Origin: Oenococcus oeni DSM 20252 = AWRIB129
Lineage (GTDB): Bacteria > Bacillota > Bacilli > Lactobacillales > Lactobacillaceae
NCBI RefSeq assembly: GCF_000372485.1
Contig: NZ_AQVA01000008.1
Coordinates: forward strand, 1 to 64,000
Length of the DNA stretch: 64,000 nucleotides
Reading direction: 5' to 3'
Shown here one piece after another: positions 1 through 64,000 of this stretch. The position numbers and the translations under genes are program-made. Below the pieces are notes generated by a model. That model saw only the letters and a program-made list of their open reading frames with translations. It ran no database searches and was not told the origin of the DNA. The first letter of the stretch is position 1. Each line of letters opens with the position of its first letter.

Positions 1-321
1 TTCCTAACCACTTTTAATGGTCCGGTGCACAGCTTTACTGTGGACCGTGGCACTGAGTTTAGTGGGCTAGTATCACTTGAATCACAATATGGTATTAAGA
101 CCTATTACTGCCATGCTTATACGCCAGCTGAACGTGGTAGTAATGAACGCTTTAATCGGAATTTACGTTATTTTTATCCTAAAGGGACTCGTTTTGAGCA
201 CATTAGTGCTCAAGATTTAACGACGACGTTACTCCAAATTAACCAGCGACCGCTTAAAATACTCGACTGGCAAACACCGTATCGGGTTATGCTGACAAAT
301 TTGTCCAAAAATTCGGATTAA
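1..321 (+). CDS. IS30-family transposase (C-terminal part, cut by window edge)
   Basis: This is the C-terminal part of a DDE transposase that cuts and joins IS ends. The frame is open from base 1. Visible family landmarks are VDRGTEFSG (second catalytic Asp), the block AYTPAERGSNERFNRNLR (containing the catalytic Glu), FYPKGTRF, and INQRPLKILDWQTPYRVML near the end, all in the order expected of IS30. The N-terminal helix-turn-helix and first Asp are outside the window. Whether the full copy is intact cannot be seen. Confidence 0.85.
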   Translation, partial: FLTTFNGPVHSFTVDRGTEFSGLVSLESQYGIKTYYCHAYTPAERGSNERFNRNLRYFYPKGTRFEHISAQDLTTTLLQINQRPLKILDWQTPYRVMLTNLSKNSD

Positions 322-330
322 ATTTGCAAT
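1..330 (+). mobile_element. IS30-family insertion sequence, right-hand part
   Basis: The window opens inside an IS30-type element; only the 3' part is present. The transposase stops at 319-321, and the AT-rich stretch after it (about 295-330) resembles the terminal region of lactic-acid-bacterial IS30 elements, so the right end probably lies near 325-335. The other end lies outside the window, so the terminal inverted repeat could not be paired and no target duplication could be checked. The element abuts the 5' end of comFA. Confidence 0.7.
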
Positions 331-1634
331 CTACCATTTCGAATTATTACGGTCGACTTGTTTTGAAATCCCGTTTTGAAACAGTAGAGGATCAACGGAT
401 CAAAATATTACCGTCTTTTGATAAAAATGGCTACTGTCAGCGCTGCCGACAACGGGCTGTTTGCTCCTTACCAGACCAAGAATACTTTTGTACTGTATGT
501 TTAAAAATGGGCCGAAATTCGAGTTTAAACTGTTTTTGGCACGCTGAAGATATTCGTGGAAAAAAACAAGAGAGCTGTTTGAATTGGAATGGACAACTGA
601 CTCGGCAGCAGCAGAAAGTATCTAATGAAATAATTGCTTCGATTAACAATAAAGAGAACCGATTGATTTGAGCTGTAACAGGGGCTGGAAAAACAGAAAT
701 GATTTTTCCGGCGATCGATCATGTAATTAAAAAGGGTGGCCGGGTTGCAGTTGTTTCCCCAAGAATCGACGTCATTTTAGAGCTTGCGCCGCGCTTAAGA
801 AAAGCTTTTTCCAAACTGGATTTAGTGCTTTTATATGGAGATACGCCGGAAGAGTATCATTATACGAAATTAGTTTTGGCAACAACCCATCAATTACTTA
901 AATTTTCGCAGGCCTTTGATTTATTGATTATTGATGAAGTCGATTCTTTTCCTTTTCATGGCGATTTGATGCTGGAATCGGCTGCTTTACGAGCCAGGAA
1001 AAAAATTGATTCAACAATTTATTTAACAGCAACACCAACAAAAAAATTAATTAATGACTACCGAAAAAAGCGGTTGGATGCTTCTTTTCTCCCACTAAGG
1101 TTTCACCAACATTTATTACCGGAATTAACTTTTTCACGAATTGGCGATTGGCGCAAGCAAATAATAAAAAATCGTTTGCCAAGAAAATTGAAGATCCAAA
1201 TCGAGAAATATCAAAAAAGCGGTCAGCGATTTTTACTGTTCGTCCCAAAGGTCAGCGATTTGAAAAATACTTTAGAAACTATTGAAAGTTTTTCGGAAAT
1301 CAAGGGACTGTCTGTTCATGCGGCCGATCCTGAGCGCAAAAGCAAAGTTCAGCAAATGCGGGATCGAAAAATACAATTTCTTGTTACGACAACAATTTTG
1401 GAACGCGGGGTAACTTTTCCGGGAATCGACGTGATTATTCTTGGAGCCGACAATCAAATTTTTTCAGTTAACGCAATTGTTCAAATTGCCGGTCGGGTCG
1501 GCCGTAATAAAGATCGTCCGAGTGGTTTGGTTTTAGCTTTAATCGAAGAAAAAACGCAAGTTTTGATACGAGCGTCTCGACAAATTCGTTTTATGAATGA
1601 AAAAGGTCTAAAACAACTCAATAATGTTCAATAA
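324..1634 (+). pseudogene. comFA: comFA, DNA-uptake ATPase/helicase, broken by an in-frame TGA
   Basis: ComFA is the membrane-associated helicase-like ATPase that drives single-stranded DNA uptake during competence. The frame runs 436 codons, the usual family length, but is split by TGA at 669-671. The stop lies just before the Walker A motif (AVTGAGKTEM), where relatives usually carry Trp, so TGG to TGA is the likely change. Before the stop is the four-cysteine zinc finger (CQRC ... CTVC); after it come Walker B (IIDEVD), LTATP and QIAGRVGR. The 5' end abuts the IS30 element and the only start is a TTG at 324 without a clear ribosome site, so the native start and promoter may be lost. The two parts would be about 115 and 311 residues. 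The gene overlaps comFC by 11 bases. Confidence 0.88.
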
Positions 1635-2304
1635 CTGTTTGGTTTGCGACAATTTATTTAATTCTGATCATCATTTTTCCGATTTAATCTGGCCAAATTT
1701 TAAGAATAATCCTTTGTGCCAGGAGTGCCGAAATAAAATCGAATTACTTTCCGGTGAAAAATGTGAAGATTGTGGACGCGTTACGTCAGAGAAAATTTGT
1801 CAGGACTGTTTATATTGGCGAAAGAAGTTTGATTTTAGTCTGTCCAATCATTCCTTGATTTGTTATAACGACTGGATGAAAAAATTTATGCATCAGTATA
1901 AATTCGTTGGTGATTATAGATTACGGCTGGTTTTTTTGGAAAAATTGTCCGACAAATTTAAAAATACAATTATTAAATCTGATTTTGTTATTCCGATCCC
2001 AATTAGTAAAAAAACATTGCAGATACGAGGTTTTAATCAAGTAACGGGTCTTTTTGATTTTGCTAGAAGTCGGATGTCGACGAAAATTCTTCAGGTTAAG
2101 CCAAAAGAACAGCTTTCAAAATTAAACCGTCGTCAACGTTTGAAAAAAGAGAATCTATTTTATTTGACCGGTTCCTCTATCGAAAATAAATCGGTGCTGC
2201 TGCTCGATGATGTGTACACTACCGGAACGACTCTTCATCAGACAGCGGCAGTATTATATGAAGCTGGAGCAAAAAAAGTTAACAGCATTACTTTGGCCCG
2301 TTAG
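1624..2304 (+). CDS. comFC: ComFC competence protein, phosphoribosyltransferase-like
   Basis: ComFC is a phosphoribosyltransferase-fold protein that acts with ComFA at the cytoplasmic side of the uptake channel. The 226-residue protein has N-terminal zinc-ribbon cysteine pairs (CLVC, CQEC, CEDCGR, CQDC) and near the C-terminus the PRTase signature VLLLDDVYTTGTT. Its start overlaps the end of comFA by 11 bases, suggesting translational coupling. The gene looks intact although its partner comFA is broken. In many lactobacilli hpf follows comFC; here secA follows directly. Confidence 0.9.
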   Translation: MFNNCLVCDNLFNSDHHFSDLIWPNFKNNPLCQECRNKIELLSGEKCEDCGRVTSEKICQDCLYWRKKFDFSLSNHSLICYNDWMKKFMHQYKFVGDYRLRLVFLEKLSDKFKNTIIKSDFVIPIPISKKTLQIRGFNQVTGLFDFARSRMSTKILQVKPKEQLSKLNRRQRLKKENLFYLTGSSIENKSVLLLDDVYTTGTTLHQTAAVLYEAGAKKVNSITLAR

Positions 2305-2321
2305 AATATTTATGTCTTAGT

Positions 2322-2330
2322 TGCTATAAT
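2322..2330 (+). promoter_or_regulatory. extended -10 promoter element for secA
   Basis: TGCTATAAT is a perfect -10 hexamer (2325-2330) with an upstream TGn extension, 43 bases before the secA start. No convincing -35 is visible at the usual distance. The position between the comFC stop and secA suggests that secA has its own promoter. Confidence 0.45.
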
Positions 2331-2372
2331 ATTTATCAGTGAAAATGTGCCTTTTTGGGCAGAGGAGTTAAT

Positions 2373-4739
2373 TTGGTTAATCCAGTTAGAAAGTTAATTG
2401 AAAATCCAAAACGTCAGTTACATAAATATGAACATTTAGCTGATTTGACAGAAGCGCATGCGGACGAAATGGCTGCTTTATCGGATAAGCAGTTACAGGC
2501 TAAGACCGACGAATTTAAAAGTCGTTATAAAAATGGTGAAACACTCGATCAACTTTTGCCAGAAGCCTTTGCGGCGGTTAGAGAAGCCGATAAACGCGTT
2601 CTCGGTCTTTATCCATTTAGAGTCCAAATTATCGGTGGTGCCGTTTTGCATGGTGGAAATATCGCCGAAATGAAGACCGGTGAAGGTAAGACGCTAACTG
2701 CCACGATGCCAGTTTATCTGAACGCCCTGCCGGGCGATGGTGTACATGTTGTTACCGTTAACGAATATTTAACCCAATATCAAGCCGAAGAAATGGGCCA
2801 GGTATATAAATTCATGGGTCTCTCGATTGGCGTCAATTTAAATGAAATGCCAAATGATGAAAAACGGGCTGCTTTTGCCTGTGACATCACTTATACAACC
2901 AATTCGGCAATCGGATTCGATTATCTGCGTGACAATATGGCTCAAACGATGGAAGAAAGGGTTGTCCGTTCTTTGAATTATGTCTTGATTGATGAGGCTG
3001 ATTCTATTTTGATTGATTCGGCCCGTACTCCTTTGATTATTGGTGGCTCTTCCGATAATGTAAACATGTTCTATCAAAGAGCCGATCGTTTTGTTAAGAC
3101 CCTTGATGAAGGGGAAGACAAAGATTATACGGTTGATGAAGAACAAAAGACTGCAATGTTAACCAATCAGGGAATTCATAAGGCCGAAATTTTCTTCAAT
3201 ATTGATAACTTGTACGATGATCAAAATGTTGCTCTGGCTCACTTTATCGAAACTGCTTTGCGGGCTAACTATTCTTTCTTCCGCGATAAAGATTATGTTG
3301 TCCGCGATGGAGAGGTTAAATTGATTGATCAATTTACCGGGCGTATTTCCGAAGGAACCAGAATGTCTGATGGCCTGCATCAAGCTTTTGAAGCCAAAGA
3401 AGGCGTCGAGATTCAGGGCGAAGGCACAACACTGGCTTCGATCACTTTGCAAAATTTCTTTAGAATGTACAAAAAAATCTCTGGTATGACTGGAACGGCT
3501 AAAACCGAAGAAGAAGAGTTAAAAGAAATTTATAATATGGAAGTTGTTCAGGTACCGACTAACGAGCCTGTCAGACGAGTCGATGAGCCAGATGTTTTGT
3601 ATTTTAATTTACGCGGAAAATTTAATGCCGTTGTCGATGAAATCGACCGGCTTTATAAAAAAGGGCAGCCGGTCTTGGTCGGAACTGTTTCGGTTGATAC
3701 TTCCGAGCTTCTCTCGCAGATGCTTGATAAAAAAGGTATTCAACATAATGTTTTGAATGCTAAAAATAATGCCAAAGAAGCGGAAATCGTTGCTCAAGCC
3801 GGTCAACGCGGTGCTGTAACGATTGCGACCAACATGGCGGGGCGTGGAACTGATATTAAGTTAGGCCCGGGAGTAGCTGATCTTGGCGGATTGGCCGTTA
3901 TTGGAACCGAACGCCACGAGTCTCGTCGAATTGACAACCAGTTGCGTGGTCGTTCCGGACGTCAGGGAGACCCTGGATTTTCTCGTTTTTACCTAAGCCT
4001 GGAAGATGATTTGATGGTTCGTTTTGGTGCTGACCGAATCAAGCAGATGATGCAGCGGATGAATCTTGATAATGATGATTCGGTTGTTAAGAATCGTATG
4101 ATTTCCCGTTCAATCGAATCGGCCCAAAAACGGGTTGAGGGAAACAATTACGATACTCGTAAGCAAGTCCTTCAGTATGATGATGTTATGCGCCAACAGC
4201 GTGAAATTATCTATGATGAGAGAACTCAAATCATGAAGTCGACCGAATCTTTGAAGAGTATTTTTTTGCCGATGGTTTATCGAACGATCGATCGGGTTGT
4301 CAATGCTCATACAACCGGTCAGCAAAAAGATTGGGATCTTCTATCAATTGTTGATTTTGTCGATAATGCTTTGGATAATTCCGGAGAAATAACGGTTGCT
4401 GATTTAAATGGTAAGAGTCTGAATGATATTAAAGTTTTGCTGTATGATTTGGCTAATCGTGAGTTTTTTGCAAAACAGGATGCATTGTCAGACAAAGAAC
4501 AAATGGTTAATTTTGAAAAAACAATTATGCTGCGTTCGATCGATCAACACTGGATGCAGCACATTGACGATATGGATCGTTTACGCCAATCGGTTATGAT
4601 TCGGTCTTATGGACAATATAATCCCTTAATCGAATACCAAACAGCAGCCTTTAGTACCTATAACAAAATGATTGACGATATCGAGTACGATACGACTCGT
4701 TTGTTTATGAAAGCTCAGGTTCGTCAGAATTTGCATTAA
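2373..4739 (+). CDS. secA: SecA preprotein translocase ATPase
   Basis: SecA is the motor ATPase that pushes preproteins through SecYEG. The protein carries Walker A MKTGEGKT (about residues 100-107), DEADSILID, the preprotein cross-linking region, and the second nucleotide-binding fold with [12 protein letters not shown] and [14 protein letters not shown] place the start at TTG 2373 (N-terminus [10 protein letters not shown]), five bases after the ribosome site AGAGGAG at 2361-2367; an in-frame TTG at 2355 lies upstream of that site and is unlikely. The product is 788 residues and ends KAQVRQNLH without the SEC-C zinc motif found at the end of many SecA proteins. prfB, often downstream of secA, is absent; a terminator follows. 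Confidence 0.97.
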
Positions 4740-4767
4740 AAAAACGGAATTAATTTCCGTTTTTTTG
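4737..4767 (+). terminator. intrinsic terminator after secA
   Basis: AAAACGGAA (4741-4749) pairs with TTCCGTTTT (4755-4763), followed by a T run. The A run on the left makes it usable in both directions, so it could also end transcription of the convergent membrane-protein gene, whose last codons lie within it. Confidence 0.8.
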
Positions 4768-5046
4768 TTGACTTGAATTCATTAATTTATAAAGCTGATA
4801 AAGAAAACTCCAAGCAAAAATCATGCTTAGGATAGCGCAAATTAATAAAGTAATCCGATTTCCGAGAAAAATCCCGGCAATCGTAATTATCCCGAGTACT
4901 AATAGGATTAACCCGTTGTAAAGGGTCATTTTTTTAACCTCTGGATATCTTTTTGCTTCCCAGAGCAATAATTTTTTTTGTTGAGTCAATAAAAAGGATC
5001 CTAAAAGCAAATCGACCCCTGCTAAGATGATTCCGATAATGTTCAT
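4750..5046 (-). CDS. small membrane protein of unknown function
   Basis: A 98-residue hydrophobic protein with about three membrane segments (around residues 3-20, 43-64 and 67-88) separated by a short basic loop (LLLWEAKRYPEVKKM). No family is recognised. The gene converges on secA, and its 3' end overlaps the shared terminator. No strong ribosome site is seen upstream. It lies just downstream of the 6S-like RNA on the same strand, with that RNA's terminator between them. Function unknown. Confidence 0.6.
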   Translation of the reverse strand: MNIIGIILAGVDLLLGSFLLTQQKKLLLWEAKRYPEVKKMTLYNGLILLVLGIITIAGIFLGNRITLLICAILSMIFAWSFLYQLYKLMNSSQQKNGN

Positions 5047-5071
5047 AAATTAAATTCTACATTTTGCTTAC

Positions 5072-5279
5072 AAAAAAAGCACCCGTTAAACGGATGCCGA
5101 CACCGATGCTGCCGTTAGCTGACTTGCAGATTTTGACCCCTGAATAAAAGGTGGGAACCAAGATCATGCTGCGGGCGTCCAAATGAAAAGGCCTGCCTTA
5201 GACAATCACCGCTATTCCCTGGTCAATAGTTGTAAGGCAAAAACTGATAGTTAAGTCCAACGCGTACAGCCAAGTGCTT
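5072..5279 (-). ncRNA. ssrS: structured RNA, probably 6S RNA (SsrS)
   Basis: A gene-free stretch of about 200 bases has its own promoter and terminator on the minus strand. The ends pair: AAGCAC at the 5' end with GUGCUU in the terminator stem. Inside, GCUG, GUUGG and ACUU pair in order with CAGC, CUAAC and AAGU from the 3' side, giving one long interrupted hairpin. The apical part forms GCCUUA/UAAGGC with CAA/UUG and CUAUU/AAUAG inside it. Length, long-hairpin shape and position beside rarA fit 6S RNA, which binds the housekeeping RNA polymerase; in B. subtilis bsrA also lies near rarA (yrvN). The fold was done by eye. It does not show SRP, tmRNA or RNase P signatures. Confidence 0.6.
5079..5097 (-). 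terminator. terminator of the 6S-like RNA
   Basis: On the minus strand GCATCCGTTTAACGGGTGC forms a stem-loop, followed by seven T (plus-strand A run 5072-5078). The stem also supplies the 3' strand that can pair with the RNA's 5' end. Confidence 0.7.
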
Positions 5280-5285
5280 ATACAT

Positions 5286-5313
5286 ATTATATCAGCTGCT
5301 TATTTTCATCAAG
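5286..5313 (-). promoter_or_regulatory. promoter of the 6S-like RNA
   Basis: Minus-strand -10 TATAAT (plus 5286-5291) is preceded by a -35-like CTTGAT (plus 5308-5313) at a 16-base spacing. Transcription would begin near 5279. Confidence 0.6.
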
Positions 5314-5348
5314 TAGCGATAACTTTTTTATTAAGATATCTCAAAAAT

Positions 5349-5987
5349 TCATTCATTCTCGATTATTGATGGTCGCAGTTCCTCATTTATTTTCTTCACT
5401 ATTATTCTTCCGGAAAATAAATCGATCAGTCGTTTTTGAAAATTTTTACTGTCACTTGTTTCAACCAAGATCACCGCTTGGACTTTTGTTTGATAGTTGG
5501 TTTCCATGACCACTGCTTTTTGTTTTTCTATAAAATATTTAAGCTTGTCGATTAAAGAGTAGTCAAAAATCAATTGAAGTCGATCATAATTGACCAAAGT
5601 GGCAAGTTGGGCATTTTCGATCGTTTGGGAGGCCGACTGGGAATAGGCTCGAATTAGACCGCCGGCTCCCAATTTTATTCCGCCGAAGTAGCGGGTGACG
5701 GTAATTAAAACATTAATCAAATTATTTTTTGTGATTGCGTCCAAAACCGGTTTTCCGGCAGTTCCAACAGGCTCTCCATTATCGGACATTCTTTGGATTT
5801 CCCGATTAAGGCCAACTGTGTAAGCGAAAACAACGTGGTTGGCGTTCGGATTTTTTTTCCGAACATTTTCGATGATTTTTTTAGCTTCTTGTTCTTCTTT
5901 GAGCGGGTAAATATCAGCAATGAAGCGCGACTTTTTAATTATTAATTCTTTTGTGGAATTTTGTTTTACTGTAATCAACTGTTTCAA
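5349..5987 (-). CDS. yigZ: YigZ/IMPACT-family protein
   Basis: A 212-residue member of the YigZ (UPF0029/IMPACT) family, a conserved protein linked to translation control in eukaryotes and of unclear role in bacteria. The signature is DNGEPVGTAGKPVLDAI followed by VTRYFGGIKLGAGGLIRAY in the N-terminal half; the C-terminal part matches the family's second ferredoxin-like domain. Its start overlaps the rarA stop by four bases, so the two genes form an operon transcribed rarA to yigZ. The length is usual for the family. Confidence 0.9.
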   Translation of the reverse strand: MKQLITVKQNSTKELIIKKSRFIADIYPLKEEQEAKKIIENVRKKNPNANHVVFAYTVGLNREIQRMSDNGEPVGTAGKPVLDAITKNNLINVLITVTRYFGGIKLGAGGLIRAYSQSASQTIENAQLATLVNYDRLQLIFDYSLIDKLKYFIEKQKAVVMETNYQTKVQAVILVETSDSKNFQKRLIDLFSGRIIVKKINEELRPSIIENE

Positions 5988-7273
5988 TTTTTTAGACCGT
6001 TTTGTTGGTTTTCTTTTAATTTGGTATACGTTTCGGATAAGATTTGTTCGAATTTAGAATTTCCTTTGGCCGCAAAATATCTTTTATTCTTTATCTTGTC
6101 GGGCAAATATTGTTGGGCTACCCAGTCGTTTGGAAAATCATGTGGATATAAATAATCGATTTGTTGATTCTTTGTTTTTCCCCAATTTCTTGTATTTTTT
6201 AAGTGAATCGGTACATCTCCGGTATTACCTTTTTCGATGTCGCCAATGGCACTGTTGATTGCTCCATAAGCAGAATTTGATTTTGGCGACAATGCTAGTT
6301 CGATGACTGCGTTGGCCAGTGGAATTCTTGCTTCGGGAAGGCCAAGTTGAAGAGCTGCTGTGACGGCCTGGACTGCATGGGCAGCTGCATTGGGATTAGC
6401 CAAGCCAACATCCTCGTAAGCGATCACTAAAAGCCTACGAGCAGCAATTGTCAGGTCGCCGGCTTCGAGAATTCTTCCAAGATAATAAATACCGGCGTCC
6501 GCATCTGATCCGCGAATTGATTTTTGAAAAGCGGAAATGACATCATAATGAGCGTCCCCATTTTTGTCGCCGGACATTGATTTTCGTTGGATGGTTTCCT
6601 CAATAATTGGTAGAGTAATATGAATTTCTTTTTCTTTTCCAACTGCTTTAGTCGATAAAACTGCTAGTTCTAAGCCGTTTAAAGCGCTTCTCAAGTCTCC
6701 GTTGGTTGCTGTTGAGAGATGATTTTTTGCCTGATCGTCCAATTTGATATTGTAATTTCCCAATCCGTTTTCTTTGTCCGATAAAGCGCGATTGATCGCA
6801 GTTTTGATATCTTTTTCCGAAAGTGCTTCGACGTGAAAAATTTGTGTTCGCGATCTAATCGCCGGTGTGACTGATAAATAAGGGTTTTCGGTGGTTGCAC
6901 CTATTAAAACAATTCTTCCCGATTCCAAGTGAGGCAGAAGAAAATCCTGCTTTGTTTTATCCAATCGATGAATTTCATCAAGCAGCAAAATAACCGAGCC
7001 TGACATTTTTCCTTCTTCTGCAACTTCTTGAAGTTCTTTTTTTCCATCTGTTGCAGCATTTAAGATCCGAAAGGACAATTCCGTCGAGCCGGCAATTGCT
7101 GAGGCGATCGATGTTTTCCCGGTTCCTGGTTCTCCGTACAGTATCATAGAAGAAAGACGGTGTGCCTGTACCATCCGCCAAATTATTTTTCCTTTGCCAA
7201 TTAAGTGCTGTTGGCCAACTACATCTTCAATTTTTTTAGGCCTCATTCGAAAGGCCAAAGGCTGCTTATTCAT
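5984..7273 (-). CDS. rarA: RarA (MgsA) replication-associated AAA+ ATPase
   Basis: RarA is a clamp-loader-like AAA+ ATPase that acts at stalled replication forks. The 429-residue protein has Walker A GEPGTGKT (residues 47-54), Walker B LLLDEIHR (96-103), sensor 1 GATTENPY, and the C-terminal region with AYEDVGLANP, LSPKSNSAY and the ending YLYPHDFPNDWVAQQYLP typical of the family. The length is near normal. It is divergent from the str operon across a shared 230-base region and is followed by yigZ with a four-base overlap. Confidence 0.95.
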   Translation of the reverse strand: MNKQPLAFRMRPKKIEDVVGQQHLIGKGKIIWRMVQAHRLSSMILYGEPGTGKTSIASAIAGSTELSFRILNAATDGKKELQEVAEEGKMSGSVILLLDEIHRLDKTKQDFLLPHLESGRIVLIGATTENPYLSVTPAIRSRTQIFHVEALSEKDIKTAINRALSDKENGLGNYNIKLDDQAKNHLSTATNGDLRSALNGLELAVLSTKAVGKEKEIHITLPIIEETIQRKSMSGDKNGDAHYDVISAFQKSIRGSDADAGIYYLGRILEAGDLTIAARRLLVIAYEDVGLANPNAAAHAVQAVTAALQLGLPEARIPLANAVIELALSPKSNSAYGAINSAIGDIEKGNTGDVPIHLKNTRNWGKTKNQQIDYLYPHDFPNDWVAQQYLPDKIKNKRYFAAKGNSKFEQILSETYTKLKENQQNGLKN

Positions 7274-7341
7274 ACATTTATTTTAGGTTAAAATATTCGA
7301 TATTAAAAATATCTATTTTTGAGTTCGACCTTTGCTTATAG

Positions 7342-7370
7342 TTGACGGTTCGCCGGGGATGTTATACACT
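7342..7370 (+). promoter_or_regulatory. promoter of the rpsL-rpsG-fusA operon
   Basis: -35 TTGACG (7342-7347) and -10 TACACT (7365-7370) are separated by 17 bases; TATACA at 7363 with a 15-base spacing is an alternative. The position, about 135 bases before rpsL, leaves room for a structured leader. Confidence 0.6.
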
Positions 7371-7377
7371 ATTTACG

Positions 7378-7454
7378 TGCTTTCTTGCGCTTTTGTGCGG
7401 TTAAAAGCATTTTTTAAAGTCCAATTGAGGACACGCCTGGTACTGTGGACAGGC
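7378..7454 (+). promoter_or_regulatory. rpsL leader: terminator-like hairpin plus two small hairpins
   Basis: TGCTTT (7378-7383) pairs with AAAGCA (7404-7409), enclosing GCGC/GTGC, and is followed by six T (7410-7415), which looks like an intrinsic terminator inside the leader. Two further hairpins follow: GTCC/GGAC (7419-7432) and GCCTG/CAGGC (7435-7454). This could be an attenuator or ribosomal-protein feedback site for the str operon. The function is inferred from the structure only. Confidence 0.45.
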
Positions 7455-7505
7455 CATAAAAAAAGCAAGAAAAACCCAGTATTATCAATTATTTAGGAGA
7501 AATAT

Positions 7506-7919
7506 ATGCCAACTATTAACCAATTAGTTCGCAAGCCTCGCAAGCCAAGGACTTTCAAGTCCAAGGTTCCAGCTTTGAACTTTGGATATAATTCTATGTC
7601 CAGAAAACAAACCAACAATACTGCTCCGCAAAAACGCGGTGTTGCTACTCGTGTCGGAACAATGACACCTAAAAAGCCCAATTCGGCTCTTCGTAAGTAT
7701 GCTCGTGTTCGTCTTTCAAACCAGTATGAAGTTACTGCCTACATTCCAGGAATTGGCCACAACCTTCAAGAACACTCTGTTGTTTTAATTCGTGGAGGAC
7801 GTGTTAAGGATCTTCCTGGTGTTCGTTACCACATTATTCGTGGTGCCCTTGATACCGCCGGAGTTGAAGGCCGTATGAACGGACGATCAAAATATGGCGC
7901 AAAGCGGCCAAAGAAGTAA
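7506..7919 (+). CDS. rpsL: 30S ribosomal protein S12
   Basis: S12 sits at the decoding centre of the 30S subunit. The 137-residue sequence is typical, from [15 protein letters not shown] through the decoding loop [11 protein letters not shown], in which the lysine linked to streptomycin response is present, and [17 protein letters not shown] to the basic end. Ribosome site TTAGGAG lies upstream of ATG 7506. It is the first gene of the str operon. Confidence 0.98.
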
Positions 7920-7931
7920 AGGAGTAGACCA

Positions 7932-8402
7932 ATGCCTAGAAAAGCTTATACAAAGCAACAAGAAGTGTTGCCAGACCCAATTTATAATTCAAAACTTGTT
8001 AGTCGTTTGATCAACAAGTTAATGCTTGATGGAAAACGTGGAACTGCTTCATCTATCCTCTATAAAGCTTTCGATCGTATTCAGTCCGAGACTGGTAATG
8101 ATCCGGTGGAAGTATTTCAGCAAGCAATGGAAAATGTCATGCCTGTCCTTGAAGTCAAGGCTCGCCGTGTTGGAGGATCCAACTATCAGGTTCCTATCGA
8201 AGTTCGTCCCGAGCGCCGAACAACCCTAGGCCTTCGTTGGATTGTTCAGTATGCACGCTTGCGTTCCGAACGGACGATGGAAGAACGTCTTTCAAAAGAA
8301 ATCATGGATGCAGCCAACGGTACCGGAGCTTCAGTTAAAAAACGCGATGATACTCATAAGATGGCCGAGGCCAACCGTGCCTTTGCCCATTATCGTTGGT
8401 AA
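7932..8402 (+). CDS. rpsG: 30S ribosomal protein S7
   Basis: S7 nucleates assembly of the 30S head and contacts the E-site tRNA. The 156-residue protein has the family length and signature ([26 protein letters not shown] near the N-terminus, in two runs; VEVRP-type block PIEVRPERR; the end [13 protein letters not shown]). It is preceded by the ribosome site AAAGGAG, 12 bases after rpsL, and followed by fusA 16 bases on. Confidence 0.98.
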
Positions 8403-8418
8403 TTAAGAAGGAGATTAT

Positions 8419-10527
8419 ATGGATACTCGTGAATTCCCTCTAGACAGGACCCGCAATATTGGAATTATGGCTCATATCGATGCCGGTAAGACGACAACGA
8501 CTGAACGTATTCTTTATTACACGGGAAAAATTCATAAAATTGGTGAAACCCACGATGGCGCTTCACAAATGGATTTCATGGATCAGGAAAAGGAACGTGG
8601 AATTACTATCCAATCAGCAGCAACCACTGCGATTTGGCATGGTTTTCATGAACAATGGAAAGATACTCCATATCGTGTTAACATCATTGATACCCCTGGA
8701 CACGTTGACTTCACGATTGAAGTTGAACGTTCATTGCGTGTTTTGGATGGAGCGATTGCCGTTTTGGATGGAGCTGCCGGTGTCGAACCACAGACTGAAA
8801 CCGTTTGGCGTCAGGCGACTACCTATGCTGTTCCTCGTCTTGTTTTCGTTAATAAGATGGATAAAATGGGTGCCGATTTTCAAATGTCGGTTGATTCGTT
8901 AAAAGAGCGCTTGGATGTTAATGCCAAAGCTATCCAATGGCCGATTGGAGCAGAAGATGATTTTGCCGGTGTAATCGACTTAATTCAGCGAGAAGCTTGG
9001 TATCCCGACGATAAATTGGGAACTGAGTGGGAAAAGCGTCCAATTCCCGATGACCTAAAAGATTTAGTTGAAGAAAAACGTGACGAATTGATCGAAGCGG
9101 TTGCTGATGTTGATGATTCTTTGATGGAAAAGTATCTTGGTGAAGAAGAAATCACTGTCGATGACTTAAAAGCGGCTATTCGTCGTGCAACTCTTGCTTT
9201 GAAGTTTTATCCGGTTTTGGCTGGATCAGCTTATAAAGATAAAGGTGTTCAACTTTTGTTGGATGCTGTCGTTGATTATTTGCCGTCGCCGCTTGAAGTT
9301 CGCCCATATACCGCAACTGATCCTGATACCGGCGATGAAGTCGATTTGAAAGCCGACGACAAGAAGCCCTTTGCTGCTTTGGCATTCAAAATTATGACTG
9401 ATCCTTATGTTGGCCGTTTAACCTTCTTGCGTGTCTACACAGGTACTTTAAAGTCCGGTTCTTATGTTCAAAATACGACTAAGGATACTCGTGAGCGTGT
9501 TGGTCGTTTGCTACAAATGCATGCAATTACTCGTCGTGAAATCGATGAGGTCTTTTCCGGCGATATCGCAGCTGCAATTGGTTTAAAAGCCACTTCAACC
9601 GGTGATTCGTTAACTTCGGTTGATCGTCCGCTTGTTCTTGAATCGATGGAATTTCCTGATCCGGTTATCCAGATGGCTGTTGAACCGAAGACTAAAGCCG
9701 ACCAGGAAAAGATGGCCGAAGCTTTGCAGAAATTGTCTGAAGAAGACCCTTCTTTCCACGCTGAAACAAATTCGGAAACCGGTCAAACTTTGATTTCCGG
9801 AATGGGTGAGTTACATCTTGATATCATGGTTGATCGTATGCGTCGTGAGTTTAACGTTGATGTTAACGTTGGTACTCCACAGGTTGCTTACCGTGAAGCC
9901 TTCACAAAGACAGTTCAAGCTCAAGGTAAATATATTCGCCAGTCTGGTGGAAAAGGTCAGTATGGTGATGTTTGGATTGAGTTCTCGCCTAACGATGAAG
10001 GTAAAGGTTTTGAATTTGATAATGCAATTGTCGGTGGTGCTGTTCCCCGTGAATACATCCCGGCTGTTGAGCAGGGTCTAAAGGAAGCAATGCAGTCCGG
10101 TCCTTTGGCTGGTTATCCATTGGTTGATTTGAAGGCCAAACTTTATGATGGTAGTTATCATGAAGTTGATTCTTCCGAAGCAGCTTTCAAAATCGCCGCT
10201 TCTATGTCTTTGCGCGAAGCTTCTAAGACGGCTGGTGCTGTGATTCTTGAACCAATTATGAAGGTTTCTATTGTTAGTCCGATTGATAACCTTGGTGATG
10301 TGATGGGTCATGTCTCGGCTCGCCGTGGAATGATTGAAGACCAGGAAACTCATGGAAATACTGTTACTGTTACTTCCAAGATTCCTTTAGCTGAAATGTT
10401 TGGTTATACAACGACTTTGCGTTCGGCAACGCAGGGACGTGGAACATTCCAGATGTTCTTTGACCATTATGAAGCCGTTCCTCGTAATGTCCAAGAAGAT
10501 ATTATCAAGAATGCCGGTAAAGAATGA
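8419..10527 (+). CDS. fusA: elongation factor G
   Basis: EF-G is the GTPase that drives ribosomal translocation and, with RRF, ribosome recycling. The 702-residue protein shows G1 [13 protein letters not shown], the switch I region [19 protein letters not shown]3 [10 protein letters not shown]4 NKMDKMGA, and the domain IV and V landmarks [15 protein letters not shown] and [13 protein letters not shown]. Ribosome site AGAAGGAG precedes ATG 8419. It is last in the str operon; tuf does not follow, and a terminator ends the unit. Confidence 0.98.
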
Positions 10528-10538
10528 TTATATAAATT

Positions 10539-10565
10539 AAGGCGAACCTTGGCTCGTCTTTTTTT
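10539..10565 (+). terminator. terminator after fusA
   Basis: AGGCGA pairs with TCGTCT around a short loop and is followed by seven T, directly after the fusA stop. The 208 bases from here to truB hold no convincing gene: only a 21-codon open frame near 10687 and an AT-rich stretch, with GGGAG serving as the truB ribosome site. Confidence 0.75.
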
Positions 10566-10773
10566 ATGGAAAATATCTTTTAATCCGGGCAAGTGCCAAC
10601 CTGTTAACTGTAAAAAATTCCTTCGTAAAATGTTTTTTAAAGTTCCTGTCACTGAAGTAAAATTGTAGTCGTGGGTTGTTGGATTTATGAAAAATACTGA
10701 TTTTTTAGATGGCTTTAATCGCCGATATTTTTTAGTGGGTCTCATTAAATAAATAATTTGGCAGGGAGATGGA

Positions 10774-11670
10774 ATGTATAACGGAATTGTTTTGGTTGAT
10801 AAGCCAGCAGGTTTGACCAGTTTTGATGTGGTTGCTAAATTAAGAAAAATATTCCAACAAAAGCAAGTTGGACACACCGGGACACTTGACCCTTCTGTTA
10901 CCGGATTGCTTGTGATTGTACTGGGCAAAGCAACGAAATTAATTGATTATCTTCAAGAAAATCAAAAGCAATATCGCGGTACTTTGATTCTCGGATTAAA
11001 AACCGACACCCAGGATATGGATGGTCAGGTAACTGAGATGCAGTTTTTAAAAGAAGCGATCGCCGATTTTAAAAAAAAAGCCGCTTTCGATAGTTTCCTT
11101 GGAAGTTCCGACCAGCTTCCACCGATGTATTCGGCTGTTAAAGTTGGTGGAAAACATTTATACGAATTAGCTCGAAAGGGTGAAACTATCGAACGAAAAT
11201 CCAGAAAAATAAAAGTGATGGAATTTCAACAGGTTGGCGGTTCAAAATTCGATGCTAGCAAGGGCCAGGAATATATTAATTTTGTTGCAACTGTATCAAA
11301 AGGAACTTACATACGAACTCTAATCGAAGATTTTGGCGCAAAATTAGGTTTACCGGCCACAATGATGAGACTGAGGCGTATCGAGGCGGATGGATACGAT
11401 GTTAAAAATTCGATTAATTTAGAAGAAATATTAGCCAGCAAAACACCTAGGAAATTTATTATTCCAATGGAAAAGCTCTTACCAACGCTACCGAAGTATT
11501 CGGTTGGCAGCGATGACTGGCAGCTTATTAAAAATGGCGGTTGGCTAAAAGAATTACCGATTTCTGTTTCACCAGTTAAAATTTTTTACAATAATAGTTT
11601 TCAGGCTATTTATGAAAAACAGGATGGATTTTATAAGCCAAAAAAGATGCTGATTCATGAAGATCATTAA
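10774..11670 (+). CDS. truB: tRNA pseudouridine(55) synthase TruB
   Basis: TruB makes pseudouridine 55 in the T loop of tRNA. The 298-residue protein has the motif GIVLVDKPAGLTSFDVV at the N-terminus and the catalytic block GHTGTLDPSVTGLLVIVLG with its Asp, then the conserved VSKGTYIRTLIEDFG. Ribosome site GGGAG lies nine bases before ATG 10774. It overlaps ribF by 14 bases, a pairing common in Firmicutes; rbfA, usually upstream, is not here. Confidence 0.96.
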   Translation: MYNGIVLVDKPAGLTSFDVVAKLRKIFQQKQVGHTGTLDPSVTGLLVIVLGKATKLIDYLQENQKQYRGTLILGLKTDTQDMDGQVTEMQFLKEAIADFKKKAAFDSFLGSSDQLPPMYSAVKVGGKHLYELARKGETIERKSRKIKVMEFQQVGGSKFDASKGQEYINFVATVSKGTYIRTLIEDFGAKLGLPATMMRLRRIEADGYDVKNSINLEEILASKTPRKFIIPMEKLLPTLPKYSVGSDDWQLIKNGGWLKELPISVSPVKIFYNNSFQAIYEKQDGFYKPKKMLIHEDH

Positions 11671-12631
11671 TTTACAATTTCCGAATAAATATAGTGCCAA
11701 GAAAAAAGAATTTGTTTTGGCAATGGGATATTTCGATGGACTTCACTTAGGCCATCGAGCAGTTATTCAACAGGCAAAAAGAATTGCCGATAAACAACAT
11801 TTAAAACTTGCTCTTTTAACTTATTCTCAATCTCCGGCTGGATTTTACGTTAATGACCCCGTTTTAAAGGTTCCAATTCTTCCTTTTCGGCAAAAAATGC
11901 AAATGCTTGAGAAATTAGGCGTTGATACCATTTTTTTGATTGATTATAATTTAACGTTCGGTTCGCAAAGCCCGGAGGATTACGTTGATAATTATTTGGC
12001 AAAACTCGGTGCCTCGGTTGTAGTTGCCGGTTTCGATCATACATATGGTTCTCTGAAGGACAAGGCTGATATGAAGCATTTACCAAGATATGCCAATGGA
12101 CGTTTCGAGGTTTATACGGTCGGAGAATGTTCGGATTATTTTGGCAAGATATCATCAACGAGAATTCGTCGCTTACTATCTGAGGGAGATCTTCAGGCTG
12201 TTAACGAATTACTAGGTTATCAATTTCAGACAGTCGGTTTCGTTGTTCATGGCAATCAAATCGGCCGCCGGATTGGTTTCCCGACTGCTAATCAGGCTTT
12301 GGAGGAGAAACAATTATTGCCCAAAAGTGGTGTTTACGCTGTCAGAACAAAAATTGTTACCGGTCCGCTTGCCGGTAGGTCTTTTAACGGCATGGCTTCA
12401 ATTGGCCGTAATGAAACTTTTGGTAGTGACAATCCAATAACGATTGAAATTAATTTGTTCGATTTTTCAGCCGATGTTTATGACGAAGAAATTATCGTTT
12501 ATTGGATTTCCTTTCTGCGCGAACAGGTGAAATATGCTAATGCCGAAGCATTAATTGATCAATTAAAGCAGGATCGAATCGATAGTCTGGATCTTTTAAA
12601 AGAGATACCAAAAAGCAAGAATTACTCTTGA
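11657..12631 (+). CDS. ribF: bifunctional riboflavin kinase/FAD synthetase
   Basis: RibF phosphorylates riboflavin to FMN and adenylates it to FAD. The 324-residue protein has the N-terminal nucleotidyltransferase domain (GYFDGLHLGHRAVI, residues about 24-37, and the later ISSTRIRRLLSEGDLQ) and the C-terminal flavokinase domain (GNQIGRRIGFPTANQ, GVYAV, NGMASIGRNETFG). Length and order are normal. It overlaps truB by 14 bases and converges on the acetyltransferase gene with nine bases between the stops. Confidence 0.96.
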   Translation: MKIINLQFPNKYSAKKKEFVLAMGYFDGLHLGHRAVIQQAKRIADKQHLKLALLTYSQSPAGFYVNDPVLKVPILPFRQKMQMLEKLGVDTIFLIDYNLTFGSQSPEDYVDNYLAKLGASVVVAGFDHTYGSLKDKADMKHLPRYANGRFEVYTVGECSDYFGKISSTRIRRLLSEGDLQAVNELLGYQFQTVGFVVHGNQIGRRIGFPTANQALEEKQLLPKSGVYAVRTKIVTGPLAGRSFNGMASIGRNETFGSDNPITIEINLFDFSADVYDEEIIVYWISFLREQVKYANAEALIDQLKQDRIDSLDLLKEIPKSKNYS

Positions 12632-12640
12632 TCCCATATA

Positions 12641-13171
12641 CTATTTATCAATTATTAACTGATAGGCAATTCTGGCATTGTCTTGATATTCATTCACGTA
12701 AATAATGCCTCGTTTTTGAAAGGATAATTTTTCTCCGAGATGCTGCATGGCATAATTAAGCCGATGGGTATCAAAACGAACTTGATTAAAACCAAGTTTT
12801 TTTGATTCTTCGATTAATAATTGAAAGAAAATTGTTGCCAGGTGGCGACCTGCAAATTGATCAGCAATTGCTATTCGATGGATTGTTGTGTAATGCAAGT
12901 TATTCTCCTGCAGCCAACTGCCGTTTTCTATTTTTTCATAACTTTTTTCTGGAATCTGCATCAAGGCGGCAACTCCGGCAATTTCTTTATCGACAATCAG
13001 CAAGTAGGACCAATTTTTATCGATATCCGTTTTGAAAGAATTTTCGTCTGGATATATGCCTTGCCATTGGGGAGATCCGGCAGCTTTCAAACGTGATTTG
13101 GCCGATTTGATAATCTCCATAATTTCCGGAATATCTTTGTCTTTGGCTAATCTGATTGAAATTTTTTTCAT
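12641..13171 (-). CDS. GNAT-family N-acetyltransferase
   Basis: A 176-residue protein with the GNAT fold: IRLAKDKDIPEIMEII at the N-terminus, and the acetyl-CoA-binding strand and turn at HRIAIADQFAGRHLATIFF (about residues 97-115), where Q/R-x-x-G-x-G/A is reduced to DQFAGRHLA. The substrate is unknown. It lies between ribF and the grpE operon, in the position where relatives carry hrcA, and is read toward ribF. This supports loss of hrcA by rearrangement. Confidence 0.85.
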   Translation of the reverse strand: MKKISIRLAKDKDIPEIMEIIKSAKSRLKAAGSPQWQGIYPDENSFKTDIDKNWSYLLIVDKEIAGVAALMQIPEKSYEKIENGSWLQENNLHYTTIHRIAIADQFAGRHLATIFFQLLIEESKKLGFNQVRFDTHRLNYAMQHLGEKLSFQKRGIIYVNEYQDNARIAYQLIIDK

Positions 13172-13196
13172 GATTTAATCTTATCTCAAAAAAATG

Positions 13197-13221
13197 TTTG
13201 ACCAATCTTGACTATTTGACC
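13197..13221 (-). promoter_or_regulatory. CtsR-type operator upstream of grpE
   Basis: TTTGACC (13197-13203), then CTTGACT (13207-13213) three bases later, match the reverse complement of the CtsR heptad repeat RGTCAAA-N3-RGTCAAA at 13 of 14 heptad positions. A further perfect TTTGACC lies at 13215-13221. The repeat overlaps the -35 of the grpE promoter. CtsR control of this operon, with no HrcA, is reported for O. oeni. No inverted CIRCE repeat is seen. Confidence 0.7.
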
Positions 13222-13236
13222 AATATTGTTTATTAT
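13208..13236 (+). promoter_or_regulatory. promoter of grpE-dnaK-dnaJ
   Basis: -35 TTGACT (13208-13213), 17-base spacer, -10 TATTAT (13231-13236). The grpE start is 26 bases downstream. The operator repeats lie over the -35, consistent with repression in unstressed cells. Confidence 0.75.
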
Positions 13237-13262
13237 TTTCAGGTACGAATTGAGGTGATCTT

Positions 13263-13859
13263 TTGGTAGAAAAAAAGAAATCGCAGGCAGAAAAGAACAA
13301 TCAGTCAGCAACTGAAGAGGAAATCGAAAAAGCAGTGAAAGGATCCAAGCGTGATTCGAATGCAGCCGATGAAAAAAATTCGGCTTCAGCAGCAGCTTCG
13401 TCTTCAGCTGTTTCCGATGCTGAACCGGCAGTTGACTATGAGGACAAGTTCTATCGCGCTGAAGCGGAGATGCAGAATATGCAGCAACGTTTTAATAAAG
13501 AACGTGCCAGTATTCTCAAGTACGAGGGACAGGATTTGGCGAAAAGTATTTTGCCGGCACTTGATAATTTAGAGCGTGCATTGTCTGTTAGTGCTGACGA
13601 TCCCGCTTCAAAAAAGATTCAGGATGGTGTTGAACTGACTTACAAATCTTTAAGCAATGCTTTGGCCGATAACGGTATCGTTAAAATTGGCAGAGCTGGT
13701 GATCAGTTTGATCCAAATCTTCACAATGCAATTCAAAAGACACCTATTGATGATCCCGAAAAGCAAAAAGAGGGTACAATTGCCGTTGTTTTGCAAAAGG
13801 GTTATCAATTGCATGACCGGGTTCTGCGTCCGGCAATGGTTAGTGTTTATACGAAATGA
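13263..13859 (+). CDS. grpE: GrpE nucleotide exchange factor
   Basis: GrpE releases ADP from DnaK. The 198-residue protein begins with a long charged, low-complexity tail (Lys, Glu, Ser and Ala rich, about residues 1-55), followed by the coiled-coil dimerisation helix (YRAEAEMQNMQQRFNKE) and the beta domain ending in GYQLHDRVLRPAMVSV. The start is TTG 13263, preceded by GAGGTGATC at a suitable distance. First gene of the operon; hrcA, usually before grpE, is missing. Confidence 0.95.
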   Translation: MVEKKKSQAEKNNQSATEEEIEKAVKGSKRDSNAADEKNSASAAASSSAVSDAEPAVDYEDKFYRAEAEMQNMQQRFNKERASILKYEGQDLAKSILPALDNLERALSVSADDPASKKIQDGVELTYKSLSNALADNGIVKIGRAGDQFDPNLHNAIQKTPIDDPEKQKEGTIAVVLQKGYQLHDRVLRPAMVSVYTK

Positions 13860-13871
13860 GGAGGACTTCGA

Positions 13872-15725
13872 ATGTCAAAAATTATTGGTATTGATTTAGG
13901 AACTACTAATTCAGCTGTTGCCGTTATGGAAGGCAGCCAGCCAAAAATTATTACAAATCCAGACGGTGGACGTACCACTCCATCAGTTGTTGCTTTTAAA
14001 AACGGTGAAATTCAAGTAGGGGATGTTGCTAAGCGGCAGGCAATTGTTAATCCGGAAACAATTTCGTCTATTAAGCGTCATATGGGTGAAAGTAATTATC
14101 GTGTTAAGGCTAACGGCAAAGAATACCGTCCTGAGGAAATTTCTGCGATGATTTTGCAATATATCAAAAAGTATGCAGAGGATTATCTCGGAGAAACAGT
14201 TAATGATGCTGTTATCACAGTCCCGGCTTACTTTAACGATGCACAACGTCAGGCAACCAAAGATGCTGGTAAGATTGCCGGGTTGAATGTTCAGCGTATT
14301 ATTAATGAACCGACTGCTGCTGCCTTAGCCTTTGGTTTGGACAAGCTGGACAAAGATCAAAAGATTCTTGTTTACGATCTTGGTGGTGGAACTTTTGATG
14401 TTTCCATCTTGGAACTGGGTGATGGAGTATTTGAAGTTCTTTCGACTAACGGTGATACTCATCTTGGTGGTGATGATTTTGATCAAAAAGTTATCGATTG
14501 GCTTGTCGAAGATTTCAAAAAAGAGAATGGAGTTGATCTTTCAACTGATTCTTTGGCTCTTCAACGTTTGAAGGATGAGGCTGAAAAGGCCAAAAAAACT
14601 TTGTCTTCTGCAAATGAAGCACAGATTTTGTTGCCATTTATTCATCAAAATTTGAATATCGATAAGACTTTAACGCGTGCACAATTTAATCAGTTGACTG
14701 CTGATTTGGTTGAACGTGCAAAGGGTCCAGTTCAAAATGCGATGAAAGATGCCGGTTTGAGCTTCTCTGACATTAATGAAGTTATCTTAAATGGTGGTTC
14801 GACTCGTATTCCGGCGGTTCAAGATTCGGTTAAAGAATTAACCGGTAAGGAACCAAACCATTCGATTAACCCGGATGAGGCCGTTGCTCTTGGTGCCGCA
14901 ATTCAAGGTGCCGTTATTACCGGGGATGTTAAAGATGTTGTGTTGCTTGATGTTACTCCTTTGTCATTAGGTATTGAGACAATGGGTGGAGTAATGACCA
15001 AGTTAATTGACCGTAATACGACTATTCCAACTTCTAAGTCGCAGGTTTTCTCGACTGCTGCCGATAACCAGCCGGCTGTTGATATTCATGTTTTGCAAGG
15101 TGAGCGTCCAATGGCTGCCGACAACAAGACACTTGGAAATTTTCAATTGACCGATATCCCTGCTGCACCACGTGGTGTTCCACAAATTGAAGTCAGTTTC
15201 GACATTGATCGTAACGGGATTGTTTCTGTTTCTGCCAAAGATAAAGGAACCGGAAAGAGTCAAAAGATTACGATTCAAAATCCTGGAAATCTATCTGAAG
15301 ATGAAATCAACAAGATGGTTAAAGATGCTGAATCCAACGAGGAAGCAGATAAGAAGAAGAAAGAGGAAGTCGACTTGCATAACCAGGTTGATCAATTGAT
15401 TTTCTCTAGTGAGAAGACTTTGTCCGATGTTGGCGATAAACTTGGCGATTCTGATAAGAAACCGGTACAAGATGCTTTGGATGAGTTGAAGAAAGCCAAG
15501 GACTCAAATAACATCGAGACCTTAAAAGAGAAGAAAGACGCTCTTGAAAAGGCCGCTCAAGCATTGGCTGTGAAACTTTATCAACAGGCTGGGCCACAAT
15601 CAGGTGCTGCCGGACAAACTGGCAAGGCTGGACAAGCCGGACCTAACAGTGATGGCAAGACTGGTGACGATGGAAAAACGGTTGATGGCGATTTTAAAGA
15701 AGTCAATCCAGACGATAAAAAGTAA
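13872..15725 (+). CDS. dnaK: DnaK (Hsp70) chaperone
   Basis: DnaK is the ATP-driven chaperone of the operon. The 617-residue protein shows [18 protein letters not shown] at the N-terminus, the phosphate loop [31 protein letters not shown], the linker [19 protein letters not shown] and a substrate domain followed by the lid. The C-terminal tail is rich in Gly, Gln, Lys and Asp and ends with [13 protein letters not shown], the usual form. Ribosome site GAGGAGG lies before ATG 13872. Confidence 0.98.
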
Positions 15726-15735
15726 TTAATAAATT

Positions 15736-15754
15736 GTTGGGTGAAATTCCCAAC
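15736..15754 (+). other. hairpin between dnaK and dnaJ
   Basis: GTTGGG (15736-15741) pairs perfectly with CCCAAC (15749-15754) around a seven-base loop in the 39-base gap between dnaK and dnaJ. There is no T run, so termination is unlikely. It may be an mRNA processing or stability element, or may limit dnaJ translation, since dnaJ shows no ribosome site. Confidence 0.55.
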
Positions 15755-15764
15755 CTACATAATT

Positions 15765-16694
15765 ATGGATAATGAAGAATATTACAAAATTCTTGGCGTG
15801 GCAAAGAGTGCCAGTCAGGATGAAATAAAACATGCTTACCGGAAGATGTCAAAGAAATATCATCCGGATTTGAATCATCAGCCAGGAGCGGAAGACAAGT
15901 ATAAGCAAGTTCAAGAAGCTTACGAAACTTTGGGCGATCCTCAAAAACGAGCGGCTTACGACCAATACGGCAAGGCTGGTGCAAATGCCAACAATGGCCA
16001 AGGTGGTTTTGGTGGTTTCCAACAGAGTGGATTCAATTTTAATGGTCAGGATTTTGGTGATTTTAGTGATATTTTCAGCCAGATGTTTGGAGGATCTTTT
16101 AATCCAAACGCACCAAGAAAAGGCCGCGATTTACAATATCGAATTAATTTAACTTTCGAAGAGGCTGTTTTTGGCAAAGAAACCGAAATCAAGTATGTTC
16201 GTCAGGAAAGCGGTGGCAATTCCAAAGAACACACCGTTAAGGTCACAATTCCAGCCGGTGTTGAAACTGGTCAGCAAATGCGTTTGGCTGGCCAAGGAGA
16301 AGCTGGAACGCACGGTGGCCCTTATGGTGATTTATATGTTGAATTTATTGTTGGCAAGTCCAAGGATGGTTTTGAACGTCAGGGAGCAAACATTTATCTT
16401 GAAGAACCGATTAATTTTGTGCAAGCTGCTCTTGGTGACAAGATCAAGGTTAAAACCGTTCACGGTGATGTCGAACTAACAATTCCGGCCGGAACTCAGA
16501 CAGATACTGAATTCAGGTTGCGAGGAAAAGGCGCTCCGTATGTAAATTCTTCGCGAATTGGGGACGAATATGTTAAGGTCATTGTCCAAGTACCAAAGAG
16601 ACTAAATGAGAAAGAAAAGAAGGCATTGAAAACTTATGCCGATCTGCGTGGAGAAAATGTTAATCCACAAAAAAGAAGGGGACTGTTTGGCTAA
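15765..16694 (+). CDS. dnaJ: DnaJ co-chaperone lacking the zinc finger
   Basis: DnaJ stimulates DnaK ATPase and delivers clients. The J domain is intact with HPD at residues 33-35, and the Gly/Phe-rich linker runs to about 115. The first C-terminal beta domain starts normally ([19 protein letters not shown]), but where four CxxCxGxG zinc repeats should follow the protein reads directly [16 protein letters not shown] and on into [13 protein letters not shown]. The protein has no cysteine and is 309 residues, about 65-70 shorter than usual. The reading frame is clean, so this looks like a domain loss rather than a pseudogene. I chose ATG 15765 ([12 protein letters not shown]); GTG 15741 lies inside the hairpin. 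No Shine-Dalgarno is visible. Confidence 0.92.
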
Positions 16695-16708
16695 CAAATA
16701 GTCTTTTT
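16681..16708 (+). terminator. terminator overlapping the dnaJ stop
   Basis: GACTGTTTG and CAAATAGTC pair with one mismatch around a five-base loop and are followed by TTTTT. The left arm encodes the last dnaJ codons. The next gene starts four bases later. Confidence 0.7.
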
Positions 16709-16711
16709 ATT

Positions 16712-17017
16712 ATGAAGAAAAATGTATATAAAGTTCAATTATTTTATGGTTTTCCAGTTGAACAGGATAATAATGGAAAATACTTCTGCTCTAATGATCA
16801 GGTTAAATTAAGTGTTTGGCGAACCGGTAAACATTCCACCGGACATTTTCAGCAAATCGGACAATTATTCTTGACAGAAAATAATTTTTTTGTAGTTATA
16901 TTAAAGGTTGAGGATATTAATTTTAATAAACGTCACGCTTACACACCTTTGGCACGATTTTTGAATAAAAAAATAGACGATTCGGAACTGAATCGTCTGA
17001 GGAAATTATTGGTGTGA
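16712..17017 (+). CDS. hypothetical protein
   Basis: A 101-residue protein of unknown function with no recognised domain, signal peptide or membrane segment. It begins MKKNVYKVQLFYGFPVEQDN and is rich in Asn and aromatic residues. The start ATG 16712 directly follows the dnaJ terminator, and no ribosome site is seen, so the start is uncertain. The 3' end overlaps the convergent peptidase gene by 12 bases. Confidence 0.5.
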   Translation: MKKNVYKVQLFYGFPVEQDNNGKYFCSNDQVKLSVWRTGKHSTGHFQQIGQLFLTENNFFVVILKVEDINFNKRHAYTPLARFLNKKIDDSELNRLRKLLV

Positions 17018-18961
17018 ATCAATCCAAGCTTGGATGTCGAATAATCTTTTAATCCGAAGACTGGGCAGCCCATCTCGAGAAATGCCGTGAAAGCTTTGTG
17101 GATAACGGATAAATTTGGTTTCGTTGCCATTTTGTTTTAGAGCAGTATAAAATTGTTCGGATTGTTCAATTGGACAACGCATATCCCATTCGCCGTGCTG
17201 GATCAATAATGGAGTTTTGACATTTTTAGCGTAGGCTAGTGGCGATCTTTTCCAGTATTCAGTTACTCCCTGGGAATCGTATAAGTCGAGACCTAATTCA
17301 GATTTATTGAAGTACCAGCCGATATCAGAAGTACCCCACATCGAGATCCAGTTTATTACCGAACGTTGAGTAACCGCTGCCTTGAATCGATTGGTATGGC
17401 CAACAGCCCAACTGGTCATAAAACCGCCATAAGAACCACCGGCGATATATTGTCGCTTTCGATCTAGTTCTGGAAAATGGTCAAGTGCATAATCCAAACC
17501 CGAGAGCACATCGCTGTAATCTTTTTCTCCGTAATGACCAATAACGGCTGTTTCAAATTCCTGGCCATAAGTTGTTGATCCACGGGGATTAACGAAAACA
17601 ACGGCGTATCCGTGATTCGCGTGAACTTGAAATTCATGGAAAAAGCTTTCGCCGTAGGCCGCGTGCGGGCCACCATGGACATACAAAAGAACTGGAATAT
17701 TTCTTGGATCTTTCGGATTAACAGCCTGCATATACCAACCATCGTGGTTCCAACCATCTTCCGTTTGAAAATTAAAATGTTCGACATGGGCATATTCGTG
17801 TGTTGTCTCGAATTTAAGATTTGGATTATAAAGTTTAAAACGACCGTTATTTTTTAAGTCTAATTTAATTATTTCGTTAGCTTTTTCCTGTGCGGAAATG
17901 GAAAAAGCTATCTGTGCATTAGGCAGCAGAGCAAAATCGTAAATTTGATTTGTTTCATTATAAACAATCCTGAATTGTGTCCCGGATCCGGTAAAAGCCT
18001 GTGAATGTCCATGGTAACCGGCAGTGAAGAAATAGTTTGCATTATCAAGCCAGGCAATTACGTGACCGGAAGTCTGCTGCTCAAAATCCGCGGCCAGATG
18101 GCAGTCGATATCAAAATCGGCATGGCGGGTGAGGTTGACCAACTTTTTGTTCTCGATAGTATAAAGATATAATTCTTGTTTTGTATTGTTAACGAGGTGC
18201 TCGTCGTTGCCGACCAGAAGAATTTTTGTCAGATCTGGTGAAAATTTTGCATCGTAAAATTGCCCAGCTGGTTCCGACTCGGTAACAAAAGTTGTTTTTT
18301 TATTTGTCAAATTGTAGGCATAAATTCCTTCGCCGAAATCCAGATCGTTTTTTGGTTGGTTTTTCTCCGAAAAAAGTAACTGCTGATTATTGCTAGAAAC
18401 GTCCAAAAAATTGATTTGGTCGTCTTTTTCAAAGATTTGACTGGAAGCCTGATTTTCAACATCGAATTCGAATGTTCTATAAACAGCTTTTTCGTCAAAC
18501 CAACCGGTCCCATCCAAGCGATTAATTAAACGATTAATTTCCCTTGTCTTTGGGAATTCACTGGTTTTGAATTTATTTTCCAGCTCGGATTCTTTTGTTT
18601 GATAAAAGACAATTGATCCATCGTGACTGGCGATTAAATTAATCACATCGGTTTTTTCAAAGGTTAATTGGGTTGGAATACCACCATGAAAATTTACCGA
18701 AAATAATTGATTTTTCCTGCTTGTTTCGTCATGAGCAGTGAAGTAAAGATTTTCCTGAACGACAACTAAATTTGAGTTGATTCCTTTTCCGTTGGCCCAA
18801 GTTTGTATAACCCCTTTTTCGTTAACCGATTTAATTTCGGTCTGATAACTGTTCCTCTTTTCGTCAACTGAATTTTCAACGAAAAAGACTTTTTCATCGG
18901 CATAAGTCAATTGTGAGGTAGATTTTAATTTAAAAAAATCGTTAGCTGTAATACCTGTCAT
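17006..18961 (-). CDS. S9-family serine peptidase (acylaminoacyl/prolyl oligopeptidase type)
   Basis: A cytoplasmic serine peptidase of family S9C-like architecture: an N-terminal beta-propeller (about residues 1-390) and a C-terminal alpha/beta hydrolase domain. The catalytic triad is visible: Ser in GGSYGGFM, Asp in QHGEWDMRCP, His in YPQSFHGIS; the oxyanion region is YVHGGPHAAYG. There is no signal peptide. The product is 651 residues from ATG 18961 (MTGITANDFF), which follows the ribosome site GGGAGAAG; an upstream in-frame ATG at 19006 lacks one. Substrates are probably short peptides. Confidence 0.9.
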   Translation of the reverse strand: MTGITANDFFKLKSTSQLTYADEKVFFVENSVDEKRNSYQTEIKSVNEKGVIQTWANGKGINSNLVVVQENLYFTAHDETSRKNQLFSVNFHGGIPTQLTFEKTDVINLIASHDGSIVFYQTKESELENKFKTSEFPKTREINRLINRLDGTGWFDEKAVYRTFEFDVENQASSQIFEKDDQINFLDVSSNNQQLLFSEKNQPKNDLDFGEGIYAYNLTNKKTTFVTESEPAGQFYDAKFSPDLTKILLVGNDEHLVNNTKQELYLYTIENKKLVNLTRHADFDIDCHLAADFEQQTSGHVIAWLDNANYFFTAGYHGHSQAFTGSGTQFRIVYNETNQIYDFALLPNAQIAFSISAQEKANEIIKLDLKNNGRFKLYNPNLKFETTHEYAHVEHFNFQTEDGWNHDGWYMQAVNPKDPRNIPVLLYVHGGPHAAYGESFFHEFQVHANHGYAVVFVNPRGSTTYGQEFETAVIGHYGEKDYSDVLSGLDYALDHFPELDRKRQYIAGGSYGGFMTSWAVGHTNRFKAAVTQRSVINWISMWGTSDIGWYFNKSELGLDLYDSQGVTEYWKRSPLAYAKNVKTPLLIQHGEWDMRCPIEQSEQFYTALKQNGNETKFIRYPQSFHGISRDGLPSLRIKRLFDIQAWIDSHQ

Positions 18962-19048
18962 ATCTTCTCCCATTTTTCTTTTAATTCTAGCGTTTTCGTA
19001 ATGCAATTGTTTATCTCAATCATTAAAATTAAGTAAGGAGGCGCCCGA

Positions 19049-19279
19049 ATGCAAAAAAAGAAAATGCGATGGAAGAAAATTTTATTAATTGGCAACTGCC
19101 ACGCCTTAATTGAGCATTTTACAAATATTGTCCAAGAATATCGCTTCGCAGTTTTATGGAAACTTTTTGGCGGACGAGCTCATCGATTATGTTTGTTAAC
19201 AAATACGAACCAGCGATTATTCGGTTCGAAGGTTCCTTTTAAATCGTTGGATGTTTGGATTTATGAAAATAAAATTTGA
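19049..19279 (+). CDS. hypothetical small protein
   Basis: A 76-residue basic protein (MQKKKMRWKKILLIGNCHAL at the start) of unknown function. It is supported mainly by a strong ribosome site AAGGAGG 11 bases before ATG 19049 and by its coupling to the next gene, whose start overlaps its end. No domain is recognised; the central part is moderately hydrophobic but not clearly a membrane span. Confidence 0.5.
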   Translation: MQKKKMRWKKILLIGNCHALIEHFTNIVQEYRFAVLWKLFGGRAHRLCLLTNTNQRLFGSKVPFKSLDVWIYENKI

Positions 19280-19727
19280 GCAATTGGAGTTGAACTTAGC
19301 GATGGATGAAGAAAAAATAATACAAAAAGAAAAAGATGCGGGGATACCGGTGGTTGGTATCTTGAAGCGCAAGAGTAGAAAACCGGCGATGGCGGCCAAG
19401 AAAAAAAACGGCGACCAAACAGGCAACAAGGCTTCTGCCAAAGGTCAACCTGATGAAGCTGATCATTATCGTAATGGACAAGCAAAATTTCAGGACCGTG
19501 ATGGCATTCGGACAATTTATTTCATGGACGGCAATATAAAAGCCCGTGGTCCTTTTGATGGCAAAAATTTGCAGGGAGAGTGGCAATTCTTTAAAAATAC
19601 TACTCGTTTATGGCAGATTGGGCATTATAAAGATGGGTTAAAGGATGGGAAATGGATGCGTTTTACTGACGAGGGTGTGATTGAAAAAAAGCAAAACTTC
19701 AAGGATGACGAAATTCTTAAAGATTGA
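19263..19727 (+). CDS. MORN-variant repeat protein
   Basis: A protein of about 154-158 residues with a Lys-rich N-terminal half, including KRKSRKPAMAAKKKNGDQTG, and a C-terminal half with three MORN-like strand pairs: GIRTIYFMDGNIKARGPF, LQGEWQFFKNTTRLWQIG and GKWMRFTDEGVIEKKQNF. This pattern resembles the MORN_2 repeats found in YwqK-like proteins. Function unknown. The start is uncertain: in-frame ATGs occur at 19251 (inside the preceding gene) and 19263, and neither has a clear ribosome site. Confidence 0.65.
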   Translation: MKIKFEQLELNLAMDEEKIIQKEKDAGIPVVGILKRKSRKPAMAAKKKNGDQTGNKASAKGQPDEADHYRNGQAKFQDRDGIRTIYFMDGNIKARGPFDGKNLQGEWQFFKNTTRLWQIGHYKDGLKDGKWMRFTDEGVIEKKQNFKDDEILKD

Positions 19728-19801
19728 TTTCTGCCTTGTTTAGAAAGTTGTTTAGCATCAGATTGATTAACGATTGTGAAAATCATTGTTAGAATTAAAC
19801 T

Positions 19802-20266
19802 ATGACTGACTCTGTGTATATGAAGCTTGCGATTGAGCAGGCCAATGAAAATATCGTTTTAAAAGAAGGCGGTCCTTTTGGGGCTGTGATTGTCCGCGAT
19901 CAAGAAGTTATCTGTGCGGCTCACAATATGGTTTTAGCTAATCTCGATCCAACTGCCCATGCGGAAATTATCGCAATTAGAAAGGCCTGCAAAGTTTTAG
20001 CTACCTGTGATCTATCCGATTGTACTTTGTACACGAGTGCTTATCCATGCCCGATGTGTTTATCAGCGACTATTTGGGCCAACATTAAAGAAGTTCGCTA
20101 CGGGAATACTCCTAAAGAAGCCGATAGAATTGGTTTTCGAGATGACTTCATTTATAAATTTATTCAAGAGGGTTCTAAAGACCAGCATGTTTTAAAAATC
20201 ACACAAACCGGTCACGACCAAAGTATCGAAACTTTTAAAAATTACGTGGAGGAACTCCACGCATGA
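19802..20266 (+). CDS. nucleoside deaminase, probably guanine deaminase
   Basis: A 154-residue zinc-dependent deaminase of the cytidine/deoxycytidylate deaminase superfamily. The zinc and proton-shuttle motif is HAEIIA (about residues 55-60) and the second zinc motif is PCPMC (about 84-88). The C-terminal ADRIGFRDDFIYKFI resembles GuaD-type guanine deaminases, which convert guanine to xanthine; tRNA adenosine deaminase TadA is less likely because this tail differs. It overlaps the next gene by four bases. Confidence 0.85.
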   Translation: MTDSVYMKLAIEQANENIVLKEGGPFGAVIVRDQEVICAAHNMVLANLDPTAHAEIIAIRKACKVLATCDLSDCTLYTSAYPCPMCLSATIWANIKEVRYGNTPKEADRIGFRDDFIYKFIQEGSKDQHVLKITQTGHDQSIETFKNYVEELHA

Positions 20267-20919
20267 AATTTATTAAAAATATCAAATATGTTTCTGTAGC
20301 GATTCTGTTTTTATTAATTACCCTTGTTGCCGGATATTTTATTGGAAGCCTGCACGGTTCCTTGTTCTCTTCATCAACCAAACGCAGTTATGGTCCGACA
20401 GTTATTAAACAGATTAAAAACTCGGATAAATTAGAAATTTTAACCGTTTCAAATTACAAAATTACAACAATTAATCATCCTGATAAAGTTTTTGGTATTA
20501 CGATTAACGGCTTGATTTCCGGTTCTTCGATGAAAATTTTCGCTCCCAGCAAGACTAGTATTGATTTGGATTTAAGTTCTCTGGATACCAAAAAATCTAA
20601 TTTGGACAATAAGGGTACTTTGAAATTGGTTTTTTCAAGGGCTTTGGAATACAACACTAAATTAAATTTAAAAAAATTGGAAATTTTAAGTTCCAATGAA
20701 GGCATTATCACTTCGATTATTAGTAAGTTTGGTGACCAGGCAAAAGTTTTGACGAAGCAAAATGCTGAATATCAGCGGATTGAAAATCGGATCAATCTTT
20801 CTGTAAAAAAAGATCCAAAAGTTAAATCAAGAGCGGTTAAAAGTGCCGAGATTGATCTCCGTAGTTTATTTAAAATTAATTTTGATAAGGTAAAACATGT
20901 CAAGGTTGTTTTTGAATAA
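20263..20919 (+). CDS. membrane-anchored protein of unknown function
   Basis: A 218-residue protein with one N-terminal membrane segment (about residues 8-32, VSVAILFLLITLVAGYFIG) and an extracellular part rich in Lys, Ser, Ile and Asn. No conserved domain or lipobox is recognised. The start codon overlaps the deaminase stop (ATGA), so the two are probably co-translated; the ribosome site GGAGG lies within the deaminase end. Confidence 0.7.
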   Translation: MKFIKNIKYVSVAILFLLITLVAGYFIGSLHGSLFSSSTKRSYGPTVIKQIKNSDKLEILTVSNYKITTINHPDKVFGITINGLISGSSMKIFAPSKTSIDLDLSSLDTKKSNLDNKGTLKLVFSRALEYNTKLNLKKLEILSSNEGIITSIISKFGDQAKVLTKQNAEYQRIENRINLSVKKDPKVKSRAVKSAEIDLRSLFKINFDKVKHVKVVFE

Positions 20920-20928
20920 TTTTAAGGG

Positions 20929-20998
20929 CGATCCAATTAATTTGATCGCTATAAAAGCCGGACAGACTTAATTTTTTCTGTAACGGCTTTTGGTCAGG
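20929..20998 (+). terminator. two successive hairpins after the membrane protein gene
   Basis: The first hairpin pairs GCGATC with GATCGC (about 20931-20952). The second pairs AAAAGCCG with CGGCTTTT (about 20954-20993), with GACAGA/TCTGT extending it, and ends in a short T run. Together they probably end the deaminase operon and separate it from the glycosyltransferases 20 bases on. Confidence 0.5.
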
Positions 20999-21017
20999 AA
21001 ATCGAGAAAATAAATTT

Positions 21018-22664
21018 ATGAATTTTTTTATTAATTCAAATATGCAGAAGAATAAATCTGGAATCGAGCATGCTGAATTAAAAAGAGCAGCTTTGTTTCG
21101 CGATCATCATGAATCCTTTAAAATCGTTTTGAGGGATTGGTCGCAAACACTTCATAAGGATATTAAAGATTCCGGACTTTCGGACGCGGAAGTTATCAAT
21201 ATGTTTGATTATTTCCAAGGCACAGAAAAGGTGACAGAAAAAAATATTCAGGCGAAAGATATCGATTTTGGTGTCGCAGTTGATTTATACGAGAATGATC
21301 CGAAAAATAATCGTGTATTGGCATGGCAGGTCATCAAGAAAATCAACGGTGAAAGCCAACGCCGTCTACTTGGCAGAATCAATTATTTTTCTTTTGCCAA
21401 AGACCGAATTTCAAGTACGGAAATGTTCGATGCCTTTGGCAATTTATATGCCGTAAATTATTATGATATTCGTGGTTTTCTTTCCCTAACCCAGTGGTAT
21501 ACACCTGATAATAAAATCGGTACCGAGTCTTGGCAAACATTGGATAGGCGTTCTGTGCTGGAATCTTTTAATAAGTTTGATGCCAAAGGGGAGTTTAAAA
21601 AATCCGGTTGGCGTTTAGTTGATAAAAACGGTTCAATTTATACTTTCCAAACAATTGAAGAGTTGACTAAACATTTTCTTGATTCGATTAATTTTGATTA
21701 TTCCAGCCAGGAAAGAGGAAATGTTTTCATTCTCGACCGCACTCATCTGGGCGACTGGGCTTTACGTGATTTAAAAAAACCAGCCTATACTGTGATTCAC
21801 TTACATAATTCCCAGGCTGGGAATGCCGAAGATGAGATGCACTCTATTTTAAATAACCACTATGAATATTCTCTATGGAATACTAACGATTACGATGCGA
21901 TTATTAGTGCAACCAGTAAACAGACTGCCGATGTTGCCAAACGTTTCAAACCGCAGGCAAGGCTTTTCACAATTCCAGTTGGCGTGATTCCGTCGAAACA
22001 TTTTCAAGAGCAACGCATTCCAATGAGTGACCGTTTTTCCCATAAAATTGTTGCTTTGGCGCGAATCGCTCCCGAAAAGCGTCTTAACGATTTGGTTAAA
22101 GCAGTTGGAATTGCCAAAAAAGAAATTCCTGACATCAGCTTGGACCTTTATGGATATCGAGATAGTAGTGATAATTTCAAAGCTTATCAAGACATTAAAA
22201 AGGCTGTCGAAGATTATCGACTTGCTGATGAGGTTAAAGTACACGGCTATACGACGAATGTTTCCGTGATTGAAAAAAAGGCGCAAATTTTCGCCGTAAC
22301 TTCGATTATGGAAGGTTTCAATTTATCTATGATGGAGGCCTTAAGTGAAGGGGATGTCGGCTTGACTTATGATGTTAATTACGGCCCAAACGAATTAGTT
22401 GTTGATGGAGAAAATGGTTATATTGTTCCAAATGGCGATTATCATGCGCTGGCCGAGAAAATTATTTTTCTTTTCAAACATCCGGATGAACTTCAAAAAA
22501 AGTCTGAGCGGGCATATGAACTTTCCAAACGATATTCTGAAACAAAAGTTTGGCAGGATTGGAGAGAATTGTTGGATGATGCTCAGGATAAATGGCCTGA
22601 GAAGATTTCTCATTACAAATCACCGCTGCTTTTCGGTTTGGCTGAAAATGGAGGAAAGCTATGA
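21018..22664 (+). CDS. TagE-like glycosyltransferase, copy 1
   Basis: A 548-residue protein of the GT4 (GT-B) type resembling poly(glycerol-phosphate) alpha-glucosyltransferases, which decorate wall teichoic acid with glucose. The N-terminal half has the family-specific blocks NSGIEHAELKRAALFRDHHE-like start, DAFGNLYAVNYYDIRGFLS and FILDRTHL; the C-terminal half has VALARIAPEKRLNDLVKA and the EX7E-type EGFNLSMMEALSEGDVG. No membrane segment. It overlaps the second copy by four bases. The acceptor, teichoic acid or a surface glycoprotein, is inferred. Confidence 0.85.
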   Translation: MNFFINSNMQKNKSGIEHAELKRAALFRDHHESFKIVLRDWSQTLHKDIKDSGLSDAEVINMFDYFQGTEKVTEKNIQAKDIDFGVAVDLYENDPKNNRVLAWQVIKKINGESQRRLLGRINYFSFAKDRISSTEMFDAFGNLYAVNYYDIRGFLSLTQWYTPDNKIGTESWQTLDRRSVLESFNKFDAKGEFKKSGWRLVDKNGSIYTFQTIEELTKHFLDSINFDYSSQERGNVFILDRTHLGDWALRDLKKPAYTVIHLHNSQAGNAEDEMHSILNNHYEYSLWNTNDYDAIISATSKQTADVAKRFKPQARLFTIPVGVIPSKHFQEQRIPMSDRFSHKIVALARIAPEKRLNDLVKAVGIAKKEIPDISLDLYGYRDSSDNFKAYQDIKKAVEDYRLADEVKVHGYTTNVSVIEKKAQIFAVTSIMEGFNLSMMEALSEGDVGLTYDVNYGPNELVVDGENGYIVPNGDYHALAEKIIFLFKHPDELQKKSERAYELSKRYSETKVWQDWRELLDDAQDKWPEKISHYKSPLLFGLAENGGKL

Positions 22665-24181
22665 TTTTTTATTTCACTTCGGAAAACATTTTTAGTTTTA
22701 ATTCAGGGACCGAATTTTCCCAAGCCAAAAGGACGAAACTTTTTAATTTAGAAAGACAAACGGCTTTTTATGTTGCCCGTAACTATAATCCCAATTTCCA
22801 TCAAGTAGCCTTGCAGATGGAACTTTCAGATGATCAGCTTATAAATATGTATGACTATTTTCAGGAAGCGATAAACGTTCCTCGCAAAAAAATAAATGTT
22901 CGTTTTGCACCTTTTATTTCTAAGCGCGATTATCATCTTGATAGCGTCAATCCAAATTATTCTCTGATCAAATATCATGGTCGAACGACTGCTAAAGTGA
23001 ATATTGCACCACTTACAGTCGGTTTGGTGGGCAGTGTCGAATATTATGATTCTTTTGGTAATATAGCGGCGATCGATTATTGGGACTGGCGTGGTTTCAA
23101 ATCTTCGACGCAGTATTTCCATCCAAACGGCCAACCCGGAGCACAAAGATTTTTCAGCCCGGAAGGAAAACCTGTAATGGAAATTGCCAGGATGAATATC
23201 AGTGGGAAACTGTTTCCGACTATGTACAAGCTTTTCGATTACAGAGGCAGGAATTGGCGGTTCGATTCTGAAAATGAATTATTTATTTTTTTTATGAATG
23301 AATTAATTGCGCAAAGACCGGGAGTGGTTATTAATGATCGACCGAGTATGACGGATGTGATCGCCAGAATCGGTGGAGCAATTAAAAAATTTCAATATCT
23401 GCACGATGTTCATACGGCTGATTCTGGGAATCCATTCAGAGGCGAGATCATGACTGGTTTAAAACCCCTCTTTACCACTTACTCATCTGCTTACGACGGC
23501 ATAATTGTCGCGACAAATGAACAGAGAAATGATTTAAAAAAACGTTATCCGAAAATGAATATTTATCAGGCTCCGGATACTTATATCGATCAAGAACAAT
23601 TGGCAAAGCGACCTAAAAATTACTCTTCGCGTGTTTCGCATAAGTTACTTTATTTTGGTCGTTTATCTGAAGAAAAACATCCTGAACAGGCAATTAGAGC
23701 CTTTGGTGTCATTAAACAGATTGTATCTGATGCCACGCTCGAATTCCGTGGTTATTCAAGCTCGCCCGATTTTATGGCCCAATTGAAAAAGCAGGTAGTG
23801 GACGCCGGCTTAAAGGGATCGGTTGCTTTTTGCAGTTACGCAACCGGAGTTCATCGTGATCGCATTCTTGATCAAGCTGAGCTTGTCATTCAGACTTCGA
23901 CTGGCGAGGGCTTCAGTATGTCGCTTCTTGAGGCCATGAGTCATGGCCTTCCAGTAGTTGCTTATGATGCTAATTATGGGCCGAGAAACTTCGTTAGAGA
24001 TGCTTTTAACGGTTATCTCGTTAATAATGGTAACGTTGTTGGCTTGGCCGATAATGTTATCAAAATTTTTCAGGACAATTCTCTTTGGCAAAAATTATCT
24101 GTTGGAGCTTATCAGACAGCCAAAGCTTTTGACGCGAAAAACGTTTGGGATAACTGGCAGAAAAGCGGTATTTTGAATTGA
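22661..24181 (+). CDS. TagE-like glycosyltransferase, copy 2
   Basis: A 506-residue paralogue of the preceding enzyme with the same plan: ELSDDQLINMYDYFQEA near the N-terminus, YYDSFGNIAAIDYWDWRGF, then YFGRLSEEKHPEQAIRAFG and the GT4 EX7E region TGEGFSMSLLEAMSHGLPVV. It is divergent enough from copy 1 to suggest an old duplication and a different acceptor or partner role; paired TagE-like enzymes in relatives can form complexes. The start overlaps the first gene (ATGA), so the pair is co-translated. A terminator follows. Confidence 0.85.
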   Translation: MIFYFTSENIFSFNSGTEFSQAKRTKLFNLERQTAFYVARNYNPNFHQVALQMELSDDQLINMYDYFQEAINVPRKKINVRFAPFISKRDYHLDSVNPNYSLIKYHGRTTAKVNIAPLTVGLVGSVEYYDSFGNIAAIDYWDWRGFKSSTQYFHPNGQPGAQRFFSPEGKPVMEIARMNISGKLFPTMYKLFDYRGRNWRFDSENELFIFFMNELIAQRPGVVINDRPSMTDVIARIGGAIKKFQYLHDVHTADSGNPFRGEIMTGLKPLFTTYSSAYDGIIVATNEQRNDLKKRYPKMNIYQAPDTYIDQEQLAKRPKNYSSRVSHKLLYFGRLSEEKHPEQAIRAFGVIKQIVSDATLEFRGYSSSPDFMAQLKKQVVDAGLKGSVAFCSYATGVHRDRILDQAELVIQTSTGEGFSMSLLEAMSHGLPVVAYDANYGPRNFVRDAFNGYLVNNGNVVGLADNVIKIFQDNSLWQKLSVGAYQTAKAFDAKNVWDNWQKSGILN

Positions 24182-24246
24182 AAATTATGAGGATTTATTT
24201 TTTTTGTTTCTAATTAAAGATCTTACCAATAGATCGACTGAATTCT

Positions 24247-24272
24247 AAAAAGATCCAAAATCGATCTTTTTT
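24247..24272 (+). terminator. terminator after the glycosyltransferase pair
   Basis: AAAAAGATC (24247-24255) pairs with GATCTTTTTT (24263-24272). The 120 bases from here to the aldehyde dehydrogenase hold no gene that I can support, but contain an orphan extended ribosome site, GGAGGTGATC, at 24339-24348. Confidence 0.75.
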
Positions 24273-24392
24273 ATATCTGCTTTCATATGTTGATTGTGAA
24301 GAAGTAGGTTTGATTAATGGTTACGCTTCCACTAAAATGGAGGTGATCCGAAGGTTATCGATCAATTTTTTTCACATGATGAGGAGAAATGA

Positions 24393-25805
24393 ATGGCATA
24401 CCAAACAGTTAGTCCATATACAAATGAAACGATTAAAAAATATGATTTTTCGACTCAGGATGATATCGAAAGAGCATTATCCCAAGGACATACTCTTTAT
24501 AAGAAATGGCGTAACGGTCCACTCGACAAACGTGTCGCTACGTTGCACACAATAGCCAAATTATTCCGTGAACATGAAGATGAACTTGCAAAGACCGTAG
24601 TTAACGACATGGGAAAACTTCTTCGCGAAGCAAAAGGCGAAGTTGAGCTCTGTGCAATGATTGCTGACTATTTTGCTGATCACGGTCCAGAAATGTTAAA
24701 ACCGACGCCACTCAAGACAATCGCGACCGGCGATGCTGAAATTGTGAAGCATTCAACGGGAGTTGTTTTCGCGGTTGAACCGTGGAACTTTCCTTATTAC
24801 CAAATAATGCGTGTTTTTGCGCCCAACTTTATTGTTGGAAATCCAATGGTCCTAAAGGGTCCCTCTAACACGCCAGGCTCTTCGGATGCCTTTGGCAAGA
24901 TTGTTCAGGAAGCAGGAGCACCGGAAGGCAGTTTTACAAATCTATTCTTGAATTATGATCAAGCGTCTGCTTTGGTAGCCGATCCACGAGTTCAAGGTGT
25001 TGCTTTGACAGGATCCGAGCGTGGCGGACGTTCGATTGCCAAGGCAGCCGGGGAAAATTTAAAAAAGAATACGATGGAGCTTGGCGGTACTGATGCTTTT
25101 ATCGTCCTTGATGATGCCGATATTGATCAGGTTGCCGATATTGCTTGGCGGGCACGTCTATACAATGCTGGTCAAGTTTGCACATCTTCCAAGCGCTTTA
25201 TTGTAGATGATAATTTGTATGACGAATTTCTGACTCGTTTGAAGGAGAAGTTCGCTGCAGTCAAACCAGGGGATCCGATGGATGATTCGACTACTTTGGC
25301 ACCGATGAATTCTAAACGGGCGAAAGAAAAGTTGCAGGAACAAGTTGATCAGGCAATCAAGAATGGAGCAACATTATATTACGGGAATGAGCCGATTTAT
25401 TTGGATGGCCAGTTCTTCCAACCGACTATTTTGACGGACATTAGGAAAGATAATCCAGCTTATTCCGAAGAAATGTTTGGTCCGGTTGCTCAAGTTTATA
25501 AAGTTCATAGTGAACAAGAAGCCATTGATCTGGCTAACGATGCGAATTACGGATTAGGTGGTATTGTCTTTTCCGGCGATCCTGATCGTGGTGCTAAAGT
25601 TGCCTCTCAAATCGAAACAGGAATGGTTTTCGTTAACAACTTTATGAGTTCTTTGCCAGAATTACCATTTGGTGGAGTTAAGAATTCTGGTTATGGGCGT
25701 GAAATGAGCCAACTTGGAATCATGGCCTTTGTTAATGAGGAGTTAATTGTCAAGGCCGACAAGCCGGATCTCAGCAATCCAGCCGGTGGATTAATATTCC
25801 TTTAA
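24393..25805 (+). CDS. aldehyde dehydrogenase, succinate-semialdehyde type
   Basis: A 470-residue NAD(P)-dependent aldehyde dehydrogenase close to the GabD/succinate-semialdehyde dehydrogenase group of lactic acid bacteria. The cofactor region includes EPWNFPYYQ and ALTGSERGG, the catalytic Glu is in MELGGTDAFIV, and the nucleophile Cys is in NAGQVCTSSKR; the C-terminal part has EEMFGPVAQVYKV and LPFGGVKNSGYGRE. Ribosome site GAGGAG precedes ATG 24393. It stands alone between terminators, so the physiological substrate is not shown by context. Confidence 0.9.
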   Translation: MAYQTVSPYTNETIKKYDFSTQDDIERALSQGHTLYKKWRNGPLDKRVATLHTIAKLFREHEDELAKTVVNDMGKLLREAKGEVELCAMIADYFADHGPEMLKPTPLKTIATGDAEIVKHSTGVVFAVEPWNFPYYQIMRVFAPNFIVGNPMVLKGPSNTPGSSDAFGKIVQEAGAPEGSFTNLFLNYDQASALVADPRVQGVALTGSERGGRSIAKAAGENLKKNTMELGGTDAFIVLDDADIDQVADIAWRARLYNAGQVCTSSKRFIVDDNLYDEFLTRLKEKFAAVKPGDPMDDSTTLAPMNSKRAKEKLQEQVDQAIKNGATLYYGNEPIYLDGQFFQPTILTDIRKDNPAYSEEMFGPVAQVYKVHSEQEAIDLANDANYGLGGIVFSGDPDRGAKVASQIETGMVFVNNFMSSLPELPFGGVKNSGYGREMSQLGIMAFVNEELIVKADKPDLSNPAGGLIFL

Positions 25806-25827
25806 TTTTAAAATTGATTTTGAATCG

Positions 25828-25866
25828 AAAAACACCACTGGTTCACAAAACCGATGGTGTTTTTTA
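25828..25866 (+). terminator. terminator between the aldehyde dehydrogenase and the minus-strand pseudogene
   Basis: AAAAACACCA-CTGGTT pairs with AACCGA-TGGTGTTTTTT, with A and T runs on the two sides, so it can serve both convergent units. Confidence 0.8.
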
Positions 25867-25867
25867 T

Positions 25868-26203
25868 TTAATGCAATTGTTGTGCCAGCCAATATCCAAG
25901 GTAAAACCAGGATAAGATTCCATGCCAGAAGGTCGTAAAAACATTTTGATGGCTGGTAAACCAAGTAATTCCGACACTGAGCATTAAACCCAGGCTATAA
26001 AAGTCCGCGCCGTGATCAATCACGATATTACGGTGCTAATGGCCATGACGATAAGGCTTGCCGTCGACGATTATATGACGAGGGTGTTTTTTTGCCCAAT
26101 TTCTAAACTGAATATCGATTCGTCGACCAATTTTTTCGTCTAAATCATCATCGATATCATCGTTAAAATCATCTTCAAAATTTCCATTTTCCATTTTTGC
26201 CAT
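25868..26203 (-). pseudogene. small membrane protein gene, interrupted by TAG
   Basis: Reading the minus strand from ATG 26203 gives 55 residues (acidic start MAKMENGNFEDDF, then KIGRRIDIQFRNWAKKH and ending YRHGH), then TAG at 26036-26038, then another 55 residues in the same frame with two hydrophobic segments (LMLSVGITWF and GILSWFYLGYWLAQQLH) to TAA at 25868-25870. A ribosome site GGGAGAG precedes the ATG. The stop follows His-Gly-His, and a CAG to TAG change would explain it. No family is recognised. The gene lies 19 bases downstream of the marR-type gene, so it was probably under that regulator's control. Confidence 0.7.
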
Positions 26204-26221
26204 AATTACTCTCCCAAAAAA

Positions 26222-26746
26222 TTAAATATTTATATGGATATCTCCATCATCGAATTTAAAGTGACGTCCTATTGAATCGTTAACCATTTTGCTGATATAA
26301 TCGCCAAAATCGACATCATTGAGATTTTCGGACACTCTTTTCAACAGCCTTAACAGTGTATCCTTTTCTTCTTCTGATAATCTGGCAAAAATTTCTTCGC
26401 TCAGGTCATCGGCTTCGTCTTTTTTATTTTTCAAAAAGGCGTGGCCTTTTTTGGTTAATTTAATTAGAGTAATTCTTTTATCGATTTCATCGACGATTCT
26501 TTCGACAAAATCATTTTCTTCCAACTTGTCTACGAGACTCGTAACGGAACTTGGTCGGACATCAAGAATTTCAGCAATTTCGCCAACTGACCAACCATCA
26601 TATTTTTCTAGTAAATGCATTAAACGAGCTTGACCACGATGGTGGCCTCGCTGTCCTCTATGGTGAGGGCCCATCATCAAATAAAAGTTGGGGTTCTTCG
26701 CCAAACCACTGATTGTCTTCATTAATTCATTTGTTACTTCCGACAT
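26222..26746 (-). CDS. MarR-family transcriptional regulator
   Basis: A 174-residue winged-helix regulator. A His-rich stretch (GPHHRGQRGHHRGQ, about residues 26-39) precedes the winged helix, with recognition-helix region VGEIAEILDVRPSSVTSLVD and wing DEIDKRITLIKLTKKG, then a C-terminal dimerisation helix. The His-rich tract could bind metal, which is inference. The promoter and probable autoregulation are upstream; the downstream partner is a broken small membrane protein gene. Confidence 0.88.
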   Translation of the reverse strand: MSEVTNELMKTISGLAKNPNFYLMMGPHHRGQRGHHRGQARLMHLLEKYDGWSVGEIAEILDVRPSSVTSLVDKLEENDFVERIVDEIDKRITLIKLTKKGHAFLKNKKDEADDLSEEIFARLSEEEKDTLLRLLKRVSENLNDVDFGDYISKMVNDSIGRHFKFDDGDIHINI

Positions 26747-26828
26747 AGTTTATTCCTTTTTTATTATTCATAAATATTACGATCTTATTTAGGAAATGTA
26801 AACAAAACCTAACTTTTATTTAAAATAA

Positions 26829-26853
26829 AACCATTTCATTTAAGAAATGGTTA
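26829..26853 (-). terminator. terminator after ilvE
   Basis: AACCATTTC and GAAATGGTT form a nine-base stem around a six-to-seven-base loop, followed on the minus strand by TTATTTT. It ends the ilvE transcript just before the marR-type promoter region. Confidence 0.7.
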
Positions 26854-26868
26854 ATAAAATGTTTATTT

Positions 26869-27903
26869 TTATTTCAATGGAACATCGACCTGCCAGCCAT
26901 CTGGTCCTTTTTGATCGCCATCTTGAATGCCGCTCAAACGATCATATAGTTTTTGTGTATAGGGACCGACTTCGGTTTCACTATAGAAAACATGCTTATT
27001 TCCGTTATGGGTGATTGAGCCGACGGGAGAAATTACGGCTGCAGTGCCCATTGCGCCGGCTTCGGAAAATTGATCCAAGTCATAAATGCTGATCGTCGTT
27101 TCTTCAGGCTCCATTCCGAAACTGTCAGCGATTTGCAATAGTGATTTTTTTGTGATCGATGGAAGAATTGATGGGGACTTCGGTGTTTTAAACTTACCGT
27201 CTTTAGTGATTCCGAAGAAGTTGGCACCACCAAGCTCTTCGATATTTTCATGCAAACGCGGGTCCAAGTAAACCACATCGGAATAACCGTTTTTATGAGC
27301 AAGCGAACCCGGTAGCAAACTTGCAGCATAGTTTCCGGAAACTTTTGATTGGCCGGTTCCACCATGTGCGGCTCGATCATAAGGACTTGTTACGTATTCT
27401 GTCGGTTTCATGCCGCCTTTATAGTATGGCCCGACTGGCGTAACCAAAATATGAAATTGGAATTTGTCGGCCGGATGAACACCGATTACTTCGCCGGTAC
27501 CGATGATAAAGGGGCGAATATATAAAGTTGCACCGGAACCATACGGAGGAACAAAATTCTGATTAGCTTTAACGACCATTTTAACTGCTTCAACAAAACG
27601 GTCTTCTGGGAAAGGAGCCATCAACAAACGTTCTGCTGAATTATGTAGACGCTTGGCATTCATGTCCGGACGGAACAAATTAACGCCACCATCTTTTCGA
27701 CGATAGGCCTTTAAGCCCTCGAACGCTTCCTGACCATAATGTAACACGTTGGCGGCTTCAGACATTTTAATCGTCGAATCGCTTGTCAGTTTTCCTTCAT
27801 CCCATTTTCCATCTTTATATTCGGCATGAAAACTATATGGTAAATCATAGTAATTAAAGCCTAAATTTGGCCAATCAAAATTTTCCGCTTTTGCTTTTTC
27901 CAT
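26869..27903 (-). CDS. ilvE: branched-chain amino acid aminotransferase
   Basis: IlvE is a PLP enzyme that interconverts branched-chain amino acids and their 2-keto acids. The 344-residue protein is of the fold-type IV group II form: LHYGQEAFEGLKAYRR, NAKRLHNSAERLLMAPFP, the PLP lysine in GQSKVSGNYAASLL, and the SEAGAMGTAAVISPVGSI phosphate-binding loop. Ribosome site AAAGGAG precedes ATG 27903. It stands as a single gene with its own terminator. Confidence 0.95.
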   Translation of the reverse strand: MEKAKAENFDWPNLGFNYYDLPYSFHAEYKDGKWDEGKLTSDSTIKMSEAANVLHYGQEAFEGLKAYRRKDGGVNLFRPDMNAKRLHNSAERLLMAPFPEDRFVEAVKMVVKANQNFVPPYGSGATLYIRPFIIGTGEVIGVHPADKFQFHILVTPVGPYYKGGMKPTEYVTSPYDRAAHGGTGQSKVSGNYAASLLPGSLAHKNGYSDVVYLDPRLHENIEELGGANFFGITKDGKFKTPKSPSILPSITKKSLLQIADSFGMEPEETTISIYDLDQFSEAGAMGTAAVISPVGSITHNGNKHVFYSETEVGPYTQKLYDRLSGIQDGDQKGPDGWQVDVPLK

Positions 27904-27947
27904 TTTTTTATTCTCCTTTATAATAAATAATTGAATTTTTTATTAAA

Positions 27948-29285
27948 TTAAACAACGTCCAGATGTAAGTCGTTTTCTCTTGTTTTACCAACACTTTTCA
28001 GTAATTTATACCAAAGCCAGGAAATTGCTACGGGACCAACTAAACCAAATATCAGCATTGTTGCAAGACCGGACAATCCATTTGAAAAACCGGAATTTGC
28101 AGACATCGAAAGAATATTAAGCGGTGCTGTTAGTGAAGAAAAGCCGAGGCCGCCAAGCGTTGCAGGAACTTTGAATCCACCAACTGTAACGGCTAGCGAT
28201 GCCATTAACATGGCGGAAACCATCGGGCCGATTGCTGTTAAGGGTGATTTGATGATATTTGGAAATTGGACCTTAGGTGTTATCAATCCTTGAGCTATAT
28301 TAGCTCCAGGATCGTTTTGATTAAAACTCATTGCTGTATAACCCGAGAAAGCTGCGCAGCAACCGATTAATGCCGCACCAGCCGATATTGGATCAAGATT
28401 GACTGCGACTGCCAGTGCAGCTGAGGAGGCTGGTGTCATTAAGAACCAGAACCAGGCAAATGAGACAACTACGGCTCCAAGAACTGGATTTACTTTCATT
28501 GTGTTTGCGAGATTTTCTGAAACCCAATTTAAGAATGGCGTTGTTACCGACGCTGCTGCCAGACCGACTAAAGAACCAACCAGCGTCGCACAAAAGGGAA
28601 CGATGAACATATCCAACGCTGCTGCCAGACCGACTAAAGAACCAACCAGCGTCGCACAAAAGGGAACGATGAACATATCCAAAGGTGTTTTTCCGGTCAG
28701 CCACATACCGACTAAAGCGGCCGCTAATCCGGCGATTACAGCCGAGACCGGTTGGCCGACAGTCACAATCGTTGCTCCGCTTAATTGTGGCGCAACCCAT
28801 CCGGTGGCTGTTTTTGTTGCTTTGATTACTGCTTCGGTGAAATAAATCGAATTAGCACCGACGGTTGCGGCAATCATTGCCGAAAAGGTTGTTAAAGTTG
28901 TTGAACGTAACTGAATCGCTATCCCGGCTCCAATTGCCGGAGCCAGTAAATGTTGACCAAGAATTCCCACCATTTGCAATGGGGCCCAGTGCAGCAAATT
29001 ACCGGCTGTATTTAAAAGAATTGAAATTCCAAGAATTACTAAAACAGCATTGGAAATTCCCTGGCTGACTGTATAAACCCAGTCGGAGATCTTCATCTTC
29101 TTTTCCGGCCTTGTTAAGGGACCAGAACCGGGTCTTAATTCCTCGGTTTGAGGTCGATCGTTTTTAAATTTAGCTGCCGCGGCAACGGCTGCTGTATAAG
29201 CGGCGCTGCGTTGTTCAGCTGTCATTGAAGCTGGATCTTGATCAAATAGATTCGATTGAGCTTCTGATTGCTTCCTTGCTGTCAT
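27948..29285 (-). CDS. PTS EIIC-like membrane transporter with internal duplication
   Basis: A 445-residue membrane protein with about ten hydrophobic segments, resembling the PTS_EIIC_2 type (stand-alone IIC-like proteins); the sugar or other substrate is unknown. The N-terminal 65 residues are hydrophilic and rich in Ala, Gln and Lys. Residues LDMFIVPFCATLVGSLVGLAAA occur twice in tandem in the middle, from a perfect 66-base repeat, which adds about one membrane span. The gene is preceded by a long leader with an intrinsic terminator (29303-29504). Ribosome site AAGGAGAG lies before ATG 29285. Confidence 0.8.
   Translation of the reverse strand: MTARKQSEAQSNLFDQDPASMTAEQRSAAYTAAVAAAAKFKNDRPQTEELRPGSGPLTRPEKKMKISDWVYTVSQGISNAVLVILGISILLNTAGNLLHWAPLQMVGILGQHLLAPAIGAGIAIQLRSTTLTTFSAMIAATVGANSIYFTEAVIKATKTATGWVAPQLSGATIVTVGQPVSAVIAGLAAALVGMWLTGKTPLDMFIVPFCATLVGSLVGLAAALDMFIVPFCATLVGSLVGLAAASVTTPFLNWVSENLANTMKVNPVLGAVVVSFAWFWFLMTPASSAALAVAVNLDPISAGAALIGCCAAFSGYTAMSFNQNDPGANIAQGLITPKVQFPNIIKSPLTAIGPMVSAMLMASLAVTVGGFKVPATLGGLGFSSLTAPLNILSMSANSGFSNGLSGLATMLIFGLVGPVAISWLWYKLLKSVGKTRENDLHLDVV
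28551..28682. repeat. perfect 66-bp tandem direct repeat inside the transporter gene
   Basis: Bases 28551-28616 and 28617-28682 are identical. Each copy is 22 codons, so the frame is kept and a 22-residue hydrophobic segment is doubled. The lack of any difference between the copies indicates a recent duplication (or an assembly artefact). Confidence 0.95.
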
Positions 29286-29302
29286 CTTTCTCTCCTTAAA
29301 AT

Positions 29303-29343
29303 AAAAACCTGTTTCAGTTAATCAAACTAACCGAAACAGGTTT
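29303..29343 (-). terminator. leader terminator ahead of the EIIC-like gene
   Basis: On the minus strand AAACCTGTTTC pairs with GAAACAGGTTT, extended by a partly paired GGTTAG/TTAACTG, and is followed by T-rich sequence. The T-box-like GGTT just upstream could pair with the left arm as an alternative structure. Confidence 0.8.
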
Positions 29344-29504
29344 AAAAAATTTTCAACCATGCCAGCCAGCTGTCTTTCGACGGCTGACAAAATGATCAGT
29401 CGTCATTGCCTAATTAGCAACACGAGGCTGATCAAAATAATTGATTCACTCATATTCATTTGTTTGCAATTATTTAACATGTACTCTCTTGCTCTTTCGA
29501 GTTG
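29303..29504 (-). promoter_or_regulatory. structured leader RNA with terminator, before the EIIC-like gene
   Basis: The minus-strand transcript from the promoter at 29511-29539 starts with a roughly 200-base leader that holds no gene. By eye it has four elements in order: a small CUC-gaaa-GAG hairpin near the 5' end; AAUAAUUG/CAAUUAUU (29436-29474); the long nested UGAUCAG/CUGAUCA stem with UCGU/ACGA and UUGC/GCAA inside (29393-29434); and GUCAGC/GCUGGC around GUC-gaaa-GAC (29365-29388). It ends in an intrinsic terminator (29303-29343) just before the ribosome site. No known riboswitch or complete T-box signature is recognised. Attenuation control of the transporter is inferred. Confidence 0.6.
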
Positions 29505-29510
29505 TAACTT

Positions 29511-29539
29511 AGATTACTCGGCAAAATTTGGATTGTCAA
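29511..29539 (-). promoter_or_regulatory. promoter of the EIIC-like gene
   Basis: Minus-strand -35 TTGACA (plus 29534-29539), 17-base spacer, -10 TAATCT (plus 29511-29516). Confidence 0.75.
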
Positions 29540-29626
29540 GCGTTTTTAAATTTGTAATACAAATGTAATTTTTTATTTTTTGTTCTATAAAAAATGTAAA
29601 ATTAATGAGACTGGAGGGGATAAAAA

Positions 29627-29842
29627 GTGTCTCTTATTTTATTTGTAATTTTACTAATTGTCGCAATTATTTTCGGTGTGATTTCTTTCGGAATCGGCAT
29701 CGCTTTGTTACCGGTGCTTTTGATTGTTTTAGCAATCGGTATTTTCTTCTTTTTGGTTAATCTCATTTGGCACGGTATTCAAATAATTATTCTTTTTATG
29801 ATTGCTTTAGCAATTTATGATTGGATAAAAAAAAGAAACTAA
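29627..29842 (+). CDS. small membrane protein of unknown function
   Basis: A 71-residue protein that is almost wholly hydrophobic, with two to three spans (about residues 3-23, 25-46 and 49-65) and a basic end DWIKKRN. It starts at GTG 29627 after the strong ribosome site GGAGGGG. Unknown function; the shape resembles small phage-shock or DUF-type membrane proteins, but no family is claimed. Its stop overlaps the convergent phosphatase gene by four bases. Confidence 0.7.
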   Translation: MSLILFVILLIVAIIFGVISFGIGIALLPVLLIVLAIGIFFFLVNLIWHGIQIIILFMIALAIYDWIKKRN

Positions 29843-30504
29843 TTTATTTCTTTATCGTCGAAACTGATGAAATGATATTGCCTGTCTTCGTATACCAATT
29901 TCGAAACAGAACCGTTTTTTGGTCGCGCATGAAGACTGATTTTATTGTTTCCGTAACGATCAGCTAGCGATAGAAGGGTATTGCCGTGAGATATCAAAAG
30001 GACTTTAGCTCCATCTTTAACATTTGGATCTTCTAATAATTTTGTGAATCCTTCATCGAGACGAGCCCAATATTCGTCGTTATTTTCTGCATCGTGCCAA
30101 GGATCGGCTGCTTTTAAAAAATCTTTCGTCGATGCTACTCCGTAATCATCGACAATTTCGGCGTAACTTTTTAACCCATAGGGAGCACCAGCATTTAACC
30201 AAGCAATGTCCATATTCGATCCCTCATAAGATCCGTAAAACTCCTCTCTAAAATTTGCCAGACAGCTTAATTCGGGTTGAAAATCTGTTGTATTTTTGTC
30301 AAGAATAATTTTTGCAGTTTGCATAGCTCTGCTTGTGTCCGATGAGTAAGCCGCCTCGAAACGAACACCGCTGAGTTTTTCACCGACTTTTCGTGCGTCG
30401 GAAAGACCGTTTTCGGTCAGTGGAGAATTGCTCCAACCTTGTAGCTTGTTATAACGATTAAAATAAGTTTGTCCATGACGAACAAGATAAAATGTAACTT
30501 TCAT
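29839..30504 (-). CDS. histidine phosphatase family protein
   Basis: A 221-residue member of the phosphoglycerate mutase-like superfamily. The catalytic motif LVRHGQTYFN is at the N-terminus, with the second His in LLISHGNTLLSL. The start is ATG 30504 (MKVTFYLVRHG) after the ribosome site AGAGGTG; an in-frame ATG at 30552 gives a 16-residue extension with no family support. The family includes phosphatases for sugar phosphates and nucleotides; the substrate is not known. Divergent from the alpha/beta hydrolase. Confidence 0.88.
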   Translation of the reverse strand: MKVTFYLVRHGQTYFNRYNKLQGWSNSPLTENGLSDARKVGEKLSGVRFEAAYSSDTSRAMQTAKIILDKNTTDFQPELSCLANFREEFYGSYEGSNMDIAWLNAGAPYGLKSYAEIVDDYGVASTKDFLKAADPWHDAENNDEYWARLDEGFTKLLEDPNVKDGAKVLLISHGNTLLSLADRYGNNKISLHARPKNGSVSKLVYEDRQYHFISFDDKEIN

Positions 30505-30545
30505 AAGCACCTCTACTAAGTATTTTAGTTTGTTAGAATGGCCAT

Positions 30546-31307
30546 ATGGCAAAGATTTTTGATATTAAGTATGGAAATGACGAAAAACAAAAATTAGATC
30601 TCTATTTACAAGATTCAGTTGCACCACTGGTTTTTTATACACATGGTGGCGGCTGGTGGCAAGGCGATAAGAGAAAAGATACAAAAATTTTCGATAGTTT
30701 GTTTTCGGCCGGTTTTTCAGTTGCGTCGGTCAATTATCGTTTAGCTGATAAAAATAATCCTTATCCGGCTCAATTGGATGATTGCCATTCTGCCTTAACC
30801 TTTTTGCAGCAAAGCGATTACAAATTCAGGAAAGATAAAATTGCTTTATTGGGGGCTTCCTCAGGTGCTAATATTAGTGTTTCCCTTTCGATAGAAACCG
30901 GCTATCCGACCGTTTCCTGGTCCGGCCAGTTTGATTTCAAAGGTTTTTTGAAAACACATACCGCGATTACCGGCCGAAAAGCTGTCGATAATCCTGATCC
31001 TGATAAAGGCAGCCGCCAACAGTCTTATTATAAGTGGCTTTTGGAAAAACTTTTCAATGGCGATCTCTCCAGAGTCGGAGAAGCTACTTTGCAACATAAA
31101 ATTACTTCGAAAACTGGTCCCGTTTTGTTGATTAATTCAGCTGCCGAATTAGCTCCGGTTATGGAGGTTTACAAAATGCAGGAAGCCTATCTTGAAAACG
31201 GTATTGAAGTCGATACAATAATTTTCCCTGGTGATCGTCATGCACTTGGCTATGCCGATGATGCCCTTAAACCAACGATTGATTTTTTGGAAACTCATTT
31301 GCAATAA
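30546..31307 (+). CDS. alpha/beta hydrolase, esterase-type
   Basis: A 253-residue hydrolase of the HSL/esterase-lipase type. HGGGWWQGDKR (about residues 33-43) forms the oxyanion hole, Ser is in the nucleophile elbow GASSGAN, and FPGDRHALGY near the C-terminus supplies the catalytic His. No signal peptide, so it is cytoplasmic. Such proteins in lactic acid bacteria act on short-chain esters; the real substrate is not shown by context. Confidence 0.88.
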   Translation: MAKIFDIKYGNDEKQKLDLYLQDSVAPLVFYTHGGGWWQGDKRKDTKIFDSLFSAGFSVASVNYRLADKNNPYPAQLDDCHSALTFLQQSDYKFRKDKIALLGASSGANISVSLSIETGYPTVSWSGQFDFKGFLKTHTAITGRKAVDNPDPDKGSRQQSYYKWLLEKLFNGDLSRVGEATLQHKITSKTGPVLLINSAAELAPVMEVYKMQEAYLENGIEVDTIIFPGDRHALGYADDALKPTIDFLETHLQ

Positions 31308-31339
31308 TTTTTAAAAGCGAAAATTTTCCGCGTTATTAT

Positions 31340-31684
31340 TTGGATGCAAAAAATATGAATGAAGATAAAATTCCAGAAACAATTCAAGATATCAAAGAAC
31401 GTGCTGCTTTAATGAAATCGCGTGGTTTTTCAATTGGTGAAGAACAGGTTATGAGCCAGGCAATCAAAGATGGCTTACAGGCGATTGTTAATGATTTGAT
31501 GGATGGGGAATATTTTACCGTTCAGTTAATAAATCCGAAGACCTTTATGATCCTTGGTGTTAATGGCAGGACCGAAGGAAAAATAATCGCTCGGGGAGAA
31601 AGTTTCAATAGCGATTTTAAAGAAAGCTCAGACAGGCTTTGGAATTATTTTTGGGACCAAGCGGAAAAAATAGTTGGTAGATAG
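31340..31684 (+). CDS. hypothetical protein
   Basis: A 109-114-residue acidic protein of unknown function. Start candidates are TTG 31340 and ATG 31355 (MNEDKIPETIQDIKER); neither has a good ribosome site. The middle section (YFTVQLINPKTFMILGVNG) suggests a small alpha/beta domain, but no family is recognised. It follows the hydrolase by about 30 bases and ends in a strong bidirectional terminator. Confidence 0.6.
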   Translation: MDAKNMNEDKIPETIQDIKERAALMKSRGFSIGEEQVMSQAIKDGLQAIVNDLMDGEYFTVQLINPKTFMILGVNGRTEGKIIARGESFNSDFKESSDRLWNYFWDQAEKIVGR

Positions 31685-31712
31685 AGAAAGGCTGCTTTAG
31701 CAGTCTTTCTCT
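31683..31712. terminator. bidirectional terminator
   Basis: AGAGAAAG-GCTGC pairs with GCAGT-CTTTCTCT around a four-base loop, between two convergent genes. The symmetric arms give A/T-rich tails on both strands. Confidence 0.75.
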
Positions 31713-32625
31713 ATAGTTCAAGGATCAATTTCCCTAATGGATGGTCATTTTCAAATTCTTTATGCATACTCCGCAGATTTTTCAAACTAAATTGCGATAT
31801 TTTCGCGATTTTAAGTACTGTCAGTCCTTGACTCATGTCTTTTAACAATTCAGTCAGGCAACTGCCTGAATCCAAATAAATTGCATCTGTATCAAAAGGG
31901 GACTTTTTTGCTTTATCAGTCAAACCGACAGTTGAACAAAGCTTGCCGTTTTCTTTTAAAAGCTTTAGTGATTTATCTTGTGTTTCCCCACCGACTGTAT
32001 CAAGAATTGCGTCTATTTTTTCACTTATATTGGTAAAATTTTCTTTTTTATAATCATAAACAGCAATTGCCGGATTGAAACCATTTAAAAAAGCTTTTCC
32101 TTTTGTACCTGCAGTAGTATAAATTTTACCGGCACCGATTTTTTCAGCTGCCTGAATTGCTGCAAATCCAACTGCTCCGGAACCCCCATGTATCAAAATC
32201 GATTGACCTTTTTTTAATTTAATTTCCTTGATAACCGCCTGGTATCCAGTTTGGTACCCTAAGGCAACACCGGCAGCCTGAACAAAAGTCAGATTATCAG
32301 GAATTAGGGCAAGCTGCTTTTCTGATACTAAAACCTGTTCGGCATAACTTCTAAGATGCGTGCTGGCGACAACTCGATCGCCAACTGAATATTTGGTAAC
32401 TTCAGAACCAATTTCCTGAACAATCCCAGCAACACTTGAGCCGAGAACCGTTGGAAGCTTGTCGCTTCCACCATAGAAACCGCTTCTGTATTTTACATCG
32501 TAGGGATCAATTGCTGTAGCAAAGTTTTTAACAAGGACTTGATTGGGTTTTGGATCAGCTAATTTTTTTTCGGTCGCATAAAAGACATCGACATCACCGA
32601 ATTCGTTTATTTCAATTGCTTTCAT
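31711..32625 (-). CDS. zinc-independent alcohol dehydrogenase/quinone oxidoreductase
   Basis: A 304-residue MDR-superfamily oxidoreductase, probably an NADPH-dependent quinone or enone reductase. The N-terminal catalytic domain lacks the zinc ligands ([20 protein letters not shown]), and the Rossmann fold has [19 protein letters not shown] 32625 follows the ribosome site AGGAGG. It converges on the hypothetical gene through the shared terminator. Confidence 0.9.
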
Positions 32626-32792
32626 TGGAGTACCTCCTAAGTTTCTTGAATATAACTATTTCTACCCACATTATAATGGAGAGTGCTAAGAAATCAGAAT
32701 CAAGACGATTAAAATTTAAATTAACCGCTTGCAATTTTCCGATTGAATCTTTATTGACTGGCCACAAAGATTTTTGCCTTACAATTATATTT

Positions 32793-33938
32793 ATGACTAA
32801 AGATCCCATAACATATGAGTTGCTTCATGTTGATAAGCATACTGGTGCTAGACGTGGGGTGATCCATACACCGCACGGCGACTGGCAGACGCCGATGTTT
32901 ATGCCGGTGGGCACTCAGGCGACGGTTAAGTCGCTTCAACCACGCGAACTAAAAGAAATCGGTTCTCAATTTATCTTAGGAAACACTTATCATTTATGGA
33001 TTCGTCCTGGCGATGATTTGATTGCTAAAGCTGGTGGTCTTCATAAGTTTATGGATTGGGACCAGGCGATTTTGACTGATTCTGGTGGTTTTCAGGTTTT
33101 TAGCTTGGCTGATTCTCGTTCAATCACTGAAAAAGGGGTTACTTTTAAGAACAATATCGATGGTTCGACTATGTTCCTTTCTCCTGAAGTTGCGATGAAA
33201 ATTCAAAACAATCTCGGAGCCGATATCATTATGCAACTTGACGAAGCTGTCCCTTACTTTGAAACATATGATTATGTAAAAAAATCAACCGAGCGTTCAG
33301 CTCGTTGGGCCCAAAGAGCTTTGGAGGCTCACAAATGTTCCAAGCAACAGGCTCTTTTTGGGATTGTTCAAGGAGCCGGTTTTAGAAAATTGAGAGAAAA
33401 TTCAGCGAAGGATTTAGCTTCTCTGAATCTGCCCGGTTATGCCATTGGTGGATTATCCGTTGGAGAATCGAAAACCGAAATGAACCGTGTTCTTGATTTT
33501 ACGACACAATGGCTGCCGGAAAACAAACCGCGTTATTTAATGGGTGTCGGTGCCCCAGACTCTTTATTTGATTCTGTAATTCGTGGAATCGATATGTTTG
33601 ATTGCGTTCTGCCGACCCGTATTGCCAGGAAGGGCAGTTTGATGACTAGATTTGGTCGCGTGGTTATTACCAATCACAAATATAAGGATGATTTTAGTCA
33701 GTTGGATGAAAATCTTGACGATTATGCTTCGACGCATTTTACAAAGGCCTATTTGCATCATTTATTCAATACGAATGAATTATTAGCCTATAATTTGGCT
33801 TCGATACATAACTTAAGATATCTTCTAAAATTAATGGAGGACATGCGCGCAGCGATTGAAAATGATCAGTTATTGGATCTTAAGGAGAAAGTACTTGAAG
33901 AATATGGCTATAATAAGGCAAATGCCCGTCTTTTTTAA
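32793..33938 (+). CDS. tgt: tRNA-guanine transglycosylase lacking the zinc cysteines
   Basis: Tgt exchanges guanine 34 of certain tRNAs for queuine or preQ1. The 381-residue protein has the general acid/base Asp in [13 protein letters not shown] (D96) and the nucleophile Asp in [14 protein letters not shown] (D270). The zinc site is not normal: relatives have C-x-C-x2-C just before AYLHHL, but here residues 308-313 read LDDYAS, so all three Cys are lost while the His (about 339, SIHNLRY) stays. The zinc is structural and matters for folding, so the enzyme may be inactive or zinc-free. I chose ATG 32793; longer in-frame starts to 32550 overlap the divergent gene. No ribosome site is visible; -10-like TACAAT ends seven bases before the ATG. 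Confidence 0.9.
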
Positions 33939-33973
33939 GCCAGCTTTGATAAAATTAAATTTCGGAGGATTCT

Positions 33974-34336
33974 ATGTTCAATAATCTTTTTATCGCGGCC
34001 GCTAAAACGGGCCTGTCTTCTTGGATACCAACAATTTTAATTTATGTGGTACTGATTGGTGGGTTGTTTTGGTGGTCGTCAAGACGCCGCAAACAGGCAA
34101 ACGAGCAACAGCAAAAAATGCGGACCGGTTTAGTCAAGGGTGCCCAAGTTGTTACTATTGGTGGCTTACACGGCGTCGTTGATTCAATCGATACCGAGAA
34201 AAAAATCGTTACTCTCGATGTTGAAGGTGTTTATCTGCCTTTCGAGCAAAGGGCGATCGCTAGAATTATCGCTCCTACGGATGGCGACCAAGAAACAAAT
34301 ATCACCAAGAACGAAGACAAAAAAGAGAATAAATAA
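33974..34336 (+). CDS. yajC: YajC preprotein translocase accessory subunit
   Basis: YajC associates with SecDF-YidC at the Sec translocon. The 120-residue protein has one membrane span (about residues 16-34) with WSSRRRKQANEQQQKM after it, and the family core GAQVVTIGGLHGVVDSID. The C-terminal tail is charged. Ribosome site GGAGG lies before ATG 33974. It follows tgt, as in many bacteria (tgt-yajC). Confidence 0.93.
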   Translation: MFNNLFIAAAKTGLSSWIPTILIYVVLIGGLFWWSSRRRKQANEQQQKMRTGLVKGAQVVTIGGLHGVVDSIDTEKKIVTLDVEGVYLPFEQRAIARIIAPTDGDQETNITKNEDKKENK

Positions 34337-34365
34337 GCAGCTGTTCTTTTGGCTGCTTTTATTTT
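34335..34365 (+). terminator. terminator after yajC
   Basis: AAGCAGC pairs with GCTGCTT around a ten-base loop and is followed by TTATTTT. The next gene's ribosome site AGGAG follows directly. Confidence 0.7.
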
Positions 34366-34376
34366 AGGAGCTAAAG

Positions 34377-35069
34377 ATGAAAATTACGTATTTTGGCCAA
34401 AGTGCTTTTCAAATCAAAACCGGTAAAACAACAATTTTAATTGATCCGTTTTTAACCGGTAATAAGCATACAAAAGTCGACCCCTTCGATTTAAATCCTG
34501 AATACATCTTATTAACGCATGCTCATCAGGATCATACCGGCGATAGTTTCGATATAGCCAGGAGAACAGGAGCGACGATCATTACCCAAACGGATTATGC
34601 CCAGTATATTAATGATATTTTGCCTGAAGCCAAGGGTTGCCATGCTGAAGGAATTAATTTCGGTGGAACTTTTAGTGCTGATGATTTTTCTGTAAAACTT
34701 TATCCAGCCTGGCACACGGATGCAAGAATGGTTGGAAATGCTCTGGTGCCGGTTGGAGTCGCTGCTGGGATGGCTTTAACAATTGAAGATAAATTGATTT
34801 ACGATACCGGTGATACCGCTTTGTTTTCCGACCTAAAATTAGTTGCGAGAAAACATCCGGTCGATTTGGCTTTAATTTGTATTGGTGGCCACTTCACGAT
34901 GGATGCTGACGATGCACTTGTTGCTGCAGATTTTCTTCAGGCTAAACATGTCATCCCGACTCATTACAATACTTTTCCGTCTATTCAGGCCGACCCGCAA
35001 AAATTCGTTGAACAATTACCAACAGGCGTAGGAATAATCCCTGATTTTGATAAGGAATTTGATTTTTAA
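34377..35069 (+). CDS. UPF0173-family metal-dependent hydrolase
   Basis: A 230-residue metallo-beta-lactamase-fold hydrolase of the UPF0173 group. The metal motif THAHQDHTGD (about residues 46-55) is complete; further ligands are in AWHTDARMVG, YDTGDTAL and PTHYNTF. Role unknown. Ribosome site AGGAG precedes ATG 34377. It overlaps the NrnA frame only through upstream start choices. Confidence 0.9.
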   Translation: MKITYFGQSAFQIKTGKTTILIDPFLTGNKHTKVDPFDLNPEYILLTHAHQDHTGDSFDIARRTGATIITQTDYAQYINDILPEAKGCHAEGINFGGTFSADDFSVKLYPAWHTDARMVGNALVPVGVAAGMALTIEDKLIYDTGDTALFSDLKLVARKHPVDLALICIGGHFTMDADDALVAADFLQAKHVIPTHYNTFPSIQADPQKFVEQLPTGVGIIPDFDKEFDF

Positions 35070-35088
35070 TTCAGCTAGACTTAAAGAC

Positions 35089-36051
35089 ATGGACATTCAA
35101 TATCAGATTTTAAGACAAATTGAAAAATATCAGACGATTATTATTCACCGGCATCAGCGCCCGGATCCGGATGCCGTTGGTTCGCAATTGGGTTTAAAAA
35201 ACGGACTTCAAGCGGCTTTTCCGGAGAAAAATATTTATGCAGTTGGAAAAGAAATTACCGGTTTGGCATGGGTTGGATCGATGGATATTATTCCTGATTC
35301 TACTTACGAAAACGCGCTCGTTATTGTCATTGACACGGCTAATGTTGCTCGAATCGACGACGACAGGTTTAAAAATGGCGATAAATTAATTAAAATCGAT
35401 CATCACCCAAATGATGAGCCTTACGGCGATTTGATGTGGGTCGAACCTGGCCGTTCTTCCTGTTCTGAAATGGTTACTTTCTTTTTGGACGATAACATCC
35501 CTCTTTTACTGACCGACGAAGCGGCTCGCAATCTCTATATTGGAATTGTTGGCGATACTGGACGTTTTATGTATGCTTCTACGCCGGAAACCTTTATTGC
35601 GGTCAGCAAACTGTATCATTTTTCGATTGACTATGAAAGGGTAAATCGGGAAATGTCCTCGATCAGTCTTGTTCAGGCACGTTTTTCCGGTAAAGTTTAT
35701 GATGAAATGAAAGTTGAAGATCATGTTGGTTGGATCACGCTTACAAAAGCCGAGATTGAAGCCGGTCATTTGGGAAATGAAGGTACTAATTTCGTTGTTG
35801 GGATGTTTGGTTCGATTAAAGAGGTCCTTGTTTGGGCAAACTTTATTGAAAACGATGATGGCAGTTATAGAGTTCGCTTACGCTCTAAAGGGCCGAATGT
35901 TAATGAAATTGCCAAGCTGCATAATGGCGGTGGACATGATATGGCCAGTGGTGCAAAGGCCAAAGACCAGACTGAAATCGATCAAATTATTAAAGAACTA
36001 AAGGAATCTGCAAACATTTTTTCAACCAGCTTGGAAAAAACAGCAAAGTAA
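35089..36051 (+). CDS. nrnA: NrnA-type DHH phosphoesterase
   Basis: A 320-residue DHH/DHHA1 phosphoesterase that degrades nanoRNA and pAp, and in some relatives pApA from c-di-AMP. Metal-binding motifs are RPDPDAVGSQ, IDTANVARID and IDHHPND, with GIVGDTGRFMY further on; the C-terminal DHHA1 region ends with NGGGHDMASG. I take ATG 35089 (MDIQYQILRQIEK); an upstream frame to 35047 overlaps the previous gene. The ribosome site is weak. Confidence 0.88.
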   Translation: MDIQYQILRQIEKYQTIIIHRHQRPDPDAVGSQLGLKNGLQAAFPEKNIYAVGKEITGLAWVGSMDIIPDSTYENALVIVIDTANVARIDDDRFKNGDKLIKIDHHPNDEPYGDLMWVEPGRSSCSEMVTFFLDDNIPLLLTDEAARNLYIGIVGDTGRFMYASTPETFIAVSKLYHFSIDYERVNREMSSISLVQARFSGKVYDEMKVEDHVGWITLTKAEIEAGHLGNEGTNFVVGMFGSIKEVLVWANFIENDDGSYRVRLRSKGPNVNEIAKLHNGGGHDMASGAKAKDQTEIDQIIKELKESANIFSTSLEKTAK

Positions 36052-36199
36052 ATTCTGATTTTAAGAGTTGATATTTTCTAAAAAATGTTTTTTTCTTTAA
36101 ACTGTTAGACTGATTAAAGAGTATTGCGAACTTTTTACGAAGTATCTTATTAAAATGATCTTGAGTTAATTTTGTGGTTCGCTGGGTATATATAGATAA

Positions 36200-37564
36200 A
36201 TGACTAATCAATTCGGACAATTTAATTTAAAAACGGAGATTGTTAAAGCAATCGATGGAATTTCGTTTAACAAACCGACGAAAGTTCAAAAACGTATAAT
36301 CCCACCAATTATCGCTGGTCGTGACGTTGTTGGGCAATCACAAACCGGATCCGGCAAGACTCACGCTTTTTTGCTGCCGATATTTAACGGTCTGGATCCT
36401 TCTCTTGAAGAAACACAGGCGGTGATTACTTCTCCATCTCGTGAATTGGCTGAACAACTTTATCAGGCTTTTCGTGATTTTCAAAAATCATTAGCAGCAA
36501 TTGATGAAAATTTTGCAGATTTGAGAATCGCTGATTATATTGGCGGAACTGATCGAAATAAACAAATTCGGCAATTGGAGAGGAAACAACCTCAGATTGC
36601 GATTGGAACTCCTGGACGTTTAAAAGATTTTCTTAGTAAAAATTTTCTATTGGTTAACCAAAATAGATTTTTTGTTGTTGATGAGGCCGATATGGCTTTG
36701 GATATGGGCTTTTTGGAAGATGTTGATACGATTGCCAGCGCAATGCCGGATAATTTGCAAATGCTGGTTTTCTCGGCAACGATTCCTGATAAATTGACAC
36801 CTTTTTTGAAAAGATACATGAAAAACCCGTTAATTGAAGAGATTCCTGTTTCAACGGTCGTTGCTGATACAATTGATAATTATTTACTGGCAACTAAATC
36901 CAAAGACAAAAACGAAGTTATTTTTGACTTATTGACCAGAAAAGAAAGTTATTTAACGCTTGTTTTTGCCAACACGAAAGAACGTGTTCATGAATTAGCT
37001 CATTTTCTTGACTCCCAAGGTTTGAAAGCCGCTGAAGTTCACGGTGGAATCGAACCAAGAGAACGACGACGCACGATGAAAAGAATTAAAAAACAAGAAT
37101 TTCAATATGTTGTTGCAACTGATCTAGCGGCTCGCGGTCTTGACATTCAAGGGGTTTCGGAAGTTATCAATGATGATATTCCAACGGATCTAGAATTTTT
37201 CATTCATCGAGTCGGTCGAACAGGCAGAAATGGATTGCCAGGTACGGCAATTACGCTTTATGGCCCGGATGAAGAAGATAAAGTTGAAGAACTAGAAAAG
37301 TTGGGAATCAATTTTCAGGCAAAGCAACTAAAAGATCATCAATTGATAGATGTTAAAGATCGTAATCGTCGGGCACGGCGTCGACCTTCACAGAAACAGT
37401 TGGATCCAGAATTAGTCGGTTTGGTGAAGAAGAAAAAAGCACACGTTAAGCCTGGTTACCGTCGGCAAATTAAGGGTGCGATTAGATTTAAGCAAATGAA
37501 AGAAAATAAAGTTAGTCAAAGAACCGCTTCAAGGTCGGCAAGAAAAGCAAAAAAAAATAGATAA
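36200..37564 (+). CDS. DEAD-box RNA helicase
   Basis: A 454-residue RNA helicase close to CshB-type cold-shock helicases. Q-motif region SFNKPTKVQKR, Walker A QTGSGKTHAF, motif Ib TPGR, DEAD as VVDEADM, SAT, and the C-terminal motifs ATDLAARGLDIQGV and HRVGRTGR are in order; the tail after about residue 385 is basic (NRRARRRPSQKQLDP) and probably binds RNA. No ribosome site is seen: TATATA-like -10 sequence ends seven bases before ATG 36200, which hints at a leaderless start. The 147 bases upstream hold no other feature. Confidence 0.93.
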   Translation: MTNQFGQFNLKTEIVKAIDGISFNKPTKVQKRIIPPIIAGRDVVGQSQTGSGKTHAFLLPIFNGLDPSLEETQAVITSPSRELAEQLYQAFRDFQKSLAAIDENFADLRIADYIGGTDRNKQIRQLERKQPQIAIGTPGRLKDFLSKNFLLVNQNRFFVVDEADMALDMGFLEDVDTIASAMPDNLQMLVFSATIPDKLTPFLKRYMKNPLIEEIPVSTVVADTIDNYLLATKSKDKNEVIFDLLTRKESYLTLVFANTKERVHELAHFLDSQGLKAAEVHGGIEPRERRRTMKRIKKQEFQYVVATDLAARGLDIQGVSEVINDDIPTDLEFFIHRVGRTGRNGLPGTAITLYGPDEEDKVEELEKLGINFQAKQLKDHQLIDVKDRNRRARRRPSQKQLDPELVGLVKKKKAHVKPGYRRQIKGAIRFKQMKENKVSQRTASRSARKAKKNR

Positions 37565-37599
37565 AAGAAAAACCCGGTCATTGAACCGGGTTTTTCTTA
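37565..37599. terminator. bidirectional terminator between the helicase and rpsT
   Basis: AAGAAAAACCCGGT pairs with ACCGGGTTTTTCTT around a short loop. The perfect symmetry provides a T run on both strands for the two convergent genes. Confidence 0.85.
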
Positions 37600-37616
37600 A
37601 TTTATAACATTCAAAT

Positions 37617-37883
37617 TCATTTACTAGTTGCTGCCTTGAGCAATTTATAAAGACGGGCTTTATCGCGCGCAGCTTTATTCTTTTTGATCAAGTTTTTCGT
37701 TTCAGCTTTATCGATCGCTGCACTGGTTTTACTGAACAATTCTTGCAAATTGTCAGCTCCAGCAGCAGCAGCTTTTTCAAAGTTTTTAACAGCAGTACGA
37801 TATGCACTGATTTGTGGAGCGCGCACGGCACGCTCAGCTTTGTTTAAGCGTTCACGTTGAATTGAAGATTCAATAATTGGCAT
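37617..37883 (-). CDS. rpsT: 30S ribosomal protein S20
   Basis: An 88-residue basic protein with the three-helix S20 pattern: MPIIESSIQRERLNKAERA at the N-terminus and the conserved AAIDKAETKNLIKKNKAARDK block. The N-terminal K-rich leader of most S20 proteins is altered (PIIESSIQRER). Ribosome site AGGAGG lies before ATG 37883. It follows rpsO on the same strand with a 21-base gap. Confidence 0.93.
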   Translation of the reverse strand: MPIIESSIQRERLNKAERAVRAPQISAYRTAVKNFEKAAAAGADNLQELFSKTSAAIDKAETKNLIKKNKAARDKARLYKLLKAATSK

Positions 37884-37904
37884 TTTTTCCTCCTAAATAA
37901 AATA

Positions 37905-38174
37905 TTAACGACGAAGTCCGAGCTTCGAAATAAGTGTCCGATAACGAGCAACATCAATGTCACGCAAATAACGTAATAAATTACGGCGGTGACCGATTTT
38001 CTTCATCAATCCACGCTGTGAAGAAAAGTCGTGTTTGTTTTCGCTCATATGGTTATTCAATTCGTTAATATCAGCGGTTAAAACAGCCACCTGAACCTCT
38101 ACAGAACCGGTATCGCCATTATGGCGAGCATATTCTTTAATAATCTGGTTCTTTGCTTCTTGAGTTAAAGCCAT
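37905..38174 (-). CDS. rpsO: 30S ribosomal protein S15
   Basis: S15 is a primary binder of 16S rRNA central domain. The 89-residue sequence has the standard form ([58 protein letters not shown]). Ribosome site GAGGAGG precedes ATG 38174. Promoter TACAAT (plus 38274-38279) and a short GAGCTG/CAGCT hairpin lie upstream on the minus strand. Confidence 0.97.
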
Positions 38175-38294
38175 GATTTTACCTCCTCAAAATTTCCAAT
38201 TACCGAGCGATTCGTAAAAGGTAGGTTCGCGAAAAGCTAAGCAAAGGGATAGCTGCAAAATACAGCTCTTATATTGTACCAAACAAGTAGACGT

Positions 38295-38323
38295 TTTACA
38301 TAATCAAGAAACTCTTGTAGAAT
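38295..38323 (+). promoter_or_regulatory. promoter of rnjB
   Basis: -35 TTTACA (38295-38300), 17-base spacer, -10 TAGAAT (38318-38323). A leader hairpin TGGAC/GTCCA (38344-38364) follows. It is divergent from the rpsO promoter. Confidence 0.6.
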
Positions 38324-38396
38324 AATAGACAACGAAACTCTCTTGGACTAACGTTCGCGCGTCCAGAAAACAGATTCGCAATTAAATATTGAGGTT

Positions 38397-40307
38397 ATGA
38401 ATAATATGGTAAAAACTGCTTTATCGATCATTCCTTTCGGCGGTGTTCGTGAAAACGGAAAAAACATGTATGCCGTTACTGTGAATGACGAAATTTATAT
38501 ATTGGATGCTGGATTAAAATATCCAGAAACAGATCTTTTGGGAGTCGACGTTGTCGTTCCTGATTTTAATTATTTGGTTGATCACGCTGATCAGGTTGTT
38601 GGAGTTTTCTTGACTCATGGACATGCTGATGCAATCGGCGCGCTTCCGTATTTGCTAGAAGTACTTCGTGTACCGGTTTTTGGAACTGAATTTACACTCG
38701 CGTTGGCGAAACAACAGGTTTCTCGTCGGCCTTCTTTGAGCGATTTTGACGATTATAATGTCATCACGCCTGATTCAATTGTTGAATTTGGCAAAACGAA
38801 AGTATCGTTTTTTAGCACCACACACTCGATTCCTGAATCGGTTGGAATTGTTTTGGAAACTGAATATGGTCAGATTGTTTACACGGGCGACTTTAAGTTT
38901 GACAATACGGCCAAGGGACCTTATAAAACCGACTATTCTCGTTTGACTCGGATTGGTCAGCGAGGCGTTTTGGCTTTGTTGGCTGATGTCAATGGGGTTG
39001 AAACGCCAGGCGAATCAGTCAGCGAGTCAGCGATTGATGAATTCGTTTTCCAAACATTTCGAGAAAATGCTGATCGCAGAATTATTGTTGCGACCGTTGC
39101 TTCCAATGTACAAAGAATTCAGGAAGTTATTAATTCGGCATATCAGACTGGTCGTAAAATTGCTATTTCTGGTAATGATTTAGAGCAGGTTGTTAAAACT
39201 GCTTTGGATTCAAAACGCTTGAATCTGCCAACCAGTTACAACAAATTGTTTACAAATATTAAAAACTTGAAGTCGGTTGAACCCAACAAGCTGGTTATTC
39301 TTGAAACCGGTAAAATGGGCGAACCGATTCGTGATTTACAGAGAATGGCTAAAGGGGACGATCGTTACGTAAGTTTTAATGAAAATGATTTAATTTTTGT
39401 CGCTACTACGCCTTCGATTTCCAGTGAATCGATTATGGCTAAAACCCGTGATCTGATTTTCCGCCGTGGTGCAAATGTTGTTTCAATTAAAGATAATTTG
39501 CGTTCTTCGGGACATGCAAGCCAAAATGATTTACAGTTTATGCTGAATTTCATTAAGCCTGACTACTTTTTCCCAGTTTCCGGAGAATATCGGGTTTTTT
39601 CTGTCGCTGATTTTCTTGCTCAAGAAGTTGGAATTAAAAAGAACCATATTTTCTTGTCTATGAAAGGTGACCAATACAAGTTCGATCCTGAAAATAAAAA
39701 GTTCACCCTTGAGGATTCCTTTGAAGTTGACGATACAATGATTGACGGTTCAGGCAATACCGATGTTGGAAATATTGTTCTTCGCGACCGTAAGATGCTT
39801 TCCGAAGATGGAGTTGTGATTGCTGCCGCAACAATAGATCGTAAAAAGAAAAAAGTTGTTGCCGCTCCGAGAATCACAACTCGTGGTTTTATTTTCGTAA
39901 AGACCAACCGAGAATTAATTCATGAATCAGCCAAGGTGATGGTTGATCAGATTGAACTTTATTTGGATAATACCGATGATTTTGATTGGAATGATCTAAA
40001 ATCGGGCGTTAAGGATGCAATGTCCAAGTTCTTTTATGAACAGACCAAACGTCGCCCGGTTGTTATGCCGGTTGTTATGGAAGCCAATCAAAATCGTCGT
40101 CCGAACAGCAAAAAAAAGACTGAAAATAATCAGAATCAGAAAAAACAAGTCGCCGAAGAGCAAAGCAAGACTCGCAATAATCAAAATCGTCGCCCAAGGC
40201 AACGTGTTAAATCAACACCGCGTTCGATTCGGCCAAAAAAAGAAACAATTGAGAAGATTAATGCTAAACTAGCTGAAAAGCAACAAAATATCGAGGAGCA
40301 TGTCTGA
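38397..40307 (+). CDS. rnjB: RNase J2-type ribonuclease with altered active site
   Basis: A 636-residue metallo-beta-lactamase/beta-CASP ribonuclease. The first motif reads HGHADA (residues 74-79) where active RNase J1 has HGHEDH, and PVSGEYR where J1 has PVHGEYR, so two metal ligands are missing. These changes are typical of RNase J2, the weakly active partner in the J1/J2 complex. NLRSSGHASQND is kept. A basic, Gln/Asn/Arg-rich tail of about 75 residues extends past the usual end and may bind RNA. The start is ATG 38397 or 38406; GAGG at 38391 lies two or 11 bases before them. Its position beside rpsO matches other lactic acid bacteria. Confidence 0.9.
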   Translation: MNNMVKTALSIIPFGGVRENGKNMYAVTVNDEIYILDAGLKYPETDLLGVDVVVPDFNYLVDHADQVVGVFLTHGHADAIGALPYLLEVLRVPVFGTEFTLALAKQQVSRRPSLSDFDDYNVITPDSIVEFGKTKVSFFSTTHSIPESVGIVLETEYGQIVYTGDFKFDNTAKGPYKTDYSRLTRIGQRGVLALLADVNGVETPGESVSESAIDEFVFQTFRENADRRIIVATVASNVQRIQEVINSAYQTGRKIAISGNDLEQVVKTALDSKRLNLPTSYNKLFTNIKNLKSVEPNKLVILETGKMGEPIRDLQRMAKGDDRYVSFNENDLIFVATTPSISSESIMAKTRDLIFRRGANVVSIKDNLRSSGHASQNDLQFMLNFIKPDYFFPVSGEYRVFSVADFLAQEVGIKKNHIFLSMKGDQYKFDPENKKFTLEDSFEVDDTMIDGSGNTDVGNIVLRDRKMLSEDGVVIAAATIDRKKKKVVAAPRITTRGFIFVKTNRELIHESAKVMVDQIELYLDNTDDFDWNDLKSGVKDAMSKFFYEQTKRRPVVMPVVMEANQNRRPNSKKKTENNQNQKKQVAEEQSKTRNNQNRRPRQRVKSTPRSIRPKKETIEKINAKLAEKQQNIEEHV

Positions 40308-41259
40308 AAATTCGCAACAATTGACTTTTGATGAATTAGTAAAGCAGGGGCACTTGGAATTTGACCATAATAATTTTCATCAAGCTGCTTCTTATTTTGA
40401 GATGGCCTACGATAAAAAGCAAGAATTGGATTTAAATCGCATTCTTGTTGGTACTTTATATGAAGATCAACAATTCAGTTTGGCGAATGTCTATCTTGAA
40501 GATTTTCTTGATGATTATCTGAATACTGAAGAACTTTTTAAATTGGCAATCAACGTTTTGCTTAAGAACCAGAATTTCATTTATGCTCGGGAAATGACTA
40601 ACTTTTCTGATCCTCGCTGGCAGAATTGGGCAATTGATGAGATTTCTAATCAAGAGTTAAGTACTCGTTCTCAAATGTCAGCGACTCAAAAGACTTTGAT
40701 GCAGTCTTTTTATCACTTATCTGATGGTAATTTTGCCAAACAGCGCAGCCGCTTTGAAAGTTCGTTTAAATTACCTTTGCATGAGTGGTGGAGCGGTGTG
40801 AAGTTTTTGCTCTTGGATCCTTATATCAATCCGTTGATTCGTTCCAGTTTGATTGAAACGGCTCAAAAATTAGAGATTGATGAAAAAGTTGATTTTTACT
40901 GGATTGACAAGAAAATTTATCAGGTTAACCCTTCCAAACTAAAACCTCTTTTGCAGGTTGATGAATACATTAAATTAAAAAAAATGTTGGATGATGAACT
41001 TGGACCCGATGATCCATTGGCTGGCGAGATGCTGACGGCTAATTTGAGAATGCAAACCAGCATATTATATCCGAAGATTTCCGCAGGAATTTTTGAATTG
41101 AGAAATTGGATCGATGAAATGATTAATCAATATCAAGGGGCTGATAAAATTTCAAGGATGTCTGATAAGCAAAGGAAGATTTTCGAACAAATCGAAAAGT
41201 TGATTGATGAAATTGTAAAAAGTGAGCACGAACAGGAAAAACGTGCTTCTAATAACTAA
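40300..41259 (+). CDS. TPR-like repeat protein
   Basis: A 319-residue soluble, mostly helical protein. The first 100 residues look like two to three TPR units (LVKQGHLEFDHNNFHQAASYF-type helix pairs, the first with tyrosine-rich turn), and the C-terminal part is charged helices. Function unknown; related frames follow rnjB in other Lactobacillales. It overlaps rnjB by eight bases, so coupling is likely. Confidence 0.75.
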   Translation: MSENSQQLTFDELVKQGHLEFDHNNFHQAASYFEMAYDKKQELDLNRILVGTLYEDQQFSLANVYLEDFLDDYLNTEELFKLAINVLLKNQNFIYAREMTNFSDPRWQNWAIDEISNQELSTRSQMSATQKTLMQSFYHLSDGNFAKQRSRFESSFKLPLHEWWSGVKFLLLDPYINPLIRSSLIETAQKLEIDEKVDFYWIDKKIYQVNPSKLKPLLQVDEYIKLKKMLDDELGPDDPLAGEMLTANLRMQTSILYPKISAGIFELRNWIDEMINQYQGADKISRMSDKQRKIFEQIEKLIDEIVKSEHEQEKRASNN

Positions 41260-41265
41260 TTATGG

Positions 41266-41271
41266 TATAAT
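41266..41271 (+). promoter_or_regulatory. -10 element of the infC operon
   Basis: A perfect TATAAT follows the TPR gene. The -35 is not clear. The leader transcript would begin near 41278. Confidence 0.55.
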
Positions 41272-41277
41272 ATCTGA

Positions 41278-41400
41278 GTTGAATTAAGTAGAGGTTCCCG
41301 CCTCTCGCCGCATGTGCAAGACCATGTTGGCTTATCATTCTTTTTGAGGCGGGTTTTGCATGTTTGCATGACTCGCTTTTTCCAACCAAAAAATGGAGGA
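41278..41400 (+). promoter_or_regulatory. L20 leader (autoregulatory attenuator) of infC-rpmI-rplT
   Basis: CCCGCCTC (41297-41304) pairs with GAGGCGGG (41346-41353), followed by TTTT, as an intrinsic terminator. It encloses GCCGCATG/CATGTTGGC, which gives the long L20-binding shape. The position directly before infC, its sequence GGTTCCCGCCTCTCGCC-like start and its terminator match the Firmicute L20 leader, in which excess L20 binds the RNA and ends transcription. The fold was done by eye. Confidence 0.75.
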
Positions 41401-41408
41401 TTTTTCTT

Positions 41409-42008
41409 ATAGCAAGACCACAGCAAAGGCCCAAGCGCCAAATTGATTTAGTCAATGAAAATATTCACTTTCGTGAAGTGATGTTAATTGACAATGGATC
41501 AAAAAAGGTTATGAGCACACGCGATGCTCAAAGAATCGCTGATCAAAGAAATCTAGACCTGGTTATTGTTCAGGCGAAGGCTCAACCACCGGTTGCTAGA
41601 ATTATGGATTGGGGTAAGGTTAGGTTTGAGCAGCAGAAGAAAATTCGCGAAAATAAAAAGAAACAAGTTATTGTTCAAACTAAAGAAGTTCGTCTAAGTC
41701 CTGTTATTGGCGAAGGGGATTTTGAGACACGAAAAAAGGCAGCTACCAAGTTTTTGGTTGCCGGTAATAAGGTTAAATTAAATTTACGTTTTCGCGGTCG
41801 AATGATGACCCACCAAGATGTTGGTCGCCAGGTATTGATGAATATGGCAAAACAGCTTGCTGATTTGGCAAATATTGATCAGATGCCGCAACTTTTGGGT
41901 CGTCAAATGTCCTTATTGCTTTCGCCTAAGCCGGAAGTCATTAAGAAAGCTCAATCCGAAAAGAAGAACAAATTAAAGGAGAATACAAATGCCAAAGATG
42001 AAGACTAA
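41409..42008 (+). CDS. infC: translation initiation factor IF-3, apparent AUA start
   Basis: IF-3 checks start codons and keeps ribosomal subunits apart. The mature sequence begins after the ribosome site TGGAGG (41395-41400), and the codon at the right distance is ATA 41409, giving [20 protein letters not shown]. No ATG, GTG or TTG fits; an upstream ATG at 41364 lies before the ribosome site. infC genes use rare starts (AUU in E. coli and others) as a self-control device, so AUA fits the logic. The 199-residue protein has the usual two domains (linker [21 protein letters not shown]-domain end QMSLLLSPK). It overlaps rpmI by 20 bases. Confidence 0.92.
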
Positions 42009-42186
42009 TCGCGCTTCAGCAAAGCGTTTTAAAAAAACTGCTTCAGGCGGGTTTAAGGCTGGACAAGCATTTACTTCACACCGTTTTCATGGAAAAACTA
42101 AGAAACAGCGTCGCCAATTGCGTGGCACTGCTATGATGAATAAAGTCAATGTTAAGCGTTATGCAAAGATATTGAGTAATCTATAA
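41989..42186 (+). CDS. rpmI: 50S ribosomal protein L35
   Basis: A 65-residue basic protein with the L35 signature ([20 protein letters not shown] and [20 protein letters not shown]). The start lies inside infC, 20 bases before its stop, with the ribosome site AAAGGAG in the infC end. Normal length. Confidence 0.96.
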
Positions 42187-42208
42187 TTTTTGGTCAAGGA
42201 GATAAATT

Positions 42209-42799
42209 ATGCGAGTTAAAGGAACTAACGTTACACGTATTCGTCGTAAGAAAATGATCAAGTTGGCCAAAGGCTATCGTGGTCAGCGACACATTAATTT
42301 TAAAGTTGCCAAGCAACAAGTTTGGAAGTCGTATCTTTATGCTTATCGGGATCGTAAGAATGTCAAACGAGACTATCGTAAGCTATGGATTGCTCGTATA
42401 AACGCTGCGAGTCGGATGAATGGTATTTCATATTCTCAGTTAATGCATGGGTTTAAAGTCGCCGGCATAGATTTGAATCGGAAGATGTTGGCCGAATTGG
42501 CTGTATCAGATTTTGCAACTTTCTCAAAACTTGCTGAAACTGCAAAGAAGCAGGTTTCTGCTCCAACACGCAAAGCCGCAACTTTGGATACCGATATTAA
42601 AATTGAGCGAATTGAAAAAGGTGCTGCTAAACCGGTTGTTTTGGAGCCTGGAAAGAGTACCAAGACTCAAGAAGTTGCTGTGGCCGAAAAACCAACAACA
42701 GCTTCAACGGTTGCTGAAATTAAAGCTTATCTTGATTCTGAAAGTATTAAATATCCTTCCAGTGCCAAGAAAGCAGATCTTTTGGCATTAGTTAAATAA
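42209..42799 (+). CDS. rplT: 50S ribosomal protein L20 with C-terminal HeH/LEM-like extension
   Basis: L20 is needed for early 50S assembly and represses its own operon. The first 116 or so residues are normal ([52 protein letters not shown]). An extension of about 80 residues follows where the family normally ends at about 118: a Lys/Thr/Val-rich linker (120-165), then residues 166-196 ([20 protein letters not shown], then [10 protein letters not shown]), which match the HeH/LEM-like helix-extension-helix fold known from phage proteins and SAP-like nucleic-acid binders. The frame is clean, and a terminator follows the stop. Confidence 0.93.
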
Positions 42800-42824
42800 A
42801 AAAGTGCTTTACATAAGCAAATTA

Positions 42825-42856
42825 AAACTCCAGTTCATTGAACTGGAGTTTTTTAT
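42825..42856 (+). terminator. terminator after rplT
   Basis: AAAACTCCAGTTC (42825-42837) and GAACTGGAGTTTT (42841-42853) form a perfect stem followed by T's, serving the infC operon and, on the other strand, the convergent prsA. Confidence 0.85.
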
Positions 42857-42873
42857 CAGCAATTAATTATCTT

Positions 42874-43902
42874 TTACTTCTTTGAACTGGAAGAAGAGCT
42901 TGAAGAGGAACTCTTTGAAGAACTGGAACCACTCTTGCTCGATGATGATTTGCTAGATGAACTAGACGAACTGGAAGTGGATGTCGATGAAGTTTCACTA
43001 GATGTATTTGCTGAAACGATATATTGATCGATTGCGTTCTTTAACGCTGGATATTGTGAAGTTTTTACCTGGACGTCATTTTTATTCATAACTTTACCAA
43101 TAATCTTTTGAATTTTGGTTGAGTTGCTTGAGGTATTAATCCATTTATTAATAATAGAGTCGGCCAAAACATCTCGATAACTGCCGATTGATTCTTTTTT
43201 AGACTTTGAGTTCAATTTAAGAATGATGTATTCGGAATTTACACTAATAGCTTTTTTGCTATATTCGCCAGTCTTTAAGGCTTTAGCTGCAGCGATAATT
43301 TTTGATGAAACAACTGGTGAAGCTGAATCGAAGCTTGGCATTTTGCCACCATTGGCGGCTGTTGTGGTATCGCCTGAGTATTGTTTGGCTTGAGAAGCGA
43401 AACTTTTACCGGCTTTTAAGTTCTTGAGTACTGTGTCGGCCTTTGATGAGCTGCTAACAGTAATAATTGAAACGTTCATCTTTGGCGTATAGGTCTTGTA
43501 GGCTTTTTTTAATTGAGCTTCTGTAACTTTATGATAGTTTTTAACAGCTTGAACTAAAAGCAGTTCTGTACGAATCTGTTTTTTATAGGCCTTTGCCGTA
43601 GTTTCTTCTTCCGATAGGAAACTAGACCAGCTGCTTCCATATTGTGCTTTTTCCTGAGTGTATTCATTATTGACGGTTGTTGTTGAAACAGAGCTTCCGT
43701 ACAACCTTTCCAATGAATCATTCATAACCATGCTGACAAACAATTGTTCACCGGCCGAGGTTTTTGTAACCGATGACATATATTTTGCCTCAGTAATCGC
43801 ACCTGCCTTTGACGTAACCAAAACCTTAGATGTGTTTAAGGCAAGGTAGGCAGAACCCGCCAAAAACAATAGCACGATTGCTGTCCAAACGAATTTACGC
43901 AT
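42874..43902 (-). CDS. prsA: PrsA-like parvulin foldase without lipobox cysteine
   Basis: A 342-residue extracytoplasmic peptidyl-prolyl isomerase-like foldase. The N-terminus is a signal/anchor (MRKFVWTAIVLLFLAGSAYL); the lipobox position reads LAGS, not LAGC, so lipid attachment is not possible and the protein may stay anchored by the uncleaved helix or be secreted. The middle domain includes a parvulin-like block (MNVSIITVSSSSKADTVLKN, KSFASQAKQYSGDTTTAANGG). The last 40 residues are almost pure Ser/Lys. Ribosome site GGAGG precedes ATG 43902. Confidence 0.85.
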   Translation of the reverse strand: MRKFVWTAIVLLFLAGSAYLALNTSKVLVTSKAGAITEAKYMSSVTKTSAGEQLFVSMVMNDSLERLYGSSVSTTTVNNEYTQEKAQYGSSWSSFLSEEETTAKAYKKQIRTELLLVQAVKNYHKVTEAQLKKAYKTYTPKMNVSIITVSSSSKADTVLKNLKAGKSFASQAKQYSGDTTTAANGGKMPSFDSASPVVSSKIIAAAKALKTGEYSKKAISVNSEYIILKLNSKSKKESIGSYRDVLADSIINKWINTSSNSTKIQKIIGKVMNKNDVQVKTSQYPALKNAIDQYIVSANTSSETSSTSTSSSSSSSSKSSSSKSGSSSSKSSSSSSSSSSKK

Positions 43903-43960
43903 ATTTCCTCCGTGAATTTATAACCCTTTAATTCTAACGAAAGTTAGGACCTAACTCAAA

Positions 43961-44239
43961 TCATTTTTTGTGAAAGGGATATTTAACAGTTGATAGTTCA
44001 TTTTCTAATGAGCGAATATCTTCATTTAATTTTGTTTTGGATTTATCTATTTCTTCTTTGCTTCTTTGGAAATGATCGGAGAGCTCGGACAAATTCTTTT
44101 CTTGAGTCGGCTTGCTGCCTATTAATTTTTTAATCGCAAAAAAAGTTTTCCGAAGAATGTTTAGTTCGTTTTTTAAATAGTTAAATATTTTTTCGGTTTC
44201 ATTTTGAAAAAAATTGTCATTTTTTTTAAATTTGGCCAT
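43961..44239 (-). CDS. coiled-coil hypothetical protein
   Basis: A 92-residue charged protein, mostly helix with heptad character (ETEKIFNYLKNELNILRKTF and KEEIDKSKTKLNEDIRSLEN). No domain is recognised. Its start touches the stop of the hit gene (one-base overlap at 44239), so it is co-translated with it. Unknown function. Confidence 0.65.
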   Translation of the reverse strand: MAKFKKNDNFFQNETEKIFNYLKNELNILRKTFFAIKKLIGSKPTQEKNLSELSDHFQRSKEEIDKSKTKLNEDIRSLENELSTVKYPFHKK

Positions 44240-44658
44240 CAGAACTGCTCACTAATTGATTTAGCAATTGCTTTATATCTTTTTTCATCGTATTGATTAG
44301 AATGATCGACGGCACCGGGGAGATCCAGGCCATCATTTTCATATCGTGGAATAATATGCCAGTGAGAGTGGGGAACCGATTGGCCGGCAGCAACTCCGTT
44401 ATTTGAAAGAATATTTATGCCGAGAATTTTTGGGTTGGAGGCTTTGACTGCCCGAGCGATTATTGGAAGTTTTGTTAAAATTTTTTTGGCCAACTCATCA
44501 TCGTAGGCAAAAATGTCTTTAACGTCAGCCTTTGGTACAACCAGAGTATGTCCGGGAGTGGCCTGTGATATATCTAAAAATGCAAAAACATCTTCATCAT
44601 CATAGACTTTATAACTAGGTATTTCACCGTGAATTATTTTATCGAATATATCTTCCAT
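44239..44658 (-). CDS. hit: HIT-family nucleotide-binding protein
   Basis: A 139-residue histidine-triad protein, probably a nucleotidyl hydrolase acting on AMP-linked substrates. The motif HSHWHIIPR (about residues 99-107) gives the triad, with DIFDKIIHGEIPSYKVYDD at the N-terminus. Divergent from ecsA by 40 bases, the usual arrangement in Firmicutes (hit-ecsA). Confidence 0.93.
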   Translation of the reverse strand: MEDIFDKIIHGEIPSYKVYDDEDVFAFLDISQATPGHTLVVPKADVKDIFAYDDELAKKILTKLPIIARAVKASNPKILGINILSNNGVAAGQSVPHSHWHIIPRYENDGLDLPGAVDHSNQYDEKRYKAIAKSISEQF

Positions 44659-44698
44659 GCTTACATTATATCGGTCTGCTAAAATTTAATCGATAACT

Positions 44699-45433
44699 AT
44701 GACACTAAAGATTTCACATTTGACCGGTGGATATGGTCAAACAAATACAATTAAAGATCTGAATTTTACGATTGAAGCGGGAACTGTTACGGCTCTAATT
44801 GGTTTAAACGGTTCAGGGAAAACAACTACCATTAATCACGTTATCGGATTAATGCAGCCAAAGAGCGGTTCGATTTCTTTTAACGGCCAAGATAGTAAAA
44901 GCGATTCATCTAATTATCAGCGCAATTTGGCCTACATACCTGAATTACCGATTATATATGAAGACTTGACTTTAAGGGAGCATATTCAGACAACAATTGC
45001 TGCTTATCATCTAGATTCAAAACTGATTAAGGATAAAATCGCAAAATTGTTAAAAGTTTTCCGTTTGGAGGACAAGTTGGCTTGGTTTCCGATCGATTTT
45101 TCCAAGGGAATGCGGCAAAAAGTAATGATCGTATTGGCATTATTGACAGATGCTCCACTTTTGGTCGTCGATGAACCCTTTATTGGCTTGGATCCTTTGG
45201 CTGTCTCTGATTTGATTGATCTCTTAAAGGAGAAAAAGGCAGCTGGGACAACTATTTTAATGAGTACTCATTTAGTCGAGGGAGCGGAAAAATTTGTTGA
45301 TCAGTTTTTATTGATTGACCGTGGCCGAATACGTGCCAAAGGAAAAATGAAAGATATTTTTAAAGCTTTTCCACAGCAAAAAACAATTAATGAAATATAT
45401 TTGCATTTGGCAAGAGAGGCTGCTAATGGATAA
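44699..45433 (+). CDS. ecsA: EcsA-type ABC transporter ATPase
   Basis: A 244-residue ABC ATPase. Walker A is GLNGSGKTTT (about residues 36-45), the signature is FSKGMRQKV, Walker B is LLVVDEPFIGLDP and the switch His is in MSTHLVEG. With EcsB it forms the Ecs exporter, linked in Firmicutes to protein secretion and peptide export. Overlaps ecsB by eight bases. Confidence 0.93.
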   Translation: MTLKISHLTGGYGQTNTIKDLNFTIEAGTVTALIGLNGSGKTTTINHVIGLMQPKSGSISFNGQDSKSDSSNYQRNLAYIPELPIIYEDLTLREHIQTTIAAYHLDSKLIKDKIAKLLKVFRLEDKLAWFPIDFSKGMRQKVMIVLALLTDAPLLVVDEPFIGLDPLAVSDLIDLLKEKKAAGTTILMSTHLVEGAEKFVDQFLLIDRGRIRAKGKMKDIFKAFPQQKTINEIYLHLAREAANG

Positions 45434-46484
45434 AATCTTTAATCGTCGGCGTGAACTGTCTTTTCAAAGAAATTTTCGTTACTTAAGCCGAGCCTTCAAC
45501 GACCAGTTTATCGGTTTTCTTTTTATTGCAGTCGCTTTACTGGGTTATGAATATTTACATAATTTAAATAGTATCCACGGCAATTGGTTGACAATTTTGC
45601 TTGTATTGTTTGCAAGCTCTTCCTTCTTATTTTTTGGCGATTTGTCGACTTATATACAAAATGCCGATCAAATATTTCTAATTGCCGATTTGCCGGACTT
45701 GAAAAAATACTTGAAGAAAAGCTTTCTGAGATCTTTGCTTTTGAACATCCTGCTTCAATTTTTTTTGAATTTATTATTGATGCCGATTTTACTTAAAATA
45801 TTCGGCCTTGTAATTTCATTGATTTATTTGTTCCTTTTCCTATTGGCTAAAACTTTTTTACTTATTTTAAAATACCGAAATATCGTTAAAGACAATCGAG
45901 TTGATTGGACTTATGGAATAAATTCAGAACTAAGAAGGGTTAATCGAATTAATATTTTTTTAAATTTTTTTACCGATGTTAAGGAATTGAAGCATGATAA
46001 TCGACCAACGAAGATTTGGGATTGGCTGATTAAATGTCTGCCGCAATTTAATCAAAGTTTCCATTGGATTCTTTTTACTCGTTATTTTTTTAGAAGTCGG
46101 CAGTTTATGCCAACAATTATTTTGACCACCTTTTTTGGAATGGCTTTGGCTTTTTTTCTGCCTTCGCTTTCTGCTGCCACAATTAGTGGGCTTTTTATAG
46201 TTTTTGCCCTCGCTTATCAAATGAAACCGATTTTTTCTCATTACTCGAATCATAAAATGGCTCAGGTATATCAACGAGATGGAAAAAGAAAGTTGACTGA
46301 TTTTCAATTGCTAGCTGTTGCAGTCTTTGTGCCGATTGTGCTGTTATTGCTGCTTTCCCTCTTGGCAAGTCATAGAAAAGTTTCTGTTTTAATTAGTATT
46401 CTGTTAATAATTTCTTTTACTTGGGTGATCATCTGTTGGTATCTGCCACGTTTGGTAGGATTTAAATATGAGATTAAGAAGTAA
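45426..46484 (+). CDS. ecsB: EcsB ABC transporter membrane subunit
   Basis: A 352-residue permease with about seven to eight hydrophobic segments in the N- and C-terminal parts, and a hydrophilic middle (RNIVKDNRVDWTYGINSELR). I chose ATG 45426 (MDKIFNRRRELSF), just inside the ecsA stop; a longer start at 45390 lies deep within ecsA. Overlaps trmB by 17 bases. Confidence 0.88.
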   Translation: MDKIFNRRRELSFQRNFRYLSRAFNDQFIGFLFIAVALLGYEYLHNLNSIHGNWLTILLVLFASSSFLFFGDLSTYIQNADQIFLIADLPDLKKYLKKSFLRSLLLNILLQFFLNLLLMPILLKIFGLVISLIYLFLFLLAKTFLLILKYRNIVKDNRVDWTYGINSELRRVNRINIFLNFFTDVKELKHDNRPTKIWDWLIKCLPQFNQSFHWILFTRYFFRSRQFMPTIILTTFFGMALAFFLPSLSAATISGLFIVFALAYQMKPIFSHYSNHKMAQVYQRDGKRKLTDFQLLAVAVFVPIVLLLLLSLLASHRKVSVLISILLIISFTWVIICWYLPRLVGFKYEIKK

Positions 46485-47127
46485 GAAATGGGCAGTTCCT
46501 TTTATCGATGAGCATCCGGATTTGATCATCAAAGATCAAAGAGCCAAGCAATTAAAAGGGAGCTGGTCTTCGGTCTTTGGGAATAACCATCCGCTTTATT
46601 TGGAAATCGGATCCGGCAAAGGACAATTTATCTTGGATAATGCCATCAAATATCCAGAAAATAATTTCATCGGTCTGGAACTGCAACCAACCGCGGTTGC
46701 AATAGCTGGGAAGAAAGCTTTTAAACAAGAGCCTCAATTAGCTAATTTAAAACTTATTTTAGGGGATGGAGGCGATGTGAGCGATTATTTTGCTGACAAT
46801 GAAATTAGCAAAATTTTCTTGAATCATAGTGATCCCTGGCCGAAAGCAAAACATGAAAAAAGACGTTTGACTGCTGAAAATTTTTTAAAGTCATATTCAA
46901 AAATTTTGCTTCCCAATGGATCCTTGGAATTAAAAACCGATAATCTTGGGCTCTTTGAATACTCTCTTTCGAGCTTTAAAAAATTTGGTCTTTCTTGGCC
47001 TGAAGAACAAATCAGCTACGATCTGCATCACGAACTCAAAAAAAATCCCGTAAATATCGAAACGGAATACGAGAAAAAATTTGCGGAAATGAATCAACCC
47101 GAGTACTGGATTAGAGTTAATTTTTAA
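46468..47127 (+). CDS. trmB: tRNA (guanine-N7-)-methyltransferase
   Basis: TrmB methylates guanine 46 of tRNA using SAM. The 219-residue protein has the SAM-binding LEIGSGKGQFI (about residues 48-58) and the family motif NHSDPWPKAKHEKRR with the catalytic Asp. The end ENPVNIETEYE-like region is typical. It follows ecsAB with a 17-base overlap, and its stop is two bases from the convergent PepSY-like gene. Confidence 0.95.
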   Translation: MRLRSKKWAVPFIDEHPDLIIKDQRAKQLKGSWSSVFGNNHPLYLEIGSGKGQFILDNAIKYPENNFIGLELQPTAVAIAGKKAFKQEPQLANLKLILGDGGDVSDYFADNEISKIFLNHSDPWPKAKHEKRRLTAENFLKSYSKILLPNGSLELKTDNLGLFEYSLSSFKKFGLSWPEEQISYDLHHELKKNPVNIETEYEKKFAEMNQPEYWIRVNF

Positions 47128-47129
47128 TT

Positions 47130-47450
47130 TTAATCAACCACCTCAAGTTTAAAGAGTTCGCCAGTGTCGGCATCGGCAATAAAGTCGATGCTTTTTGTTT
47201 CTCCTTGATCACTGGTTATATTTGCGCCCCCATTGTAGATGGTTCTCGTTCCATAATGTTCTCCACTGATTCTTTCGCTGTTTATCCAGGCATTTGACAC
47301 TGTTCCTTGGGCTGAAAGCGTCTCTTTGACAGTTTCGAGAATCTGATCAGCATTGTTTTCCTTGATTTTTTTGGCGATAAAAATTGAGATCCCGCTTCCA
47401 ACCAAAAAACCGGCCGTTGCAGCAATTAAGTTCTTGTGTTTTTTATTCAT
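47130..47450 (-). CDS. PepSY-like secreted or membrane-anchored protein
   Basis: A 106-residue protein with one N-terminal membrane segment (about residues 7-26, LIAATAGFLVGSGISIFIAK) and an extracytoplasmic domain that resembles PepSY (DQILETVKETLSAQG; KSIDFIADADTGELFKLEVV). The start is ATG 47450 (MNKKHKNL). A longer frame to 47567 crosses the divergent ytpR start and is unlikely. Confidence 0.75.
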   Translation of the reverse strand: MNKKHKNLIAATAGFLVGSGISIFIAKKIKENNADQILETVKETLSAQGTVSNAWINSERISGEHYGTRTIYNGGANITSDQGETKSIDFIADADTGELFKLEVVD

Positions 47451-47488
47451 GCAAATAATTATATTGTTTTTTGTTTTAAGATAGAAAT

Positions 47489-48100
47489 ATGCTTGTTGCC
47501 GATTATAATTCAGACACATTGATGACTTTTTTAGCTCCCGAGGAGCCAGACTCGTCTTTTGAAACAAAAAAAAGAATTACACGTATTTATAAAAACGATC
47601 AAACGCTTGCTTATCACTTTTCTGGTATAGCCCCTTTGGACAAAGGACCAATCAAATTAACAGTGAAAAAGATTGAAGAATTAAATGAACTTCTCATTCA
47701 AGCTGGCTTTAAACCTGAACTTGTTTATGATCCAGAGGCGAAATTCGTGATTGCTTATGTTGATTCATTTGTTAAACACCCTGATTCTGATCACTTGCAT
47801 GTTGCTCAAGTTAAAATTTCTTCCGACAAAAGTGTTCAGATTGTCTCAGGAAGTCCAAATCTTCGTCGAGGCATTAAAACGGTTGCTTGTCTGCCTGGGG
47901 CAATCATGCCTTCGGGAAAGATTATTTGGCCGGGGAAACTTCGCGGTGTTGACTCATATGGAATGATGGCCGCTCCAAAGGAACTCGGCTTGAAAAATGC
48001 GCCGGATCGTCCGGGAATGATTGTTTTGCCCGATGATTTTGGTAAAGTTGGCGAAACTTTTGATTTTATAAAAGGGAATGAATTGGAGTTTAATAATTAA
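47489..48100 (+). CDS. ytpR: YtpR-like tRNA-binding domain protein
   Basis: A 203-residue protein with an N-terminal DUF4479-like part and the EMAP/tRNA-binding OB-fold of PheT-type ([50 protein letters not shown]). The molecular role is not well established. The ribosome site is weak. It precedes murC by three bases and is probably in the same transcript, as in other lactobacilli. Confidence 0.88.
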
Positions 48101-48102
48101 AT

Positions 48103-49410
48103 ATGACAAATTACTATTTTATCGGGATTAAGGGAACTGGGATGGCCAGTTTGGCTTTGATTCTTCATGATCAGGGGAACAAAGTTCTTGGGTCTGATAT
48201 CGACAAAGAAACTTTTACACAGTTCCCGCTGGTCAAAGCCGGTATTCAAATTACCGATTTCGATCCGGATTTGATCAAGAGTAATTATGTTGTCGTGAAA
48301 GGAAACGCGTTTTCGGATGATCATCCCCAAGTTTTGGCAGCTAAAAAAGTTGGGGCAAAACTCTTGACCTATCCTCAGGCAGTTGAAGAAGTTATTCGTC
48401 GACATTTTTCAATCGCCGTTTCCGGAGCACACGGGAAAACCAGTACCACCAGCTTACTCGCACACATTTTGTCGAATTTCGAATCAACGAGTTATTTAAT
48501 TGGCGATGGTGTTGGAAAAGGGGTCTTCTCCTCTAAATATTTTGTTGTCGAAGCAGACGAGTATGACCGTCATTTTCAGCCTTTTACTCCCGATGTTGCT
48601 ATCATCACGAACATTGATTGGGACCATCCCGATTATTATAAAAGTCTCGATGATGTCAAAAGCGCATTCTCTGAATTCGCCGACCATGTTAAAAAGATTA
48701 TTTTCGCTTACGGCGAAGATCCGGAGATAAAAAAAATAAAGCCGAAGACGGCTCGAATTCTATCTTATGGCTTTGAAAAGTCCGATTACTTTTGTGCGAA
48801 TAATATTGACAAACGAACCGAAGGAAGTTATTTTTCGCTTTCAAAGGGCGGCCGAAAATTAGGTGATTTTTTTGCCACGATTGAGGGAGATCACGGAATT
48901 TTGGATACGACTGCTGCGATCGCTGTAGCTGATTATCTTGGTTTTTCGGTTGACCAAATCCAAAAGGGTCTTTTGACTTATCAAGGTGCTAAGCGTCGTT
49001 TTAATATCAGCCAAGTAGCTGATTTAACAATTGTTGATGATTATGCCCATCACCCAACTGAAATTAAGGCAACAATCGATGCTGCCCGACAGAAATTTCC
49101 GAATAAGCGTTTAGTAGCTGTTTTTCAACCACACACATACACACGCGTCAATGCTTTTAAGGATGAATATGTTAATGCTTTAAAATCAGCCGATAAAGTT
49201 TACATTACACCGATTTTCGGATCTCTAAGAGAAAAGGCCGGTAATGCTAAAAGCGAAGATATTTTAGATAAACTACCGAATGCGGGAGCAATTATTTCGG
49301 AATCGAATGCCTATGACAAATTAAGTGCCGAACATGGATCGGTACTTGTTTTCATGGGGGCCGGCGATATCGAAAAATATGAAGATGCTCTTAAAAAAGG
49401 GTTTGAATAA
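48103..49410 (+). CDS. murC: UDP-N-acetylmuramate-L-alanine ligase
   Basis: MurC adds L-alanine to UDP-MurNAc in peptidoglycan precursor synthesis. The 435-residue protein shows the N-terminal [14 protein letters not shown], the ATP loop [17 protein letters not shown], the Mur-ligase blocks [10 protein letters not shown] and [14 protein letters not shown], and the C-terminal [11 protein letters not shown]. Length is normal. It starts three bases after ytpR. Confidence 0.96.
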
Positions 49411-49424
49411 AATGTAAATTAAAA

Positions 49425-49441
49425 GGTCAATAATAGTCAGA
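49425..49441 (+). promoter_or_regulatory. possible CtsR-type operator before the BI-1 gene
   Basis: GGTCAAT-AAT-AGTCAGA matches the CtsR repeat RGTCAAA-NAN-RGTCAAA at 12 of 14 heptad positions, with the NAN centre kept. It lies just before the expected -35 position of the next promoter. The match is imperfect, so the call is tentative. Confidence 0.35.
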
Positions 49442-49461
49442 CTTTTTTTATGATATCCTGC

Positions 49462-49467
49462 TATAAT
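49462..49467 (+). promoter_or_regulatory. -10 element for the BI-1 family gene
   Basis: TATAAT lies 20 bases before ATG 49487, with the ribosome site AGAAAGGAGG between them. The -35 is not clear. Confidence 0.5.
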
Positions 49468-49486
49468 ATTCAGAAAGGAGGTTAGA

Positions 49487-50209
49487 ATGCAAAATTATTC
49501 TGATAATCGCATCATAAAAGATGTTACTGATTCAACTAATGAATCGGGATTAGCAGCATTCTTCCAACGGACATACGCCTATATGGGAGCGGCGTTATTA
49601 ATTACTTTTGGATTGGCTTATGCTTTGGCTTATCCATTCTATGCCGAGTTTGTTCGTTTTTATGCCAGCAATGGTGCATTGACTTGGATCGTTCTGGCGA
49701 TCGCTCAGTTGGCTGTTGTCTTTCTAATTGGTCGTAACGCCTTAAAAAATCCGGCGTTGGCTTTTGGGGGATTGCTTGCTTTCGCAGTTGTGGAAGGAAT
49801 TTTCTTTGGTGCCATTTTTGCGATGTACGACTTGCAGTCGATTGTTTCTGCTTTTCTAATGGCAGCAGTTGATTTTGGAGCTATGGCCTTGTATGGATTC
49901 TTTACGAAGAAAAACCTTTCTAGACTTGCTCCAATTCTTTTCGGCGCGATGATCGCATTAATGGTTGGCCTTGTGGTTAGCATATTCGTTCCCGGATTTA
50001 GCTTTATTATGTCTGTTTTGGGAGTTCTTGTCTTTAGTGTTTATGCTGCTTATGATAATAATCGTTTAAAACAAATGTATTTCGAACTTCAGGGACAGGG
50101 CAACCAGACAATCAACGGCTTGGCCATCTCGGGTGCGCTTAGTTTGTATCTTGACTTTGTTAACTTGTTCTTGTATTTGCTTAGAATTTTTGGAAATCAA
50201 AGAAATTGA
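49487..50209 (+). CDS. Bax inhibitor-1 (BI-1/YccA) family membrane protein
   Basis: A 240-residue protein with seven membrane segments in the TMBIM arrangement, beginning with [20 protein letters not shown] and with the conserved C-terminal [10 protein letters not shown]. In bacteria this family includes proton- or calcium-leak channels and FtsH modulators. A CtsR-like site upstream hints at stress control. It ends before a terminator that abuts prfC. Confidence 0.9.
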
Positions 50210-50230
50210 TTCTTTTATCATTGAATCTTT

Positions 50231-50264
50231 AATTCCGCTATACTTAATAGCGGAATTTTTTTTT
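50231..50264 (+). terminator. terminator abutting the prfC start
   Basis: AATTCCGCTA pairs with TAGCGGAATT, followed by nine T. The prfC ATG (50265) follows at once, with no ribosome site between. A -10-like TATACT lies in the loop region of the hairpin. Confidence 0.75.
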
Positions 50265-51779
50265 ATGACAAATTTTAAAGAAGAATACAAAAAACGTGTC
50301 ACTTTTGCAATCATTTCGCATCCTGATGCCGGTAAAACAACTTTGACCGAACAACTCCTGTTACACGGCGGCGTTATCAGAAAAGCTGGCACAGTCAAAG
50401 GTCGTGGATCGAATAAAATGGCCTCCTCGGATTGGATGGCAATTGAACAGCAGCGAGGTATTTCCGTTACTTCTTCTGTTTTGCAGTTCAATTATGCCGG
50501 CAAAAGGATTAATATCCTTGATACCCCAGGCCACGAGGATTTCTCAGAAGATACTTATCGTACTTTAATGGCGGTTGATTCGGCAGTAATGGTGATTGAT
50601 TCGGCAAAGGGAATCGAACCTCAGACAAGGAAATTGTTTGAAATAGTTTCAAAGCGCCATATCCCGATTTTTACTTTTTTTAATAAATTGGATCGTGATG
50701 GTCGTCAAGCGCTTGATTTGGTTGATGAATTAGAAAAAACACTTGGCATTCAAGCCTATGCTATGAATTGGCCGATTGGTTCCGGCCAGGTTTTACAGGG
50801 AATTTACGATTTACAACGGAACAAGTTTATTCAATATGATAATGTGAAAAATCCCGATCAATCTGTTTATAACGAATCAATGGAAGAGATCGAGCTTTTA
50901 AAGGATGCCGGTAATCAATTAGATGAGGACAAAGTCCTTCGGGGTGCTCAAACACCAGTCTTCTTTGGGTCGGCTTTAAGTAATTTTGGAGTTGAGCAGT
51001 TTTTGACTGAGTATTTAAAATATGCCCCCTCGCCATCGGACAAGGCCACGATTGATCATAAAGAGGTTCAACCGGATAACGACCAATTCACGGGATTTAT
51101 TTTTAAAATTCAAGCGAACATGAATCCTAATCATCGTGATCGGATTGCTTTTGTCAGAATCGTTTCCGGGGAGTTTAAAAAAGGGATGGATGTGACGCTT
51201 GCCAGAAATGGAAAAAAATTGAAGCTCAGCAACGTTACTCAATTCTTGGCTGATGAACGTGAAAATATTGAAACAGCTGTTCCAGGAGATATTATCGGCC
51301 TTTACGATACCGGTAACTTTCAAATTGGTGATTCAATCTATACTGGTAAACAGAAAGTCGAATTTGAACCATTACCGACATTTACTCCGGAACTTTTTAA
51401 TCGGGTAATCGCCAAAGACGTTATGAAACAAAAATCTTATCATAAGGGTATTAGGCAATTGGTTCAGGAAGGGACTGTCCAATTATTCGAGTCGTGGCAT
51501 GGCCAAGAATATATCATTGGGGCGGTTGGCCAGCTTCAATTCGAAGTATTCCAGTTCAGAATGGCTAATGAATATAATTCTCAAGTTATTTTCGAACCGC
51601 TTGGTAAAAAGATCGCTCGCTGGATCAAACCGGATCAGTTGGATGAAAAAATGAATACCTCGCGTTCGATACTGATGAAAGATCAACAAGACAACCCGGT
51701 TATATTGTTTGAGAATCGTTTTGCTCTGAATTGGTTTGTCGATAAGTATCCTGATATTGATTTGGAATCAAAACTTTAG
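50265..51779 (+). CDS. prfC: peptide chain release factor 3
   Basis: RF3 is a GTPase that removes RF1/RF2 from the ribosome after termination. The 504-residue protein has G1 [15 protein letters not shown], the switch I region [18 protein letters not shown]3 [11 protein letters not shown]4 [10 protein letters not shown], and the domain order of the family. I choose ATG 50265 ([14 protein letters not shown]) because relatives start here, although it lies at the end of a terminator T run and lacks a ribosome site; the upstream open frame is not conserved sequence. Confidence 0.93.
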
Positions 51780-51783
51780 TAAT

Positions 51784-51812
51784 TTGTCACATCTTTAAAA
51801 TTTTGTTAAAAT
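51784..51812 (+). promoter_or_regulatory. promoter of the histone-H1-like gene
   Basis: -35 TTGTCA (51784-51789), 17-base spacer, -10 TAAAAT (51807-51812). Ribosome site AAGGAGAG follows before ATG 51838. Confidence 0.6.
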
Positions 51813-51837
51813 TTGTCTCGTTAAGTAAGGAGAGAAA

Positions 51838-52311
51838 ATGCCAGAAAAGAAAACAGCAGCAACTGGTCGAACGACAAAAAAGACAACCAGCGCTGCTAAA
51901 AAAGCTGCTCCTGCGACTAAATCCACTGTTAAAAAAGCTGCTTCTACTGCAAAGAAAAACACTAAGACTGCAAAAAATTCTGCTAAGAAAACGACGTCTC
52001 AAGCAGCCTCTGCTGTTAAAACGGCGGCTAAAAAGACAACAGCCAAAGCAAGCAGCAAGGGGAAGTCGGTAGCCAAAGGCGCTAAAACGAACGCTGCAAA
52101 GGGCAAAAAAACTGTTCGTAAAGCTGCCAAAAAAACCACCGAAGCTGCAAAACCGGCTGTGAAGAAAACTCAGGATGCAGCAAAAAAAGCTGCTGATAAA
52201 AGTAAAGAGAGTGTTGATGAAGTTTCAAAACAGGTTGCCCAAACGGCAGAATCCGCTACTAAAGAAACGAAGTCATGGTTTGAAAAATTCTTAGATATGT
52301 TCCGTAAATAA
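51838..52311 (+). CDS. Lys/Ala-rich histone-H1-like protein
   Basis: A 157-residue protein built of Lys/Ala/Thr/Ser repeats (many AAKK, KKTT and KKAA units), like the C-terminal tail of histone H1 and bacterial H1-like nucleoid proteins. The last third turns acidic (ESVDEVSKQVAQTAESATKE), and it ends SWFEKFLDMFRK, an amphipathic helix that could bind a membrane or partner. Nucleic-acid or nucleoid binding is inferred from composition. It has its own promoter and ribosome site. Confidence 0.75.
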   Translation: MPEKKTAATGRTTKKTTSAAKKAAPATKSTVKKAASTAKKNTKTAKNSAKKTTSQAASAVKTAAKKTTAKASSKGKSVAKGAKTNAAKGKKTVRKAAKKTTEAAKPAVKKTQDAAKKAADKSKESVDEVSKQVAQTAESATKETKSWFEKFLDMFRK

Positions 52312-52357
52312 ACTTAAACATGACATCTATTATTTATTTTTATCGAGTGATTTTATT

Positions 52358-53917
52358 TTGACAAAACTAACTCATGAATTGGAAAGAGTTCTCTCTACAG
52401 ATGTAAACTCAAGCATTTTAGTCGATACGGTAAATGATCGTTCTTATAGCAAGGCTGAAATTTTGCAAAAAATCAATCGATTTCAAGAACAGTTGCAGCA
52501 ATTGCGACTTAGCCAACCAGGAATTATTCTGACGGCCTCTGGAAATTTGGTTGATTTTGTTGTTCGTTTTTTTACAGAAATATTTAGCGGTTTAACAATG
52601 TATGCTGTTAATCCTAATTTAAAGGTTGAGGAATTGGCAGATATTGCAAAACAAAGTCAGCTATCGGCTGTAATTTTAAATCATAATTATGAAGATCAAT
52701 TTACTAATTTTGCTCAGTTATCGGGAATAGATTTTGACGAGGCTTTGGAACTACCAAATGGTGATACTATTCATCGTGTTTCAGATCAAGAAATAATCGA
52801 GCATCATTTTGATTTTCCCGATAAAAATGAACTGGAAGAACAATATGCCAGTTTGCTATATACTTCCTGCACAAGTGGGAGACCCAAGGCAGTTGGAATT
52901 AATCATAAGCAGGTTTTTGCTGCTGCTAAAAGTGTCATTGAATCTCATAACTTGTCGTCTTCGGATATTGGATATCAAATTTTACCTTTATTCCATGTTA
53001 ACGGACAAATCATTGCCTTGATTTCCCAAATTTTAGCCGGTGGGAAATTAGTAATTCCAGAAAAATTTTCGGCATCCAAATTTTGGCCACAAATAGAGAA
53101 ATATCATATCACCTGGGCTTCGGCTGCTCCAGCAATTATCGGTATTTTAAATAAAACAAAAAGTAATGCTGCTGAATATTTAAATTTACCAAAAGGACGG
53201 AAAAGTTTGCGTTTTTTGCGTTCGGCTAGTGCACCACTTTCTAAAAAAACAGCTGATTTATTCCAAAAGAATTTTGGAATATTATTAGTTGAATCTTACG
53301 GAATGACTGAAGCCGCCGGCCAAATCTCTGTTAATCCCCAGCGTAAAAATGGTCAGAAACTTGGTTCCGTTGGTCTCCCAACGGTTGAAAAATTAACAAT
53401 CCGCGATTCTGATTCTCATCAAGAGAAAAAAGTTGGCGAAATTGGCGAAATTGCTTTGTCCGGTCCAAGTGTTATTCAAAAATATTTATGGTCCGAGAAT
53501 AAAAAGGATTTTGTCGATGGGTGGCTTTATACCGGAGATCTGGGCTATTTGGATGAAGATAATTATTTATTTATTGTCGGCAGAAAAAAAGAGATTATCA
53601 ATCGTTCCGGTGATAAGATCAGTCCGACAACGATTGAGGAACCTTTTCGAAAATTAAGTGAAATAGATGATTTGGTTGCTCTTGCTATTCCGGACGAAAT
53701 ATATGGCGAAGTTCCAGCTTTAGTTGTTCAAACATCATTTAACGATCTAAAAAAACTGAAGTTCGATTTAGAGAATATTTCCAAAAATAGTTTATCTCCG
53801 ATTGAACAACCGGTAAAGTTTTTTCTTAGTAAAAAGCTGATAAAAAATGCGATGAATAAAGTTCAGAGAAGAAAGATTCAAAAACAAATTTCAATTGGAA
53901 GGTTGAAGCAACTATAA
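52358..53917 (+). CDS. AMP-dependent acyl-CoA synthetase/ligase
   Basis: A 519-residue ANL-superfamily adenylating enzyme. The ATP-binding P-loop-like motif is LLYTSCTSGRPKAVG (Cys-Thr in place of the usual Gly-Thr-Thr), with the A-motifs SYGMTEAAGQ and GWLYTGDLGYLDEDN and the catalytic Lys in KNAMNKVQRRKI. It resembles oxalyl-CoA/fatty-acyl-CoA ligases; the substrate is unknown. The start TTG 52358 has no strong ribosome site. It converges on rnhA. Confidence 0.82.
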   Translation: MTKLTHELERVLSTDVNSSILVDTVNDRSYSKAEILQKINRFQEQLQQLRLSQPGIILTASGNLVDFVVRFFTEIFSGLTMYAVNPNLKVEELADIAKQSQLSAVILNHNYEDQFTNFAQLSGIDFDEALELPNGDTIHRVSDQEIIEHHFDFPDKNELEEQYASLLYTSCTSGRPKAVGINHKQVFAAAKSVIESHNLSSSDIGYQILPLFHVNGQIIALISQILAGGKLVIPEKFSASKFWPQIEKYHITWASAAPAIIGILNKTKSNAAEYLNLPKGRKSLRFLRSASAPLSKKTADLFQKNFGILLVESYGMTEAAGQISVNPQRKNGQKLGSVGLPTVEKLTIRDSDSHQEKKVGEIGEIALSGPSVIQKYLWSENKKDFVDGWLYTGDLGYLDEDNYLFIVGRKKEIINRSGDKISPTTIEEPFRKLSEIDDLVALAIPDEIYGEVPALVVQTSFNDLKKLKFDLENISKNSLSPIEQPVKFFLSKKLIKNAMNKVQRRKIQKQISIGRLKQL

Positions 53918-53918
53918 T

Positions 53919-54395
53919 CTACTTGTGTTTATCCATTTCTTGATTTAAAAGTTCGTCGACACGAATATTTCCAACAGTATTTTTGTGTCCTTTTACCCAG
54001 TGAAAAATTAAATAGGGTTTTAATTCTAAGTACATTGGATAAAGAGTCTGCCACATCGTAAAATTCGGCCGCTCTTTTTTTGTTTTCATCCATTTTTCCA
54101 ACCAACCTTTTTCCATCGGGTCCAAAACATAATGCGAGTCGCTGATTAATTCGATTTTTTGTTTTTTTAATTCTTCCGTCTTGGTAATTTTTCTAAAAGC
54201 CGAGCCAACCGCCATCAGTTCCATTGCGTTATTTGTTGCTCCAAACTGAAAGCCTGAAGCAATGTACTGTTTTTTTTCGTATTCGATTATATAAGCCCAT
54301 GCCGATAAATCCCGTTCATGAACATGTTGGCCGGGTTTGTTTCCCGTATTTCGATTCCCACCGTCCGTGTAAACTTTGATTAGTGAATTATTCAT
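53919..54395 (-). CDS. rnhA: ribonuclease HI
   Basis: A 158-residue RNase HI, which degrades RNA in RNA-DNA hybrids. Catalytic acidic residues are in YTDGGNRN, NNAMELMA and SDSHYVLD; the last is in NIRVDELLN, with the basic HWVKGHKN before it. A small insert (GNKPGQHVHERDL) follows the first Asp. The stop is one base from the convergent ligase gene. Confidence 0.9.
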   Translation of the reverse strand: MNNSLIKVYTDGGNRNTGNKPGQHVHERDLSAWAYIIEYEKKQYIASGFQFGATNNAMELMAVGSAFRKITKTEELKKQKIELISDSHYVLDPMEKGWLEKWMKTKKERPNFTMWQTLYPMYLELKPYLIFHWVKGHKNTVGNIRVDELLNQEMDKHK

Positions 54396-54448
54396 ATTTT
54401 TATCTTGCCATAGTTCTCAAGGATAATCTGTATTGATAGAATGAACAG

Positions 54449-55699
54449 GTGAGTAAAATAATCAAACAATTAGATTGGTTCCTTATTGGACCTTTTTTAT
54501 TTTTAAGTCTGATTGGCGTGTTGATGGTTTTTTCCTCTTCGGATGATTATTCGGCCGGGGCATTTAGTTTTTTGATTCGGCAGTCTATTTTTGCTTTGAT
54601 CGGTATTGCTACAGTCTTTGTTTTTTATTTTTTTGTCAAGATCGATTGGCTTGCTTCTCCTAAGTGGACTTCTTTAGCGATGTTGATTACTTTTGGCCTA
54701 CTGTTGTTTGCCCGCTTTATTGCTCCTGCTACTGCAGGAACAGGGGCACACGGTTGGATTAACCTACCGATGTTCAATATTGAACCGGCCGAAATTTTTA
54801 AAATTGTGATCATTCTTTATTTGGCTTCTTTATCCTCCCATCGTTTGGACAAGTATCAAAGAAAATCCAGGGGAACTCGTCCCCATCGTCCGCCTAACTT
54901 GAATAATCAAAATACAACCGAAAAAGTGAAAATGATTTTTGGATATACGCGTTTTCAGGTTATCTTCGTTTTATCGAATTTGTTGATTGTTGTTTTGATG
55001 CCTGATTTAGGGAATGCTTTAATTGCTCTTTTTTTAATTGCTGTAATTATTTTTTCCTCTGGTCCGAATCCCAAATATCTTTTTTTATCAATTGCTTTGA
55101 TTTTGCTTATCTATATTTTTTTGCCGTTAATTATCAAACAAATTCCGGAAAGCTTTTTGTCAAGTCACTATCAGGCCCGGCGTTTATTGATATTCATGGA
55201 TCCTTGGCCATATGCGAAGAATCAGTCGTTGCAGTTGGTTAATTCTTTTTATGCGATTGCTCACGGTGGATTATTTGGAGTTGGTTTAGGGAATTCGATT
55301 GAGAAGATGGGCTATCTTCCGGAAGCTAATACCGATTTTATTATGGCCATTTTCGTTGAGGAACTTGGATCGATCTCGCTATTTATCGTTCTTGGTCTTC
55401 TATTGATTATGATTGGAAGGATGTTTTATATCGCTTTTCATGTCAGAAATAATTTTGGGCGTTTGGTTCTTTATGGTATTGCCAGTTATTTCTTTATCCA
55501 GGCTTTGGTTAATTTGGGTGGAATTATCGGCGCTCTTCCTTTGACGGGAGTGACATTTCCTTTTATCTCTTACGGAGGATCTTCCTTTTTGATTAGTTCG
55601 ATATCGGTTGGGATTGCATGTGTAGTCTCACGAACCTATAGCGAACAGATAAAGACAAGAAGGAGAGAAAGCCGGCAGAGGGCAAGGATGAGAAAATGA
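54449..55699 (+). CDS. ftsW: FtsW/RodA-family peptidoglycan glycosyltransferase
   Basis: A 416-residue SEDS-family protein with about ten membrane segments that polymerises lipid II. Family landmarks are VFSSSDDYS near the N-terminus, PDLGNALI, and the C-terminal LPLTGVTFPFISYGGSSFLI. A loop of about 40 hydrophilic residues (HRLDKYQRKSRGTRPHRPPN) separates the two halves. The start is GTG 54449. Its place before rsmD-coaD favours FtsW over RodA. It overlaps rsmD by four bases. Confidence 0.88.
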   Translation: MSKIIKQLDWFLIGPFLFLSLIGVLMVFSSSDDYSAGAFSFLIRQSIFALIGIATVFVFYFFVKIDWLASPKWTSLAMLITFGLLLFARFIAPATAGTGAHGWINLPMFNIEPAEIFKIVIILYLASLSSHRLDKYQRKSRGTRPHRPPNLNNQNTTEKVKMIFGYTRFQVIFVLSNLLIVVLMPDLGNALIALFLIAVIIFSSGPNPKYLFLSIALILLIYIFLPLIIKQIPESFLSSHYQARRLLIFMDPWPYAKNQSLQLVNSFYAIAHGGLFGVGLGNSIEKMGYLPEANTDFIMAIFVEELGSISLFIVLGLLLIMIGRMFYIAFHVRNNFGRLVLYGIASYFFIQALVNLGGIIGALPLTGVTFPFISYGGSSFLISSISVGIACVVSRTYSEQIKTRRRESRQRARMRK

Positions 55700-56256
55700 G
55701 AGTTATTGCAGGAAAAAACCATGGTCTGCGTTTGAAAATGGTTCCTTCGAAATTGACCAGACCGACAACCGAAAAAGTCAAAGAGGCGCTTTTTTCTATT
55801 ATCGCCCCCTATAACAAACCAGGGATCGTTTTAGATTTGTATGCCGGTTCCGGTTCTTTGGGAATTGAGGCAGTTTCTAGGGGCTATCGGAAAGCTTATT
55901 TAGTCGATCATGCCAGACCGGCAATTGAAGTAATCAGAAATAATGTCATTGCGACGAAAAGTCCGGAAAATTTTGAAATAATCAAGGCGCCGGCCAGCCA
56001 GGCAATTAAGCAGTTTTTTGATAATCAAATTCGATTTGATTTGGTAATTTTCGATCCCCCTTATGCAAAACAGCATATTGTCAAAGATATTTCTAGCTTA
56101 ACGGAATATAATTTATTGACAGAACATGCCTTGATTGTTGCCGAGACGGATCGATCTGGTTTTAATTCTCTAAATGGTAATCTGCCTAATGGCTATACTG
56201 TTTTGTCGAAGAAGGATTATGGAATTACTTATTTAACGGTAATGGAAAGGGACTAA
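55696..56256 (+). CDS. rsmD: 16S rRNA (guanine966-N2)-methyltransferase RsmD
   Basis: A 186-residue SAM methyltransferase. The SAM motif is LDLYAGSGSLGIEAVSRG (about residues 46-63) and the catalytic motif is FDPPYAK. The start overlaps ftsW (ATGA). It lies two bases before coaD, the common rsmD-coaD pair. Confidence 0.95.
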   Translation: MRVIAGKNHGLRLKMVPSKLTRPTTEKVKEALFSIIAPYNKPGIVLDLYAGSGSLGIEAVSRGYRKAYLVDHARPAIEVIRNNVIATKSPENFEIIKAPASQAIKQFFDNQIRFDLVIFDPPYAKQHIVKDISSLTEYNLLTEHALIVAETDRSGFNSLNGNLPNGYTVLSKKDYGITYLTVMERD

Positions 56257-56258
56257 AT

Positions 56259-56732
56259 ATGGTAAAAGCTGTTTTTCCGGGATCTTTCGATCCTTTAACC
56301 TTTGGCCATTTGGATGTTATCAGCCGTTCGGCGCTTCTTTTTGATCAAGTGATCGTGGCTGTTGGCATTAATACAAGTAAAACAGCAATGTTTACGACTG
56401 AAGAAAAAATAACTTTGATCTCCAACAACACTAAAAATTTGAAGAACGTTTCTGTATTACCGATGCCTGATTTAACTTTCAAATTTGTCTCATCGGTCGG
56501 AGCAGATGTAATTGTTCGGGGAATCAGAAATGTTAGGGACTATGAATATGAACGCGATATCGCGGAAATCAATCATCGTCTTGGAAATGTTGATACAGTT
56601 TTGTTGCCATCGAAGGCTGTTTATCAAGACATTTCTTCTTCAAATTTAAAAGAAGTAGCAAAATTCGGAGCTGATATTAGTCATTTTGTGCCCGAAAATG
56701 TTATAAAACTGATAAAGTTAAAAACTAAATGA
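56259..56732 (+). CDS. coaD: phosphopantetheine adenylyltransferase
   Basis: CoaD makes dephospho-CoA. The 157-residue protein has the nucleotidyltransferase motif FPGSFDPLTFGHLDVI at the N-terminus and the later IVRGIRNVRDYEYE and ISSSNLKEVAKFG. It overlaps the following gene by four bases. Confidence 0.96.
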   Translation: MVKAVFPGSFDPLTFGHLDVISRSALLFDQVIVAVGINTSKTAMFTTEEKITLISNNTKNLKNVSVLPMPDLTFKFVSSVGADVIVRGIRNVRDYEYERDIAEINHRLGNVDTVLLPSKAVYQDISSSNLKEVAKFGADISHFVPENVIKLIKLKTK

Positions 56733-57823
56733 AAAAGAAAACATTTGTAACAATTATTTCCAGCTTTACCATTTTCATGTTAATGATCATCGGCGTATCT
56801 TTTTATTTGCTTTTACCAATGAATGCTTACGTGGAAACGCCAGGACAGGCGGATAATATAAAACAGTTTATGACTGTTGCCGGCAAACGCGATCGAACAA
56901 AAGGTTCCTTGCGACTTGTTTCGGTATATTTATCCCAGGCAAATCATTTGGATTGGCTGATTAGTAAATTTAATGGCGCCTATTCGATTGAAGCTAAGAC
57001 AGAAGTTCAAGGAAATGTTTCGAATAGTGTTTACGAAGCAATCAGCAAATATCAAATGAAGGAAGCGATTCTATCGGCAGAAGAAGTTGCTTTTAAAGCT
57101 GCTGGAATGGCTGATAAAGTCAAATCCGAATATCGCGGAATTTATGTTGCCAGCATCACGAAAAAATCGCACTTTGCCAAGAAAATTAAAGTTGGCGATA
57201 CGATCACGAAGGTTGATGGCAAACACTTTAACAATTCTGCCGGATATCAAAAATACCTAGCCGCTATGCCGGTCGGGGAAAAGGTGACTTTGACTGTTTT
57301 GCGGAATAACAAAACGCTTGAAGTTTCCGGAAAAACAATTCATTTAGCAAATACAAAAGATAAAGAATATCCAAAAGGGAGGAGCGGAATTGGAATCGGT
57401 CTAGTTGACGATGTGGAAGTTACTACCGACCCGAAGGTTAAAGTCAATGTCGGTCAGATTTCCGGACCCTCAGGCGGTTTGATGTTCACTCTTCAACTGT
57501 ATTCACAATTATCAGGCGATAACATCAAAAAAGGTCGTAATATTTCCGGTACAGGGACAATCGATGATCAAGGAAAAGTTGGCGAAATTGGTGGTATCGA
57601 TAAGAAAATAATCGCTGCAAAGGAAGCTGGTTCAACGGTTTTCTTTGTCCCGTATGTAAAATCGACTAAGGCAAATCTTAAATTGGATGGTGGCCAGACT
57701 AACTGGCAGGCAGCGCTTAAAGCACAAAAAGAGTATGCCCCGAAAATGAAACTTGTTCCCATCCGGAATTTTCAGGATGCTCTTAATTATTTGAAATATG
57801 GAAAAGTTATAAAAACAAAGTAA
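56729..57823 (+). CDS. SepM/YlbL-type PDZ and Lon-like serine protease
   Basis: A 364-residue membrane-anchored protease. One N-terminal span (about residues 8-28) is followed by an extracytoplasmic PDZ domain (YVASITKKSHFAKKIKVGDT) and an S16 Lon-type proteolytic domain with the Ser in SGPSGGLMFTL and the Lys in GGIDKKIIAAKEAG. In streptococci SepM trims the competence pheromone; this role here is not shown. It lies next to the comG operon, but that is also the conserved position in genomes with an intact competence system. Confidence 0.9.
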   Translation: MKKKTFVTIISSFTIFMLMIIGVSFYLLLPMNAYVETPGQADNIKQFMTVAGKRDRTKGSLRLVSVYLSQANHLDWLISKFNGAYSIEAKTEVQGNVSNSVYEAISKYQMKEAILSAEEVAFKAAGMADKVKSEYRGIYVASITKKSHFAKKIKVGDTITKVDGKHFNNSAGYQKYLAAMPVGEKVTLTVLRNNKTLEVSGKTIHLANTKDKEYPKGRSGIGIGLVDDVEVTTDPKVKVNVGQISGPSGGLMFTLQLYSQLSGDNIKKGRNISGTGTIDDQGKVGEIGGIDKKIIAAKEAGSTVFFVPYVKSTKANLKLDGGQTNWQAALKAQKEYAPKMKLVPIRNFQDALNYLKYGKVIKTK

Positions 57824-57826
57824 TTT

Positions 57827-57852
57827 TAAAAAAGCCGTTTTGGCTTTTTTTA
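57827..57852 (+). terminator. terminator before comGA
   Basis: AAAAAAGCC pairs with GGCTTTTTTT around a short loop. The comGA ribosome site AGGAG follows about 30 bases on. Confidence 0.75.
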
Positions 57853-57892
57853 TTTTGGCTAAAAAATACGTATTACTCAATAGGAGCCAAAA

Positions 57893-58866
57893 ATGCAAAA
57901 TTACTTTAAGTCACTCTTAAAAGAAGCTGTTGATTCTAATTCAACCGATATTTATCTTTTACCTGATGAAGAACATTATCAAATTAAATTTCACGATGGC
58001 AGTCGACCCAGAAGCTTTCGAATAATTAGTAAATTGATCGCAACGAAGCTGTTTAGCTTCCTCAAGTTTCGGGCACAGATGAACATTACCGAAAATCGAC
58101 GTCCCCAGATGGGTTCGATGGATTGGTCTCTTGACAAACAAAATTTGTCTTTGAGAATTTCAACTGTTGGCGATTTTAAAAACCAGGAAACAATGGTAAT
58201 CAGATTCTTTATGATCGTGAAATCCACAATCTCGTTTGGTTGAAAAAAGAACAATTTTCTCATTTAAAACAAATAATCCCTTCACATGGACTGGTTGTCG
58301 TTGCTGGGCCAACCGGTTCTGGAAAAACAAGTACAATTCATGAATTATTACGCGAATACGCAAGTGATAAACTCGTTCTCACAATCTAAGATCCTGTGGA
58401 AATTAAAAATAGTAGATTTGTGCAATTGCAGGTGAATCAGCATGCTTCTATGACTTATCTTGATCTGATAAAAGTGGCTCTTCGCCATCATCCTGATATT
58501 TTATTAATTGGAGAAATCCGAGATTCGCAGACTGCCCAAGCGACAATTCAAGCTGCCTTAAGTGGCCATTTAGTTTTTTCGACAATTCATGCTAATTCTG
58601 CAAGTACAGTCGGTAATCGTTTATTGGAACTTGGCGTTGACAAAACTTTGCTCAAAGATGTCTTGAAGGTAACTATTTATCAGCGTCTTTTACAACAAGT
58701 TAATGGTTCGCTTGCGGCAATTGCCGATTGGAAGGAAGATTGGCAGATTTTGGATCAGCCAACAAGTGATTTTGGATCTTCTTGGAAGGAAGTATTGGAT
58801 GGTGCTTTTAAAAGTAAAAGAATATCTTCAAAAGTATACGAAGAGTACAAAAAAATTGCCGCGTAG
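57893..58866 (+). pseudogene. comGA: comGA, pilus-assembly ATPase, with one frameshift and one nonsense
   Basis: ComGA is the GspE/PilB-type ATPase that powers assembly of the competence pseudopilus. Two lesions are seen. At 58205-58207 one T is missing: the frame runs out of the family sequence after ETMVIRF, and the continuation (LYDREIHNLVWLKKEQ) is in the next frame. At 58387-58389 TAA replaces the Glu codon of the conserved TIEDPVE. Between them lies an intact Walker A (GPTGSGKTSTIHEL), and after it ILLIGEIRDSQTA and HANSAST. Ribosome site AGGAG precedes ATG 57893. The product cannot be whole. Confidence 0.9.
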
Positions 58867-59841
58867 GCAACAGGTAGAATTTCTAAGTCTTCTTGGACAA
58901 TTAATTCAGTCGGGTTATTCAATAAATCAGGCGACAAATTTTATTCAGCAAATTTCACGCGAAAGTTCCTGGGTTAAAAACCTTAATCTCGAACTAGCCA
59001 AAGGAAAGAATTTTGCTTTTGCAATCAAACCTTATTTGAATAATTCTTTGAACTTTCAGATTGGCATGGCTGATCGTTATGGAAACTTAGAGAAAATTTT
59101 ACTTCAATTGGCGGATTTTTCGGAAAAATGTTTAAAGCAAGAAAATAAAATCAAGCAAATTCTTAGGTATCCACTTGTTCTTGTTTTTTATTAATTGGAA
59201 TCGCAGTTGCTGTAAAAATATTTTTACTACCAATTTTATCGAGCTGGTCTAATCAGCAGCGGGTTGATTTCGTTGATGAATATTTTTGGTTCAAAGTACT
59301 AGGTGTGGTATTGATGACCTTGCTTTTCCTTTTTTACCGCTGGCAATCATTTAAAAAAATGAGCAAATTAAAGCAATTGGCTTTTTATACAAAAATTCCT
59401 TTGTTTGGAAAAACTTTAAATCACCTGATCAATTATCAATTTTCTTTACAACTTTCGATGTTAACGGCTTCGGGTTTGCAGATTTCACAAATCGCCAAAG
59501 ACATAAGTAAAAATAACAGTCATTCAGTTGAATCCGATTTTGCTGAAAAACTCGTTGAGATGCTTGAGGATGGACACAGCTTTTCCGACTATTTTCATGA
59601 ATTAAGTTTTCTCGATCCGACAATTAATATCTATTTTCAACAAGGAGCCAACAAAGAACTCTTGAATCGAAATCTTAAAATTTATTCAAAAATAAGTTAC
59701 GAAAAATTTTTAACTAGTGTTGATCGCTTAATTAGCTTAATTCAGCCTTTAAGTTTCGCAATTGTCGGTATAGGAATTGTTTTACTTTATTTATCAATGC
59801 TGATGCCGATGTATCAAACCTTAGGAGGACTCAATCAATGA
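58799..59841 (+). pseudogene. comGB: comGB, pseudopilus membrane platform, frameshifted in a T run
   Basis: ComGB is the GspF/PilC-type inner-membrane platform protein. The first part runs from ATG 58799 (MVLLKVKEYLQKYTKSTKK) to a TAA after LVFY at 59194; the family sequence continues one frame later (LLIGIAVAVKIFLLP) to the stop at 59841. The lesion is at the T run 59184-59189, where one more T would restore the frame. The second half has the PilC-like FYTKIPLFGKTLNHLI and the C-terminal hydrophobic segment. The start lies inside the comGA end, as usual. Confidence 0.88.
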
Positions 59842-60167
59842 AAAAAATAAGAAATGTTTTCAAACGCATAAAGAATAAAAAACAATCTTTTACATTAATC
59901 GAAATGGCAATTGTTTTATTTATCATCAGCCTTTTAATGCTTTTAATTTTGCCGAATTTAAATAATCAACGCAAAAAAGCTGAAAATACTCAGGCTGAGG
60001 CAATGGTTTCTGTAATTCAAACACAGGTAGATTTATATGAAAATGATAACGATGATAAAAATGTAACTTATTCCGAACTTTTATCAAAAAAATATTTAAC
60101 CGAGAAACAGATAAAAAAAGCACAAGAATTTGGAATTAAGATTAATGGCAGTAATGTGTCGAAATAA
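59838..60167 (+). CDS. comGC: ComGC major pseudopilin
   Basis: ComGC is the major pilin of the competence pseudopilus. The 109-residue preprotein has the type IV prepilin leader and the motif QSFTLIEMAIVLFIISLLML with Glu at +5; the residue before the Phe is Ser, not the usual Gly or Ala. The rest is a helical pilin stem and a small polar tail. The gene is intact, although comGA and comGB upstream are broken. It overlaps comGB by four bases and comGD by about 40. Confidence 0.9.
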   Translation: MKKIRNVFKRIKNKKQSFTLIEMAIVLFIISLLMLLILPNLNNQRKKAENTQAEAMVSVIQTQVDLYENDNDDKNVTYSELLSKKYLTEKQIKKAQEFGIKINGSNVSK

Positions 60168-60569
60168 TTCATTTACATTATTAGAGTCTGTAATCGTATT
60201 ATTGTTGGTTTGCTCTTTATGTTGTTTGGCGGTTCGAATACCGCATAAATCAAAAGAAAAAATCGAAAAGGATTTTTTAAATGACTATCAATCTTTTTTT
60301 AATCAAGCGCAATTAAGCGCTCAAAGGGACAATCACGATTTGAAATTTATTTTTTCTAAGAAAAAATTGAATTTATAGATCAAAGAGGTGGCCAACATCT
60401 TTTAAATATTCCTAAAGAACTTATTGGACCAAAGGATAAGATCGTGATCAAAGCCAATGGTTATGTCGCTCCTGCAACGATCAGTTTCTCTGATCCTCAG
60501 GGAGGAAGGCAGTTCGCATTAATTTATTCTTTGGGATTTGGTAATTATCGGATGGAGAAATATGAATAG
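60130..60569 (+). pseudogene. comGD: comGD, minor pseudopilin, frameshifted
   Basis: The N-terminal pilin signature NNSFTLLESVIVLLLVCSL is intact. The frame ends with a TAG at 60376-60378 after FIFSKKKLNL, while the family-like continuation (IDQRGGQHLLNIPKELIGPK, then FSDPQGGRQFALIYSLGFGN) is in another frame up to the TAG at 60567-60569. The lesion is near the A run at about 60359-60366, where one more A would restore the frame. Start ATG 60130 overlaps comGC; ATG 60145 is also possible. Confidence 0.85.
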
Positions 60570-60744
60570 ACAATCATCCTTTGTTTTAATGGAGGCTTTG
60601 CTTGCTTTATCAGTATCAATGCTGGCAATTTGTTTTTTATGCGATTTACAAAGCAAACAAATTCAACGAATAACGATTTTGAAAGATACGATTCAAAATC
60701 AAAGATCAAAATTAGAGAAAAAATACTATTGTGAAGAAAAGTAG
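60562..60744 (+). CDS. comGE: ComGE-like minor pseudopilin
   Basis: A 60-residue protein with the prepilin pattern NRQSSFVLMEALLALSVSML and a short polar tail. It starts at ATG 60562 inside the end of comGD. It is short and variable, as usual for ComGE. It overlaps comGF by 14 bases. Named by operon position and leader. Confidence 0.75.
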   Translation: MNRQSSFVLMEALLALSVSMLAICFLCDLQSKQIQRITILKDTIQNQRSKLEKKYYCEEK

Positions 60745-61171
60745 ACAAAAATCTTTTACGATCCTTGAAAGCATCATTGCTTTAGGGATTTTCGCCCTAA
60801 TTGTTTTAATAATTCAATTTGCAATTCAATATATAAAAAAAGAGAAACAAACGACCAACACAATTAATTTCCAACGAATGTTGCTTCAGTTAGAGGATTC
60901 AAGCCGATCCTATCGCTGGGCGCAAACAAAGGAAGGAAAAATTTATTTACTTTCAATCGGAAAACGCAACCAGAAGATCAATTTTAGATTAAAAAATCAT
61001 AGCCTTCAGCTGACGACCAGTGATGGAGGAACAATGCCGATTGTTTCCCAAGTAAAAGATTTTGAACTTGAGCAACTTAACGAAAAAATTTATTTATCTT
61101 TATATTTCGATAGTGGGGAATGCTATGAAAGCAATCTTTTATTGGAAAAATACGAAAAGGAGGAAAAATAG
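60731..61171 (+). CDS. comGF: ComGF-like minor pseudopilin
   Basis: A 146-residue protein starting at GTG 60731. The prepilin motif QKSFTILESIIALGIFALIV lies near the N-terminus, and the body (QLEDSSRSYRWAQTKEGKIY, ending LYFDSGECYESNLLLEKYE) has the ComGF plan. Frame intact. It overlaps comGE and comGG. Confidence 0.82.
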   Translation: MKKSRQKSFTILESIIALGIFALIVLIIQFAIQYIKKEKQTTNTINFQRMLLQLEDSSRSYRWAQTKEGKIYLLSIGKRNQKINFRLKNHSLQLTTSDGGTMPIVSQVKDFELEQLNEKIYLSLYFDSGECYESNLLLEKYEKEEK

Positions 61172-61331
61172 TTATATTTTTTTATCAACGATTATATTAA
61201 TTTTTCTTTTTACCGGAATATCTTTGAGTTTGGCCATGATTCATGCTAACCAGATCGCTTCTTTGGAAAACGTTAATCATTATTATGAAAAGAGAATTAA
61301 TTCGCTTGTTGAAGAAGGCAAAAATCCCTAA
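61125..61331 (+). CDS. comGG: ComGG-like minor pseudopilin
   Basis: A 68-residue protein starting at ATG 61125 within the comGF end. It has a hydrophobic N-terminal segment (YIFLSTIILIFLFTGISLSL) and a short polar tail (IASLENVNHYYEKRINSLVE). ComGG proteins are poorly conserved, so the name rests on position and shape. Confidence 0.65.
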   Translation: MKAIFYWKNTKRRKNSYIFLSTIILIFLFTGISLSLAMIHANQIASLENVNHYYEKRINSLVEEGKNP

Positions 61332-61340
61332 GATAAAAGT

Positions 61341-62132
61341 ATGAAGCCAGAAAATTTAGTTAAAGCGGTAAAAATCCTCGATAATCATATTCCAAAAGAG
61401 CTTGACGATCCTAATTCAATTGCTCAAGCGGCCGAGAAACTTGAATTGAAGAATTTCAGCCAATCTGAATTGGTTAATGGATTTAATCTTTTTTTTGCCC
61501 AACGGTTTGAAGATCGACTACAAATTTTTAATCGAATAACTCCGCCAGTTATCGGCGACTTAATGGCCTTGGTAACAGAAAAACTTGGATTGGCGAAACA
61601 GGAAATATTCGATCCTGAAATTGTTTTTCCGGATCTCATCTTCCAATTTGCGAGCCATTTTGGTCAATCAATCTACGGCAGGGCCGCCGATCAGATTATT
61701 GATGCCAGTCTGAAAAAACTGGCGAATATTTATCGGTTCGACTTCACTGATTCGGATCACGAAAAAATTGTCGTTAGCAGAATTTTGGGAATTGATTTTG
61801 CTGCCGAAATGAATCATTTTTTTAAAGCGAGCAATTTGAAAGTAGGCGAATCAGCAATTTTGTTGGTTAATAATTCCGATCTTCAATCCAATTCTTTTGC
61901 CGAGATATTGAAAAAGAACAAAAATATGGCCCTGTTGGCAATTATTGAATTACCGACAAAGCTTTTCAAACATTCGGAAATGCGTTCCAGTCTTCTAATT
62001 TTGCGTCGAAAAGTGGATAATGAAAAAGTAACGGCTCAGGTTTTGCTTGCTCAAATCCCTGAGCTTTCAAATAAAGAAGATTTTTCCAAATTTGTTTCTC
62101 AACTTGAAACCTGGAAAAAGGAAAATTTGTGA
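61341..62132 (+). CDS. degenerate comG-linked methyltransferase-like protein
   Basis: A 263-residue protein in the place where Lactobacillales carry a YtxK-like N6-adenine methyltransferase between comG and ackA. The N-terminal (ITPPVIGDLMALVTEKLGLA) and C-terminal (IIELPTKLFKHSEMRSSLLI) blocks match that family. The catalytic centre does not: the SAM motif DPAxGxGNLL appears as FDPEIVFPDLIFQFASHFG, and no NPPF/DLPxGYYP-type motif is found. The protein is about 70 residues shorter than the usual 330. The frame is open, so it may be a non-catalytic remnant. Confidence 0.75.
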   Translation: MKPENLVKAVKILDNHIPKELDDPNSIAQAAEKLELKNFSQSELVNGFNLFFAQRFEDRLQIFNRITPPVIGDLMALVTEKLGLAKQEIFDPEIVFPDLIFQFASHFGQSIYGRAADQIIDASLKKLANIYRFDFTDSDHEKIVVSRILGIDFAAEMNHFFKASNLKVGESAILLVNNSDLQSNSFAEILKKNKNMALLAIIELPTKLFKHSEMRSSLLILRRKVDNEKVTAQVLLAQIPELSNKEDFSKFVSQLETWKKENL

Positions 62133-62138
62133 GGTAAT

Positions 62139-63332
62139 ATGACAAAAATTTTATCGGTAAATGCCGGCTCGTCTTCATTGAAGTTCAAATTGCTTAATAT
62201 GCCCGAAGAGAGTGTTATCGCCGAAGGACTGATTGAAAGAATCGGTGGCAGCCTGGATCAAGACGATAATGTCACGATTAAATTCAATGGCGAAAAACAT
62301 AAGAGCCGTCAGGCTTTTAAAAATCACGAGGATGCTATCAACTTGATGCTTTCTCAATTTAAAAAGTTTGGAATCGTTAATAATTTTAATGAGATCAAAG
62401 GAATTGGCCACCGTGTTGTTGCCGGGGGTGAATGGTTCAATAAATCTGTATTAATTAACGATGAAGTGCTGAATAAAATTGAACGTTTGGCTGCTTACGC
62501 TCCACTCCATAATCCTGCGAACGCTATGGGCATCAGGGCTTTTTCCAAAATAATCCCCGATGCAACCGAAGTTGCCGTATTTGATACAGCTTTCCATCAA
62601 ACGATGCCGAAAGAGAATTACTTGTATGCGGTTCCTTATGAGTACTATACGAAATACGGTGTTCGTAGGTATGGAGCTCACGGAACTTCCCATAAATACG
62701 TTTCCGAACAGGCTGCTAAATTAATTGGGAAACCCCTAGAAGAACTTAAACTGATTACTTTGCATTTAGGAGCCGGAGCGTCTGTAACGGCCATTAAGAA
62801 TGGTCGATCATTTGATACCTCGATGGGATTTTCGCCTTTGGCCGGATTGGTTATGGCGACTCGTTCAGGGGATGTTGACGTCTCATTGATTGATTACGTT
62901 AAAGCAAAAGAAGATATTTCCGATCAGGAAATGCTAAATGTTCTTAACCAAAAATCCGGATTACTGGGTGTGTCAACAATTTCAAGTGATATGCGTGATT
63001 TGTTGGATGTTTATGATACTAACGATCATGCTAAATTGGCTATTGATATGTTTGTCGGTCGTGTAGTTGATTATATCGGTCAATATTATTTTGAATTAAA
63101 GGGAGCTGATGCGCTTGTTTTCACGGCCGGAATTGGAGAGAATTCGGTTCCAATCAGGAAAATGATTATCGATCGTCTGGCTTTCTTGGGCATTAAACTC
63201 GATGAAGATGCAAATGATAAGCATGGAGTCGAAACAAAGATTACAACTGATGATTCCAAAATGGCTGCATATGTAATTCCAACCAATGAGGAACTCGAAA
63301 TTGCTCGTGATGTACAAAATTTGATGAAGTAA
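62139..63332 (+). CDS. ackA: acetate kinase
   Basis: AckA converts acetyl phosphate and ADP to acetate and ATP, the ATP-yielding end of the phosphoketolase pathway. The 397-residue protein has ILSVNAGSSSLKFKLLNM at the N-terminus, GIGHRVVAGGEWF, AVFDTAFHQTMP, AHGTSHKYV, HLGAGASVTAI and FTAGIGENSVPIR. The ribosome site GTGAGG is near ATG 62139. A terminator follows. Confidence 0.97.
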   Translation: MTKILSVNAGSSSLKFKLLNMPEESVIAEGLIERIGGSLDQDDNVTIKFNGEKHKSRQAFKNHEDAINLMLSQFKKFGIVNNFNEIKGIGHRVVAGGEWFNKSVLINDEVLNKIERLAAYAPLHNPANAMGIRAFSKIIPDATEVAVFDTAFHQTMPKENYLYAVPYEYYTKYGVRRYGAHGTSHKYVSEQAAKLIGKPLEELKLITLHLGAGASVTAIKNGRSFDTSMGFSPLAGLVMATRSGDVDVSLIDYVKAKEDISDQEMLNVLNQKSGLLGVSTISSDMRDLLDVYDTNDHAKLAIDMFVGRVVDYIGQYYFELKGADALVFTAGIGENSVPIRKMIIDRLAFLGIKLDEDANDKHGVETKITTDDSKMAAYVIPTNEELEIARDVQNLMK

Positions 63333-63339
63333 TCATTCT

Positions 63340-63360
63340 ACCGCCAACTTGGCGGTTTTT
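63340..63360 (+). terminator. terminator after ackA
   Basis: ACCGCC pairs with GGCGGT around a five-base loop and is followed by TTTT-CTTT. Confidence 0.8.
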
Positions 63361-63411
63361 CTTTGCTCTTAAAAAATAACTAAAGATAGTGATTTTTTTT
63401 ACAATATTTGC

Positions 63412-63440
63412 TTGACATTCAGATTGTGAAGTTTTAGATT
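63412..63440 (+). promoter_or_regulatory. promoter of adhE
   Basis: -35 TTGACA (63412-63417), 17-base spacer, -10 TAGATT (63435-63440). The spacer contains TTGTGAA (63424-63430), a Rex half-site. Confidence 0.75.
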
Positions 63441-63444
63441 ATTA

Positions 63445-63462
63445 TTGTTAATAAGTTCACAA
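63445..63462 (+). promoter_or_regulatory. Rex-like operator of adhE
   Basis: TTGTTAATAAGTTCACAA has 7-4-7 symmetry and differs from the Rex consensus TTGTGAA-N4-TTCACAA by one base in the half-sites. It lies just past the -10, across the expected transcription start. Rex represses fermentation genes when NADH is low; the adhE context fits. Binding is inferred. Confidence 0.6.
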
Positions 63463-63493
63463 TTAAAATGTGACTTGTTACAAAGGAGAACTT

Positions 63494-64000
63494 ATGGCAG
63501 TTGAAACGAAGAAGATTACTAAAAAGATACTGACTTCCGACGAACTTAAAGACAAAAAGGAGACAGCAAAAAAATACATTGGAGAATTAGTCGATAAATC
63601 AAGACAGGCATTATTAGAATTCTCTCAATATAGTCAATCACAAGTTGACAAAATTGTTGCCGCAATGGCTTTAGCTGGTTCCGAACATTCTTTGGAATTA
63701 GCACACTTTGCTCGAAATGAAACTGGAAGAGGAGTTGTTGAAGACAAAGATACGAAAAATCGTTTTGCCTCGGAATCTGTATATAACACGATTAAAAATG
63801 ACAAAACAGTTGGCGTAATTGATGAAGACCCAATCACTGGCAAAGTTCAGTTAGCTGCACCACTTGGGATTTTAGCCGGAATTGTTCCAACGACAAATCC
63901 AACGTCTACCACGATTTTTAAATCATTGTTAACCGCTAAGACACGTAATACGATCATTTTTGCTTTTCACCCGCAAGCACAAAAATCGTCTGTAGCGGCT
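63494..64000 (+). CDS. adhE: bifunctional acetaldehyde-CoA/alcohol dehydrogenase, 5' part
   Basis: The first 169 codons of AdhE, cut by the window edge. AdhE reduces acetyl-CoA to acetaldehyde and ethanol and regenerates NAD, a key step in heterolactic fermentation. The visible part is the N-terminal aldehyde dehydrogenase domain: ARNETGRGVVEDKDTKN, PLGILAGIVPTTNPTSTTIF and TRNTIIFAFHPQA. Ribosome site AAAGGAG precedes ATG 63494. The frame is open to the window end. Confidence 0.95.
   Translation, partial: MAVETKKITKKILTSDELKDKKETAKKYIGELVDKSRQALLEFSQYSQSQVDKIVAAMALAGSEHSLELAHFARNETGRGVVEDKDTKNRFASESVYNTIKNDKTVGVIDEDPITGKVQLAAPLGILAGIVPTTNPTSTTIFKSLLTAKTRNTIIFAFHPQAQKSSVAA

Follow-up and report, generated by a model that had tools for sequence, protein, structure and literature searches.

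The stretch of Oenococcus oeni DNA analysed here (64,000 nt, hereafter the window) has a strongly folded leader on its minus strand (about 29298-29504), which comes with a promoter, ends in an intrinsic terminator and precedes a gene encoding an EIIC-like membrane protein (PF13303). A branched-chain aminotransferase gene, ilvE, starts 44 nt after the EIIC-like gene and probably belongs to the same operon. All features are listed in Table 1.

Table 1. Features of the EIIC-like locus, with positions in the window and the basis or role of each.
Feature	Position	Strand	Basis or role
-35 hexamer TTGACA	29534..29539	minus	sequence; genus relatives
-10-like hexamer TAATCT	29511..29516	minus	sequence; 17 nt from -35; weak match
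Putative leader peptide ORF including stop codon, MLNNCKQMNMSESIILISLVLLIRQ	29403..29480	minus	sequence, shuffles, relatives
Control codons 14-23, ATT ATT TTG ATC AGC CTC GTG TTG CTA ATT	29412..29441	minus	codon comparison
Segment 1, GATCAGCCTCGT	29422..29433	minus	within control codons; pairs with 2
Segment 2, GACGACTGATC	29394..29404	minus	overlaps leader stop codon; pairs with 1 or 3
Segment 3, TCAGCCGTC	29379..29387	minus	pairs with 2 or 4
Segment 4, GACAGCTGGCTGGCATGGTT	29355..29374	minus	pairs with 3, or with 5 as antiterminator
Segment 5, AACCTGTTTCGGTTAG	29327..29342	minus	terminator 5' arm; pairs with 4 when ON
Intrinsic terminator 5:6 with T-tract	29298..29343 (stem 29305-29343)	minus	terminator search; covariation
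Ribosome site GGAGAG of the EIIC-like gene	29290..29295	minus	sequence
Regulated gene 1, EIIC-like membrane protein (PF13303 PTS_EIIC_2)	27948..29285	minus	profile match, E 3.2e-64
Gene 2, branched-chain aminotransferase ilvE	26869..27903	minus	NF009897 and TIGR01123 above cut-off

The sequence-only reading of this locus had described a good promoter followed by a structured leader and a terminator. The leader and terminator were confirmed on the minus strand: the terminator, a stem of 18 pairs with a T-tract sitting directly before the ribosome site of the EIIC-like gene, was the sole one in 501 nt for 0.3 expected, and the transcribed strand folded at -65.6 kcal/mol (z = -5.2), which none of 200 shuffles equalled. 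The plus strand likewise folded well (z = -6.3), because inverted repeats fold on both strands, and the full-length leader RNA folded with the terminator formed. As for the promoter, the -35 hexamer held up, being TTGACA in two of three distinct genus relatives and TTGACT in the third, but the -10 hexamer is poor (3 of 6 consensus matches), which is why the promoter is absent from the consensus-scan list. A scan with Rfam 15 over the 64,000 bases of the window returned no match at gathering score. Searching the leader against Rfam at E-values up to 10 gave six sub-threshold matches, none of them a T-box or a riboswitch, the best being Ref1C (E = 0.44, 23 bits for a gathering score of 90).

By comparing genus relatives side by side, we recognised a leader ORF of 25 codons between the promoter and the terminator, with a weak ribosome site (AGAGAG) upstream; it was overlooked in the sequence-only reading and is missing from the ORF list because of the 80-amino-acid minimum of that list. 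Ile, Leu and Val account for 9 of its last 12 codons, a score absent from 500 dinucleotide-shuffled versions of the upstream region and one that ranks it first among the 361 ATG ORFs of 14-45 codons in the window, tied with a single ORF lying out of frame inside another gene. Among four Oenococcus leaders the first dozen codons vary freely, and the changes within the Ile/Leu/Val block are synonymous codons and swaps among these three amino acids only. The ORF is probably translated into a leader peptide.

Six segments of the leader can pair in two mutually exclusive ways: 1:2, 3:4 and 5:6 together give an OFF state with the terminator, and 2:3 and 4:5 give an ON state with an antiterminator. 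The UGGC and AUGG motifs previously taken for an at best degenerate T-box core turned out to be segment 4, the arm of the antiterminator. A short U-rich stretch with G as its last base (AUUUUG or similar) was also noted between segments 2 and 3 (window about 29388-29393, minus strand), which by eye recurs across genera and in the leaders of brnQ genes (see below); it is unpaired in the proposed structures, which do not explain it.

To follow the pairing as a function of ribosome position, we folded nascent transcripts reaching as far as the terminator loop and excluded from pairing all RNA as far as 14 nt beyond the first base of the P-site codon. The minimum-energy structure consisted of 2:3 and a long 4:5 with the A site at Ile17, Val20 or Leu22, and with the ribosome at the stop codon, 3:4 formed and segment 5 was largely free in the masked folding. 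With the A site at Ile14, the first control codon, the minimum-energy structure still had 3:4. In the absence of a ribosome 1:2 and 3:4 formed and segment 5 of the truncated RNA also paired (mean 0.67) with the leader's 5' end, so that an OFF state in the absence of translation is not clearly predicted. The difference in segment-5 pairing between the stall positions and the early and stop positions was 0.446 in the window for a null mean of -0.007, and was reached by 5 of 1000 shuffles. A wider folding test located the terminator in 35 of 37 leaders (none was found in L047 and L083, and that of L032 was wrongly assigned): 34 of the 35 lay above their null mean, 10 were clearly beyond their shuffles (at most 3 of 60 as good), and the O. 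kitaharae-type leader was not distinct from shuffles (24 and 14 of 60), several Weissella leaders behaving likewise.

A protein search yielded 308 confirmed related stretches, the best 80 of which were taken as loci. Thirty of these 80 came from six genera: Leuconostoc (14), Weissella (8), Fructobacillus (4), Convivina (2), Oenococcus (1) and Periweissella (1). Of these 30 loci, all drawn from the best 80 of 308, 29 have a leader ORF whose last codons form an Ile/Leu/Val run; at the 30th (L055) the contig end cuts the leader, and the Leuconostoc leader model described below (R1) still matches there. A comparable leader ORF also occurs in Fructilactobacillus lindneri (L042) and in one MAG (L047), and the leader is doubtful at L083 and L101. 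Two scans judged by eye brought up no such leader at the remaining 46 (of the best 80 of 308), which come from one Listeria and from further Lactobacillaceae, and an Rfam scan of 15 of these 46 loci together with L101 found no T-box at gathering score.

When each leader was compared with its own shuffles, 29 of 37 had at most 5 of 500 as good, and L101 failed (199/500). A reverse-strand ORF equalled or beat the leader score in 3 of the 37 upstream regions (L031, L072, L101). We then discarded L050 (from the genome that also has L002), L068 (its peptide is that of L064) and two doubtful cases, L083 and L101, and retained L041 although its peptide equals that of L037, resulting in 33 clear leaders. 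At least three Ile were present in the last 12 codons of all 33, at least two Val in 19 and at least two Leu in 13, so that Ile is the constant signal; the reading frame was kept in all clear leaders. Four loci (L008, L009, L010 and L015) represent a second EIIC-like group with Leu-rich leader ORFs (for example ..ALLLNLLLI or ..INLLLSLLGNS before the stop codon) and, after them, repeats that look like terminators; this group may be a branch of the system specific for Leu.

Alignments of related leaders, a check that the sequence-only reading had itself proposed, showed the pairings to be conserved, with covariation in the OFF structure. For the OFF pairs of 12 Leuconostoc leaders, 99.7% of cells were paired (slid controls 22-49%) and double changes occurred in 9 of 24 pairs (0/500 shuffles as good); on the measure "further pair types" these OFF pairs were not above shuffles (490/500). 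The corresponding values were 96.0% and 4 of 20 pairs (0/500 shuffles) for 10 Weissella-group leaders, where the test took in 3:4 and 5:6 only, and 98.5% and 5 of 33 pairs (21/500 shuffles) for the four Oenococcus leaders. ON pairs were kept at 100% (alignment A3), 97.7% (A2) and 93.1% (A4), with slid controls at 9-64%; no double changes were found among them in A3 and A4, and the two in A2 were within chance (138/500). Free covariation of ON pairs is not to be expected, because each ON segment is also an OFF segment, and the missing covariation is no positive evidence for the ON pairs. The poorly aligning L036 and L047 were left out of the Leuconostoc alignments A3 and A6.

A single cross-genus covariance alignment (A5) was rejected, as the segments lined up badly between Oenococcus and Leuconostoc. 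Two separate models were therefore built, R1 from Leuconostoc EIIC leaders only (12 loci) and R2 from Oenococcus EIIC leaders alone (four leaders). R1 matched in 31 of 151 family genomes at E-values up to 0.01, and 30 of its 36 matches were opened. A branched-chain leader peptide was present at each of its 12 best loci (E up to 1.5e-5). At nine of them the gene that follows is EIIC-like (shortened in one, L148; some of the nine are from training species), and at the other three, in Oenococcus genomes, it is brnQ. The 18 weaker loci (L153-L170, E from 3.4e-5 up) were without a comparable leader and were taken as chance. R2 found brnQ leaders in two closely similar genomes (E = 2.1e-7 and 5.4e-6), the EIIC leader of L. 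fallax (E = 2.3e-4) and, among the best 80 of 308 loci, the Periweissella leader (E = 1.3e-10), and also gave weaker matches (E = 0.006 to 0.1). R1 missed the leader of the window at E-values up to 10 and R2 did not report the brnQ leader of the genome of the window at E-values up to 0.1; cross-genus homology therefore rests on R2, architecture and gene context, and homology among all these leaders is supported, if not uniformly.

The brnQ gene of the same genome belongs to PF05525, the classical family of branched-chain carriers, and has a leader of its own, with the peptide MYQNKTLVSQIVISLVIII, hairpins and a terminator (L111, positions 1281-1460, contig C5). A brnQ match was obtained in 32 of 41 genomes searched, and 30 brnQ loci were opened: a branched-chain leader was present in all six from Oenococcus, including this genome, and in one from Leuconostoc fallax, and no convincing leader was seen at the remaining 23. 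At two further brnQ loci, L115 and L140, there are ORFs in which Ile, Leu and Val make up 7 of 12 codons, the one at L140 lying before a TTGACA. In the brnQ leaders of relatives, segments 4 and 5 contain, by eye, a recurring element similar to CAGCUG. We also searched for ilvC, which matched in one of seven genus genomes (two of the seven incomplete). In G006, the operon with ilvC is preceded by a terminator and a leader ORF, MDTSNSYSNVKLLQNVIAIIILAIIIMRVCDLMPGLF, that contains VIAIIILAIII (L181 minus strand, 11060 to about 10845); this leader was found by eye and not listed by the ORF filter, and the other ilv genes were also named by eye. The ilvC search gave no match in the genome of the window, which must therefore probably import branched-chain amino acids. 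A search for CodY returned no match in any of 25 family genomes (three under 90% complete), while 12 of the 16 genomes taken from the order did match.

The predicted fold of the EIIC-like protein is closest to PTS EIIC proteins (PtsG, MalT; E = 4.9e-5 to 4e-3, TM 0.46-0.53), a weak-to-moderate match obtained from a structure model of moderate confidence (pLDDT 68.8), perhaps partly due to a 22-residue duplication. This is a perfect 66-bp tandem duplication inside the gene (window 28550-28682), which adds 22 residues in frame (LDMFIVPFCATLVGSLVGLAAA twice) and does not occur in the genus relatives G002, G004, G005 and G006 (423 vs 445 amino acids); it is possibly a recent mutation altering or damaging the protein, or an assembly error. 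No EIIA or EIIB was found fused to the protein, where PF13303 was the only domain, or among the four neighbours at the locus (ilvE, MarR, aldehyde dehydrogenase and histidine phosphatase). Across the best 80 of 308 loci, ilvE occurred in the same orientation and at most 400 nt away, downstream in 15 and upstream in four, and within 510 nt in three more; 58 of the 80 stretches had no ilvE. Control shared with brnQ, together with the ilvE link, points to a branched-chain amino acid or a keto acid as the likely substrate, narrowing what had been called an unknown substrate, and on this genomic context the protein would probably import branched-chain amino acids or related keto acids.

With a probability of about 0.9, we consider the leader to be a ribosome-mediated transcription attenuator sensing a shortage of charged branched-chain tRNAs, Ile foremost. 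The ORF lies between promoter and terminator, its codon run is for amino acids to which the downstream ilvE is linked, frame and run are conserved, the exclusive pairings are conserved as well, and brnQ and ilv genes have cognate leaders; the choice between terminator and antiterminator is set by ribosome position in the computed folds. When amino acids are plentiful, the ribosome would reach the stop codon in segment 2 and cover that segment, 3:4 would pair, segment 5 would be left for the terminator 5:6, and transcription would stop. Under shortage, the ribosome would stall on the Ile/Leu/Val codons and cover segment 1, so that 2:3 would pair and segment 4 would be freed to pair with 5; no terminator would then form, and read-through would transcribe the EIIC-like gene and ilvE. 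Without translation, 1:2 and 3:4 would form and the terminator should follow, giving OFF by analogy, a state that the truncated fold does not clearly show. The attenuator plan of the sequence-only reading, with the ribosome site directly behind its terminator, was thus right, and its suggestion of tRNA sensing survives in an indirect form, as charged Ile-, Leu- and Val-tRNAs would be read by the ribosome and not by a T-box.

The strong fold, the terminator and the lack of a known Rfam family would also suit an undescribed riboswitch for a branched-chain amino acid, a keto acid or another metabolite, as would the U-rich stretch ending in G that by eye recurs across genera between segments 2 and 3. 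Apart from this stretch, however, no conserved unpaired core was seen by eye in the alignments, and what is otherwise kept across genera is the Ile/Leu/Val run beside the stop codon and the complementarity, along with the reading frame in all clear leaders. The ligand-sensing aptamer suggested earlier is therefore unsupported, with no Rfam match at threshold and with a codon run and exclusive pairings as the conserved features, and we regard a riboswitch as very improbable. A constitutive structured 5' UTR, in which a partial terminator would act without regulation, appears a little less probable again, given that the OFF structure covaries, that the ON pairings are largely kept and that the computed fold switches within the control codons.

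Firmicutes often use T-boxes for amino-acid genes, the UGGC-AUGG motifs resemble a degraded core, and T-boxes were detected elsewhere in 4 of 17 related loci and before another gene in G006; uncharged tRNA might then bind the leader directly and stabilise the antiterminator. Yet the same search that detects T-boxes in these other loci returned none at gathering score for the window and none at E-values up to 10 for the leader, the supposed core coincides with segment 4 and a T-box does not explain the conserved reading frame, which leaves this possibility with hardly any weight. We give just as little credence to the small ORF being an independent gene (such as one for a type I toxin or for a small, hydrophobic peptide of the membrane, with the hairpins ending its transcription), for although the peptide is short with a hydrophobic C-terminal end, its N-terminal residues vary freely in the four Oenococcus leaders while the Ile/Leu/Val block is constrained, such ORFs lie upstream of branched-chain-linked genes where examined, and the ORF, with its stop codon, takes in segment 1 and overlaps segment 2.

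Ribosome-mediated attenuation of this kind has well-known counterparts. The six-segment relay (1:2/3:4/5:6 vs 2:3/4:5) is that of the his leader. As in the trp and his operon attenuators of enterobacteria, the regulatory codon run overlaps the first pairing segment, the stop codon lies in segment 2 and alternative pairings decide on the terminator; unlike there, the codons are branched-chain, a transporter-like gene and ilvE take the place of biosynthesis genes, and the host belongs to the Lactobacillaceae. The Rfam models of the trp and his leaders (RF00513 and RF00514) gave no match in the window. The Leu/phe leader (RF01743) is also of leader-peptide nature, and its model matched neither in the window nor in the 17 related loci scanned. 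As a leader of Lactococcus lactis, it is a named one within the Lactobacillales (PMC2864571).

Among Firmicutes, PMC5794164 describes an ilv-leu attenuator of Staphylococcus aureus with a 26-amino-acid Ile/Leu-rich leader peptide, a terminator and a predicted antiterminator in front of branched-chain genes, a layout similar to that of the present leader, and cites leader-peptide predictions for L. lactis and streptococci. The S. aureus system differs in being a biosynthetic operon also under CodY, whereas the target here is transporter-like and no CodY was found, and in that its predicted antiterminator pairs with the U-tail of the terminator, whereas 4:5 uses the terminator 5' arm. Leader-peptide attenuation of his genes is described for bacilli (PMC2965389) and other Firmicute groups (PMC9413887); there, leader peptides stand in place of T-boxes, as here, for another amino acid and in other lineages, and T-boxes are listed for the his genes of Oenococcus and Leuconostoc (PMC9413887).

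The mechanism is thus a known one, and the clade and the targets are new as far as our literature searches reach: these returned no report of such a leader for Oenococcus, Leuconostoc or Weissella, or for brnQ in the clade (subscription papers being mostly outside their scope), and no paper using the name PTS_EIIC_2. An unexplained leader becomes a specific, testable switch, and a clade is added to the Firmicute lineages with leader-peptide attenuation. On a broader and tentative view, to which we give slightly less than even odds, branched-chain uptake in Oenococcus, Leuconostoc, Weissella and near relatives would be run by a regulon of related leader-peptide attenuators (on the EIIC-like gene, often with ilvE, on brnQ, and on ilv genes where present) in a family in which no CodY was found, and the stand-alone PF13303 protein would be a carrier of branched-chain amino acids or keto acids, so that a fold of PTS type would have been put to new use for a substrate other than a sugar, with no phosphotransfer partners. 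One kind of element precedes several branched-chain genes where no CodY was found, and through regulation it hints at the substrate of an EIIC-like family whose Pfam name says no more than phosphotransferase-system subunit.
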